The notes under the pieces: model-generated
The model's input: the letters and a program-made list of their open reading frames with translations, nothing else
Databases searched by the model: none
Told to the model about the DNA's origin: nothing
In this document: positions 1-64,000 of the stretch, one piece after another
Position numbering within the stretch: the first letter of the stretch is position 1
Layout of the letters: each line of letters starts with the position of its first letter
Position numbers and translations under genes: made by a program
Assembly (NCBI GenBank): GCA_020205615.1
Contig: CM035151.1
Coordinates: 43,396,977 to 43,460,976 of the forward strand
Direction of reading: 5' to 3'
DNA from: Panax quinquefolius
Taxonomy: Eukaryota > Streptophyta > Magnoliopsida > Apiales > Araliaceae
Length of the DNA stretch: 64,000 bases

Positions 1-300
1 CTTGATCGATCGCATGCACGGTGAATTCTTTTGTTATTCCATTCTTTATTATTACATTTGAATACTTTTGTCTCACGCAGACTCACCGCATGCATGGTGA
101 ATTCTTTTGTTCTATTGGAATAACTTTGTCTCACGCAGACTCTTTGCATGCATGGTGAATTCTTCTGTTATTCCATTCTTTATTATTCTATTGGAATAAC
201 CTGTCTATGTGGACTACCACATGTATGGTGAATGGTCCTTCGTATTCATTCTTTATTTAATTATGGAAATGATCTGTCTACGTGGATACTGCATGGCGGG
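1..300 (+). repeat. tandem array of ~73 bp LTR units (T1)
   Basis: Roughly four units are visible. Each has TTATTCCATTCTTTATTATT, then TGGAATAAC, a variable stretch, a GCATGC or related word, and GTGAATTCTT. GTTATTCCA and TGGAATAAC in one unit are perfect inverted repeats separated by about 16 bases. The same array occurs in the LTRs of D, L0 and, more diverged, L1. Confidence 0.85.
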
Positions 301-1367
301 CAAAAATCCATTTGCAGTTTCATATATTCTATTATACTCAGTTGGTTAAAGTTTTGGCTTCTATACTCCATGAAATTAGTAGAATATCCTAGATATTTGC
401 GCTTCATCCAGTATCTTTTCATGGAAATATTCTTCTGAGCATTCTTGAATTTTACTCCACAAAGCAGTATCATGTTGACAATTTGGACGTTTTTGATTTC
501 TGGATAAATTAAATTATAAATCTTTAAAATTTATCTTGAACTTGTTTTATTGAATTATTATGTCATTGTCATCATCCTCATGCTTATATTGTGATTAAAT
601 TCATCTTTGGCTTACGTACATAGATGGACTTGGTATGATTATGACCAGGGATTATTCGGTATAATTATGACCGTAATGTGACGAATGATGTGGTGAAAGT
701 CCTCATTGGCCTATAGTTCATTGATGGACAGTTGTTGGTATGATTATGACCATGGATTATTCGGTATAATCACGACCATTGACGATTACATGAATATCCT
801 TGGCCGTGATGCATGGATGATTCGATTTTATTTATTAAGCTGAGTCTCAGCGATAAAGTTGATGATTTTTTTTTTAAATCGTAGAAGATAGTAGATTTTA
901 TGCTCTACTTGACTCTTCTAATGGATTGCTTATTCATTGCAGATTGTTGATCTAAAACTTGTTGTCTATTATATTCTATCAGTTTTTATACTATTGAAGG
1001 CTAAGGATAATTTATTCTGCATTATCTTAGTTATAATATTTCTTACTGGGCTAGTTGAGTTCACCCTTTCTTTCACTGTTCTCTTTAGGAAATGAGAATA
1101 TAGCTGGGACAAGTCGGGGAACGGATTGACGGTCCAGATGATTGTTTTAGTAGTCCTCACTATTCTATAAAATAGTGTGACAATAAATGTAATGAGGACT
1201 CCATTGAGTGTTGATATTGTCTAGATGATAATATTCTTATTAAAATTCTTATATTATGTTTTGTCATATTTTACACGACTGTTGTATAATTAAGTTGTAT
1301 TTGAATTTTGTACCATGTATTTGACGACTCAAGATGGGTGACGTATACCTATTTTGGGGGCGTCACA
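1..1367 (+). repeat. 3' part of the 5' LTR of Tekay-like element T1
   Basis: This is the downstream part of a long LTR whose start lies outside the window. It ends in GGGGGCGTCACA, followed two bases later by a primer-binding site. The segment is nearly identical to the matching part of the 5' LTR of element D (about 39610-40977) in the same order: array of ~73 bp units, the GGTATGATTATGACC / GGTATAATCATGACC repeats, and the ACTGGGCTAGTTGAG stretch. Short ORFs here are chance frames in LTR sequence; the one at 232-438 recurs in D only because the LTR is shared. Confidence 0.9.
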
Positions 1368-1369
1368 GT

Positions 1370-1381
1370 TGGTATCAAAGC
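1370..1381 (+). other. primer-binding site of T1
   Basis: TGGTATCAAAGC lies two bases after the LTR terminus CACA. It matches the initiator-Met tRNA primer site of plant LTR elements (TGGTATCAGAGC) at all but one base. It fixes the 5' LTR / internal boundary. Confidence 0.85.
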
Positions 1382-1554
1382 TTAGGGATATGATCCATGG
1401 CTGAGATGTGAGACAAGAACTAGGAGGGGAGAGACGGGGAATTCCTTCGCTAGTATGACTTACCTAAGTTTATTTGGTATTTAATTGGTTGGTCAGAGTA
1501 TAGGGATAATATGTGATATGTTAATTAACCCTTGTTTTGTAACAGTGTTTGAAA

Positions 1555-2781
1555 ATGGCATCTGAAAATGTTGACATCAGCAATGAAGCACATGAGACCG
1601 TTGAGTCACCAACGATCAATACCCAGGATAATGTGCAACAGGAAGATAATAATCCTCAGGTAAACAACAACACCGATCAGATGATGAACGATGGGATGAT
1701 CAGAGACTTTATGCAATTCATGCAACATCAGTCGAGAGAGACTCCTGTTCAAAATGTAGGTGGAAACACTGGCAACCCACGGATGGTCACTGCTAAGCAG
1801 TTCAAGGAGCTAGGACCGCCAGAGTTTTTGGGAAAGCCAGAACCACTTAAGGCGGAGACGTGGTTAAAGTAGATCACCAAGATATTTGATGTCTTGGGAT
1901 GCTCCGAGGAGCAAAAGGTTCCCTTCGCCACCTTTATGTTGCGTGAAGAGGCAGATTACTGGTGGGAATCTGTAAAACATACCCAGCCTGACGCACTCAA
2001 GATGTCTTGGGAGAAGTTCCAAGAGTTGTTCAACGACAAGTACTTTCCCGAAAGTATTCGTCACATAAAGGAGGTGGAATTCATCAAGTTGGAGCAAAAT
2101 AATATGACAGTGTCGCAATATGAGGCTAAATTTACGGAGTTATCCCGGTTTGCTTCCCATTTGGTCGATAATGAGGAGCGATTGATGCGAATGTTTCTAA
2201 GAGGTTTGAAATCCGATATGAGTCAATATCTCATTTCTCACAAACTTTGTTTTTATTCAGATGTTGTGAATAAGGCTCAGTTATTGGAGCGTGATAATGA
2301 GTCAGCACAACCAAAAGGCAACGACCAACAACACAATAATAATCATACCGGTGGCAACGACCATCAGAACAATGATAACCATCGTGAGGGAAATTATCAT
2401 GCCAAGAATGGTAACCACTTCGGTGGTAATCATGGCCAAGATAATAGAGGTGGAAATTTCAAGAAGAGAAGATTCAATAATGACGGAAAGACGTCAGCAC
2501 CAGCACCTATTGTTAAGGAAGGAGAACGACCGCCAGTTGTATACTTCAAATGCGGAGGGGAGGGACATATCAGTCCAAACTGCGTGATGCATTCCAAAGC
2601 ATGTTACAATTATGGAAAAGAAGGTCACCTAGCCCGATTTTGTCGTGCACCAAAGTCAAGTCCAGCTGGGACGGTGGCACCAAAGGCGGATATGGACAAA
2701 ACAAAGTCGGTGGTTTCAGGGAGAGCATTTTTCGTGACTTCTCAAAAAGAGAGTAACCCGAACGAAGTTAGCACGGATTAG
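1555..2781 (+). pseudogene. gag: gag (capsid/nucleocapsid) of T1, with internal stop
   Basis: This is the Gag polyprotein of a Tekay-like gypsy element, which would form the virus-like particle and bind the RNA. The ATG at 1555 starts an acidic, Asn/Gln-rich N terminus, followed by the capsid-type retrotrans_gag region (residues like DYWWESV, FNDKYFP, LEQNNMTVSQYEAKF). An Asn/His/Gly-rich linker follows, then two CX2CX4HX4C-type knuckles near 2540-2640. In each knuckle one Cys is Tyr (VYFKC and CYNYG), so neither is intact. TAG at 1870-1872 interrupts the frame; element C has Gln (CAA) there. The frame ends at TAG 2779-2781, directly followed in the same frame by a protease remnant. D carries the same internal stop. 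Confidence 0.85.
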
Positions 2782-2979
2782 TTAATTATAAATTCTTGTG
2801 AAGTCTATACCTTATTAGATACCAGTTCTATCCATTATTTTATCTCTCTTGCTTGTGCTCAACGTTTAAATTTGACTCCGGAGAAATTAGACTTTGACTT
2901 ATCGGTTGAAACTCCGTTAGGAGAAACCTTCATTACATGTGCTATCCAAGTCTTGGATGAGAGTCACAGTTTTGAATGA
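2782..2979 (+). pseudogene. retropepsin (protease) remnant of T1
   Basis: The reading frame continues from gag across the TAG at 2779 and encodes an aspartic protease fragment. It contains LLDTSS at 2812-2829, where the family has LLDTGSS or FDSGA, so the active-site Gly is replaced by Ser. It then runs through ACAQRLNL and VETPLGETF to a TGA at 2977. The stop between gag and protease is a single TAG with no frame change. It could be decay or, less likely, a read-through site; this gypsy lineage normally has one continuous gag-pol frame. Confidence 0.7.
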
Positions 2980-3040
2980 TATTTCTATTGTTAATAAATT
3001 TCCTGACGTATTCCTGAAGACTTCCTAGCCTACCCCTATA

Positions 3041-3349
3041 GCGTGAAATCGAATTTTGTATTGAACCCAGTACAAAACTCATTTCTCAAACCCTTAAATA
3101 TTTCTTCACCTAGAACGAACATAACATGCACCAAGGACGTTGGCTCGAGCTGTTGAAGATTACGACTATACCATTAAATATCATCGTGGAAGAGTGAACG
3201 TGGTAGCTGACGCGTTGAGTAGAAGATCGTATGCATTTACGAGTGCGATGTTGTTAACACAAAAACTCATTTTGTATAACTTACAAATGATGAAGATAGA
3301 GTTAAAGACTCTAGGGACCCACGTGAAGATAGCGAATATACGATTTGAA
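3041..3349 (+). pseudogene. fused RT-start / RNase H-end remnant of T1 (pol deleted)
   Basis: Only scraps of pol remain. Around 3041-3090 is the stretch just before the RT fingers (REIEFCIEP...TKLIS). It is joined at about 3095-3125 to the end of RNase H, read as HQGRWLELLK and, after a frame change, [24 protein letters not shown] (3155-3230). The RT palm with its catalytic Asp pair and most of RNase H are missing. D has the same fusion at the same place, so it is inherited rather than local damage. The element breaks off at 3349. Confidence 0.75.
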
Positions 3350-3657
3350 TAACTCCTTATACTATAGTTATTTGTCACACTTTATTTAATCAAGCTTTCA
3401 TATTTAATTTAATTAATTCAAATAACCATTAATTAAATAATTCATTTAATCACATAACTCAATACAAATAATTAACCATCAACTTGAAATATCAATATAA
3501 TAATAATTTTCTTAACTCATTAATTATTTATTTACAACATAAATAATTAATCAATTCAAATTAAACAAATATTTATTTAGCAATAAATGCACCAATTAAA
3601 TATTTATATAATTCAATAAATATTTAAAATTACAATTTAAATTTTCGAATTGTTACA
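3348..3657 (-). repeat. truncated 3' LTR of element A
   Basis: On the minus strand the LTR begins TGTAACAATTCG at 3657 and stays alignable to the complete LTR at 9128-12193 for about 310 bases. It stops at the AATAACTCC word (11885 in the full copy). The rest is missing; T1 sequence begins at once, with two shared bases (AA) at the joint. The sequence is very AT-rich. Confidence 0.9.
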
Positions 3658-3755
3658 TCCTTCCCTCCTTACAAGGATTCTGTCCCCAGAATCACTACTC
3701 AAACAAACAAATCGTCACATTCTTCCCTTCTTACAAAGATTCTGTCCCCAGAATC
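3658..3755 (-). other. duplicated polypurine tract with hairpins
   Basis: On the minus strand AAGGAGGGAAGGA lies directly before the 3' LTR start at 3657 and is the plus-strand primer. About 60 bases further in is a second purine run, AAGAAGGGAAGAA. Each is preceded by the perfect hairpin GATTCTG-GGGA-CAGAATC (3676-3693 and 3738-3755). The block is a short tandem duplication of hairpin plus purine tract. Confidence 0.8.
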
Positions 3756-3766
3756 GAAGACACAGT

Positions 3767-4113
3767 TTAAACAAATAACTCAGGGTAATTCTTTATCATA
3801 TCAGCTTCGAGTTCCCACGTAGCCTCTTCGACATTGTGGTTCCTCCATATCACCTTCACAGAAGGTATCACTTTATTCCTGAGCACTTGTTCTTTCCTGT
3901 CGACTATCTAGATATGAATCTCTTCATAGGACAAGTCTTTCTCAAATTGCAATGGTTCGTACTCAATTATGTGCTTGTAATCAGATTTATACGGTCATAA
4001 CACCGACACGTGAAAAACATTATGAATGTTTTGCAATTCTGGAGGTAAAGCTACCTCGTAAGCTACCTCTCCAACTTTCCTCAGCACTTCAAAGGGTCCA
4101 ATAAACCTCGGAC
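3767..4113 (-). pseudogene. integrase C-terminal tail and chromodomain of A
   Basis: After a frame change near 4114 the integrase continues through RFIGPFEVL and [12 protein letters not shown] (the GPF/Y-type module), then NVFHVSVL. It ends in a chromodomain-like stretch with VIWRNHNVEEATWE and MIKNYPELF before a stop. Chromodomains of this group guide integration to heterochromatin marks. Two in-frame stops lie inside: a TGA where the family has Leu-Arg-Lys-Tyr, and a TAG before IVDRKEQVL. Confidence 0.8.
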
Positions 4114-5637
4114 TTAGTTTCCCCTTTTTACCAAATCGAATTTCCCCTTCCAAGGATAAACTTTTAGGAATACGTAATTTCCTATGTCAAATGCACGATC
4201 TTGTCTGTGTTGATCAGCATATTTCTTTTTTCTATCTTGAGCAGCTATCAATCTTGTTCTGATGAGTTGGACAACCTCAGCAGTTTGTTGTACTAGTTCT
4301 GGTCCTAACAGTTGACGTTCACCGACTTCGTCCCAGCACAGTGGAGTTCTGCACTTCCTGCCGTATAATGCTTCGTAAGGCGGTATGCCGATGCTAGCAT
4401 GGTAACTATTATTGTAGGCAAATTCCACCAACGGTAATTGTTCATCCCAGCTTCCTTTGAAATCCATGACGCATACTCTCAGCATATCTTCTAATGTCTG
4501 AATCGTTCGTTCGCTTTGGCCATCTGTTTGCGGATGATATGCCATACTCATTCGCAATTGCGTTCCCATACATTCTTGTAGTCTCTTCCAGAAGTTTGAT
4601 GTGAACCTCGGATCTCCGTCTGACACAATTGACACTGGAACCCCATGTCTTGTAACGATCTCTTTAACATATAGTTTTGCCAGCTGATCAAGATTGAATC
4701 TAATCTTTATTGGCAAAAAGTGTGCAGATTTTGTCAACCTGTCCACTATCACCCAAATCGCATTGTATCCTTTCTGAGTTGTTGGAAGACCTACCACAAA
4801 ATCCATTGTGATATGCTCCCATTTCCATTCTGGTATCTCCAACGGTTGAAGTAACCCGCTTGGTCTTTGATGTTTGGCCTTGACTCTCTGACATGTTAAG
4901 CACTTTGCAACGCATTTTGCAACGTCTCTTTTCATATTTGGCCACCAAAAATGTCGTCGCAAATCTTGATACATCTTCATACTTCCTGGATGAATCGAAT
5001 ATCTCGAGTTATGAGCTTTGGTCAATATGTCTTCTTTAATATCTGGTACTGCTGGAACCCATATTCGTCCTTCAAATCTCAGCATCCCCTCGGTATCAAC
5101 TTTGTACTTTATTTCTTTTCCCCCGACCACACCTTCTCTTATTTTTCTGCATTCCTCATCCTGCAGTTGAGCATTCTTCACTTTGTCCACCAAAGTTTGA
5201 CTGGCTTCCATCTGGTACAATTTCTCATCAGATTCTTTTGGAAATTTGATTTCCAACTCTAACCTTGACATTGCTGTAATAAGCTCCTCCTTATCAGTTA
5301 ACAACATCAACTTTTCCCTGCCTTTCCTACTCAAGGCATCTGCAACCACGTTTGCTTTGCCTGGATGATAAAAGATCTCACAATCATAATCTTTTATCAG
5401 TTCCATCCATCTTCTTTGACGCATGTTCAGGTCCTTCTGTGTGAAAATATACTTCAGACTTTTATGGTCTGTGTAAATCTCACATTTCTCTCCGTAGAGA
5501 TAGTGTCTCCATATCTTCAGAGCAAACACAACCGCCGCCAACTCTAAATCATGAGTCGGATACCCTTTTTTGTAGTCTTTCAATTGTGTTGATGCATACG
5601 CGATGACTTTCCCATTCTGCATAAGAACACAACCCAA
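4114..5637 (-). pseudogene. RNase H and integrase of A
   Basis: This is the longest open frame in the window (507 codons). It starts inside RNase H just after its first catalytic Asp, runs through the [10 protein letters not shown] region and VVADALSRK, then the integrase HHCC zinc region ([26 protein letters not shown]). The catalytic core follows: Asp in MDFVVGLP, Asp in IVSDGDPRF, Glu in [11 protein letters not shown], so the DDE triad is present. It would remove the RNA template and insert the cDNA. The frame joins the upstream RT frame (5580-6287) by a shift at a GGGTT triplication near 5630 and ends near 4114, where another shift leads to the chromodomain. Confidence 0.92.
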
Positions 5638-6287
5638 CCCAACCCTTTGTGTGAGGCATCACTATACACCATAAAATTTCCTGTATTGTCTGGTAATGTC
5701 AACACAGGTGCCACACTTAGATTCTTCTTCAAATCTTGAAAACTTTCTTCACATTTCTCCGTCCACATGAATTTTATAGCTTTCCTTGTCAAATTTGTTA
5801 ACGGAGTGGCTATCTTAGAAAAATCTTGAATGAATCTTCTATAATAACCAGCCAGTCCCAAGAAACTCCTCACTTCTGACGGTGTTCTTAGTTGTTCCCA
5901 ATTGATTACAGCTTCCATTTTTGATGGATCCACTGAAATCCCATCCTTGTCAATAACATGACCCAAAAATTGTACACGGTCGAGCCAAAATTCGCACTTA
6001 GAGAATTTTGCGTATAGCTTTTCCTTTCTTAGTGTTTCCAATGTCAAACGTAAGTGTTCCACGTGTTCTTCTTGAGTCTTGGAATACACTAGAATGTCGT
6101 CGATAAATACCACTACAAACTTGTCTAAGAATGGTTTAAACACCACATTCATCGATCCATGAACGCAAAGCGGGGTGCATTGGTTAAACCAAAAGACATC
6201 ACCGTAAACTCGTAATCTCCATACAGGAGTTCGAATGCCGATTCGTGGTATATCGTCCTTCCTCACTTTCAACCTGGTGATACCCAC
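5580..6287 (-). pseudogene. reverse transcriptase palm/thumb and RNase H start of A
   Basis: The frame encodes the RT core with FIDDILVYS (catalytic Asp pair), [29 protein letters not shown] in the thumb, then the RNase H start [13 protein letters not shown]. It would copy the element RNA into cDNA. The first ~30 codons are out of register with the family; the RT fingers lie in another frame (6269-6592). At the 3' end the minus strand reads GGGTTGGGTTGGGTTG, one GGGTT unit more than the protein needs, shifting the rest of RNase H into the 4114-5637 frame. Confidence 0.88.
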
Positions 6288-6592
6288 TTCTCAAATCTAT
6301 TTTGAAAAGTATTTGGCACCTTCAATTGGTCAAACAAGTCATCTATTCTTGGCAGCGGGTATTTATTTTTAATAGTGACTTTGTTTAACTCCTCATAATC
6401 AATGCAAAGACGATTGATCCGTCCTTCTTCTTCACAAATAAAGCTGGCGCCCCCCGCGGCGATACGCTTGGTTGAATATATTTCTTGTCCGGTGACTCTT
6501 GCAATTGTACCATCGGTTCCTTCATTTCTACTAGGAGCCATTACAGACGGGGCCTTCGATATCGGTCTTGTTTCCGGCACTAAGTCAATCAC
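6269..6592 (-). pseudogene. reverse transcriptase fingers of A
   Basis: This segment contains the RT N-terminal landmarks [13 protein letters not shown], then after a scrambled stretch [42 protein letters not shown]. It is followed by a frame change into 5580-6287. The middle ([14 protein letters not shown]...) no longer matches the expected KELKxQLxELL region, which suggests small indels on either side. Confidence 0.82.
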
Positions 6593-6803
6593 TTAATTCA
6601 ATTTCTGTCGTCGAAGGAAGTCTGGCAAATCCTCTGAAACACGTCTTGAATTCTCTCACTACCGGTATTTCTTCTAGTTTTACCCCCTTGTTTTGAGTAT
6701 CGACTATGTAAGCTAAATAGCCCACACAACCTTGACTCAACAATTTCTTGGCTGCGTAGTCGTGGACATTTCATTTGTTCAGGCGATTTGCTACCATAAA
6801 ATA
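6593..6803 (-). pseudogene. protease-RT linker of A, broken
   Basis: Between protease and RT the minus strand still shows the conserved linker words (QGCVGYLAYIVD, EEIPVVREF, then a degraded 'F..DLPGLPP' region) in shifting frames with a stop. It carries no catalytic motif and is a bridge in the original polyprotein. Confidence 0.6.
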
Positions 6804-7367
6804 CTACCTTTCGATTTGAGTCATAAGGTTTTTACATTTCTTTTGGCGGTCAATTCTCTCTCCGTATTTGAATGTACCAATCCATTCCAAAATTACATCA
6901 AATTCCTCGAGTCTAATCGGAATCAAATCTACCAACAAGATATTCTCCTTAATGTTCACCCTACAGTTCTTGTATACGAATCTAACAGAGATTACTTCCT
7001 TATTCGCAATTTCTATGTTCAAAGGAAAATTCAGTTCTTCTCTAGGTAATTCTAACCTCTTAGCAAATTCATCAGATATAAACGAACAAGTAGCACCCGA
7101 ATCAAATAATACATAAGCATTTATATCATTGATTGGGATAATACCTGACACCACATCTTTTGATTGCACAATATCCTGCACAATCATGTTGAAGGTTTTA
7201 GCTGTGGGTTTGATTGATGCTGCAGGTCCTGCAATGGCCCATGTACCTCCATTGTTACCTCCATTGCTTCTGGTTGTCACTCCATCCCTCTTCTTAGGAC
7301 ATTCACGAGCAAAGTGATCCTTGGATCCGCACGTGAAGCACGCATTCTTCTTCGGTTCAAAGTGCAA
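6804..7367 (-). pseudogene. nucleocapsid zinc knuckle and aspartic protease of A
   Basis: The frame opens with an intact CCHC knuckle (CFTCGSKDHFAREC), then a Gly/Asn linker. The retropepsin domain follows with the active-site motif VLFDSGATCSFIS at about residue 90 and a downstream VILEWIGTF stretch where the family has VILGMDWL. It would cleave the Gag-Pol polyprotein. The frame ends in a stop at 6804 shortly after this second hydrophobic element. A degraded second knuckle (FGPEGHIAPNC, with a Cys lost) lies just upstream at 7277-7465. The copy of this region in B is at 12194-12650. Confidence 0.88.
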
Positions 7368-8291
7368 TTTGGGGCGATGTGGCCCTCCGGCCCAAATGTA
7401 GTAAACTTCGTTTCCCCATCAAGCACGCACCCTTGTGAAATTTCCGCATGTCGCACATGCTTCAAACTTTTGTTTTTTGGTTACCTCACGGTGTCAAAGA
7501 CCACGCGTTCCGTTCCACTTCCACTTCATGCCGTTGTTGTTGTTGTTGTTATTGTTTCCACCGCTACCACTCCCATTCTTAGTCTCATTCTCATTCCTCT
7601 TCTTTTTTTATTCCTGGTTGAACTTTGTCACCGCCGCTCGCCTCCACCTTCGCCGAGTAACGCTTTCTCCATCACCATTAGAACGTCTTCAATCGGAGCA
7701 GGGGATACCCTCGCATACGATCGGGGCTTGATCCTGTTCAAATCTTTTCGCTTTACGCCGTCTGTCTTGACGATATGGCGCAAACCTCGCCAATTCGTTG
7801 AATTTCGCGGCATTCTCAGATACCGTCATCGTTCCCTGCTTTAATTCCAGAAACTGCACTTCTAGCTGACTCTTCGAACTATCCGGGAAATAAGTCTCGA
7901 AGAACAACTCCTTAAACCTATCCCGGTCATCACTCCCCGGCCCTTCACGAGTTTTATTGGCTGCCGCCACCAATAACTAGCTTCGCTTTCAACATGAATG
8001 TTGCGAAAGTAGTCTTCTGATCATCCTTTACCCTAGCGACATCGAACACCTTTTCTATCTCCATAATCCAGGTCTGTGCTTCGACTGGATTCATAGACCC
8101 ATGGAATTCAGGTGGTCCAATCGCCTTGAAATCCTTAAACGTTGTACCATGTTTTTGTGGTTGATTCGCGCAACGCTCACCGTCGATGAGAGTGTCACTA
8201 GTTGTTGAAGCAGGGGTTACTGGTCAACATTGTCGTTATTGGTAGTTCTCTCATTGTTTCTCTGTCGGGGTGGTTCACGTCTGGGAGGCAT
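7368..8291 (-). pseudogene. gag: gag capsid of A, frameshifted
   Basis: ATG at 8291-8289 begins MPPRREPPRQRNN, the usual Tekay-like Gag start, shared in form with B (13563). Conserved capsid words appear in several frames: FKDFKAIGPPEF, VEAQTWIMEIEKVFDVAR, then in the 7689-7973 frame FKELFFETYFPDSSKSQLEVQFLELKQGTMTV. Stops and shifts separate them. The B copy stays in one frame over the same stretch, so the shifts are specific to A. Confidence 0.8.
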
Positions 8292-8581
8292 TTTTTGTTA
8301 AAACAAAACATCTATTAGACTATTACTCAGCTTCTTTAAGTATTTTCTAATTAACTTGCCTCCATAAAAGAAATAGCCATATAACGCATAACACTTTGAA
8401 TAAAGTAACAACTTTTATTTATTCAAAACCTTTTTGGAAAACATAAAACAATAGCATCACTACTATCTACATTACTTTCCTGAACTACAAAAGTTTCAGG
8501 ACAACATCATAGTCATATCCCATAGGTTGCATAACACTTGGGATTTATAATTTATTTAACATTTCACTCATCGTACTACAT

Positions 8582-9010
8582 CTACGATGTTCTATTAAGA
8601 TACTTCTTAGCCCTATCACGTTCTTCCTCCATGACTCAAAACATTGTTCTGCGATCTAACACGAATGATGGCAGCGTCTCAAACTGAATCGGATATCCCA
8701 TGACCTGATCTTGAGCTCGATTAATTGCGGTGTTAAATACTTTATCCATCTCTTCCATCTTCATCCTCTTTGCTTGTGTGTCTCTTACTGCTAATCTGGT
8801 TCGTTGAAAAGCTTCCTCGTAAGCATCTTCAGCTCTTGCCCTCTTAGCGACTTCTTCTTCTCTCGACTTGCCCTTGGTTAAAGCAACCATCTCGATCAAT
8901 TGTTCTTTCTCTCCTTCAGTCTGTATTAGTTTCTCCTCGGCATTTGTCAGTCGTTCCTCATGATCCTAGATCTCGCCGTCTTTTTGTGTCATTGCAGTTT
9001 CTCCTTCAGT
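8582..9010 (-). pseudogene. leader ORF ('ORF0') of A, coiled-coil, 5'-truncated
   Basis: Between primer site and gag the minus strand has a charged, Glu/Lys/Arg-rich heptad-like sequence: QKDGEI, a TAG, DHEERLTNAEEKLIQ, then AKRARAEDAYEEAF, MEEMDKVFNTAINRAQDQV and YPIQFETL. It reaches a stop near 8636 and a final piece MEEERDRAKKYLN ending at 8582. The same order of words is found in B at 16455-19257. The N terminus present in B is missing here, because the region from about 9010 jumps to leader sequence. The TAG in EI-stop aligns with Gln (CAG) in B. I do not recognise a family; a coiled-coil protein made from the element leader is an inference. Confidence 0.6.
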
Positions 9011-9112
9011 GTTTTATTACTTCTTTCTTAAAACTCGATAAGAGTTATCTCCACTATCTTTTCAAAGGTTACTTCCTAAGGCTTTTCCCCCACCTAAGGT
9101 TCATAACCTAAA

Positions 9113-9124
9113 GCTTTGATACCA
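9113..9124 (-). other. primer-binding site of A
   Basis: Minus strand TGGTATCAAAGC lies three bases after the 5' LTR terminus GTGTCACA. It is of initiator-Met tRNA type. Confidence 0.85.
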
Positions 9125-9127
9125 ACT

Positions 9128-12100
9128 TGTGACACCCACAAATCCCGGTACTTCATTACCTCAAGATTTGGTGTTCATGTAATCAAAACATTCATTTCTA
9201 ACTACCCAATCATAATAGAATTGAATAATAAAAGAAAACCTGTCCATACAGGATTAAACTTAAATAAAAATTTCCCAGGTTATCTAACCTTTAACAAAAA
9301 TCATTCAAATGCAGAAAATTAAATAACTTCATTACAATCTTTAAATCAAATTCTGAAAGTAAACTATCAAAACTATTACAAGTCTTCAGTATTTATTCAT
9401 CTTTCATTTTCCCTTACTGGTACTAGGTACGTCACCCGTTTCAACTTTAGCTGTAAGAAATTTTACAGGCAAGAGTGAGCAAACAAAGCCCACTTGAAAT
9501 AACAATAAGTAAATCTTTAAACTTTTACATCAATTGCCAATATTAGGCTCAATAGAACTGAACAATATATTCTATTAACTTTCTGAAAATTATAACATTC
9601 ACTGAGGGTCTAATGACCACGAATCATGTCCACAATTATAAGTAATCTTTCAACTTTAACTTTAACAGTCATAAGACTATAAGGACTCCACGTACTTAGG
9701 GGGATCAACCCTTCGTACAATGTATTGTGCACAACCATTTCAACGCTAAGCGTAAACCTCTATTAAAAGAGTTGTTCATCTCAGTATTTAGAATACAAGT
9801 CCGCACCAAAGTAAGTTTGGTTTGGATAAGCTTTCAAGGAAATTTGAATTAAATCGAACATCAACTAAGGAGTAGTTGAATAAAACCAATAACACTATAC
9901 TATAGAATAATCGTGATTGAATCAATCATGGTAAACTAAAGTGATGCTTTAGGAATAATCTAATAGCATACCATTTGAATAACTATAGCATACCTTGCTT
10001 GAACAATACTAAGCCAAGGTTAATTAAAATTGAATACTAAACATGCATAGTAACTTGAACGATAGAAATGTTCGACATTAGTATATATATATATATAGTT
10101 GTGCATGCTAAACAACAAGTTAAATACAAGAATAACTTGCTCCAGAATAACTTACATTATTATATTATAATCGAATTGAAAACAGTACTTGAATTAACAA
10201 GATAATATATTAGAAAACTTGCTTAAAGATAGTTGCACAATTATAAAAGTAGAGTTAGAGAACTTGCCTCGTGCGTAGGTTAAACAATTACTATTCACGT
10301 TCACCCCAAGTCTTACACATACCATATGTATTGACAATACACATTAGTTACACTAACATTACCTTTATGAGTTACTTTATTACTCTTAGTATAGCTACTA
10401 ACTAAGTTTAAGTTTAAACAACATCACATCTTTCATGAACATTACTTTTTAGCTTTATCACAACTACTTAAGTGATCATGTCATTGCACCACATGCACAT
10501 TAACAACTTGATACAACATCCTATTACATGTCCAACATGTTATCTTTAAGTTATACTAATACACAAAGGGTTGCACTTGCATTCGTGCATCCCGACGCCC
10601 TCCGATTGGCTCCAAATACACAATAGTCCTAAAGATGGCCATTTTGACTACAGTTACATACCTCAAATTAAAAAACTGAAAGCATGAAAGTTGTAGGTCT
10701 ATTCGTCCTCATTCCTGATCATCTTGAATAAACTCAACCGGAGTTCAGATGAGAAAGTTATGGCCGTTTTACTACAGGAGAGTCAAAGCGCCCCAACTCG
10801 ATTAACTTTTTCCATGGCCGAGGTGGATCATGCGCCAAGCGATGATACCAGCGTCTGCGAGTTGCGAGTTCCGGGCTTGACGCGAAATTTGGAGTCAATG
10901 AAATTTGTGTTGGGCTACGAAACTCGTAAAAACCCAAACGACGAAGAACATAACAACTAAATTTTGTACTAAATGATACTGCTAACATCTAAATTTACAT
11001 GAACAACTAACATAATTTACCCATAATCATAACCAATTATTCAGATACTAATTAACAACGACTAAACCAAGATTTTAAAAACTTAAATTTTGAAAACACG
11101 GTTTAAAAAAAAAACTAAAACTCCATAGTTGATAACACAGTAAACACTGTGAATTCATTAGTAGACCAAAATACTCTATTCAAACTACGTTCCATTCGTA
11201 TCTCAATGAAATACCATAAACAAACTTCAATTTACAGTTTCACAACCAAATTGGCCATTAAAATTGGTACTTACATGATTACATATAGAAACATACCAAG
11301 AATACATATACTAACAAATTTTCTTCCTACTGTAGATGAAATTTGCATGCGATTATTGTTTAAACACCATATCTAATCACTATAAACATGTATAACCCCC
11401 ATAACTTAGTTACATAACAACAATTCGAAAGAAAAACTAGAACTCACAGAGCATAGAAGAAATAGAATTCACAGAGTATAACAAAGCTTCACCGAAATAC
11501 TCGTAAATAATATCAAAGTGGTAGAACATACCTTCAATTAGCTTATACAATCTTTGTTAGTTGAAGACCAATCTCCCTCAATCTCTCAAACTCTTTTCTC
11601 AATTCTCTTTTTTCTATTCTCTGAACTCTCTCAAAACCCAAAGCAACTAGTATGCGTAATATAAAAAAAAAAACAAAACCGATATGGCCTTAATAATAGC
11701 CATCATTAGTTAACCAAAATAACGATACATTATATTTATTATTTATTTTATTTTATTTATTTTATAAATTAGAAATATCAAAAGCCATAAGGCTTGTTTG
11801 GCAAACCATTTAAATTTTAAAGAATTTATATCCTTAAGCATTGTTTGGGTAAAACTAGATTAAAACTACTTTAATTTATTTTTAATAACTCCTTATACTA
11901 TAGTTATTTGTCACACTTTATTTAATCAAGCTTTCATATTTAATTTAATTAATTCAAATAACCATTAATTAAATAATTCATTTAATCACATAACTCAATA
12001 CAAATAATTAACCATCAACTTGAAATATCAATATAATAATATTTTTCTTAACTCATTAATTATTTATTTAGAACATAAATAATTAATCAATTCAAATTAA

Positions 12101-12193
12101 ACAAATATTTATTTAGCAATAATTGCACCAATTAAATATTTATATAATTCAATAAATATTTAAAATTACAATTTAAATTTTTGGATTGTTACA
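9128..12193 (-). repeat. complete 5' LTR of element A
   Basis: Read on the minus strand the LTR runs from TGTAACAATCC (12193) to GGTGTCACA (9128), about 3066 bases, with TG...CA ends. The first 310 bases match the truncated 3' LTR at 3348-3657. The region 10685-10772 carries a stretch also found in the unrelated LTR of F. A short AT dinucleotide run lies at about 10083-10097. I see no gene: ORFs at 10724-10988 and 11149-11376 are chance frames. Confidence 0.9.
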
Positions 12194-13563
12194 TAATTGG
12201 TATCAAATCCACTATCATCTCATGGCCCTTTATATCCACTCTACAGTTCTTGTATATAAGCCTAACAGGAATCACTTCCCTATTTATGATCTCTATACTT
12301 AAAGGGAAATCTAATTGTTCTTGAGGTGAATCTAAAATTCCTAGAAAAATCATCGGATATAAATGAACAAGTAGCACCCGAATCAAATAACACATAAGCA
12401 TTAATACCATTGATCGGAATGATGCTTGGCACCACATCCTTTGACTGCACAACATCTTGCATGGTCATATTGAAAGTTCTGGCAGTGGGTCGGTTTGATT
12501 GCATTGGTCCAGTGATAGTCAATGTACCACCATTGTTGTTTCCCTTGCCTCCACTTGCACCTCCCGCTATCTTCCTTGGGCAATCACGAGCCATGTGATC
12601 CTTTGACCCGCAAGTGAAACAGGCTCCTCCCTTCTTCGGGCTAAAACAATTTATTGCAATGTGACCTTCCTGGCCATAATTAAAACACACTCGCTTACCC
12701 TTTAGGCACACACCAGTGTGGTTTTTCCCACAACTAGTACAAACTTCAAACTTCTTCTTTTGCTGACTTCCTTGTTGTCTGCCCGTATTTGAATTTTCAT
12801 TCCACTTCCTCTTCTGGTTATTACTTCCACTATTGCTTCCACCAGCCTTGTTTTCACCCTCATTCTTCCTCTTCTTTTGTTCTAGATTATACTTAGTTAA
12901 AGCATTGCTTCCACCTTCCGCGATAATTGCCTTTTCCAATACTGCTGCAAATGTATTTAACTGGAACATTGAAACCTTGCTATACAGCCAAGGCTTCAAC
13001 CCTTGTTCAAACCTTCTCGCCTAATGCTCATCGGTATTGACTTGGTACGGAGCAAACCTTTCCAGCTCATTAAACTTCGCTGCATACTTTGGCACATACA
13101 AGGTTCTTTGTTTTAGTTCTAAAAATTGAACTTCCATCTATTTGTGGGAACTCGTTAGAAAGTACATCTTGAAAAACCTTTCTTTAAACTTATCCCACGC
13201 TATAATTCCCTGTCCCCCACAAACCTTATTCGTCTGCCACCAATAACTAGCTTCAGACTTCAATATAAACGTTGTGAATGCGGTTTTCTGATCCTCATTG
13301 ACTCTGGCAACGTCAAAAACCTTCTCCATTTCCATGATCCAGGTTTAGGCTTCAACTAGATTCATAGACCCTTGAAACTCACGCGGTCCAACCGCTTTGA
13401 AGTCCTAAAAAGTCGTAACTTAAGCTTGCGGCTGATTCGCAAGTGCTCCTGTTAACAAGGTCAACAACTGCTGAACTGGGTTAGTGTTGGCATCGTTATT
13501 ATTGTTGTTTATAGACCCCTCAACGTGTGGTTGTTTGCGTGGTTATCTTCTTTTAGGAGGCAT
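12194..13563 (-). pseudogene. gag: gag and protease start of B
   Basis: ATG at 13563-13561 begins MPPKRR. A single frame can be followed to about 12345 through FKAVGPREF, ASYWWQTNKV, FFKMYFL and VQFLELKQ. Three zinc knuckles follow: CTSCGKNHTGVC, CFNYGQEGHIAINC (one Cys is Tyr) and CFTCGSKDHMARDC. Then comes protease with VLFDSGATCSFIS. Six in-frame stops, all TAA or TAG, begin at 13545, 13422, 13407, 13347, 13140 and 13023, with no frameshift between them. A one-base gain in a T run near 12345 shifts the remaining protease (LDFPLSIEI to VDLIPI), which is then cut by the LTR of A. Confidence 0.88.
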
Positions 13564-13640
13564 TTTCTGTTTAAAATATACGCTTATTAGATCACTACTC
13601 AATTCCTTGAATATTTAAAGTTTAACTTAAACATTCTAAG

Positions 13641-16232
13641 TGTGAGACCCCAAATTTTATGAAATAAAAGTGTTCAATTTTTCTATTTTGGTGAATAGTT
13701 AAATTGATAAAAGTTTAAAGTTAAGGGTCATATTTTAAAAATTTTCAAAGTAGACAAGTTGTCATAAAATACCCGGTTACTATTCACGAGTTACTATTCA
13801 CCGAAATTACTATTCACTCTAGTATTGTTCACTCGAGTATTTGAGACACTTTTTGTGTCGGAGTTACTATTTACGAGTTACTATTCACAAGTTACTATTC
13901 ACCGAAATTACTATTCACTCTAGTATTGTTCACTTCGAGTATTTGGGAAACTTTTGTGTCGGAGTACTATTCACGAGTTACTATTCACCCGAACAAAATA
14001 TTTTATGAAAATACTACGGAAGTTTTACTGGTTGATCTTGTTGAACTACTCGGTAGTAAAAAAAGAATGTCGTGTGGTTGCATAGTAGCATTACCGGTAT
14101 TGATTATTGATATTTATGTGAGTCAGTCACTCGGTTTGATTCCATTATTGTCGATTAATAATATGAATTATTATAACGATGATGACGTTTTGTTTTATTC
14201 GTATTATTAACGTAATAAAAGCGAGTAACATCTTTTTATATAAAATAGAAAGTGATAATGACGTTTTGTTTTATTCGTAATAAAAGCGAAACATCTTTTT
14301 ATATAAAATAGAATACTTTATTAAAGTTATTCTATAAATAGAATATATTATATTTTATTTTGCATAGTGTGTTTTGCATAGTGTTGCATAGTGTTTTGCA
14401 TAGTAAAATGTTTTTATATAAATAGAATATATTATATTTTATTTAAAAGATTTTTCTTTAAATATGGACCATCGATTAAAGTAAATCAACTGGACCGTTC
14501 ATGGATTAATTACTATGCATTCTATTTTCCTATAAATAGAAGCTCATTCCTTCATTATTTTCTTACTTAATTCACTTTGAAACTCAGAGAGAGAAATTAT
14601 AGAGAGAAGCTATAGAGAAAAAATAGAGAGAGAAAGAAGAAGAGTATTACGGTACTTCACTACTTTGATATCCAAAGTGTCTTTTACGGTAAGGGATATT
14701 ATTTGTTGTATTCGTAAAGGGTGTTATTCTTTCTTCTTGAAGAGAACTTACATTATTCCATTCTATATTATTACATTGGAATAACTTCAGTAAAAGTGGT
14801 ATACCCTATACATGACCAGATACGCTGGCATACCCTATACTTGGTGAAATCCTTATATTATTCCATTCTTATTTATTCATTGGAATAACTTTTGTATCGT
14901 GGAATCCCCTATACTTGGTGATCTTCTTCATTATTCCATTTTTTATTATTACATTGGATTATCACATGCGTGTTTTTTACAAGGACCTAGTTCCATTGTT
15001 TATTATTCCGCATTTATTATTACATTTGAATATCACATGCGTGTGTTTTACACTAGGACGGTTCCATTGTTTATTATTCAAAGCATTTATTATTACTGTT
15101 GGATCATCCTGCCGGTGTGAATTTCACTTGACTCGGTTCCGTTATTATTATTATTCGTTGGAATAACTTGTCATGCTGAAATACCGCATGCATGGTGATT
15201 TCTTTTGTTATTCCATTCTTTATTATACCCGGTTGGTTAAAACTTGACTTCTATACTCCATGAAATTAGTAGAATATCTTTGATATTTGCGTTTCATCCA
15301 AAGATCTTTTCATGGAAATATTCTTACGATCATTCTTGAATTTTACTCTACAAAACAAAGATCATATTGACAATTTGGACGTTAATAATTCTCGGATAAA
15401 ATAATTCTTGAACTTGTTTTATTGAATTCTTATATCATTGTCATCATCCTCATGTTTATATTATGTTGAAAGTTATCTTTGGCTTACGTGCATAGATGAA
15501 CTTAGTATGATTATGACCGTGGTTCATTCGGTATAATCATGGCTTGATATAAATGATGTGACAAAAGTCCTCGATGGCCTGTAATGCGATGATGGATAGT
15601 TTTGGTATGATTATGACCGAGGGGTGATTCGGTATAGTCATGACCATTGATAATTTGATGAAAATCCTTGACCAGGTGGTACGGGGATGATTAGATATTG
15701 TGGTTTATTCATTAAAGCTGAGTCTTAGTGATAAAATTGATGAAAACCTTTTAAAACCTAAAAGATAGTAGACTTTATTTTCTACTTGACTCTTTTAATG
15801 GATTGATATTCATTGCAGATTAAACTGGTTGTCTATTGTATTTTATCGGTTTAACATTGTTGAAGACTATTGATAATTTATTACGCATTATCATAGTTAT
15901 AATATTTCTTCTTGAGCTAGTTGAGCTCACCCTTTCTTTTTTATTTCTTCGTGAAATGAGAATATAGCCGGGACGAGTCGGGAAAACGAGTGATGGTCCG
16001 AAGATAGCATTAGTAGTTCTCACTATTCTGTTAAATAGTGTGACAATAAATGCAATGAGGACTCCTTGAGTATGGATATTGTCTATATGACAATATTCCT
16101 ATTAGAACTCTCAGTTTATGTATTGTCGTATGTTACACGACAGATGTATAATTAAGTTTGTATTTGAATTTATGTACCATGTAAGTGGCGACCCAAGATG
16201 GGTGACGTGTACCTAATTTTGGGGGCGTCACA
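13641..16232 (+). mobile_element. solo LTR L1 of the Tekay-like family
   Basis: A 2592-base LTR runs from TGTGAGACCCCAAATTTTATG to GGGGGCGTCACA, flanked by the 5-bp duplication CTAAG (13636-13640 and 16233-16237). No primer site or coding region is present, so it is a solo LTR left by recombination between the two LTRs of an element inserted in the leader of B. It contains GTTACTATTCAC repeats (13775-13990), a ~75 bp tandem duplication (about 14173-14310), TTGCATAGTG repeats (14361-14406), a TATA box and diverged ~73 bp units (14750-15235). Confidence 0.93.
14531..14538 (+). promoter_or_regulatory. predicted LTR promoter TATA box (L1)
   Basis: TATAAATA lies in TTTTCC-TATAAATAG-AAGCTCATTC. 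The same context recurs in the LTRs of D and L0, with close relatives in C and L2. Transcription would start about 30 bases downstream, placing the tandem arrays in the transcribed leader. Confidence 0.6.
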
Positions 16233-16454
16233 CTAAGGTTAAAACTTAACACATAACATTTCAATAAACTATGATATTTTATTCATTCATAACTTTTGGA
16301 ACATAATAAGGATATCATCTCTGCTATCTACATCAACTTTCCTGAACTTGAAAAGTTTCAGGATAACATACTCATCTTACCCCTTTATTTATCTCAATAT
16401 AAGGGATTTATAATTTATTTAACACATATTTAATCACACAACTTATTACTCTTC

Positions 16455-16591
16455 CTATCTTGGCATATTAAGACGTCGAGAGGCTTCTCTACGCTCTTCT
16501 TCCATAATACGATATATCATGTACCATGACAAGTCTTCAAATTGAGATGGGTAATAAAAGACTTGATCATGGACCCTATTAATCGCATAAT
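16455..16591 (-). pseudogene. C-terminal part of leader ORF of B
   Basis: The ORF interrupted by F resumes here: RVHDQVFYYPSQFEDLSWY, then YRIMEEERREASRRLNMPR and TAG at 16457-16455. It aligns with A (RAQDQV, YPIQFETL, MEEERDRAKKYLN). The frame matches the upstream half (18646-19257) only after a small shift near 18670, where the longer upstream frame ends in QTRRLR and a TGA. Confidence 0.6.
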
Positions 16592-18633
16592 TGATAAGTA
16601 GGTTTTATATCTACTTATTCGGTATCTGTTACTTGAATTATTTACTCAATCTCATGTTTCTTAGTTACTTTTCATGCATTTTGTGTTCGTCTTGTAGATT
16701 ATATGCGTGGGAGCTGAAATCGCAAAGAAACGCAATTCAGACATCATTTGGGCTTTCATGTTTATTTCATGTTCTTGGCTTGGAACTTGGATTATATTAT
16801 AGAGCTTCTTCTTAGCTTTCCGTAACATCTTGAATCATTCCAATCGGAGTTCGGATGCAAGAGTTATGATCTTTGTACCAACGGACGTCGAACTTCACTA
16901 TTTTGGGTGTCCATTTACATAACATCCACTTCAGAGATAATTTCAACATTACTCCAGTCCTTATTTTGAAAAACTCAAAACATAAAAGTTATAGATCTAC
17001 GTCTCCTCTTTCCGTAACATCTTGAATCATCAAAATCGAAGTTCAGATGAAGAAGTTATGGTCATTTTCCCAAAGGACGTACAGAAAGCGAAAAAGGACC
17101 CCGTCGGTGAACTTTCTCTTCACAAAACCCCGCGGGAAGTGGGTACTACTGGAAAACAGATCCCTAGCCCATCGGGGCGGGCTCTTTACGCGCATAAAAC
17201 TTAGTTTTTGTCCAAATTTGAGTCCAAGAAGGATTGGTTCGATCCGATTGACTCAAGGACTTCCAAGATGACTTAAAGACATATAAAGAGACTTATAAAA
17301 TGAGGAGAAACACAAGGATTAGAGGGGAGATATTAGATTAGAGAGAGGATTCCATTAGATTAGATTATAGTAGATTAGGACCAAAACTCTAGTTCTTATG
17401 AGATTTGGAGATTGAAGCAACTTGGAGACCATTGATGATTCAAAGTAGGAGCAAGGAGAAAGCGTCAAATCTATAGACAATAGATTATATCTTCTCATCT
17501 TCTTCTATTTTTGTCTTTTAATGTGTATTCAATTGTGGATTTTTAGTTTTAATTCAATGAACTAATTCTTTGTTTGAGATTACAATGGATCTTATTGTGT
17601 AGTTTATTTTACTATGCTTCGCTATCAATTATTATGTTCTATTGTGAGGATTGTCTATTGTGATTTGGACTTAATTATTTAATTGATTGGCCATCAATTA
17701 CCGTGATAATCTATATGAACTCGAGAGATGAAGTATTTATTTAGATCTTATCATGATAGCATGTGTTTGTGATTTCTGCATAGATGGAATTCATGATTCG
17801 TGTTTAGGATAGAGATATGTCTTTATGCCATATGTAATCTTATAGAGAACTTATGCTTTAAATCCTTTTTAATTGTAATTTACATAGAGATATAGTGGAT
17901 TAGTTAATTAGGGTGTCTTGCTTAATTCTATCATCTGTGGATTTAAGTGAGTATGGGTTTTATGCATCGAGATATGGTTTTATCTGCTTTAGTGTTCTTG
18001 ATTAACAATTCATGATAGAGAATAATTGATGAGAAGTGTGTTAATTTAAATGAAGCAATAAGTGAAGTTGTGATCTTAAATCTCCATAATCTTAATTTCA
18101 CTAGTGGAATTTAATAGTAGTTTAATTATAAATTGAAACTCATTCGTTTAAATAAGATTGAATTGGTTACGGGTTAGTACTTGGTGATTCTTATTAAACA
18201 ATTCCTCATGGGAACGATACTCTACTTTCACTTTATTACTTGTTGACCACGTATACTTGCGTGTTGTGCATAATTAGAATTTATCCAACAAAATGTTTAA
18301 ATTAAGACTAATTTGATTGAAGCTAATATTGGCAAAAAAATATTAAACTAATTCCCCAGCAACGGCGCCCAAAACTTGTTGGGTAAAATCTAATTACGCA
18401 CAACACGCAAGTATACGTGGTCAACAAGTAATAAAGTGAATGTAGAGTATCGTTCCCACGAGGAATTGTTTAATAAAAAATCACCAAGTACTAACCCGTA
18501 ACCAACTCAATCTTATTTAAACGAATGAATTTCAAATTATATAAATTAAATTATTTAATTACACTAATTTTAATTACCACTAATTAAAAATTAGTTTACG
18601 GAGATTTAAAAACACAACTTCACTTATTGCTAT
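16592..18633 (+). mobile_element. F: Athila/Tat-type LTR plus inverted LTR fragment
   Basis: A forward LTR runs from TGATAAGTAGG (16592) to TTATCCAACA (18290). It is followed by only ~86 bases of internal sequence, then the 3' end of the same LTR in inverse orientation (18377 to about 18633). The inverse copy matches 18036-18290 reversed, so the segment can fold back on itself. The primer site in the spacer faces the inverted LTR. A 16-bp direct repeat, CTATTAATCGCATAAT (16576-16591 and 18630-18645), flanks the insert, longer than the usual 5 bp. No coding sequence survives. It splits ORF0 of B. Confidence 0.85.
18353..18370 (-). other. primer-binding site of F (Athila/Tat type)
   Basis: Minus strand GGGCGCCGTTGCTGGGGA lies six bases after the end of the inverted LTR at 18377. 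It closely matches the TGGCGCCGTTGCCGGGGA-type site reported for Athila/Tat elements (tRNA-Asp type). Confidence 0.8.
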
Positions 18634-18645
18634 TAATCGCATAAT

Positions 18646-19257
18646 AAAAAGCATAATCCATTTCATTCATCTTAGCCTTCTTGTCTGAACCTTGGCTTCA
18701 GCACGATCTGCACATTGAGTAGCCTTCATCCAAGCGTCTTCTGCTCTCGCACGCTTAGCTGACTCCTCCTTCAAGTCATCTTTTAGCTTTTCAACTTTAG
18801 TCTTCATCTTCTCATTCTCAGCCAATAGCTCCTCTTGATGACCCTCTATGTGAACTAGGTTCCATTCCGTGTTCCCAAGTCGTGAGTCGAGTTCCTGAAT
18901 CTCCACATCCTTCTGCTCCATAGTAGCCTGACGTGTATCAGTCAGCTCCTTCAGCTCCTCAACCTTATCTTGTAATTCTATATTACGATTATACAATTCA
19001 TCATACATCTCAGATGATATGGAGTTTGGTGGAAACTCCACATGATCATCTTCCTCATCCTCCACCTCTATCTCCTCAGAGTCCTTCTCATCAGGATTAG
19101 ACACAGGCTCATTCCCCTGTCCTTCATCAGTAACCAACAGAGAAGGCTTCCTCTGGATTAACTTCTCCCAAATAACATGGACATCTCGGGGCTATTCATC
19201 TCTAGGTACCCGAGGTATCTCTTCCCTAGCTTGACTAGATCCTTCAACATTAGACAT
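18646..19257 (-). pseudogene. N-terminal and central part of leader ORF ('ORF0') of B
   Basis: ATG at 19257-19255 begins MSNVEGSSQAREEIPRVPRDE, then a TAG. The frame then runs from 19198 to 18667 as an acidic segment (DEKDSEEIEVEDEEDD) followed by a long heptad-rich coiled coil (ELYNRNIELQDKVEELKEL, EIQELDSRL, EELLAENEKMKTKVEKL, AKRARAEDAW). After a small shift it continues MNEMDYAFYYAIN up to F and resumes at 16591. With F removed the product would be roughly 260 residues. It lies between primer site and gag, on the same strand. No family recognised. Confidence 0.65.
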
Positions 19258-19483
19258 CCTGACAACAAAATACATTTAAGTTTTATTTATTACGTGTCAC
19301 TCTTCGATACTCGTGAGCACATAAGTTATCAACACATAACCATATAAAGTCTTTTATTATGTATATTTTAATGAATGCCTTAATTCATTTCTTAAAACTT
19401 GATCAGAGTTATCACCACTATGTTTTCAATCTGCTTAAAGGTTACATCCTAAGGTTTCCCCCTCCTAAGGTTCATAACCTAAG

Positions 19484-19495
19484 GCTTTGATACCA
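19484..19495 (-). other. primer-binding site of B
   Basis: Minus strand TGGTATCAAAGC lies three bases after the LTR end GTGTCACA at 19499. Confidence 0.85.
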
Positions 19496-19498
19496 ACT

Positions 19499-21499
19499 TG
19501 TGACACCCCCAAATTCGGGACTTCATTCCCACAAGATTTGGTGCTCACTATCCAAAACAATTGCATCTAACCACCCATAATCAAGGATAAAGACATAACT
19601 TAAAAAACTTAAACAATAATCCTCCCCATTTAAAGGGTTACATCATCTTCAAACAAATCTCAGGTAATCTAACCTTAAATTATTACATAAATCTGCGGAA
19701 TACATCACATAATTAAATAAGTCTCATAACAAAATTCTATTAAATAAAATCAGACATGTCTTCATCATTTGGACATCTTGCCCTTGTTTTTGCTAGAAGA
19801 CGGTTCATCAACTTTCTCAACTTTAGCTACAGTGTTAAATGCAAGAGTGAGCATACAATTGCTCACTAATATAATGATGACAATAACAATAACAAAAGAG
19901 TAAGCAATGAATACTGAATAATTAAGAACTCATTCTTCGAATCAAGATTAATAAGCAAGTTCGAGATTTATATCTGAGTGTCTTAAGACCATGAACTATG
20001 TCCCAAGGTTATTAAGTATTTCTACTTCAACCTTTAATAGTCATTAGACTATACATACTTTTTCTTTCGTACTTAGGGGGATCAGCCCTTCGTACCATGT
20101 ATTGTGCACAAACATCTAAATGCTAACGCGTACATAATCCCCTATATTAGGGTTGTTAATCTCAGTTTGACTTTATGATTTATGCACTAAAGAAAGTTTA
20201 GTTTGGATTAGCTTAACAGTGCTTCTAGAATTTTAAAACACTCATCAATTATAGATTAGTCCAATCGATAAAAGTTTATTAGTTGTTCGAAGGTTCAACA
20301 CAATAATATAAGATTGAGCAATGATACTTAAGTCAAAGATTGAATGTCAACAATATATAATTGAATAGACATTGTATATATGAAGTATTACAACCAACAG
20401 ATTAGAAAACTTATTTGGGACAATGAACTTGAATAATTTATGCTTTGGATGGCAAGTAACAAAAGTTAGGAACTTGCTCAATAAAAGATTAAAGTTTTTG
20501 GAACTTGCATAACAATATCAAGTTAGGAATATAAAACTTGCTCAATATTAAAGAATTAGAATACAAGAACTTGCATAATCGTAAACAAGATAGAACCAAG
20601 AGACTTGCTCAACAAAAAATTAAGGTTTAGGAACTTGCCTCGTGTGTAAGCTATACAATTATAACAAACGTTCACCAAATACCCTACATACCATTGAAAT
20701 TGCAATACTGATTTGTTAAACTAACATTAACCCTATAGATTTAACTCTCATTCAAGTTCATCTCATTATCCTTTTAAATATTCCAATCTCTGACACCAAT
20801 TATAGGTCTGAAATCACAAATCTAATAAGGCATCATCACGCTTTAAATAACATCTCAAGTCTTAATCAAATAACATGTTAAAGTTGTCTAAGTCTTTATC
20901 TTTTCAATCTGAATTCATCAAATACATGATCAAAATCTGTTACGGAACTTCATAACATGTTTAACTCATTATCATGCATCTTAGACTAGGTTAAGCCAAC
21001 ACGTCATGGACTGAAACTAAAAAAACAAATTGCCTCTCGTCAGAGACGGCATTTACTGCTACCGCCTCAAGCCGTTAGCAAGGTAAGAAATTGCTACCGG
21101 TGCTCAATCCAGAACTCAGCGGTAGCATTAGTGCCATTTACATCTTTAGTCTTTTTTAGCAAATTTGCGCATGATCTGTGAACAAAAAATGCAATGACAG
21201 ACAAAGATTACATAAGCCAAAACTCTAATTTCCCAATTCTACAGCAACATATACAATCCCTTACATTATAAACCTAACCAAAACCACATAATATATACAA
21301 TCAATTATTTTAACACCTAAAACAACATAAACAACCAAATTTAGAGGATTAAAAACCATATTTTTACTAGTTTCTCTATTTTCAACACATTTAGCAAATT
21401 AAATCGCCAAATCCTCGTTTCTTAAACAAATCAAACCATTTCAATTGCATTATTTTTTTATTTCAATATATTAACAAAAACAATTATCAAATCACAGGT
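19499..21499 (-). repeat. partial 5' LTR of B, cut by copia S
   Basis: The LTR end (minus GGTGTCACA) is at 19499. The sequence runs about 2.0 kb to 21499, where the copia LTR begins. It follows the same order as the A LTR (ACTTAGGGGGATCA near 20075 and 9696; GAACTTGCCTCGTG near 20632 and 10260). The LTR 5' start should lie beyond the other end of S, outside the window. A cytosine-richer segment at 21030-21180 is not shared in obvious form with A. No gene seen. Confidence 0.82.
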
Positions 21500-22923
21500 T
21501 GTTAGTTCCTAGAGGCATAATAGTTATCTAGAAGGGGGGTTGAATAGATATTTTAAATTTCTTTTTCAAAATACTTTATCAGATTTGTTAATAAATTAAT
21601 CATAGCGGAATATATGATTTGTTTGTTCCCCGTTAAGATAAACTAAGTTAATGGTTGACAAGTAGTTGTAACAGCTATAGCAGTTAAAGCAAGAATATAA
21701 AAGACACAGAGAATTTAAGTGTTTCAGAGCACTCAAAGCTCCTAGTCCACTCTTCTACTCCTTGAGTAGGAAATCCACTAAGGATGTCTTTACAATCTTT
21801 GAATCTCATATATTCTTTCAAGGCCAGCAGTGTTGGAACTTCTTAGTTAGAACTCTTCAAGTTCAGCAGACTTGGAATACACTTGATAAGAGTTGAGTTC
21901 TTTGGGTTGTGTTACTCAGTTGCTGTTAAGTATATGTTCGAAAGAGCTGAGTAGCTGAGCAAGCTTTCTTTCTTGATCGTAGAGTTGAGCGTTGAGTGTT
22001 CTTCAACTTTTCGTTATGTGTTTGCTTACTTTCTTACATCTGCATCTAATTTATATATATAAGGTGCCTTTGAAATATGTTTGTTTGATGGCATCTGTTA
22101 AAAGATTAATTGTATTTGAATTTTTTGAGCACTGATGGTGACTTCCTGGAAATCTTCTGCCCAACCGTCTGGCCCACTGACATAGCAGACTGCTATCTCA
22201 CCTAACACTTGAAAAGGTGTTTTAAGCTGACATATAGTACTTTCCTTAGCTTCTTCAATACGTTTCTTTGTTATATACTAAGGGTGAGTGTTGGTCATTG
22301 GGATTCCCCAGAGTCTCAACATTTATAATCTATTCCACATTTGTTGTAATTTATTCTTCAACAAAGGGACATAGCTCAATGCTTCTGATGCAGATAGATG
22401 ATGAACTACGATCATGATCATGGTGTCTTGCCATATTCGTGTTTTATCCGGACTGATAGAGGAGAACACTATGATTTCTCTTAAGCACTGGTGGACTACG
22501 ATCTCTGCTTGTTTGATTTTGCAGACTCTACGCTTCTGAGAACAGACTATGATTCTTGCTTTGGCTCAACAGGCATTTGGACCAACTCTACGATTCTGAG
22601 TGAGGCCCTCCAAAGCAGACTATGATTTTGTAGTAACTTTCTTGATACTCTACGATTCTGACTTGGCTTCTATAATCCCTCGGCTGGTTCGACAAACTAC
22701 GATTCTGTTGATGCCTATCTATTACATCTCAAAATTGATCATCCTAATAGCCTTGATCTTTTCTTCTACACATTCATTTACAGAATGATAAACATAAAGC
22801 ACATATCAACCTAACAATTTTGATCTATCATCTAAGTCTTTGTATATATGTTATTAAAAGGATTTTACATATAAGCATGACTATTTACTTTCAACATCAA
22901 ATTTAAATATGCAATACCCAACA
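21500..22923 (-). repeat. 3' LTR of copia element S
   Basis: The minus strand begins TGTTGGGTATTGC at 22923 and ends GGAACTAACA at 21500, 1424 bases. It is preceded (minus sense) by a polypurine tract. The region 22380-22700 holds repeated CTACGAT/CTATGAT words such as CTACGATTCTG. The expected partner of the flanking bases (CAGGT at 21495-21499) lies outside the window. Confidence 0.85.
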
Positions 22924-22937
22924 ATCTCCCCCTATTT
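22924..22937 (-). other. polypurine tract of S
   Basis: Minus strand AAATAGGGGGAGAT directly precedes the LTR start TGTTGGG. It primes plus-strand synthesis and fixes the LTR boundary. Confidence 0.85.
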
Positions 22938-23422
22938 GATGTTGACATAACCAAGGAGATTTGTATCATAATCATCAATTTCTAGATGAAGTTTCTAGAA
23001 AGTAAATATAACTTAGTGTTTCAGTGAGCAGTTAAAATTTCTAGAGAATAACCATGAATTTATTGATGTTTGAGAAGACATATATTACAATAAATTTCAA
23101 CTTATCTCTATTTCTTCTGCCATTTACTTATTGGAGGATTGACATGCTCTGCAGCTCTCCTTCTTTTGCTAACTTCATCTCTCCATGCAATGTCTTCCAT
23201 CTCGCTTTGACTTAGCTATTCTCCATGATCATGTTAGTTCATAAATGCAGGATCTCCAACTAGCATGTTTAGGCCAGTAGTGGTTACTCCTTGTGAGCTA
23301 GGAGATGGCCCTCGACTCTTTAGTGGTTGCGCCATTAGAATTGGTTGGTGCTGCTGCTGTTCAGATCGTGGAGTCTGATAGCGAGGTTGTCTTATGGGAG
23401 GACTCCTTGAGGACTGAGCAAT

Positions 23423-25435
23423 TTATTTTCCTCTTCCTTTGCCTTTTTGTCCTTCCCCTTTATTCTCCCCCTTTATGTCAGCATCAAGGGTTCGAATGTC
23501 ATCTGACAGACGATTCATACCTTGGACAAGTTCGTGGAGCTGATTCCTGGATTGAGCAATGTCTTCATAATTTTCTTTAACTAGCGAGTCAGTTTGAGAG
23601 TTGTTCTTTTGTAGAATGGCCAAGACAGTGTTTGTTTATTGTATCTGATCCATAGAGTAATCTTTGAATTCTTTAATAGAAGATCATAGACTTGAGAGAC
23701 TTTCAATAACAAGTTCGTTTTGAGTTTCCCGAGTCTTCTTCATAAGGATAACTGCTTCCTTGTGCTTCCGGGCAGACTAAAATGAATTTGATCCCTTTTA
23801 TTAATGATGTGGATCATTTCCTTGATGATCTCCCTAAGCTTATTTGTGAGCTCAAAACTCAGATTGTAAGGAAGAGTGTTAACAACATCTATCAAGTGGT
23901 CCAGCCTTGTATGAACAAGCAGAGAGTGAGATTCAAGATCTTTTTGAATATCTATAGTCACTTTTTATGATGCATTAGACAGCTCAGATTTTGTTGGGAG
24001 ATCTGAGAGAAGCTCAAGTATTTGTTGGGTGCTTAGAGGAGAGGCTCTTGTATTTTGGTCTTACAAGTTTGAGAGAGCAAGAGCAAGATCAAAGTAGTTA
24101 TTGGTTGAGGAGGAAGGAATGTCTAAAGGAGGTTCAGGTATTGGGGATTGGGTTTTGCGAGGAGGTGTTGTTGGCGCTGGTTGAGTGGGTGACTCTACGA
24201 TTTGAGTAGGATTGATATTCATAAAGTGAGAAATGGTGGGTGATTGTATTAATATAATGTTGTGCATATTTGGTTCATCAATTACAGAATGTTGGGATCC
24301 TGTAGCTAGAAATTGGTTTAGTGGGTGAAGAATCACTTCCAACCATCTTGGCAATTCGTAGAATTGGTTGAAATTTGATGGAGGATAATGATTAACTCTG
24401 AAGGAGATGGGAATTGATTGTACCTCACGCCCAGTTTCTGAAGAAGGATGGTTAGTGATCAACTTCTAAGCAAACATGAGGTTGCCTTAGAATCCATAAG
24501 CTAGCACTAAGATTGCTAGATAGGCTTTGAAAGTCCAGAACATGTGATTCCAGGAGTTGAGAATTTGGGCTTTGTGATAGGGCATCATTGGTAAGTAAGA
24601 GAACAGCAGATTGTAGTTTTCTCTCCTGTATCCATCCCAGCCCACTGCTATAATCTCAACTTCATCATCCTCTTCTTCTTCCAGGTCTTCGTTATCTTAA
24701 TTTGAAATTTCCACCACTTCAAACATCTCCTCATTTCTTGTATGATCTTCAGCCATTTCTCCCTCCATATTTTTCACACCTTCGATTTCCATATCTTCTT
24801 GTATCTCCCCCTCAGCTGTAGCACTTTTTGGCACAGGGACTTCAAGAGGCCCCCCCTCAATCTGATCATTCATTTGTTCTTCAGGCAGCTCCCCCTCAGT
24901 TGGAGCATTTTCTAGTGCAAGAACTTCAGGAAGCTCCTTTTCTTCAGCTATTTTTCTTTCTTCTTCCTTCAAGACCTTCTCATTTTCAAGAACATATTTC
25001 TTGACAAGCTTTTTCCTTGTCTTTTTGGGTTGAACTGCAACCTCGATGCTCTCTCTTTCAAATTACGGCGGTTGGTTCACGCTAAGATACTACTGCAGGA
25101 TCCACTTCTAGAGTGATTGTAAGTCTGGACTCTACGATCGATAATGACTCTATGATCGAGGAGAGTGAAGACTTCTTTATCTTGTGGCTGCGTTTTCCCT
25201 TTTTAAGCAGCTGAGAGATGGTGGCTTTGTCTTCTTCCTCTTCAGACTGCTGCTCATTCCTCTTCATTTCTTTTAGAATTTCAGTGCTCGAACTCTCTTG
25301 GGGCGCATCAGTGGTTGAGCCTTGAGGCTCTTCTGATGCTTGAATTTTCATTTTCCTCTTACCCTTGCTTTTTCTAATCAAAGCAATAGGTTCTTCTTGA
25401 TTAATTTCCTGGTTGTTCAGACACCTTTTCTTCAC
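23423..25435 (-). pseudogene. C-terminal low-complexity segments of the envelope-like region of S
   Basis: Several minus-strand frames follow one another: 25082-25435 (Lys/Glu-rich, KSKGKRKMKIQ, SEEEEDKATI), 24697-24972 (very acidic, ENAPTEGELPEEQ), 24061-24462 (Pro-rich, PTQPAPTTPPRKTQSP), 23740-23961 and 23423-23623 (NYEDIAQSRNQLHELVQ). They look like one long, compositionally biased protein broken by shifts and stops. I see no clear transmembrane segment or signal peptide. The plus-strand ORF at 23305-23580 is a shadow. Confidence 0.55.
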
Positions 25436-25560
25436 CAGTTCTTCAACTAGATTAAGACATCATTTTTACATTTTTCTGCAGGGTTTCTTTTCTAGTTTTG
25501 AAATAGCTGTTGGGTCTATGAGAAGAGCCCCATAATTGAGTTAAATTTCAGCTGATATTG

Positions 25561-26031
25561 TCACATGAGCTTTAGTTGAATTTCATTCACATAGTCGTGG
25601 CCAGAACTTTTACAGTATATGCATTTCCCAACAATGTCAACCAGAAATTCATACTTCTGGGGAAACTCTTTCTTCTTGTACCCCTTGACGTTCTGAAACT
25701 TCGTGTGGTGCATCTTCTTCAGACCTTCATAGACGTCGATGACATCTATAGATACGAGTCCCTTTGATTTAAAACCTAGGGCTACGTTTATATCTTTAGC
25801 TTTCAGTTTAATTTGTTCCCCCTTAACCCTTATAATGATAATGTCATCCTCAAAGACTCCATTGTTATAGAACTCTTTCATCAGCTTTGGGTAGATACAT
25901 GTGCTGGTGCTCAGAGTTTCTTCAAAACCAGCTTTCTTCAGAAGAGATAGAATCTTGTGGAACTGAGGGTCAGCTGTCTTGAATTCGTCAAAACAGAGTT
26001 GGTAACCATATATAATAGTGGAAGTAACCAT
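25561..26031 (-). pseudogene. N-terminal part of the envelope-like ORF of S
   Basis: A 156-residue frame downstream of pol in element sense contains KILSLLKKAGFEETL, YPKLMKEFYNNG, RVKGEQIKLKAKDINVALGF and a KGYKKKEFPQKYEFLVD stretch. The 'EFYxN...V.G..I......I...LG' layout resembles the N-terminal domain of the extra (envelope-like) ORF of Sireviruses, which is also shared with other plant element ORFs. Its role is unproven in that family. The frame stops at 25561 and continues in other frames to about 23423. The start is cut about 145 bases after the L0 insertion site. Confidence 0.6.
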
Positions 26032-28439
26032 TGATTTCCTTGAACAGAGGTTGGTTGATCATTTTGAAGGCTAGGGTTTTTGTTGATAGAGAGAGAGGAA
26101 TGAGCTTTTGAAATTCTGAGGTGAATTTTCAAAAAGCCTTTTTAAACTGTATTTGTAACTTCCCTCCACACGATATGCATTGTGATGCCCCCAAAATAGG
26201 TCCACACGACCCATTTTGAGTCGCTAGATATCACACTTCAGAAATCAAATACAAACTTTATTTATACAACTGTTGAACTGTCGTGCAGAGTACAACAACA
26301 CATAAGCTGTGAGTTTTAATACAAATATATGTAACTCCCATGGTGCCTCAACCACAACACCTTACAATGGTACTTTACATAAAAGTACAATCAATAACTG
26401 TTTTAGAAATTAAAATCTTTAAAAAATGCTCAAGGAAACCTTCGTACATGGGAGGCTATACATCTAAGTTATGATAGATATCATATGACTCGAGAATTAT
26501 CCTTGGTTGACCCAATAGACCCCATAGAAAAACAAGAAGATTACTGTCATGTTCTTTCCAATGGTGAGTCTTCTCTTGACATATAATTATCTCCATTGTC
26601 TCCAATTGAGAATTATATTTCAACCAAACTCCAAGATTATATAGGTAGTGCTCATAGATATAATCAAGAAGAAGTGCATGTGCACAACCACGCATCTTAT
26701 GATAACACGAAGTCTCTATCATTAGACATCTTGTATGATAGTGGAAAAACACCCTTCCAAAGTTGGGTTCACCTCACCCTATTCGGTTCACCAAAATCAA
26801 TCGGTTAAAATGACGTATAAAATACGACACACTTATCTATAATTCTCAATAAAATTATTTCCATACTATTTTAGGGGAAACCTCAACAGCTATAGACCAC
26901 CGTTCTAATCCCCTGTTACCCCCGCTCGACCCAGCTACACACTTATTACCTGAAAGGAATTGTGAGGCAAAAAGGGTGAGCACAACTAGCCCAGTAAAGA
27001 ATATCATGACTAAAGATAATTAAATTATCAATATCTTTCATCAGTAATAAATCAGAGATTTAGAACATATGGTAGATGATAAAACTTTTCAACCATAGTT
27101 ACAGCGGAACGAGCAATCCATTAGAAGAGTTAAATAGACCATAAGGTCTATTATCTTCTCCATGATAAAAGTCCACCAACAATATTTTATCCCTATAACA
27201 TCAATCAACAATTCCTGTCCACAATCATGTGAATAACTCATAATCATAATTGTGATTCTAAATTCCTCTTCGCACCCAAGATGAAGATAATTTTCATCAG
27301 CTGTCTTTACCTGAAACATCAAAGATCATGGTTATACCAAATCACAGTTCTTGTTCATAATCATACTAATAAATTCATCTTTGCACTACGGGCCAAAGAT
27401 ATTCATTAACAGTTCATCCTTGCACTACAGGCCAAAGACATGCAATTGTATTTTAGAAGAGTCAAGTAGAGCATGATATCTATTATCTTCTACGAATTAA
27501 AAGTTTATAATCAATATTTTATCGCTGAGACTCAGCACAATAAATAATCCACATCACTGAATTATCCATGCACTACAGGCCAAGGATATTCATTAGCATC
27601 ACGACCACGAATTATCCATGCACTACGGGCCAAGGATAATCGTGTTTTCATTAATGGTCATGATCACGCCATAAAATAATTCATCTTTGCACCTTTGGCC
27701 GAAGAGAACCCATGGTCATGATCATACCAAACACTGTCCATCAATGCACTACGGCCCAATGATGACTTTTACCACATCATTTGCAACATTACGGTCATGA
27801 TTATACCGAATGATCCTTGGTCATAATCATACCAATCAACAGTCCATCTATGCATATAAGCCAAAGATGACTTTTATCACAATATAAGCATGAGGATGAT
27901 GACAATGATATAAGCATTAATCAAACGAAATCAAGGATAAATATTAAACACTTTAAATTTATCCAGAGTTTAAAAATATCCAAATTGTCAACATGATACT
28001 GCTTTGTGGAGTAAAATTCAAGAATAATATTCATGTATCAAAAATAATTTGGACAGAAAATAAATATATTTTTTGGGTGAATAGTAACCTATGAATAGTA
28101 CTTCGGAAATAGTATCTCGTAAATAGTACCACGGCATGAAAAGTGCCCCAAATACCGAGTGAATAATATTCTAATAAAAAATAACCGGGTGAATAGTAAC
28201 CCGTGAATAGTACTCCAGCACGAAAAAGTATCCCGAATACCCAAGTGAATAATATTCGAGTGAATAGTAACCGGGTGAATAGTAATCCGTAAATAGTAAC
28301 TCATGAATATTACTCTGTGAATAGTACTCATAAAAGGAAAATACAAAAGAAAACAATATTCCATGACGAGTACAAAAGAAATGATATCTCATACGAGTAT
28401 AATAGAATATATGAAACTGCAAATGGATTTTCACCCGCC

Positions 28440-28870
28440 ATGCGGTAATCCACGTAAACAGATCATTTCTATAAATTAATTAAGAATGAATACGAAGGGT
28501 CATTCACTATGCATGCGGTAGTCCGCGTAGACAGGTTATTCCAACAAAATAATAATGAATGAATACGAAGGGTCATTCACCATGCATGCGGTAGTCCGCG
28601 TAGACAGGTTATTCCAACAGAATAATAAAGAATGGAATAACATAAGAATTTCACCATGCATACGGTAGTCCTCATAGACAGGTTATTCCAACAGAATAAT
28701 AAAGAATGGAATAACAGAAGAATTTCACCATGCATATGGTAGTCCGCGTATACAGGTTATTCCAACAGAATTATAAAGAATGGAATAATAGAAGAATTTC
28801 ACCATGCATACGGTAGTCCACGTAGACAAGTTATTCCAACAGAATAAGAAAGAATGGAATAACAACCCTT
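28440..28870 (-). repeat. ~73 bp tandem array in L0
   Basis: About six units in inverse orientation have GTTATTCCAACAGAATAATAAAG, AATGGAATAAC and CACCATGCATxCGGTAGTCC words. They are the minus-strand counterpart of the arrays in T1 and D. Confidence 0.85.
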
Positions 28871-29139
28871 ACGAGTATTGAAAGAAAATAACTCTATTCA
28901 TGAAAACGAAAGAAATAATACTCTTTACGAATATTAAACGAAAATAATATTCATACGAATGTGAAAAATAATTTCTCTTCAGAATATAAAATAAATAATA
29001 CCCCTTACGAATATTAAACGAAAATAATATTCATACGAATACAAAAAATAATTTCTCTTCAGAATATGAAATAAATAATACCCTTTACGACTGTTGAACG
29101 AAAATAATATTCCTACAAATATTGAACGAAGATGATATT

Positions 29140-31927
29140 TGTGACGCCCCCAAAATAGGTCCATTCCATCCAACCCATTCTGAGTCGCCAAATACATGGT
29201 ACAAAAATAACTACAACTTTATTATTACAACATATAAACTGTGAGTTTAAATACAGATATTGCCATCTAGACAATATCCACACGCAAATAAATCCCCATC
29301 ATAATTATTGATACATTATTTTACAAAAATGGTGAGGACTACTAAACAACTCTCTCTAGAACCTTCATTCCATACCCCGACTAGTACTCGCTACATTCTC
29401 GCCTCCTGAGAAGAAAAATGGAACAACAAGGAAAAGGGTGAGCTCAACTAGCCCAGTAAAGAATATTATGACTAAGATAATATACAACAAATTATCGTTA
29501 GTCTCCAACAGGGAAAAATCTAATAGAATACAATAGACAACCAGTTTTAAATCAACAATTGCAGCGGAAACAACAATTCATTAGAAGAGTTAAGTAGAGA
29601 ATGCAAACTACTATCTTCTATATATGAATTTAAAAGTTCATCGTCGATATTTTATCCCTGTAACATCAATCAATATATATCTGGAATCAAATATTCATCT
29701 TTGCACTCTGTGCCAAAGATATTCATCGATTGGTCATGTTCATCTAAACACTGTTCATCTTTGCACTACACGGCCAAAGATATTCTTCAGAAATCATTCA
29801 TCTTTGCACTCTGGGCCAAAGATATTCAATAATATCATCATTTAAGATGAAGATGATGAAAAATATTTTTAAAGAAACGAATCCGGTGAAACAAAATGAC
29901 AAAGATTAAGGATTAAGGATTTAGTACTTTTGTTTTATCCACGTCAAAAATACCTCAAAAAAATAATCATAGGGGTGTAAAATTCAAGAATGATCAAAAC
30001 ATGGATACAATAAAAGCTAGTATCCGAATAGATATTTTTTATTTAAAAGAAAAATTTTCATTTTTAAATTGAATAGTCAGATTCGATTAAGTGAATAGTG
30101 CCGATACGTGAATAGTAACTTTCAGACACCAAAAGATAGAAATTCCACAAAAAAAAACATCTTCGCGCTTCATGAATAGTACTCGTGAATAGTAACTCGT
30201 GAATAGTAACTCATGAATAGTAACTTCGTGAATAGTAACTCATGAATAGTAACTTCGTGAATAGTAACTCATGAATAGTAACCCAGACATGAAAAAGTTC
30301 CAAATTTGATAAAAAGTTCCAACCAATATTTCAAAGATAATGATATTGAAGAAATAATATCATTTGAGAAGAAAATAACATCCCCTTACCTCGAAAGACA
30401 AGATACTTAGTTGAAAAACAGGATATAGGCTATGACTTGAACTTGCATAGTATAGCAACACTCAAAGTATACTCACAAGAATACGCTCAATATATCGAGA
30501 GAGAAATAGAGAAAACTTCAGTTTACGGTGTGATTTTCAATTCTAACCTAAGCACCCTATTTATAGGAAAATGCTTAGAACACCAAAAAGAGAAAATTGA
30601 ATATAATATTAATATAATTATACAAATTTTCCTTAGCCCACCTTTTGGTCAAAAACACCAGCCACACATGTTAAATGAGGTTCACAAACTCACCAAAAAC
30701 GTTTTTCTCAAAATAAATAATTAAAACTCCCAAAAATCAATTATTTCGGAACTCTGGAACTTCAATAATTCATAATAAATAGCCCTTTTATCAGAAAATT
30801 CGAATCTCGCGAGTTTTTATCGGAAATTCAATTCTCTACAACTTTGCAGAAGAAAGTTTTTCTAAATTCCAAACAAAAATTGACCGAAATTCATAAACGG
30901 ACGATTTTACAAGCTATAATCAAATTTCAGTCAAGAAATGGGGTCCACCGACACACAAAACATGTGTTAATCATTTAATGCAACAAGAATACTCTTCCTC
31001 CTCATATACTCATATATCTCACATTCATTATAAAAATATCACCATTATTATATTATTAAAATATAATAATATATTTAAATGAATTATTTTATCAGAAAAA
31101 GATAAAATTTTAATTTTCAACAATTGTCACATTAAAAATTTTCTCCATCTATATCCACATAAAATCAATATTTTCCTCATCATATGAATCAATAATTAAT
31201 TATTCACAAATAATATTACAGAATCACAATATTGACAACGCATAGGTTCTGGGAAGAGGGGCTTTCAATAAGAATTTTTCTTCTTCTTTGGCGGCGCAAT
31301 TAGGTGACCAAACCTCTCCTTAGACAGAACTTTCTAGACATTGCCAATAATGTTATCTAATAATATTATTAAGATAATATGAATTATTGCTTCGATAATA
31401 AAAAATATTGTGTAATGACAATTATTGAAACAACAATGAATATAAAATATCAACGCAACAATTATTGAATCAATAAAATAAAATCTTGAATAAGTAATTC
31501 TTGTAACAATTATTGAGTAGTGCCTTCTTCACGTAAGAATCAATAATTGGTGCAATACTGCAAATCTTCTTTGCTCAACAACGCAGACATCGTGTTTTAA
31601 CCACCGGGTATTCCAACAGTATTAACGGTAACAACTACGCCGTTATTTATAAACAACTTATATTTGTCGTTTTCTTCATCCAATCGCTTTCCGTTATGGG
31701 GCCCACAAAAGACTACGCCGTCGTACGAATATTCCCCGACAGTACGAATATTCCACGACCAAACGAATATTCCCCGACAATAATGAATATTTTATAACCA
31801 CTTGCTTATTCGAAATATTTGCGTATTTTACCCATAACTATCCACATTAATCAAATCGACCCTTACTATTTCAAAATAATAAATAGAGGAAAATAAATTT
31901 CATTTATTAATAATTTGGGGTCTTACA
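29140..31927 (-). repeat. 3' LTR of element C
   Basis: 2788 bases, minus TGTAAGACCCC (31927) to GGGGGCGTCACA (29140). The other LTR of C (35006-37793) has the same length. GAATAGTAAC repeats are at 30095-30290. A TATA box reads as TATTTATA at 30558-30565 on the plus strand. CGAATATTCCCCGAC-type U3 repeats are at 31720-31790. The target duplication ATATT is at 29135-29139. Confidence 0.92.
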
Positions 31928-31940
31928 ACCTCCCCTCCTT
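31928..31940 (-). other. polypurine tract of C
   Basis: Minus strand AAGGAGGGGAGGT abuts the 3' LTR start. It overlaps the integrase stop codon TAA by two bases. Confidence 0.85.
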
Positions 31941-32278
31941 ATGAAATTTCGTCCTCGAAATTGACGTACGTACCTGGTGTTTCGAAAAGATGAGAATACC
32001 TCGCTTTCATTTCCGTTTCCAACTCCCAGTGTCATTTCCTCAATAGCATGGTTTATCCATAAAACTTTAACTTGTGGTATAACCTCGGTACATAGGACAT
32101 GTTCTTTCCTATCCAAGATCTTGACAGGTACCTCTTCATACGTTAAGTCTTCGGCTATCTCGTCCGGTTCTAACTCAATGACGTTGTTCGGGTCGTCCAC
32201 ATATTTACGTAACATCGATACATGAAAAACGTTATGAACACGCGTCATACTTGGTAGTAAAACGAGTCTATAGGCCAC
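31939..32278 (-). pseudogene. integrase C terminus and chromodomain of C
   Basis: The frame runs through YRLVLLPSMTRVHNVFHVSML, DPNNVIELEPDEI, LTYEEVPVKILDRKEHVL and the chromodomain VKVLWINHAIEEMT. One extra base in ACACTGGGAG then shifts the frame. In the next frame the domain continues WELETEMKARYSHLFE to VNFEDEIS and TAA at 31941-31939. The chromodomain is therefore complete but for that base, unlike D. The shift lies on a CTG word, a place where copies in this window often disagree. Confidence 0.82.
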
Positions 32279-32399
32279 AATTCCTATTCGATCGAAAATT
32301 TCAAATGGATTAATAAATCGAAGGTTTGAGCTTTCCTCACCTCACCGATTCTCTCGCTTTTGAAATAACAACTTCTTGCACCTCCTTCTTCAAATTAAA

Positions 32400-33137
32400 T
32401 CGACTCCGGTGTGTAGCTTGAAGCGACTTTAACTTTATCGATTAAAGTCGATTATACTCGTATATCATCACGTGGGTACCTAGAGTTTTCATCTCCATCT
32501 CTATTATTTGTAAATTATACTGAAATGAGTCTTTGACAATATCGTACTCGTACTTGTATACGATCTTCTACTCAACACGTCGGCTACCACGTTTCGCTTT
32601 TCCATGATGGCATGCTCAGAACATGTCTTTGAAATGAGTCTCCTCTTGAGTTCTTGAAGCTCTTCCCACATTCTTTGCTCCATTCAATTTTGTATCTCTA
32701 CGAGTCAATTGCGTTAATGGAATAGCGATTCGAGAATATCCTTCAACGAATCTCCGATAATAACCAACTAAGCCTAGAAAGCTACGTATTTCGATTCCGA
32801 CTTAGGTTGTTCTCAAGCGTGACTCATATCCCAACCTTATATAGACGTTACAATGACACCTATCGGTTTACTATCGCACGCGAATATGGCGCCCCCTACG
32901 GAGAGAATCGGCGATTGCATTCCACAAAGGAAGTCACCGGATAAAGGCTCGGTACCAAATTCTATAGTTGAATTTTAACTCCACGAAGTTCAATAGAGCC
33001 ATTCGATATGAGATTTTAGAAATGAGTTTTGTCTGGGGTTCAAAGTCGATACAAAATTTAATATCGGTCTTTGGGAGTAAGCCAAGAAATTCTTGAGAAA
33101 TACGTCGGGAAAAATCAATAATGGGAATATTATTCAA
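32400..33137 (-). pseudogene. collapsed pol of C (RT and RNase H scraps)
   Basis: In element order: RT start words IKFCIDFEPQTKLISKISYRMA (frame 32934-33137), thumb words [10 protein letters not shown] near 32740-32790, the connection around 32640-32700, and the RNase H end (LSRRSY) near 32570. The RT palm and the integrase zinc and DDE regions are not found. Many shifts are present and the piece cannot encode an enzyme. Confidence 0.7.
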
Positions 33138-33399
33138 ATCGACATGTCTTTATTCAAATCCATAACATGGACTAAGAAAAAAACATGACATCCGTAATAA
33201 ACGAATGACTTCATGGCTTGATATGAAAATGTTTGATTAGCATGGTTTGATTGCTTGAATTTGAATAACAGTTGCTTAGGAATATTAAAACTAACAACCT
33301 TCTTTAAAGAAATCAATTTCGGCATGATGAGTAGTTAACCTTAAAATCACATCAAAAGCAAATATCTCTATAGAAATAAGGTTAACAAGTAATGTGATA

Positions 33400-33600
33400 G
33401 TGCCAACCTGAATCAAGCAAGATTTCTAAACAACGGATGTAATGAAAGTTTCTCCTAACGGAGTCTCCATAAATAGGTCAAAGTCTAATTTCTCCGTAGT
33501 CAAGTTCAAACGTTGGCGCCAAGCAAAGAGATAAAAGAATGGGTAGAGGCCGGTATCTAGTAAGGTATAAACTTCGCAAGAATTTATAATTAACTAACCC
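33400..33600 (-). pseudogene. protease remnant of C
   Basis: The minus strand encodes CEVYTLLDTG at the active site, then RLNLTTEKLDFDL and METPLGETFIT. It is the same domain as in T1 and D but keeps DTG, whereas T1 and D read DTSS. Stops and small indels follow the motif. Confidence 0.7.
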
Positions 33601-33639
33601 ATGCTAACCGTTCGGGTTCCTCGCATTTTATTTGGTCCA

Positions 33640-34816
33640 CGACAAACACTCTTCCAAGAACCGTTGACTTTGACTTTTCTGGGACATCCTTTTGAGTCAC
33701 CATTCCCGCTTGACTGGGTTTCGATACCTTACAATCTCGAGTGACATGTCCTTCTTTTCCTCAATTATAGCATACCTTAAACTGTTGTGGGCAGTTTGGG
33801 CTGATATGTCCCTCTTTCCCGCATTTGTAACATACGACCGGTGGTCTTTCTCTCTCCTTGGAACCCGATTACTTCTTTGGCCGGCGTCTTCACATGGTCG
33901 TTGTTGAATCTCCTCTTTTAAAATCTCCTCCGACTCGCTTCTTCTATTTTCATGGCCACGATTACCACCGGAGTGGTTACCGCCTTTATCAGTATTCTTC
34001 TTTCTCTCATTGGTTATCGTTATTCGATGATCGCTACCTTGGTGATGATCTCGGTTATGGTCCCTCGGTTGAGCGTACTCGTTATCTCGCTCTAACAAGC
34101 GAGCCACATTGACAACATCCGAATAGAGAAAATTTATGAGAAATGAGATATCGACGTATGTCGGGTTTCAAACCTCTCGAAACATCTGCGTCATCGTTCC
34201 TCATTCTCCACCAAATGAGGTCTGAACTTGGATAACTCATGAACCGCGCTCGTCTTTGGGACACCGTCATGTTATTCTCGCTCTAGTCTAATAAACTCCA
34301 CTTCCTTCATATAGCCGAATACTTTCGAGGAAGTACTTGTCATTGAACTATTTCAAACGTCTCCCATGACATCTTTGAGTGCGGTGGATGGGTACGCTTC
34401 ACTGATTCCCCCAAGATGTCTGCCGCCACGGAACATAAAGGTGGCGAATGGAACTTTCTGTTCCTCCGTGCATCCCAAGACATCGAATATCTTGGTAATT
34501 TGTTTGACCCACGTCTCGCCTTAATCGGATCCGCTTTCCCTGCAGTGCGGTGGTCCCAACTCTTTGAAGCGCTTGCATTTGTGACCACCCGTGAATTGCT
34601 ATCATTTCCTCCTATATTTTGAACACGAGTCTCCCTCGCTCGATTTTGCATAAACTACAAAAAGCTTCTAAACATCCCCTCATTCATCATCTCGCTTTCA
34701 TTGGTGTTGTTCACGGGAGGTACATTTCCGACTGTTGCATATGTTCTCCTCGTTGGTAAAAATACAGGCATCTCCACGATCTCATTTACTCCATCATTAA
34801 TATTCTCAATCGACAT
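33640..34816 (-). pseudogene. gag: gag of C, frameshifted
   Basis: ATG at 34816-34814 begins MSIENINDGVNE, related to the N terminus of T1. Words such as FMQNRARETRVQNIGGN, TKIFDVLG, SVKRTHP and ARLLERDNEYAQP occur in different frames. Of the two knuckles, the first is intact (CYKCGKEGHISPNC) and the second has TGA in place of its second Cys. It has Gln (CAA) where T1 and D have the internal TAG. Confidence 0.78.
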
Positions 34817-34992
34817 TCTCAAATCTTGTCATAAAAACAAGGGTTAATTAAGGAAATCAATATATCACATAATATCCCTATATCTTGACCAACTAACAAA
34901 TAAGATTAGGTAGGACACACTAGCGAAGGATTTACTCGTCTCTCCCTCCTAGTTCTATTCCCGATCTCGCCAAAGATCATATCCTAAGCTAA

Positions 34993-35003
34993 GCTCGATA
35001 CCA
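34993..35003 (-). other. primer-binding site of C
   Basis: Minus strand TGGTATCGAGC lies two bases after the LTR terminus; one base differs from the T1/A/B sites. Confidence 0.75.
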
Positions 35004-35005
35004 AC

Positions 35006-37793
35006 TGTGGACGCCCCAAAATAGGTCCATTCCATCCAACCCATTCGAGTCGCCAAATACATGATGTATGTAAATAACTACAACTTTATTATTACAACAT
35101 ATAAAGCGTGAGTTTAAATACGAGATATTGCCATCTAGACAATATCCACACGCAAATAAATCCCCATCATAATTATTGATACATTATTTTACAAAAATGG
35201 TGAGGACTACTAAACAACTCTCTCTAGAACCTTCATTCCATACCCCAGACTAAGTACTCGCTACATTCTCGCCTCCCGAGAAGAAAAATGGAACAACAAG
35301 GAAAAGGGTGAGCTCAACTAGCCCGATAAAGAATATTATGACTAAGATAATATACAACAAATTATCGTTAGTCTCCAACAAGGGAAAAATCTAATAGAAT
35401 ACAATAGACAACCGGTTTTAAATCAACAATTGCATGTGAAACAACAATTCATTAGAAGAGTTAAGTAGAGAATGCAAACTACTATCTTCTATATATGAAT
35501 TTAAAAGTTCATCGTCGATATTTTATCCCTGTAACATCAATCAATATATATCGAATCAAATATTCATCTTTGCACCACTGAGGCCAAAGATATTCATCGA
35601 TTAGTCATGTTCATCTAAACACTGTTCATCTTTGCACTCTGGGCCAAAGATATTCTTCAGAAATCATTCATCTTTGCACTGAGCCAAAGATATTCAATAA
35701 TATCATCATTTAAGACTGAAGATGATGAAAAATATTTTTAAAGAAACGAATCCAGTGAAACAAAATGACAAGGATTAAGGATTAAGGATTCGTACTTTGT
35801 TTTATCCACGTCCAAAAATACCTCAAAAATAATCATAGGGTGTAAAATTCAAGAATGATCAAAACATGGATACAATCAAAGCTAGTATCCAGAATAGATA
35901 TTTTAGACGAAAAGAAAAATTTTCATTTTTAATTGAAAATAGTGTCAGATTCGTGAATGAATAGTGTCGATATCGTGAATAGTAACTCAGACACCAAAAG
36001 ATAGAAATTCCACAAAAAAAAACATCTTCACGCTTCACATGAATAGTACTCGTGAATGAAAGTAACTCGTGAATAGTAACTTCATGAATAGTAACTCGTG
36101 AATAGTAACTCATGAATAGTAAATCGTGAATAGTAACTCATGAATAGTAACCCCAGAGCATGAAAAAGTTCCAAATTTGATAAAAAGTTCCAACCAATAT
36201 TTCAAAGATAATGATATTGAAGAAATAATATCATTTGAGAAGAAAATAACATCCTTACCTCGAAAAGACAAGACTTCTAGTTGAAACACCGGGATATAGG
36301 CTATGACTTGAACTTGCTTAGTATAGCAACACTCAAAGTATACTCACAAGAATACGCTCAATATATCGAGAGAGAAATAGAGAGAAAACTTCAGTTTCTG
36401 GTGTGATTTTCAATTCTAACCTAAGCACCCTATTTATAGGAAAATGCTTAGAACACCAAAGCAGAAAATTGAATATAATATTAATATAATTATACAAATT
36501 TTCCTTAGCCCACCTTTTGGTCAAAAACACCAGCCACACATGTTAAATGAGGTTCACAAACTCACCAAAAACGTTTTTCTCAAAATAATTAATTAAAACT
36601 CCCAAAAATCAATTATTTTGAACTCGGAACTTCAATAATTCATAATAAATAGCCCTTTTATCAGAAAATTCGAATCTATGAGTTTTTATAGGAAATTCAA
36701 TTCTCTACAACTTTGCAGAAGAAAGTTTTCCAAATTCCAAACAAAAATTAACCGAAATTCATAAGCGAACGATTTTACAAGCTATAATCAAATTTGATTC
36801 AAGAAATGGGGTCCACAAACACACAAAACATGTGTTAATCATTTAATGCAACAAGAATACTCTTCCTCCTCATATACTCATATATCTCACATTCATTATA
36901 AAAATATCACCATTATTATATTATTAAAATATAATAATATATTTAAATGAATTATTTTATCAGAAAAAGATAAAATTTTAATTTTCAACAATTGTCACAT
37001 TAAAATTTTCTCCATCTATATCCACATAAAATCAATATTTTCCTCATCATATGAATCAATAATTAATTATTCACAAATAATATTACTGAGAATCACAATA
37101 TTGACAACCAGGCGGTTTCAGGAAGAGGGGCTTTCAATAAGAATTTCTTCTTCTGGTAGCGCGCAATTAGGTGACCAAACCTCTCCTTGATGAGTAACTT
37201 TCTAGACATTGCCAATAATGTTATCTAATAATATTATTCAGATAATATGAATTATTGCTTCGATAATAAAAAATATTGTGTAATGACAATTATTGAAACA
37301 ACAGCAATATAAAATATCAACGCAACAATTATTGAATCAATAAAATAAAATACTGAACAGTAATTACTGTAACAATTATTGAGTAGTGCCTTCTTACGTA
37401 AGAATCAATAATTGGTGCAATACCGTGTGCTACTGTTCAACAACGCGTATTAGTGTGTTTTTTAACCACGGGTATTCCAACAATGATAATGCAGTAATAA
37501 CCACGTAGTTATTTATAAACAACTTATATTTGTCGTTTTTTTCATCCAATCGCTTTCATTATGGGGCCCACAAAAGATCGCTACTGTCTTATGAATATTC
37601 TGACAAGCATTTAATATTCCACGACCAAACGAATATTCCCCGACAATAATGAATATTTTATAACCACTTGCTTATTCGAAATATTTGCGTATTTTACCCA
37701 TAACTATCCACATTAATCAAATCGACCCTTACTATTTCAAAATAATAAATAGAGGAAAATAAATTTCATTTATTAATAATTTGGGGTCTTACA
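35006..37793 (-). repeat. 5' LTR of element C
   Basis: 2788 bases, minus TGTAAGACCCC (37793) to GGGGCGTCCACA (35006). Collinear with the 3' LTR. The TATA counterpart is at 36431-36438. Differences from the 3' LTR fall largely on CAG/CTG words (see findings). The target duplication ATATT follows at 37794-37798. Confidence 0.92.
36431..36438 (-). promoter_or_regulatory. predicted promoter TATA box of C
   Basis: TATAAATA on the minus strand in TTTTCC-TATAAATAG-GGTGC context, about 1.36 kb into the 5' LTR. It would drive the C genomic transcript leftwards. Confidence 0.6.
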
Positions 37794-39051
37794 ATATTCC
37801 TTACTTAATATTGAAGCGAAAATAATATTCATACTGAATCTGAAATATAATTTCTCTTCAAAATATGAAATAAATAATACCCCTTACGAATACAACAAAT
37901 AATATCCCTTATGTAAGACCCCGAATTTTATGAAATGAAAGTATTCAATTTTCTTATAATTATTATTTTACTTAAGTAAATGGTTAAATTGATAAAAGGT
38001 TAAAGTTAAGTGTGATATGTGAAAATTTTGCAAAGTATGCAAGTTGTTATAAAATATTCGATTGGTCGGGGAATATTCGTACGACGGCACAATCATTGGT
38101 GGACCCCACAACGAAAGTATTGTCGTAGTAAGAAAACGACAGAATTATCATTTTATAAAAATTACGACGAAAGTGTTACCGTTAAAACCGTTGAACTACT
38201 TTCGGTAGTAAAATCACAAGATGTCTGGCGTGGTCGATAATAGTAGCACACAATATTGATTATTGATGCTTACGTAAAAAGTCACTCGGTTATACTCAAT
38301 TATTATTACAAGAATGATGATCATCATATCTCATATTATTGATTCAATTATTGTCACAAGATCATCTCAGTATAATATGTTATATTATTAAATCAATAAT
38401 TGAGGCGACAAAGTTATTCATATTATTATTTGCAATATCGACAATGTCTAGAAGTTACATTAAGGAGAGGTTAGATAATCTAATTCAAGGCCAATAAGGA
38501 GAAATCCTTATCGGAAAGCCCCCTCTTTCCTGGGAACGACCTGGTTGTTAAATATTGTGAGTTATAATATTAATGATGAATAAGTTCATGTTAATTAAAG
38601 ATGAAATTGATAGTTCCATTGTGTGGAAATTATTAGTGTTAGTGGAAATCGACTTTTATTTCGATAATAATTAATGTCTGGAGGTTATATTGACCAATCG
38701 GGTAATTAACTGAATAAATGAGCAATTAATTGCTATTAATTAACATGCTTATAACTATTTGTTCACATATGTGTACTATCGACTCATATTCCTGTACTAT
38801 CAGGGGAGGTGGTGCAAGATTGATAATACTTGCATGACTAAGTTAAAAATAGAGGTATAGTTGAAGGTACTATACTGTAATTTGTATTTTCACATGTCTA
38901 GAACTATTGATTCACATGATTTATTATTAGGGGAGATGGTGCAAGTTTGATAATACTTGCAGGACTAAATTAAAAATGAAGAAAAAGAGGAAGGTATTAT
39001 ACTGTAATATTTTGAGCCCCAAAACGTGCAATTATCGAAACTATATTTTCC

Positions 39052-39059
39052 TATAAATA
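39052..39059 (+). promoter_or_regulatory. predicted promoter TATA box of D
   Basis: TATAAATA in TTTTCC-TATAAATAG-AAGCTCATTC, as in L1. The 3' LTR copy (53560) reads CAATAAATAG and has lost it. Confidence 0.6.
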
Positions 39060-39249
39060 GAAGCTCATTCTTCCTTCATTTCTCACCAATTCACTAAAGC
39101 TATAGAGCAATTATTATAGAGAAATTATAGAGAGAAAAGAAGAGAGAAGTCGCTACCTCACTATTCCAAAGATCCAAATCTTCTTTTGAGGTAATGGGTA
39201 TTATTTTTTCGTATTCATGAAGAGAGTTATTTTCTTTCAATACTGTAAG

Positions 39250-39905
39250 GGTTGTTATTCCATTCTTTATTATTCGTTGGAATAACTCGTTATGCATCTT
39301 GATCTATCGCATGCTCAGTGAATTCTTACGTTATTCCATTCTTTATTATTTTGTTGGGATAACACCGCTCATGCGCGGTCTATCGCATGCACGGTGAATT
39401 CTTCTCTTATTTCATTCTTTATTATTCATTGGAATAACCTTTCGCATGCGATCTATCGCATGCCTCGTGAATTCTTCGTTATTCCATTCTTTATTATTAC
39501 ATTGGAATAACTCATGCATATGGTCTATCGCATGCTCGGTGAATTCTTACGTTATTCCATTCTTTATTATTACATTGGAATAACCTATACGTAAGGCGAT
39601 CGATCGCATGCTCGGTGAATTCTTTTGTTATTCCATTCTTTATTATTCATTGGAATAACTTTTGCTCTACGCTGGCTACCGCATGCATGGTGAATTCTTT
39701 TGTTATTCCATTATTTATTATTACATTGGAATAACATCATACGCAGACTCTTTGCATGCATGGTGAATTCTTACATTATTCCATTCTTTATTATTCTATT
39801 GGAATAACTTTGTCATGTGGACTACCACATGTATGGTGAATGGTCCTTCGTATTCATTCTTTATTTAATTATGGAAATGATCTGTCTACGTGGATACCGC
39901 ATGGC
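39250..39905 (+). repeat. ~73 bp tandem array in the D 5' LTR
   Basis: About eight or nine units share TTATTCCATTCTTTATTATT, TTGGAATAAC, ATCGCATGC and GTGAATTCTT. Between TGGAATAAC and the CATGC word each unit differs in length and sequence. Every unit can form a GTTATTCCA/TGGAATAAC stem. The array lies after the TATA box and would be in the RNA leader. Confidence 0.87.
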
Positions 39906-40981
39906 GGGCAAAAATCCATTTGCAGTTTCATATATTCTATTATACTCAGTTGGTTAAAGTTTTGGCTTCTATACTCCATGAAATTAGTAGAATATCCTAG
40001 ATATTTGCGCTTCATCCAGTATCTTTTCATGGAAATATTCTTCTGAGCATTCTTGAATTTTACTCCACAAAGCAGTATCATGTTGACAATTTGGACGTTA
40101 TTGATTTCTGGATAAATTAAATTATAAATCTTTAAAATTTATCTTGAACTTGTTTTATTGAATTATTATGTCATTGTCATCATCCTCATGCTTATATTGT
40201 GATTAAATTCATCTTTGGCTTACGTACATAGATGGACTTGGTATGATTATGACCAGGGATTATTCGGTATAATCATGACCGTAATGTGACGAATGATGTG
40301 GTGAAAGTCCTCATTGGCCTATAGTTCATTGATGGACAGTTGTTGGTATGATTATGACCATGGATTATTCGGTATAATCATGACCATTGACGATTACATG
40401 AATATCCTTGGCCGTGATGCATGGATGATTCGATTTTATTTATTAAGCTGAGTCTCAGCGATAAAGTTGATGAATTTTTTTTTAAATCGTAGAAGATAGT
40501 AAATTTTATGCTCTACTTGACTCTTCTAATGGATTGCTTATTCCGCTGCAGTTGTTGATCTAAAACTTGTTGTCTATTATATTCTATCAGTTTTTATACT
40601 ATTGAAGGCTAAGGATAATTTATTCTGCATTATCTTAGTTATAATATTTCTTACTGGGCTAGTTGAGTTCACCCTTTCTTTCACTGTTCTCTTCAGGAAA
40701 TGAGAATATAAATTTGGGACAAGTCGAGAGCGGATTGACCGGTCCAGATGATTGTTTTAGTAGTCCTCACTATTCTATAAAATAGTGTGACAATAAATGT
40801 AATGAGGACTCCATTGAGTATTGATATTGTCTAGATGATAATATTCTTATTAAAACTCTTATATTATGTTTTGTCATATTTTACACGACTGTTGTATAAT
40901 TAAGTTGTATTTGAATTTTGTACCATGTATTTCGACGACTCAAGATGGGTGACGATACCTATTTTGGGGGGCGTCAGCGGT

Positions 40982-40993
40982 TGGTATCAAAGC
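40982..40993 (+). other. primer-binding site of D
   Basis: TGGTATCAAAGC, identical to T1, directly after the LTR end. Confidence 0.85.
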
Positions 40994-41164
40994 TTAGGGA
41001 TATGATCCACATTTGAGATGTGAGACAAGAACTAGGAGGGAGAGGCGGGAATTCCTTCGCTAGTATGACTTACCTAAGTTTATTTGGTATTTAATTGGTT
41101 GGTCGGAGTATAGGGATAATATGTGATATGTTAATTAACCCTTGTTTTTATATGATGTTTGAAA

Positions 41165-42355
41165 ATGGCATCCGAAAATGTTGACATCAAAGAATGAAGC
41201 ACATGAGACCGTTGAGTCACCAACGATCAATACCGAGGATAATGTGCAACAGAAGATAATAATCCTCGTGTAAACAACAACACCCGTCGGATGATGAGCG
41301 ATGGGATGATCAGAGGCTTTATGCAATTCATGCAACATCAGGCGAGAGAGACTCCTGTTCAAAATGTAGGTGGAAACACTGGCAACCCACGGATGGTCAC
41401 TGCTAAGCAGTTCAAGGAGCTAGGACCGCCAGAGTTTTTGGGAAAGCCAGAACCACTTAAGGCGGAGACGTGGTTAAAGTAGATCACCAAGATATTTGAT
41501 GTCTTGGGATGCTCCGAGGAGCAAAAGGTTCCCTTCGCCACCTTTATGTTGCGTGAAGAGGCAGATTACTGGTGGGAATCTGTAAAACATACCCAGCCTG
41601 ACGCACTCAAGATGTCTTGGGAGAAGTTCCAAGAGTTGTTCAACGACAAGTACTTTCCCGAAAGTATTCGTCATATAAAGGAGGTGGAATTCATCAAGTT
41701 GGAGCAAAACAATATGACAGTGTCGCAATACGAGGCTAAATTTACGGAGTTATCCCGGTTTGCTTCCCATTTGGTCGATAATGAGGAGCGATTGATGCGA
41801 ATGTTTCTAAGAGGTTTGAAATCCGATATGAGTCAATATCTCATTTCTCACAAACTTTGTTTATATTCAGATGTTGTGAATAGGGCTCAGTTATTGGAGC
41901 GTGATAATGAGTCAGCACAACCAAAAGGCAACGACCAACAACACAATAATAATCATTCCGGTGGCAACAGCCATCAGAACAATGATAACCACTTCGGTGG
42001 TAATCATGGCCAAGATAATAGAGGTGGAAATTTCAAGAAGAGAAGATTCAATAATGATGGAAAGACGTCAGCACCAGCACCTATTGTTAAGGAAGGAGAA
42101 CGACCGCCAGTCGTATACTTCAAATGCGGAGGGGAGGGACATATCAGTCCAAACTGCGTGATGCATTTCAAAGCATGTTACAATTATGGAAAAGAAGGTC
42201 ACCTAGCCCGATTTTGTCGTGCACCAAAGTCAAGTCCAGCTGGGACGGTGGCACCAAAGGCAGATATGGACAAAACAAAGTCGGTGGTTTCAGGGAGAGC
42301 ATTTTTCGTGACTTCTCAAAAAGAGAGTAACCCGAACGAAGTTAGCACGGATTAG
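41165..42355 (+). pseudogene. gag: gag of D
   Basis: Same protein as T1 with a 12-codon deletion in the Asn/His/Gly-rich linker (near 41990). The ATG at 41165 is followed within ~30 bases by a one-base gain (CATCAAAG against CATCAG in T1) that closes the frame; the frame is re-established before 41291. The TAG at 41480-41482 is shared with T1, so it predates the split of the two copies. Both knuckles again carry Tyr in place of a Cys. It ends at the TAG at 42353-42355. Confidence 0.85.
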
Positions 42356-42553
42356 TTAATTATAAATTCTTGTGAAGTCTATACCTTATTAGATACCAGT
42401 TCTATCCATTATTTTATCTCTCTTGCTTGTGCTCAACGTTTAAATTATACTCCGGAGAAATTAGACTTTGACTTATCGGTTGAAACTCCGTTAGGAGAAA
42501 CCTTCATTACATGTGCTATCCAAGTCTTAAATGAGAGTCACAGTTTTGAATGA
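42356..42553 (+). pseudogene. protease remnant of D
   Basis: In frame after the gag TAG, with LLDTSS at the active site, as in T1, ending at TGA 42551-42553. No functional protease is expected. Confidence 0.68.
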
Positions 42554-42614
42554 TATTTCTATTGTTAATAAATTTCCTGACGTATTCCTGAAGACTTCCT
42601 AGCCTACCCCTATA

Positions 42615-42939
42615 GCGTGAAATCGAATTTTGTATTGAACCCAGTACAAAACTCATTTCTCAAACCCTTAAATATTTCTTCACCTAGAACGAACATAACA
42701 TGCACCAAGGACGTTGGCTCGAGCTGTTGAAGATTACGACTATACCATTAAATATCATCGTGGAAGAGTGAACGTGGTAGCTGACGCGTTGAGTAGAAGA
42801 TCGTATGCATTTATGAGTGCGATGTTGTTAACACAAAAACTCATTTTGTATAACTTACAAATGATGAAGATAGAGTTAAAGACTCTAGGGACCCACGTGA
42901 AGATAGCGAATATACGATTTGAACCGACTTTAAATCGAT
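42615..42939 (+). pseudogene. RT-start / RNase H-end fusion of D
   Basis: Same fusion as T1: REIEFCIEP...TKLIS joined to the RNase H end ([24 protein letters not shown] at about 42728-42800), then the RFEPTLNR linker. RT palm and most of RNase H are missing. Confidence 0.75.
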
Positions 42940-43388
42940 AAAGATAAAGCCGCTCAAGCTACACACCCGGAGCTGATGAATACGATGAAGAAAGTTCAAG
43001 AGGGCGTTATTCTAGAAGCAAGAATCGACGATTAGAGGAAATCTCAACCCTCGATTTAATTGGCCCATTTAAAATCCTCGATCGAGTAGGAACTGTGGCC
43101 TATAGACTCGTTTTATCGCCAAGTATGTCGCGTGTTCATAACGTTTTTCACGTATCGATGTTACGTAATTATGTGGACGACCCGAACCAAATTATGGAAT
43201 TAGAACTAGACGAGATATTAGAAGATTTAACGTATGATGAGATACATGTTAAAATCTTAGATAAGAAGGATCATATTCGACACTCAAAGGTTATAACTCA
43301 AGAGTTGGAATATGAAATAAAGTCAAGGTATCCTCACCTCTTCGGCATACCAGGTATGTACGTAAATTTTGAGGGCGAAATTTCATAA
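42940..43388 (+). pseudogene. integrase linker fused to C-terminal tail of D, chromodomain core missing
   Basis: After the pre-integrase linker (AAQATHPELMNTMKKVQEGV) the sequence jumps to IGPFKILDRVGTVAYRLVL and NVFHVSMLRNYV; the zinc and DDE domains are gone. The tail then reads DKKDHIRHSKVITQ directly followed by ELEYEIKSRYPHLF. In C about 17 residues (VKVLWINHAIEEMT...W) sit at this joint. Those residues form the core of the chromodomain, so D lacks it. The frame ends at TAA 43386-43388. Confidence 0.8.
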
Positions 43389-43399
43389 AGAAGGGAGAT
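43389..43399 (+). other. polypurine tract of D
   Basis: AGAAGGGAGAT directly before the 3' LTR start TGTAAGACCCC at 43400. Confidence 0.85.
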
Positions 43400-43816
43400 T
43401 GTAAGACCCCAAATTTTATGAAATGAAAGTATTCAATTTTCTTATAATTATTATTTTATTTCGTAAATGGTTAAATTGATAAAAGGTTAAAGTTAAGGGT
43501 GATATGTGAAAATTTTGCAAAGTATGCAAGTTATAATAAAATATTCGATTGGTCGGGGAATATTCGTACGACGTCACAATCATTGGTGGACCCCACAACG
43601 GAAGTATTTTCGTAGTAAGAAAACGACAGAATTATCATTTTATAAAAATAACAGCGAAAATGTTATCGTTAAAAATGTTGAACTACTTTCATTAATAAAA
43701 AAATAAGATGTCTGGCTGTGGTTGCATAAAGTAGTAACACCGGTATTGATTATTGATGCTTACATAAGAAGTCACTCAGTTATACTCAATTATTGTTACA
43801 ATAATTGCTGCATCAT
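43400..43816 (+). repeat. 3' LTR of D, first segment (before E)
   Basis: It starts TGTAAGACCCCAAATTTTATG and follows the 5' LTR of D closely. It is interrupted by E at 43817. The last five bases, ATCAT (43812-43816), are the target duplication of E. Confidence 0.9.
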
Positions 43817-45397
43817 TGATAAGTGGGTTTTATACCAACTTATGAAATACCAATTCACGCGAACTATGCCCATCTCAAGTACATTTTAATGTGTTTTTAC
43901 TTGTATTTCATGTTATTTTGCATTGCATATACTTAAAAATCCTTTTAGTGAAAAAGTGCAGGAAACGACCTAATTTGGTGGAATTAGAAGGCACGAGACG
44001 AATGGATGCATGAAGCGAGGCACAAGCTGTGATATGCGTGGCATGAAGATCAAGTGGAGCAGAAAACAAAGCTTGGATGGACAAAGGAAGGAGCAGCGGA
44101 ACAGATCAATTGCAGCAGCAGAACCAGAACCCAACATTATAGAAGCCGTGGCGGAGACAAGAATGGGGACGCTACCAAGACGAAAGCACCTTACCGGTGG
44201 ACAACATTACACACTTTGCCAAGTTCTTGCGCCATGCCGAGGAATACACTGGGGGGCCTTGGCGTTGCACATGCTTCTTGATTTGTTTATTTTAATTTTT
44301 AATTAAAAGGGTTGTAATTGGTTTTAAAACGAATTTTGACTGGTCTCAGGCGGATCATTATTCAGTTTTACGAATTTTCATTTGGTAACTAGGGTTTACA
44401 CTCTGAGAGAGATTCCAACGTAGAACGGAGCCTTAACTCTAACTTTTCTAATTCTTCTTGGGATTCTCTATCACTGTGGATTTTTATTAGTAGTTGCTGG
44501 ATTTATATGAGGATTTGAACGTTAATAGTGAATTATAATCAACAATTGGTATGATCGTTTCTATCTTTCATCTTTCAATTGTTTGCTTATTAGCAATGTT
44601 TAGCTTTGATCCCATAATGGCTTTTGGTTCAGTCATGAACTAAACTCCATTATGGGATTCTAACGGATTTCAATATGTAGTCTGGTTGCATGCTTGAATG
44701 ATGGATTGTTTTACATATCATATGGGATTTCTATCATGATTGTTTTGCATGTATGAATGCTTGATCACCATTTGTTTTTAGTACTTGTATGGAATTGACA
44801 ATGAACATGCAAGTATGGATTGTAATCATGATTGCATACGTATATGGGGCTGTTTTGTATGGCTTGTGTATTTCGTGAATCAGATGACATGTATTGTTTC
44901 ACCGTATGAGTTAGAATAAGGGCTTGTGTTTAAATTCAATATGATTGCAATTTCACATAGATATATAGTGATATTGGTTATATTGATGATTACATAGAGT
45001 CTATCGCTTGTGGATGCTATGTAAGTAGGTCATAGTGCATTGAAAAATGGCTATGACTCTATTAGTGCTCTTGGCTACTTTCCTGTGATATGTGAACAAG
45101 TCTTGCATGATAGTGGTGATTAGATGAAATATTAAATGAAGTTAGGATCCCATTACTTTCAGATTTGATTTATTATATCTTTATTATTGTTTTTGTCGTT
45201 ATTAGCGATTAGCGTAATTCACCAATCATATTCATTAGTTTGAGCATATAAGTATAGTAATTTGATTGATGCATAGTAATTTAAAGTAAACAACTTTCCA
45301 TATGGGATCGATACTTTACTTACTTTGTATTACTTGTTGACACATGTATGCTTGCATGAGTTAGAGCTCTTTTGTTAGAACTAAAAAAGAGGCAACA
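43817..45397 (+). repeat. 5' LTR of Athila-like element E
   Basis: 1581 bases from TGATAAGTGGGTTTTATACC to AAAGAGGCAACA. It matches the 3' LTR 51249-52830 along its length apart from a divergent ~150 base block (about 44125-44285). ORFs at 44010-44306 lie in LTR sequence and are not genes. Confidence 0.92.
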
Positions 45398-45666
45398 AGT
45401 TTTTAAGCGTGAATTCTTTAACGGGAAAGGCGTTTAAATTATTATTATTATCATTAGTTTTAAGCTATATTGTATGACTTAGACAAATCTATTCTTATCT
45501 CATTTCCATTTTTATTTTTGTTTCAGGAACTTGTATAAATTTTTTACTTGACATCTATCGTCTAACCCCGAGCTTAACACTATTAGGGGACAATATAAAC
45601 GGGGGAGGTTGGAAAGCGAGTGCTCGTAGAAATTTACAAGCACAGTTAGAAAGCACTACAGCTGAT

Positions 45667-47036
45667 ATGGCAGCCGAGGCACAAGGAGAAGAGTAAAGAG
45701 AGGAGTATAGGGCTCGAAAGGAATATTCCATGCCCAATATTAATGGACTACAGTCTAGCATCGTCAGACTAGCGATAGCAGCCAATACATTTGAGATAAA
45801 AATGGGCACTATTTAGATGATACAAAATTCGGTACAGTTTGGGGGTGCCGCTACAGATGATCCGAATGAACACCTGTTGAGTTTCATCAAAATTTGTAAT
45901 ATATTTAGATACAACAGTGTGACGGAGGATGCTATCAAACTTAGGCTATTCCCATTCTCATTGAGGGATAAAGCAACAAGTTGGCTACATTCTTTGCCAG
46001 CAGGATCTATATCTACATTGGAGGACTTAGCACAGAAATTCTTAGCCAAGTTCTTCCCAATGGCTAAGACTGCAAAGATGAGGACAACTATCTCTCAGTT
46101 TGAGCAACAACAGGGCGAGTCCTTATATGAAGCATGGGAGAGATATAAAGAGATGCTGAGAAAGTGTCCACATCACGGTATGCCAGATTGGATGGTGATC
46201 AACACATTTTATAATGGATTGGGATGGCAGTCGAGACCGATTGTAGATGCAGCTACAGGAGGGGCATTATGGGCAAAAAGCTATGAGGAAGCCTATAACC
46301 TTATTGAGACAATGACATCAAATGATTTCAGAATCCTACATCTCGAATGCCACAGCCCAAGGTTACAGGTGTGTTGGAAGTAGATGCTATCACACAGTTG
46401 TCAGCATAGATGGCAGCCATGGCGAAGAAAATAAATACATTAACAGAAGGTAAAACGAAGACGGTTGTCTTCGTATGTGAGATTTGTGCGGGGTCACACT
46501 CGACAGATCAATGTCTTTATCATTTCGAATTGATGACAGTATGTGAGCAATTACAGAAAAGACCAAGGTCAGTTTCAGAACACATACCACCCCAACAACT
46601 GAAATCATCCAAACTTTAGTTGGTCAAATAACCAAGGGAATCAACAGAATCAGTTTCAAACAAATAATCAGTTTCTGTCACAACCAGCGCATCCACAGTT
46701 TAATCCTAAACCACTTTTTCTGCAGGGATTTTCTTAACAACAACAACATCACACTCCAGCTGCACCTCAGCAAGAAAAGAAATCTGAAATGGAGGAGATG
46801 ATGAAGAAATACATGGCAAATACAGAAGTTATGATCAAAAGCCAAGTAGTGGCTATTAAGAATCTGGAAACTCAGATGGGCCAAATGGCGAACATGCTTA
46901 CCAACAGGCCCCAGGGTTCATTGCCGAGTAATACAGAAACAAATCCACGAAGAGATGGGAAGGAACAGTGTCAAGCTATCACATTGAGGTCTGGGAAAAA
47001 CACTGCAGACACCGCAAGTCGCGCTACCTTTTGATC
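45667..47036 (+). pseudogene. gag: gag of Athila-like E
   Basis: Around 45667-45816 the Athila N-terminal words (YSMPNINGLQSSIVRLAI, FEIKMGTI) are broken by a TAA and a TAG. The 45817-46383 frame holds the capsid region (QFGGAATDDPNEHLLSF, LRLFPFSLRDKATSWLHSL, LAKFFPMAKTAKMR, LYEAWERYKEMLRKCPHHG, TFYNGL), strongly Athila-like. After a stop, CEICAGSHSTDQC (about 46480) is a CCHC-like knuckle. The 46789-47034 frame has LETQMGQMANML and EQCQAITLRSGKN, the usual Gag C-terminal end. Confidence 0.85.
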
Positions 47037-47960
47037 CAATCTTGAGGAGGAGGCTGCCTTCACATGGAGATGAGCAGATGATGGATTGCGAGGAAGAAAA
47101 TCTAGAAAATTCCGAGGTTCAGTAGGAAGAGACAAATAAAGCAGGTTCAAAGGAGAAGCTTAAGAATTCAGTACCACCAATTCACCCTCAAGTTTCGTAT
47201 CCACAAAGATTAAATAAGAAAAGGGAAGATAAGCAATTTAGCAAATTTCTGGAGATATTTAAAAAGCTGCAAATCAATATACCTTTCGCCGAGGCATTGG
47301 AACAAATGCCAAGCTATGCAAAGTTCATGAAGGGTATACTATACAAGAAGAGGAGATTAGATGAATTTGAGGCGATAGCCTTGATGAGAAGAATGCGGTC
47401 ACGTTGCTTGAAGAGAAGTTACCTCGAAAAGTGAAGGATCAAGGCGATTTCACAATCCCGTTCACAATCGGGAAGATGAATTTTGAAATGTGTTTAAGTT
47501 ATCTTGGGGCAAGCATAAATTTGATGCCCTTGTCAGTATTCAATCAGTTGGGATTGTCGGCTCCAAGGCCGACAAACATTGTGTTACAGTTAGCTGACAG
47601 ATCCATGACGTATCCACGGGAACTTGTTGAAGATGTCTTGGTGAAGGTGGACAAATTTATCTTTCTGGCTGACTTCATCATTTTGGATTATGAGGAAGAT
47701 TAGAATATACCAATTATACTAGGGAGACCATTCTTAGCCAAAGGCAGGACTTCGATAGATGTGCAAAAATGGGAACTCACGATGCGTGTACATGATCAGT
47801 GGGGTGACCTTTAACGTCTTTAAGATAATGAAGTTCCCAACAGATGAAGAAGAATGCTTCCGGGTTGAGGTGGTGAACCATGTTCTAAATGATGAAGTAC
47901 AAAGTATAGTGGAATGTGAACCATTGAGAAGTATCATTGCTAAAAATTCAGATGTGGAGG
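47037..47960 (+). pseudogene. protease region of Athila-like E, catalytic Asp lost
   Basis: Upstream words at 47225-47345 (FLEIFKKLQINIPFAEALEQMPSYAKFM) are the usual pre-protease stretch. The 47404-47703 frame is the aspartic protease (KVKDQGDFTIPFTIGK, then CLSYLGASINLMPLSVF, LQLADRSMTYPRE, VLVKVDKFIF). The family has DLGAS at the active site; here the Asp is Tyr. After the stop at 47701 the sequence goes on in shifting frames through IPIILGRPFLA and VTFNVFKIMKFPTDEEECF to 47960, where RT should follow but does not. Confidence 0.82.
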
Positions 47961-48948
47961 ATTAGGAATTAAATAAATTCGTTCAATATCTGGATAACAC
48001 TCCACAGTATGGAACCATTGCAGTATGTGATAAGTTTTTGGACAAGCATCTTAAAGTGAATGGCCAAAGATTGAAGAGTGATTCTGGTGGTGAGGTGGAC
48101 AGAAAGGAAGTCACCTTGATTCTATCATCGACATGAGACTCAGAGACAGTCAAGCTAATTGACTATAACTTAGAGCTTGATGGGAGGCAACCCATTGTTT
48201 CCATCTCTACTTAGTATTTATTCAGTTCAAGGTGTCTGGTTTAGCTTATTCTCATTACTTGTTAGGATAGTATGAGTACCTTTATATGCTAATTCATCGT
48301 AGTCGAATCACAGAAAAACATGTTCGTGCATTGCATTAAAATTAGGATGACAGAATAGGTATTCATTTTTATTTAGTAAACCATGATTTGATAAGGTTTA
48401 TTGATGTTATTGTAGGTGTATTGGAGAGCATGCATTTCTGTCTTGCAGATTCTAAAAAAATAAAAGCTAGCGAGCAGAGGTATCGAGGGACGCTTGTGAC
48501 AGCATGCAATAATTTCAACACATACCGCGCTACCGCTGATATAATATATACGCCGGATCAGATTTGCCAACCGCACGCCCGCGTGCCCAACCCATTAAAA
48601 CCTCGACCGACCGCGCGCGACAGCTTACGTGGAAAATTAGTTAAGTTTAAAAATGTGATGGAGATTAGTTGGACTCTCATTTGTAATCAAAACAGAAGCG
48701 CAATCACAGTGTCTCTCCATAACTCACGTCTCTATCTCTCTATCAGTTACAAATTTGAAGCCATAAATCTCTCCACCATGTGATTATCCACGATTTCTTC
48801 CACGTTCTACGTCTACCCACCTCTTATCAGTGCATTATAAAACTAGGGTTTCAAGAGAACGTTGTGCGACATCAGTGTGGAGCAAATCATAGCCTTTGCT
48901 AGCATTCATTCTCAGTCAAATAATCTGCACTATCTTTATCAATTGCAA
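47961..48948 (+). other. spacer of E where pol should lie
   Basis: About 1 kb without a credible gene. It contains a GGGAGGCAACCCAT word (48182-48195) and a more GC-rich patch at 48535-48640. No RT, RNase H or integrase motifs are seen in any frame. The ORF at 48388-48783 has no recognisable domain. Confidence 0.6.
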
Positions 48949-50098
48949 ATGGGTCCCAAACGAGCTCGCTCTATTTCATCTTCTTCTTCATCGTCCTCGG
49001 GCAGTCAAGGAGAGGATATTGTTGATCACACTAAGTTTCTAAACTTGGAAGCTCAGCAGGAGTATTACAGAATTGTAGCGAAGACGTTTGTCAAGGAGCG
49101 CGGTTTCAAACCAGAGGGTCAAGATGGTCAATTATGTGCCATGATCCATAAGAGAGGCTGGGGTGGACTGACTGCCACTCCCACCCCCATTCTGATGAGC
49201 ATAGTCCGCGAGTTTTACACTAATGCCAAGGTCACCATGAGCGGTATAGCTATGGTTCGCGGTGTCGAGATAGATTCTGAGACCGTGCCATCCGCACCAT
49301 TTTAGACTTACCGATACACGCCAATGAAACGCTAATCAGGTCACCGGTTCACATTTGGAGACAAGCTTGGAGTTGGTTATAGCTGAATTGTGCGTGCCTG
49401 GCACAAAATGGACCTATAAAATGGGCATAAATCAACCTCGTATATTCCCAGCCGCAGCCCTGAACCGATATGCAAAGGCATGGAATCTGTTCATATGTGC
49501 CAAACTCGTGCCTTCCTCTCATCAGCACGAGATCACAGCGGAGAGGGCAATTATTCTGTAGGGCATAATCACCGGGAATTACATTGACATTGGTCATCAC
49601 ATCCATCAGAATATGTTGCAATATCTGCTGGGAGGCACCATTGGGAGCATTCCACATGCATCAGTGGTTACTATGTTATGTGCTCATCAGGGATGCAATT
49701 GGGGCAACGAACAAATACAATATCTAGGCCAGGACATAACTCATGCCACCATTGCAAAATTTGAGGATTGGGCAGGAGGTGTACCACACCCACGCGGCCG
49801 AGGTTTTATCATTCAACCTACTTTCCCAGAGCCGTCACAGCAGCCACCTCAGACAGATGAGGCAGACCTATCCACGCAAGCACCTGCAGCCCATGGTGAT
49901 CGCCAGCTCCGAAGGTTGGAGCAAAAAATCGATGCCATGTACGATAATTTCAGCACGTTTACGAAGGGACTCGCGAGGGCCTTGGCTGAGGCTTTTGCGC
50001 AGCAAGGAACAACGCTAGTGTGGCCTCAGTTCATGACAGTAGTGCCATATCCACCATCAGATTCACCACCCGAGAAGGGTGGTACCACTGATCATTAG
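48949..50098 (+). pseudogene. extra ORF of E, plant-transposon-protein-like domain
   Basis: ATG at 48949 starts MGPKRARSISSSSSSS, a basic/Ser-rich head. FLNLEAQQEYYRIVAKTFVKERGF, WGGLTATPTPILMSIVREFYTNAKV and IAMVRGVEIDSETV follow, and TAG ends the frame at 49303. After a shift the 49355-49561 frame continues (RYAKAWNLFICAKLVPSSHQHEIT, ERAIIL), and 49613-50098 ends it (HASVVTMLCAHQGC, QLRRLEQKIDAMYDNF, a short coiled coil). The layout matches the 'putative plant transposon protein' domain found in many plant element ORFs. Function unknown; in this position Athila elements carry an envelope-like ORF. Confidence 0.75.
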
Positions 50099-51248
50099 GG
50101 GAATTTTTCGTTACCTTTTACCTTCATTCAATGGGGCATTGAATATTATAAGTTTGGGGGTATTGGGGTAGTAGTATAGTTGCATGTAGTTGTTGCATGA
50201 TTAGTTTAATGTTTGCATCATATAGTTTATTTTTGCATAAAGTTGCATGTTTATTTGCATGTTCATTTTTAGTATTGCATGTCTCACAGTTCTTGCTGTA
50301 TGGAAATTTTTATCTAGCCGATGATGATAGTGAATTTTTGAAAGATGTTTGAGTATGTTGGATAACATGAACCTAGCTATAACGTTTTACACGATAAAAT
50401 TCATGTTGTTGTTTAAATGCTTTCGGTTTGCACGAATGGGTTCACAATCAATTGTAGGTATAAGAATTACGTGTTGCATTGCTCGATAGAAAATGTAGTT
50501 TTAAAAAGGGAAATATGTGGAAAGTGAACTTAGACGGTTTAAAACATTGATTATTAAACTTTGGGAAAACATGGGTATCTTTGTATAAAAAAAAATAGTA
50601 ATAACGTGGCTAGTCTTATTTCGGGGGCCTAGCTACTTGAGTAAGTACGCCCGAGGGGATTGTCTCTACAACTAGCGCCCTAAGGTCTTTCATGGTCTGG
50701 GAGTTGTTGGTTGAAAGCTCGCTAAGGGGTAGCAGTGTTGCCTAAAGGAGTAAGACATTGCACAGTCATGTGAAAAAAAAAGCAATAAACACCGCAGGAA
50801 AGTGCAAAAATCGCCCTCGTGAGAAAAAAATAAAGCAGTTAAGCCCATTTTTGAACCTCAGTTTGTTTTGATATGTTGGAATAGTCTCCGTTGCATATGT
50901 ATACATGAGTCCTAATTTAAACTATAATTTTCTATTTTGAGCAATTTAGTATGTGTATTCTTTGCTTAAATCAAGTTCTGGTGAACATAACACACACACA
51001 CACAACATATCTATAGCATTTATGAATTATCTGAGTGTACGACATTATGCCTATAATTTGGTTTGAATCTGTATTCTTGAACCTGGAAAAATTATTTGAG
51101 GCATTTTAATTTGAATTTACGTGATAAATTTGAAACAATGTGAGACAAGTTGCATCATAATTTAGTTGCATAGTAATATAGCTGCATTTTCATTATTCAT
51201 TAGTATGCATTGCTTGAGGGCAAGCAACAGTTCAAGTTTGGGGGTATT
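50099..51248 (+). other. 3' untranslated region of E with two polypurine-like tracts
   Basis: AT-rich, no gene seen. AAGTTTGGGGGTATT directly precedes the 3' LTR (51234-51248) and is the likely polypurine tract. A second identical word lies at 50150-50164, about 50 bases after the ORF end. A short CA repeat is at about 50989-51003. Confidence 0.75.
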
Positions 51249-52830
51249 TGATAAGTGGGTTTTATACCTACTTATGGAATACCAATTCACGCGAACTATG
51301 CCCATCTCAAGTACATTTTAGTGTGTTTTTAGTTGCATTTCATGTTATTTTGCATTGCATATACTTAAAACTACTTTTGGTGAAAAAGCGCAGGAAATGA
51401 CCTAATTTGGTGGAATTAGAAGGCACGAGGCGAATGGATGCATGAAGCGAGGCATAAGCTGTGATATGTGTGGCATGAAGATCAAGTGGAGCAGAAGACT
51501 AAGCGTGGATGGAAAAAGGAAGGAGCAACGGAACAGATCAGTTGTAGCAGCAGAACCAAAACTCAACATTGCGAAGCACTTGCCGCACATGGCGGCAGCA
51601 GGATAAGCTCAGGGATCTTGGCGCCAGCGTGAGCACACCTTTGGACAACATTACACATGCAAGTTCACGGCGCATGTGAGGATTTCTTGGGGAGTGATGC
51701 CCGTAGCTGTTGATTTGTTTTATTTTAATTTTTAATTAAAAGGGTTGTAATTGGTTTTAAAACGATTTCTGATTGGTGTCAGACGAATCATTATTCAATT
51801 TTATGTATTTCATTTAGTAACTAGGGTTTACACTCTGAGAGAGATTCCAACGTAGAACGGAGCCTTAACTCCAACTTTTCTAATTCTTTTTGGGATTCTC
51901 TATCACTGTGGATTTTTATTAGTAGTTACTAGATTTATATGAGGATTTGAACGTTAATAGTGAATTATAATCAGCAATTGGTTTGATCATTTCTATCTTT
52001 TATCTTTTAATTGTTTGCTTATTAGCCATGTTTAGCTTTGATCCCATAATGGCTTTTGGTTCAGTCATGAACTAAACTCCATTATGGGATTCTAACGGAT
52101 TTTAATATGTAGTCTGGTTGCATGCTTGAATGATGGATTATTTTACATATCATATGGGATTTCTATCATGATTGTTTTGCATGTATGAATGCTTGATCAC
52201 CATTTGCTTTTAGTACTTGTATGGAATTGACAATGAACATTCAAGTATGGATTGTAATCATGATAGCATACGTATATGGGGCTGTTTTGTATGGCTTGTG
52301 TATTTCATGAATCAGATAGACATATACTGTTTCACCGTATGAGTTAGAATAAGGGTTTGTGTTTAAATTCAATATGATTGCAATTTCACATAGACATATA
52401 GTGATAATGGTTATATTGACGATTACATAGAGTCTATCGCTTGTGGATACTGTATAAGTAGGTCATACTGCATTGAAAAATGGCCATGACTCTATTAGTG
52501 CTCTTGGCTACTTTCCTGTGATATGTGAACAAGTCTTGCATGATAGTGGTGATTAGATAAAATATTAAATGAAGTTAGGATCCCATTACTTTTAGATTTG
52601 ATTTATTACATCTTTATTATTATTTTAGTCGTTATTAGCGATTAGCGTAATTCACCAATCATATTCATTAGTTTGAGCATATAAGTATAGTGATTTGATT
52701 GATACATAGTAATTTAAATTAAACAACTTTCTTTGAGGGAACGATACTGTACTTACTCTGTATTACTTGTTTACACATGTATGCTTGCATGAGTTAGAGC
52801 TCTTTTGTTAGAATTAAAAAAGAGGCAACA
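51249..52830 (+). repeat. 3' LTR of Athila-like element E
   Basis: 1582 bases, TGATAAGTGGGTTTTATACC to AAAGAGGCAACA, followed by the target duplication ATCAT. Nearly the same as the 5' LTR outside the divergent block at about 51565-51715. Confidence 0.92.
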
Positions 52831-52835
52831 ATCAT

Positions 52836-55800
52836 ATCTCTCATATTATTGATTCAATTATTGTCACAGTATCATCTGTATAATATGTTATATTATTATA
52901 TCAATAATTGAGACGACAAAGTTATTCATATTATTATTTGCAATATTGACAATGTCTAGAAGTTCATCGAGGAGAGGTTAGATAATCTAATTGCTGGCAT
53001 GATAGGGAGAAATCCTTATCGGAAAGCCCCCTCTTTCCTGGGAACGACCTGGTTGTTAAATATTGTGAGTTATAATATTAATGATGAATAAGTTCGTGTT
53101 AATTAAAGATGAAATTGATAGTTCCATTGTGTGGGAATTTTTAGTGTTAGTGGAAATTGACTTTAATTTCGATAATAATTAATATCTGGAGGTTATATTG
53201 ACCAATCGGGTAATTAACCGGATAAATGAGCAATTAATTGCTATTAATTCACATGTTTATAACTATTTGTTCACATGTGTGTACTATTGATTTACATTCT
53301 TGTACTATTAGGGGAGGTGGTGCAAGATTGACAATACTTGCATGACTAAGTTAAAAATGGAGGTATAGTTAAAGGTACTATACTGTAATTCGTATTTTCA
53401 CATGTCTAGAACTATTGATTCACATGATTTACTATTAGGGGAGATGGTGCAAGTTTGATAATACTTGCAGGACTAAATTAAAACTGAAGAAAAAGAGGAA
53501 GGTATTATACTGTAATATTTTGAGCCCCAAAATGTGCAATTATCGAAACTATATTTTCCAATAAATAGAAGCTCATTCTTCCTTCATTTCTCAATAATTC
53601 ACTAAAGCTATAGAGCAATTATTATAGAGAGAAATTATAGAGAGAAAGAAGAAGAGAAGTCTGCTACCTCACTATTCCAGTATCCAGTCTTCTTTTGAGG
53701 TGAGTTATTTTCTTTCAATACTCGTAAGGGTTGTTATTTCATTCTTTATTATTTTGTTGGAATAACCTGTCTATGTGGTCTATCGCATGCCTGGTGAATT
53801 CTTCTGTTATTCCATTCTTTATTATTTTGTTGGGATAACCTGTCTATGCGATCTATCGCATGCCTGGTGAATTCTTCTGTTATTCCATTCTTTATTATTC
53901 ATTGGAATAACTTTTATGCATCTTGATCTATCGCATGCACGGTGAATTCTTATGTTATTCCATTCTTTATTATTACATTGGAATAACACGTATCGCGCGG
54001 TCTATCGCATGCACAGTGAATTCTTCTCATTATTCCATTCTTTATTATTACATTGAATAACACATGTCATGTCTTGATCTCACCGCATGCTCGGGTGAAT
54101 TCTTTTGTTATTCCATTATATATTATTCATTGGAATAACTTTTGTCTCACAGCAGACTACCGCATGCGTGGTGAATTCTTTTGTTATTCCATTCTTTATT
54201 ATTCATTGGAAAAACACATCTACGTTGGCTACCGTGATGCGTGGTGAATTCTTACGTTATTCCATTCTTTATTATTCTATTGGAATAACTTTGTCTTTGT
54301 GGACTCATCAGACGCATGGTGAATGATCCTTCGTATTCATTCTTTATTAAATTGTGGAAATGATGCATCTGCGTGGATTACTGCATGGCGTGCAAAAAAT
54401 CCATTTGCAATTTCATATATTCTATTATACTCGGTTGGTTAAAGTTTTGGCTTCTATACTCCATGAAATTAGTAGAATATCACGGATATTTGCGCTTCAT
54501 CCAAAGATCTTTTCATGGAAATATTCTTACGAGCATTCTTGAATTTTACTCCACAAAGCAGTATCATGTTGACAATTTGGACGTTATTGATTTCTGGATA
54601 AATTAAATTATAAATCTTTAAAATTTATCTTGAACTTGTTTAATTGAATTATTATGTCATTGTCATCATCCTCATGCTTATATTGTGATGAAAGTCATCT
54701 TTGTCTTACGTGCATAGATGAACTTGGTATGATTATGACTTGGGATTATTCGGTATAATCATGACCGTAATGTGACGAATGATGTGGTGAAAGTCCTCAT
54801 TGGCATGTAGTTCATTGATGGACGGTTGTTGGTATGATTATGACCAGGGATTATTCGGTATAATCATAACCATTGATGATTACATGAATATCCTTGGTCG
54901 TGATGTAGGGATGATTCAATTTTTTATTATTGTTTGAGTCTCAAATGATAAATTTAATGAAAAACTTTTTAAATCATAGAAGATAATAGATTTTATGTTC
55001 TACTTAACTCTTCTAATGGATTGCTTATTCCGCTGCAGTTGTTGATCTAAAACTTGTTGTCTATTATATTCTATCAGTTGTTATACTGTTGAAGGCTAAG
55101 GATTCTACTACTTCACTATTGCATTATCCAGCCTTCTACTAAGGTAAGGGGTATTATTTCTTTCGTATTCATAAAAAATACTATTTTTTTGTAATCATCC
55201 TTTAATATGTCGGAATAACTTGTCTACGCAAATTACGTATTGTATGACGGGTGAAAATCTATTTGTAGTTTCGTATGTTATTTCTTTTCATATTCTTAAA
55301 TCTAAACTTACTATGGTAAGTATTGCTTCTATAATCCCTGAAATTAGTGGGATATCCTTGAAGTTTTGCGCTTCATCCAGTATCGTTTCGTTGGAATATT
55401 TATCTAAACTTTCTTATTAAATATCAATATTTTCACCGGGGTACTATTCACGGGTTAGTATTTACCCGATTACTATTCACTGTAATATTATTCACTCGGG
55501 TATTCGGAACACTTTTCATGTCGGGATACTATTCACGGGTTACTATTCACCCGGTTACTATTCACTATAATATTATTCACTCGGGTATTTGGGGTATTTT
55601 TCATGTCGGGTTACTATTCACAAAGTACTATTCATGGAGTACTATTCACCCGGTTACTATTCACCCGAAAAATTGATTTTTTCTGTCCAAAATATTTTTG
55701 ATACATGGATATTATTCTTGAATTTTACTACACAAAGCAGTATCATGTTGACAATTTGGACATTATTGAATACTGGATAAATTAAATTATGAATCTTTAA

Positions 55801-56542
55801 AATTTATCCTTTATTTTCATTTAATTAAATGCTTATATCATTATCATCATCCTCATGTTTATATTGTGATGAAAGTCATCTTTGGCTTACGTGCATATAT
55901 AGACTGTTGATTGATATGATTATGACCAGGGATTATTTGGTATAATCATGACCATTGATGATTACATGAATATCCTTGGCCCGTAGTGCATGGATGATTC
56001 GATGATGTGGTTTATTTATTAAGCTGAGTCTCAGCGATAAAGTTGATGAAAACTTTTTTAAATCATAGAAGATAATAGATATCATGCTCTACTTGACTCT
56101 TCTAATGGATTTCTTATTTCGTTGTAGTTAAACTTGTTGTCGATTATATTCTATCAGTTTAACATTGTTGAAGGCTAATGATAACTTATTCTGCATTATC
56201 TTAGTCATAATATTTCTTACTGGGCTAGTTGAGCTCACCCTTCTTTTTCGTTCTCTTCAGAAATGAGAATATAGGCTGGGACCAGTCTGGGAGCAATTTA
56301 CTGGTCCAGATGATGGTTGTTTTAGTAGTCCTAACTATTCTATAAAATAGTGTGACAATAAATATAATGAGGACTCCATTGAGTGTTGATATTGTCTAGA
56401 TGACAATATTCTTATTAAAACTCTTATATTATGTTTTGTCGTATTTTACACGACTGTTGTATAATTAAGTTGTATTTGAATTTTGTACCATGTATTTGGC
56501 GACTCAAGATGGGTGACGTATACCTATTTTGGGGGCATCACA
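52836..56542 (+). repeat. 3' LTR of D, second segment, chimeric
   Basis: Resumes after E and follows the 5' LTR of D through TATA remnant, array (53740-54390) and downstream region to about 55101. There, in mid-sequence (GGCTAAGGATT), it jumps back to a second, diverged copy of the post-TATA segment, including GTTACTATTCAC repeats (55435-55670) not found in the 5' LTR. It then runs to the LTR terminus GGGGGCATCACA. Total 3' LTR length without E is about 4.12 kb against 3.07 kb for the 5' LTR. Confidence 0.85.
53740..54390 (+). repeat. ~73 bp tandem array in the D 3' LTR
   Basis: Eight or nine units, as in the 5' LTR, with unit-to-unit variation between TGGAATAAC and CATGC. Confidence 0.85.
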
Positions 56543-56547
56543 CCTTA

Positions 56548-57382
56548 CCTCAGAAGAAGACTGGATACTGGAATAGTGAAGTAGCAGACTTCTCTTATTG
56601 TTTCTCTCTATAGCTTCTCTCTCTATAATTGCTCTTGTGAGTCTTAGTGAATTGGTGAGAATGAAGGAAGAATGAGCTTCTATTTATAGAAAAATATAGT
56701 TTCGATAATTGTAGGTTTTGGGGCTCGAAATATTATAGTATAATACCTTCATCTTTTCTTTCATTTTTAATTTAGTCCTGCAAGTATTATCAAACTTGCA
56801 CCACCTCCCCTAATAGTATATCATGTGAATCAATAGTACAATCATGTGACTCAATAGTTCTATACATGTGAAAAAAATAATTACAGTATAGTACCTTCAT
56901 CTATACCTCCATTTTTAATTTAGTCATGCAAGTATTATCAATCTTGCACCACCTCCCCTAATAGTACATACATGTGAACACATAGTTATAAGCATGTGAA
57001 TTAATAACAATTAATTGCTTATTTATTCGATTAATTACCCGATTGGTCAATATAACCTCCAGACATCAATTATTATCGAAATAAATATCGATTTCCACCA
57101 ACACTAAATATCCCAACACAATGGAACTATCAATTTCATCTTTAATCAACACAAACTTATTCATCATTAATATTATAACTCACAATATTTAACAAGCAGG
57201 TCATTCCCAAGAAAGAGGGGACTTTTCGATAAGGATTTCTCCCTATTGGCGCACAATAAAATAACCTAACCCCTTTCATCGACAGAACTTTCTAGACATC
57301 GTCAATAATGCAAATAATAATATGAACAACTTTGTCATCTCAATTATTGATTTAATAATAATAAATATTATGAAGATGATAC
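56548..57382 (-). repeat. segment of solo LTR L0 between D and L2
   Basis: The minus strand matches the U3/TATA region of the family. The TATA box reads TATTTATA at 56681-56688 on the plus strand. It includes the CACCTCCCCTAATAGTA words that also occur, inverted, in D at 38805 and 38930. It ends with GATAC, the target duplication of L2. Confidence 0.85.
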
Positions 57383-58599
57383 TGTAAGACCCCGAATTTT
57401 ATGAAATAAAAGTATTCAATTTTTCTTATAATTACTATTCAGTAAATGATTAAATTTATAAAAAGCAAAGTTAAGAGTGATATATGAATTTTTTTTTCAA
57501 AATAAGCAAGTGGCTATAAAATACTTATTGTTGTCGGGGAATATTCGTTTGGTCGTGGAATATTCTTCTTGTAGGAATATCAAATATTGATGGCCAAATG
57601 ATCATTTATGGGCCACATATAATGTAATAACCGCATCGGATGAAAAAATGACAAATTTGAGTTTTATAAATAACGGCGTAATCGCATTTATTATCATTGT
57701 TGGAATACCCGATGGGTAAAGTAAAGTAATATATCGCATTGTTGCCAAGAAGCTATTACCAGTATTGCAGATGATTTTTGAATTATTGATTCTTACGTAA
57801 GAAGGCACTACTCAATAATTGTTATAGTAATTATTGTTCAATATTTTAGTTTATTGATTCAATAATTGATGCGTAGATAGTTTATATTATTGTTGTTTCA
57901 ATAATTGTCATTGCACAATATTTCCCATTATCAGATCAATAATTCATAATATTTGAATAATATTATTAGATAGCATTATTGGAAATGTCTAGAAAGTTCT
58001 GTCAAGGAGAGGTTTGGTCACCTAATTGCTGGCTACGTAGGTAAGGAGAAATCCTTATCGGAAAGCCCTCTTTCACGGAAAGCACTGGTTGTCATTATTG
58101 TGATTCTGTAATATTATTTGTGAATAATTAATTATTGATTTATATGATAAGAAAATATTTATTTGATGCGGATATAAATGATGGATTTATTTATGTGGTT
58201 ATAATTGAAGGAATTAATGTTGAGGTGTTTTTGTTGGAATGGAGGTATTAAAAATTAAATCACTGTTCTTGAGATATATTGTGTGAGTTATAATTTTTAA
58301 TCTGACCGTTGGATCGTTGTGAGTTTTGGATATGTTATACATATATAAGTTGAGTATATGTCCACAAAGTTTGAACCGTTAAAAATGAACATATAATTTG
58401 TTATGAATTTTAAGAGGTGACTGATTCCAAAAATAGGTTTATAAATGATTTTGGTGCAAAATTGTAGAATTGAGTGGGCCCCGCTTGTGGTTGGTGAAGA
58501 AATGTGCTAAATTTTATTTTAAATGTGGTGGGTGGCAATAGTAGCAGGTAAAGCCATCAGGTAGCAGGTCAAGTCTGCTTCGGCGTGCTAATATTTTCC

Positions 58600-58607
58600 T
58601 ATAAATA
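58600..58607 (+). promoter_or_regulatory. predicted promoter TATA box of L2
   Basis: TATAAATA in ATTTTCC-TATAAATAG-AGGGC, the same context as other LTRs of the family. Confidence 0.55.
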
Positions 58608-59934
58608 GAGGGCTAAGTTAGAATTGAAAATCACACTAGAAACATAAGCTTTCTCTCTTTCTCTCTCTATATTATCGAGTGTATTTTGTGAGTATTTAGA
58701 TATTTTGTGAGTTTCTATTTATCAATGCAAGTTTCTTTCAGCCTTATACCGATATTCCAGTCAGAAATACGTCTCTTTTGAGGTAAGGAATTTTAAAGGT
58801 TGTTATGTTTTTCAGTTTCGTAATTTTTCTGACCTTCAAAAATTCTGGAAAAATTTAAAATGATAATTTAATGAGTTTTCTAGATTGTGTCAAAAAAATG
58901 ACGATTTTTGGATGTATAGATTAAGAGTTATGAATTTTATGGAAAAGAACTATTTTAAAAGTAAACTCTTATAACTCATTGTGGTTAACTCCAAAATTGG
59001 TGAAATTTTTATTCGGAGTACATGTATATAACAGAAGTATACTCTGTAAATTTTGGAATTTATAGACAAAAGTACAATTTATGATAAATGTCTAAATATT
59101 TAATAGTTTTGGCCATATGAAAAATAGTAAATGAATTTTAAAAATTCCAGAAAAAATATATGTTCAATATGGGACTATATTCTACTAAATTCCAAAAAAG
59201 AAATATTTTTGGGACTGATTTGGTATTTTTCATGAAAATAGAATAGTTATGAGTAAATGAATTAAATATATTATGTGAAGTAAAAAAATTGAAAAATAGG
59301 ATTTGATGGCTTGAGAATCCTATATGAGGTATATGCAGATTTTTGATGAGGGTTTTGGTTATTGGTGATGAAATCTTATGAGTTTGGTATTTTAGGATGA
59401 TTAAATGCATTATTTAGTAAAGTGTAAACAATTAAAATAAATTATTTATAAGTTTAAGAAATTTATTCTTTCAATATCATTATACCGAAATATTGTTATG
59501 GATTTTATTGTGGAATTTCTACCTTTTTCATGTCGGGGTTACTATTCATGAGTTACTATTCACGAGTTACTATTCACGGGTACTATTCATGACAAAATTG
59601 GTTTATTTTTTCTGACCAAATTATCGTTGATTTATGAATCTTACTCTTGAAATTAAATCCGTGTGTTGATCATATTGTTTTTATTGTCATATATAACATT
59701 TTTATAATTTTGGTGATGAAATTTCTCTTTGACTTGAGTGTAAAGATGGGTAGATTATTGGTATGATCATGACTATGGGTTCTTTTTGGCCAGTAGTGCA
59801 AAGTTGAATCGTTGACTGGTATGATTATGACCATTGAATTTACAATTGAATATTTTTAGCTTAAGTGCAAAGGTAAATTGATTAACATGGTTATAATTAT
59901 GGTTTATATAAATTCTGAAATGATTATATATTTC

Positions 59935-60215
59935 TTTGAGATATTAATATCTTTGGCCTGTAGTGCAAAGATGAATTGTTGATGAATATCTTTGGCCCGT
60001 AGTGCAAAGATGACCTATTATTGAATATCTTTGGCCTGTAGTGCAAAGATGAATTATTTTTGAATATCTTTGGCATATAGTACAAAGATGACATGTTGTT
60101 GAATATCTTTGGCCTGTAGTGCAAAGATGACCTATTGTTGAATATCTTTGGACTGTAGTGCAAAGATGAACTGTTAATGAATATCTTTGGCCCGTAGTGC
60201 AAAGATGAATTTTTA
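59935..60215 (+). repeat. ~40 bp tandem array in L2
   Basis: About seven units carry AATATCTTTGGCC, a variable base, GTAGTGCAAAGATGA and a variable tail. Fewer, diverged copies are found in the LTRs of C (29690-29830) and L0 (27380-27850). Confidence 0.85.
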
Positions 60216-61357
60216 GTATGATTATGAACAGGAACTGTGATTTGGTATAACCATGATCTTTGATGTTTTAAGTAAAGACAAGTGATAAAAATTATATTTG
60301 TCCTGGATGAGAAAAGGAATTTAGAACTACAATTATGATTATTAGTTATACATGTGATTGTGGATAAGAACTGTAAATTGATGTTACAGGGATAAAACAT
60401 TGTTGGTGAATTTTTAACATAGAGAAGATAATAGACTGTATGGTCTATTTGACTCTTCTAATGGATCGCTTCGTTCACGTGCAACTATGGTTGAAAAGTT
60501 TTATCATCTACTATATGTTATAAATCTCGATTTATTCTTGATGAAGGCTATTGATAATTTAATTATCTTTAGTCATGATATTCTTTACTGAGCTAGTCGT
60601 GCTCACCCTTTTCCTTCACAATTCCTTTCGTGTAATAAGAGTGTAAATTGGGTAGTAGGGATAACAGGGAATAGAAGCAGTGGTCTCTAGCTCGGAGGTT
60701 CTCCCTAAGCAGTATAGAAAAGTGTGTTGTATACATCATTTTAATAGTTATATTTGGTGAATCATATATAGGGTGAGCGAACCCAATGTTGGAAGGTGTT
60801 TTGCCACTATCATATAAGATGTCTAATGACATACAACCTCGTGTTATCATATAAGTATGTATTGTACATCCACTTTGAGTATATCTACGAGCACTACCTA
60901 TATGATCTTGGAGTTTATTTGAAATATAATTTTCAACTGGAGACAGTGGAGATAGTTATATGTCAAGAAAAGACTCACCACTAGAAAGAACATGATAGTA
61001 ATCTTCTCATTTTTCTTTGGGGTCTATTGGGTCAACCAAGGATAATTCTGTGGACATATGATATTTATCATACCCTAGACGCGTGGCCTCCCATGTACGA
61101 AGGTTTCCTTGAGTACTTCTAAAAGATTTTAATTTCTAAAACAGTTTTTGACTGTACCTTTATGTAATGTATCAATGTGAGGTGATGTCCATAGTTGGGA
61201 CATGAGTCACAGTTGGTATTAAAATTCACAGTATATGTGTTATTGTATTTTGCATGACAATTGTAGTAATAAAGTTGTAGTTGTTTTCTGTACCATGTAT
61301 TTGGCGACTCAGAATAGGTTGGATGGATTGGACCTATTTTGGGGTCGTCACAGATAC

Positions 61358-61837
61358 TATGACAATAATTGAATCAATAATATGAGAGATATTATGCAGC
61401 AATTACTGTAGCAATAATTGAGTATAACTGAGTGACTTCTCACGTAAGCATCAATAATTAAAGATAATGTACAATACCGTGTGCTACTATGCAACCACGC
61501 ATATTACTATACTTTTATCACCGGGTAGTTCAACAGTTTAACGGTAAAACTTTCACCGTTATTTTTATAAAAAGATATTTTTGTCATTTTCTAATTGCAA
61601 CAATACTTCTGTTGTGGGGTCCACCAGTGATTATGCCATCGTACGAATATTCCCTATTAAAACGAATATTCCCCGACCAATCGAATATTCCCCGACACAA
61701 CGAATATTTTATATCAACTTGCTTACTTTATAAAATTTTCACATGTCACCCTTAACTTTAACACTTTCTCAATTTAACCATTTACTAAATACAATAATAA
61801 TTATAAAAATTCATTTCGTAACATTCGGGGTCTTACA
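61358..61837 (-). repeat. first part (U3) of solo LTR L0
   Basis: The minus strand starts TGTAAGACCCCGAATG at 61837 and carries four CGAATATT words (61645-61705), three of them in CGAATATTCCC context. Ends at the L2 insertion. Confidence 0.88.
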
Positions 61838-61842
61838 TGCAT

Positions 61843-62289
61843 AGTGGGGCACGTGTAGAGTTCTGTCAGGCTCCACGATTTTAAATAATGTAGAAAATAC
61901 TGATTTGCCCTTAGCTCCCCCTGAGCTAGTTTATCTTTTGGGAAGACTACGATCGTCGAGGCTGCTCTACGATTATTGAGTTCACTGCTGATTATACTCT
62001 ACGATCATTATCTGTCCTGGTCCTTGTGATGAACTCTGACTTAGCATTCCTTCTAGGTTAAGGTAGCTCAAGAAGGGCCAACCTCTTAGACTGAACTAAG
62101 GGACAGGTTTGTCCCTGAGGCACTTATCAGAAGGGTTGCTTGAATTTGATAGGAATGATGTCATCATAGGATGTTTCTCTGTCATGCCGAAACTGCTGTA
62201 CGATCATGGTTTCTCTTTAGTCATCTCTTACGATTTTAACATAGCCTTTTTATATGCATGGTTAACACAAACTAGAGTATAGAGTTTAT
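61843..62289 (-). other. pol-to-envelope spacer of copia S
   Basis: Between RNase H and the L0 insertion. No gene seen. It holds repeated CTACGAT-type words (61947-62225), one nearly palindromic (CTACGATCGTCGAG at 61948), like those in the S LTR. Confidence 0.65.
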
Positions 62290-62685
62290 GGTTGTAGATT
62301 TAGCATACCTAACTCACTTATCAATTTATTAAATCTGGATTCATCTAAAGGTTTTGTAAAGACATCAGCAAGTTGATTTTTCAGTGAGGATGTATTGTAA
62401 AGATATAGTTTCATTTCGGACATGATCCCTAATAAAATGATATATTATCTATATATGCTTAGTCCTAGAATGCATGACAGGATTATGTGTTATTGCTATG
62501 GCACTTGTGTTATCACAATGAACAGGTATAGATTTGAAATCAAACTCATAGTCTGCTAGCTGATTTTTCATCCATAAGATTTGAGCACAACAGCTGCCAG
62601 CAGCAATGTATTTAACTTCTGATGTTAAGGTAGATACTGAGTTTTGCTTCTTGCTAAACCAGGACACAAGTCTGTTTCCTAGCAA
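62290..62685 (-). pseudogene. RNase H of copia S
   Basis: The frame 62449-62685 has LGNRLVSWFSKKQNSVSTLT, EVKYIAAGSCCAQILWMKNQL, VHCDNTSAIAITHNP and HSRTKHI, the copia RNase H. A stop follows HSRTKHI, and later words (IRDHVRNETISLQYI, then QLADVFTKPLDESRFNKLI) lie in two frames down to about 62290. The link to the RT frame is also shifted at about 62680. Confidence 0.85.
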
Positions 62686-63449
62686 CTGAAAAGTGTCACT
62701 GGTACTTTTTTATCGATCTTACAGCTTGTAAAATTAGCATATGTATATCCTGTCTGTTCAAATAAGGACTCCTTGGCATACCAAAGTCCCAAGTGAGGTG
62801 TGCCTTTGAGATACCTAAAAATTCTCTTTACAGCAGTTAAGTGTGAATCTATAGGATTAGCTTGAAATCTAGCACATATACATGTTGCAAACATTATGTC
62901 TGGTCTACTGGCAGTTAGATACAAAAGAGAGCCTATCATACCTATGTATTGAGTAATATCAATATATTTATATTTCTCATCTTTGTCAAGCTTAGTTGCT
63001 GAAGCAATTGGTGTTTTCATGGGAGAGGCTGATTCCATGCCATATTTCTTAACTAAGTCTTTAACGTATTTGGCTTGGTTAATGAAGATACCTTCATCAG
63101 CCTGCTTTACTTGTAGTCCAAGAAAGAAATTCAGCTCAGCCATCATACTCATTTCAAACTTGCTATGCATAAGCTTGGAAAATCTCTTGCATAATTTTTC
63201 ATCAGTAGAACCAAAGATAATGTCATCTATATATATCTGAACTAATAAGATTTTATTTTTGTGCTTCTTAAGAAATAATATGATATCTACTCTACCTCTA
63301 GTGAAACCATTTTCAATAAGAAAATTAGTTAGTGTTTTATATCATGCACTAGGTGCTTGTTTAAGTCCATATAAGGCTTTATCTAATTTATAGACATAAT
63401 TAGAGAGAGTTGGATTGATGAAACCTGGAGGTTACTCCACATATACTTC
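62679..63449 (-). pseudogene. reverse transcriptase palm/thumb of copia S
   Basis: Contains the catalytic YIDD (63233-63222) in IYIDDIIFGSTDEKL, then SKFEMSMMAELNFFLGLQVKQ, the Sirevirus signature, KYVKDLVKKYGM, and YIGMIGSLLYLTASRPDIMFA. Upstream, 63260-63449 is broken by two TAA stops (in the EVYVE..PPGF region) and a shift. It would copy the element RNA if intact. Confidence 0.88.
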
Positions 63450-64000
63450 TTACTGAAGATCACCATTCAGAAATACACTTTTGACATCCATTTGAAAGAC
63501 TTTAAACTTCATGTGGTCAGCAAAAGCAAGGAATATCCTGATGGCTTCTAATCTGGCAACATGTGCGAAGGTCTCGTCATAGTCGATGCCTTCTTCTTGG
63601 GAATAACCTTTGGCTACTAGTCTTGCCTTGTTCCTTATTATTACCCCATCTTCATCCATCTTGTTTCTAAAGACCCACTTGGTGCCAATAACTGGGTGGC
63701 TTCTTGGTCTTGGAACTAATCTCCATACTCTACTTCTTTTAAACTGATTTAATTCCTTTTACATTTCTTCTATCCAACTTGAGTCTTGCATAGCATCTTC
63801 TATCTTCTTGGGTTCCATTTGTGACAGAAAGCTTAGATAGAAACATTCATTCTGAGTGGCAGATCTTGTCTTGACTCTTGCATTTGGGTTTCCAATGATC
63901 AGATCTTGAGTGTGATCTCTTGCCTATCTGTTCCCTATTAGAACATCAGTTCTAGTGCCTTCTTGTCTGAATTCTTTGAGATTAACCTCTGTCTCTTGTT
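63450..64000 (-). pseudogene. reverse transcriptase fingers and upstream linker of copia S (partial)
   Basis: 63450-63659 encodes [36 protein letters not shown] and [15 protein letters not shown], the copia RT N-terminal half. Further upstream the minus strand has [20 protein letters not shown] and an in-frame TAA near 63760. The gene runs off the window; integrase is outside. Confidence 0.87.

Follow-up and report, generated by a model that had tools for sequence, protein, structure and literature searches.

ORF0, a reading frame in the leader of two Tekay/Del-like chromovirus elements of Panax quinquefolius, is with high confidence a true gene with an accessory role, belonging to a single branch of these elements, and is under purifying selection. 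The two elements, A and B, lie in the window analysed here, a stretch of 64,000 nt from contig CM035151.1, and their features are listed in the table. In both of them, and in 36 loci in which a primer site was found, ORF0 is on the gag strand between the primer site and gag; in the 36 loci its ATG follows the primer site at 195-234 nt (mostly 203-204 nt).

Features of elements A and B in the window (positions of the whole stretch)
Feature	Positions	Strand	Remarks
3' LTR of A, truncated	3344..3658	-	98.1% identity to 5' LTR across 315 bp
gag-pol of A, broken frames	3770..8291	-	zinc knuckle, RVP_2, RVT_1, RNase H, integrase pieces
Chromodomain-like piece of A	3770-3907	-	part of gag-pol of A
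ORF0-gag spacer of A	8292..8581	-	contains TCCTGAA...TTCAGGA repeat
ORF0 remnant of A	8582..8992	-	N-terminus missing; two stops within the frame
Primer binding site of A (TGGTATCAAAGC)	9113..9124	-	from sequence
5' LTR of A, ~3.07 kb	9128..12193	-	ends read off sequence
gag/protease of B	12189..13563	-	truncated where A begins
Solo LTR between ORF0 and gag of B	13641..16232	.	CTAAG at both flanks
ORF0 of B, C-terminal part past insertion	16455..16597	-	
~2-kb insertion dividing ORF0 of B	about 16598..18643	.	same 16-nt word at both flanks
ORF0 of B, N-terminal and coiled-coil part	18632..19257	-	early stop, frameshift near 18680

Element A has the gag-protease-RT-RNase H-integrase order of Tekay/Del chromoviruses: its minus strand showed, one after the other, matches to a zinc knuckle, RVP_2, RVT_1, RT_RNaseH and Integrase_H2C2, and one to rve that stayed below cut-off. 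A match to SH3_Tf2-1 was found at 3998-4120 with 75 bits, and the chromodomain-like piece, which lies between stops, matched PF00385 with an E-value of 6.4e-5 and 23.2 bits, slightly below the cut-off of 25.1.

Neither copy of ORF0 in the window is intact. In element A it runs from an ATG at 8992 to a stop at 8582-8584 on the minus strand; an earlier reading made from the sequence alone had started it at 9010, of which the part up to 8992 held, whereas 8993-9010 belongs to the leader. About 105 N-terminal residues present in B and in the long relatives are missing from A. That this short form could be ancestral is disfavoured, as six of seven sister copies match residues 1-243 of the database relative P0006 unbroken, the match of the seventh (L005) being split in two pieces. 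In element B, ORF0 starts at 19257 and meets a stop after 21 codons, and the insertion that divides it contains inverted repeats (18102-18291 and 18376-18566).

As the sequence-only reading had claimed, A and B carry the same gene, and the shared words that it had named were found in the same order. In a protein-guided alignment of 137 codons, 45% of the amino acids were identical between the two copies, whereas the same base changes placed at random gave a mean identity of 25% and a maximum of 36%, and never reached 45% in 5000 runs. When ORF0 was aligned by nucleotides only, the differences between A and B were distributed over the three codon positions as 55, 44 and 87 of 137 each (p 4e-7); the non-coding leader next to ORF0 gave 35, 38 and 32 differences of 136-139 (p 0.64).

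Selection on ORF0 was then compared with that on gag in copies from the same genome, where matches to three ORF0 queries amounted to 149, 149 and 150 scored rows, so that ORF0 is present in several hundred scored copies. For loci picked by protein, a choice that is biased toward low dN, dN/dS was 0.21 for ORF0 (bootstrap 0.19-0.23, 30 copies) and 0.23 for gag (0.21-0.27, 29 copies). For loci picked by DNA, the values were 0.49 for ORF0 (27 copies; the bootstrap interval of 0.39-0.56 refers to 17 full-length, single-frame copies) and 0.44 for gag (0.36-0.50, 26 copies). A third subfamily of eight copies gave 0.24 for ORF0. With rising pS, the ORF0 ratio dropped from 0.45 to 0.26; in the most diverged bin, that of gag was back up to 0.47. 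Closely related copies among the first DNA-picked loci gave weak ratios for both genes (ORF0 0.62, gag 0.55-0.57). The result that had been named as damaging to the idea of a gene, an ORF0 ratio near 1 beside a constrained gag, was thus not obtained, since ORF0 behaved much as gag did in the same copies, and the past coding constraint proposed earlier is borne out both by this ratio and by the third-position excess between A and B. Nor did the second result named as damaging, an open frame lacking from most family members, count against the gene: ORF0 sequence was present in all 12 loci chosen by the ORF0-gag spacer alone, although the frame was fully open in one of the 12, and 31 of the 38 copies examined were broken. 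The spacer itself differed less among copies than did the synonymous sites of ORF0.

Outside the window, the database relatives of ORF0 comprise 11 proteins (P0001-P0011), four of them long (244-257 aa). The three protein searches, the last of which was a profile search that scored the best 7992 candidates, gave no name and no Pfam domain for any of these 11 matches. In the long relatives the N-terminus is acidic and disordered; next come a helix of some 130 residues and, at the C-terminus, a short module. Their pI is 4.2-4.6 and their proline content 3.5-4.5%. Two AlphaFold models placed the helix at residues 72-206 or 92-220, with pLDDT mostly above 90, and contained a second, C-terminal helix. 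Periodicity of 3.5 residues was detected in three of the four long proteins tested, the signal of P0010 not being significant (matched by 351 of 2000 shuffles). The long heptad-type helix noticed in the sequence-only reading is supported; the coiled coil expected of it would measure about 19 nm. Pfam gave below-cut-off matches only (tables at E <= 1 and E <= 0.1, and the best 25 of 51 families elsewhere), PHROGs weak matches with a best E of 0.0055, and a PDB sequence search with P0002 no match. A Foldseek search with the first AlphaFold model yielded none at E <= 0.001; as the model is a lone helix, its Foldseek matches are uninformative. No relatives in viral or prokaryote contigs were confirmed.

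The starts of ORF0 and gag share a further trait. Of 59 contexts of the ORF0 ATG, 53 have an AG at -3/-2, and of 42 contexts of the gag ATG, 36 have one no more than 8 nt away. Nine pyrimidines in 14 were reached at 8 of 49 ORF0 and 6 of 17 gag acceptor-like sites, AG plus pyrimidines being found at 5.3% of all ATGs; these sites sit in an AT-rich leader, and the related copies counted are not independent. The pattern suggests alternative splicing of putative ORF0 and gag RNAs through these sites, and start-codon context may be an alternative cause of it. In the spacer, the TCCTGAA...TTCAGGA repeat is conserved, but its inner stem appears altered in the third subfamily, so that covariation is not claimed; single-sequence folds of the spacer RNA reached a z of only about -1.4.

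A tentative role can be proposed by analogy. ORF0 would oligomerise through its helix and could serve the Gag particle or RNP by tethering or by helping assembly, like the virion-associated protein of caulimovirids, a possible reading that falls short of being probable. ORF0 and gag would be translated from alternatively spliced RNAs, each with an acceptor just before its ATG, a step that we regard as somewhat doubtful. The long helix is compatible with many roles. In the plant reverse-transcribing virus CaMV, P3 is a coiled-coil oligomer, and gene III precedes the coat protein gene IV (PMC5670102). No P3/VAP match to ORF0 was present in the complete Pfam tables (E <= 1 and E <= 0.1), and the likeness is taken here as one of working, a remote relation being conceivable. 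CaMV P3 is about half as long as the ORF0 protein.

Alternatively, and on the unlikely side, ORF0 may determine the fate of RNA rather than build particles, either by coating or exporting unspliced RNA, in the way that CERV serves Cer1, or by countering host silencing. Acceptor-like sites in front of the two ATGs would make it necessary to export unspliced RNA. CERV is likewise an additional protein encoded by an LTR retrotransposon and able to oligomerise; it has a predicted leucine-zipper motif, can form rods, and has consensus acceptors before the predicted initiator ATG (PMC10309623). A role in RNA silencing has also been proposed for the sunflower 5'aORFs (PMC11728184). On the other hand, the four long ORF0 proteins are acidic and hold no Pfam domain above its cut-off. 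CERV differs from ORF0 in having several exons and peptides in common with Gag. Quite improbable is a helical frame captured from a host gene, or an N-terminal Gag arm that became detached, without a separate function: acidic coiled coils are common among host proteins and Cer1 Gag is described as having an N-terminal coiled coil (PMC10309623), but the database matches are without name or domain, ORF0 has its own start, its own stop and a spacer of about 290 nt ahead of gag, and constraint near that of gag disfavours a lack of function. A chance frame in an E/K-rich, stop-poor leader, to which low-complexity composition and the many broken copies might point, is rejected by the random placements, the codon-position excess, dN/dS of 0.21-0.49, the conserved N- and C-terminal modules and the four long database relatives, and deserves almost no weight.

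No function is known for the extra ORFs of plant LTR retrotransposons, and whether they serve one at all is a question raised by a large survey (PMC6317226). With gag of the same copies as a yardstick, selection on ORF0 is measurable and proves about as strong, which makes its function testable, including whether its partner is Gag or RNA. Ogre elements also have an ORF before gag, to which the earlier reading had seen no evidence of homology; a plant mobile domain, reported for 57% of Ogre elements (PMC6317226), was not among the matches in the complete Pfam tables (E <= 1 and E <= 0.1).

The earlier suggestion that a leader protein would be new for Tekay elements is not supported: 5' extra ORFs of such elements had already appeared in print, for grasses in PMC3485330 and for sunflower in PMC11728184. 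Retrosat2, RIRE3 and RIRE8 of rice and other grasses carry an extra ORF0 between the 5' LTR and gag; it is less conserved than ORF1, yet with Ks far above Ka, was not found outside grasses according to that description, and was mostly modelled as hydrolase-like (PMC3485330). Retrosat2-type elements and ours share the position of the ORF and LTRs of about 3 kb, and the grass LTR ends TGTCACACCC...GGGCGTGACA (PMC3485330) resemble those of the solo LTR in the window, TGTGAGACCC...GGGCGTCACA; by description, the mostly hydrolase-like models contrast with the rod-like acidic helix found here. In sunflower, a 5'aORF is reported in 500 of 523 copies of Tekay group 2, which has sister groups that lack it; this likewise 5' extra ORF of Tekay elements encodes 402 aa with 15.9% proline, 92.5% disorder and an NLS (PMC11728184), features that, compared by description, differ from the shorter, proline-poor ORF0 protein with its single long helix. 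Set apart by these descriptions, the ORF0 protein looks distinct from both. It would give the Tekay clade a 5' extra protein of simple structure, from a host that seems to be outside the grasses and not a sunflower either. A broader conjecture, which we rate as distinctly unlikely, is that this Tekay branch would follow a retrovirus-like plan, with one leader, alternative 3' splice sites immediately before the starts of ORF0 and gag and a coiled-coil accessory protein acting on the particle or genomic RNA, and that the 5' ORFs of grasses, sunflower and the elements described here, with an architecture of rod plus disorder, would be one ancient, fast-diverging gene rather than repeated captures.

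Elements A and B are nested, decayed Tekay-like LTR retrotransposons on the minus strand of the window, each with a leader gene (ORF0) between primer site and gag; their features are listed in the table, together with those of element C, a gypsy-type relative at the left end. The LTR of element C is 80% like the solo LTR within B. No ORF0 match was found in element C, where the ~173 nt from primer site to gag ATG leave no room for one; related elements with and without ORF0 are neighbours here. The 16-nt word flanking the insertion within the ORF0 of B is unusually long, and this insertion carries GGCGCCGTTGCTGGGG, a primer-site-like word of the Tat/Athila type.

Features of the elements and insertions in the window
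Feature	Position	Strand	Remarks
Element C	330-2781	+	gypsy-type; primer site 1370, gag ATG 1555
A 3' LTR, truncated	3344-3658	-	98.1% identity to 5' LTR over 315 bp
A gag	ATG at 8291	-	followed by broken pol
A spacer ORF0-gag	8292-8581	-	290 nt; repeats TCCTGAA...TTCAGGA and ATAGCA...TGCTAT inside
A ORF0 remnant	8582-8992	-	
A primer site	9113-9124	-	
A 5' LTR	9128-12193	-	~3.07 kb
B gag	13563-12189	-	ends where A begins
Solo LTR, C-like family	13641-16232		in B leader; CTAAG on both flanks
Insertion inside B ORF0	16598-18643		2 kb; flanked by a 16-nt word at either end; has inverted arms
B ORF0	starts 19257	-	
B LTR	begins 19499	-	extends rightward
LTR-like stretch	28502-29124		direct repeats at 74- and 80-bp spacing

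The sequence-only reading had described the leader frames of A and B as alike, with matching words in the same order, and this was borne out: their amino-acid identity was 45% in a protein-guided alignment, compared with a mean of 25% and a maximum of 36% in 5000 permutations in which the same base changes were scattered. As that alignment was protein-guided, it was redone on nucleotides alone, and the 137 codons then differed at 55 first, 44 second and 87 third positions (p 4e-7). The same three-position counting gave 35, 38 and 32 differences in the non-coding flanks (p 0.64), and gag/protease, in a protein-guided alignment, had 36, 41 and 66 of 140. Nucleotide identity between A and B was lowest in ORF0 (55%), followed by gag/protease (66%) and the ORF0 non-coding flanks (75%), whereas this did not hold among genome copies, which had more synonymous differences in gag than in ORF0 (0.34 vs. 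0.15 in loci picked by DNA match, 0.36 vs. 0.28 in those picked by protein match, all picked on ORF0).

The genome (3,565,155,480 bases, 821 contigs) was then searched with queries for three ORF0 subfamilies. The A-type query (P0006, a database relative) gave at least 149 scored matches among 31,136 first-look candidates, the P0009-type at least 149 scored rows, one place appearing as two, among 29,913, and the B-type at least 150, window piece included, among 25,772. No stop was present in 28 of the 149 P0009-type rows among the matches listed, several of which begin at residue 10-32. P0006 reads past residue 244, the natural stop of many genome copies, so that in many rows of its table one of the stops counted is the regular end of the frame. 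Among the 27 DNA-picked loci, 22 matched over more than 200 residues, 17 of these in one piece, and 3 were open. When 38 loci were studied base by base (8 DNA-picked, the window's own included, and 30 protein-picked), ORF0 was open through residue 243 in seven. A search with the spacer listed 40 places, 24 of them absent from an ORF0 list of the same genome; ORF0 sequence was found in all 12 taken from these 24, in some partial or in several frames, and fully open in one. Open frames therefore exist, and most copies are broken. The refutation proposed in the sequence-only reading, that most members would lack an open frame there, fails, as every spacer-picked locus carries ORF0 sequence, although most copies examined are broken.

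The comparison of ORF0 with gag proposed in the sequence-only reading was carried out with gag of the same loci as control. In the first eight DNA-picked loci, dN/dS was 0.62 for ORF0 (7 copies, the window's being dropped by a length filter) and 0.55 and 0.57 for two pieces of gag (8 copies); all 27, without the window's, gave 0.49 (27 copies) and 0.44 (26), respectively. In the 30 protein-picked loci the values were 0.21 for ORF0 and 0.23 for gag (29 copies); this sample is biased to low ORF0 dN, and gag, which was not picked on there, has a nearly equal value. Bootstrapping over copies, with ORF0 limited to full-length one-piece matches, gave 0.39-0.56 (17 DNA-picked) and 0.19-0.23 (30 protein-picked) for ORF0, and 0.36-0.50 (26) and 0.21-0.27 (29) for gag. 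With rising divergence, dN/dS went from 0.45 to 0.26 for ORF0 and from 0.62 to 0.31 for gag, then up to 0.47 for the latter in the bin pS > 0.5; such a fall is expected when neutral post-insertion decay dilutes selection in active lineages. Eight P0009-type copies, four without stops, gave 0.24. The third-position excess and a dN/dS close to that of gag show a coding frame under selection, in agreement with the past constraint first suggested, and ORF0 is very probably a real gene. As a separate observation, the spacer differed by 5.1% between DNA-picked copies (324 pairs; synonymous ORF0 15.1%, gag 34.1%) and by 12.3% between protein-picked ones (404 pairs; 28.3% and 36.2%), which may reflect either an RNA element under constraint or mosaicism of the copies.

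Among 5.8 billion proteins searched, 11 relatives were found in all, none with a name: one with the B piece, four with the A piece and 11, including those five, with a profile (best 7992 candidates scored). No Pfam family reached its cut-off for the ORF0 proteins. P0006, P0009 and P0010 (254, 257 and 247 aa) begin with M(S/T)NVGE, and P0007 (244 aa) starts ~25 residues further in. In their plan, an acidic stretch is combined with a helical core rich in E/K, where two of the three subfamilies have (A/T)KRARAEDA, and with a C-terminal module like YPIQFE.LPS..LDRRTM.R.M.EER. AlphaFold2 models of two subfamilies, built with 13 sequences, share a low-confidence N-terminus, a predicted long helix (72-206 or 92-220) and a second one (221-251 or 235-255), although with a pTM of 0.31-0.32 the relative placement of these parts is meaningless. 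Hydrophobic 3.5-residue periodicity exceeded that of shuffles in P0006 (reached by 0 of 2000), P0007 (1/2000) and P0009 (2/2000), and did not in P0010 (351/2000). ORF0 may form oligomeric rods whose ends are conserved, and the best, tentative reading is that it tethers or helps to assemble the particle of the element; a factor for RNA export or against silencing appears somewhat less likely.

Translation of gag has to pass ORF0 plus several upstream ATGs. In B, TTTTGTTGTCAGG stands before the ORF0 ATG, and slightly altered forms of it occur in copies of the A and P0009 types. Of 59 contexts (start-codon pattern, 78 loci), 53 had AG at -3/-2; in a separate count, 47/49 sites had AG within 8 nt before the ATG. 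The start codon of gag is preceded by AACAG, and this in turn by sequence that is T-rich and CTAAT-like; of 42 contexts, 36 had an AG no more than 8 nt away and 39 had CTAAT-like words. The site of A itself is AACAA, and GTTTTGTAACAG precedes the gag ATG of element C. Pyrimidine content was modest (at least 9 in 14 for 8/49 ORF0 and 6/17 gag sites), and 315 of 5984 background ATGs had both the AG and the pyrimidine features. By their sequence, the sites before both ATGs look like 3' splice sites, with candidates seen for the acceptor side only.

Nearly all ORF0 matches fall on 24 large contigs, C1-C24, with positions beyond 80 Mb. Among the matches listed, 132 of 133 A-type and 133 of 137 P0009-type rows on these lie on C1, 10, 12, 14-17, 19-22 and 24 (16 and 12 more on small contigs), and 104 of 138 B-type rows on the other twelve, C2-9, 11, 13, 18 and 23 (12 on small contigs). 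Panax ginseng has 2n = 48, 3.6 Gb and PgDel elements, of which PgDel2 is reported to label half of the chromosomes in the tetraploids (PMC5567358, PMC6181221). The subfamily split looks like subgenome-specific amplification, and its two sets of twelve would fit an allotetraploid such as P. ginseng.

Extra ORFs at the 5' end of Tekay elements are already established, and ORF0 is a variant of this known kind. Steinbauerova et al., 2012 is reportedly a survey. The initial view that a leader protein would be an addition to known Tekay elements has to be abandoned, as 5' ORFs are published for grasses (PMC3485330) and sunflower (PMC11728184). They are described in Retrosat2, RIRE3, RIRE8 and homologues from maize, sorghum and Brachypodium, with Ka 0.257 and Ks 1.65 for ORF0 and 0.078 and 1.33 for ORF1 (PMC3485330). 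In sunflower Tekay group 2, 500 of 523 copies have one, without amino-acid similarity to the grass ORFs (PMC11728184). A REXdb survey placed Ty3/gypsy extra ORF proteins in 314 groups, to which the present family could belong (PMC6317226; further literature, PMC7264820, PMC4093653). Mostly from titles and abstract openings, no Tekay 5' ORF described as coiled-coil was recognised. Long helices are modelled in the grass 5' ORF proteins too (PMC11728184).
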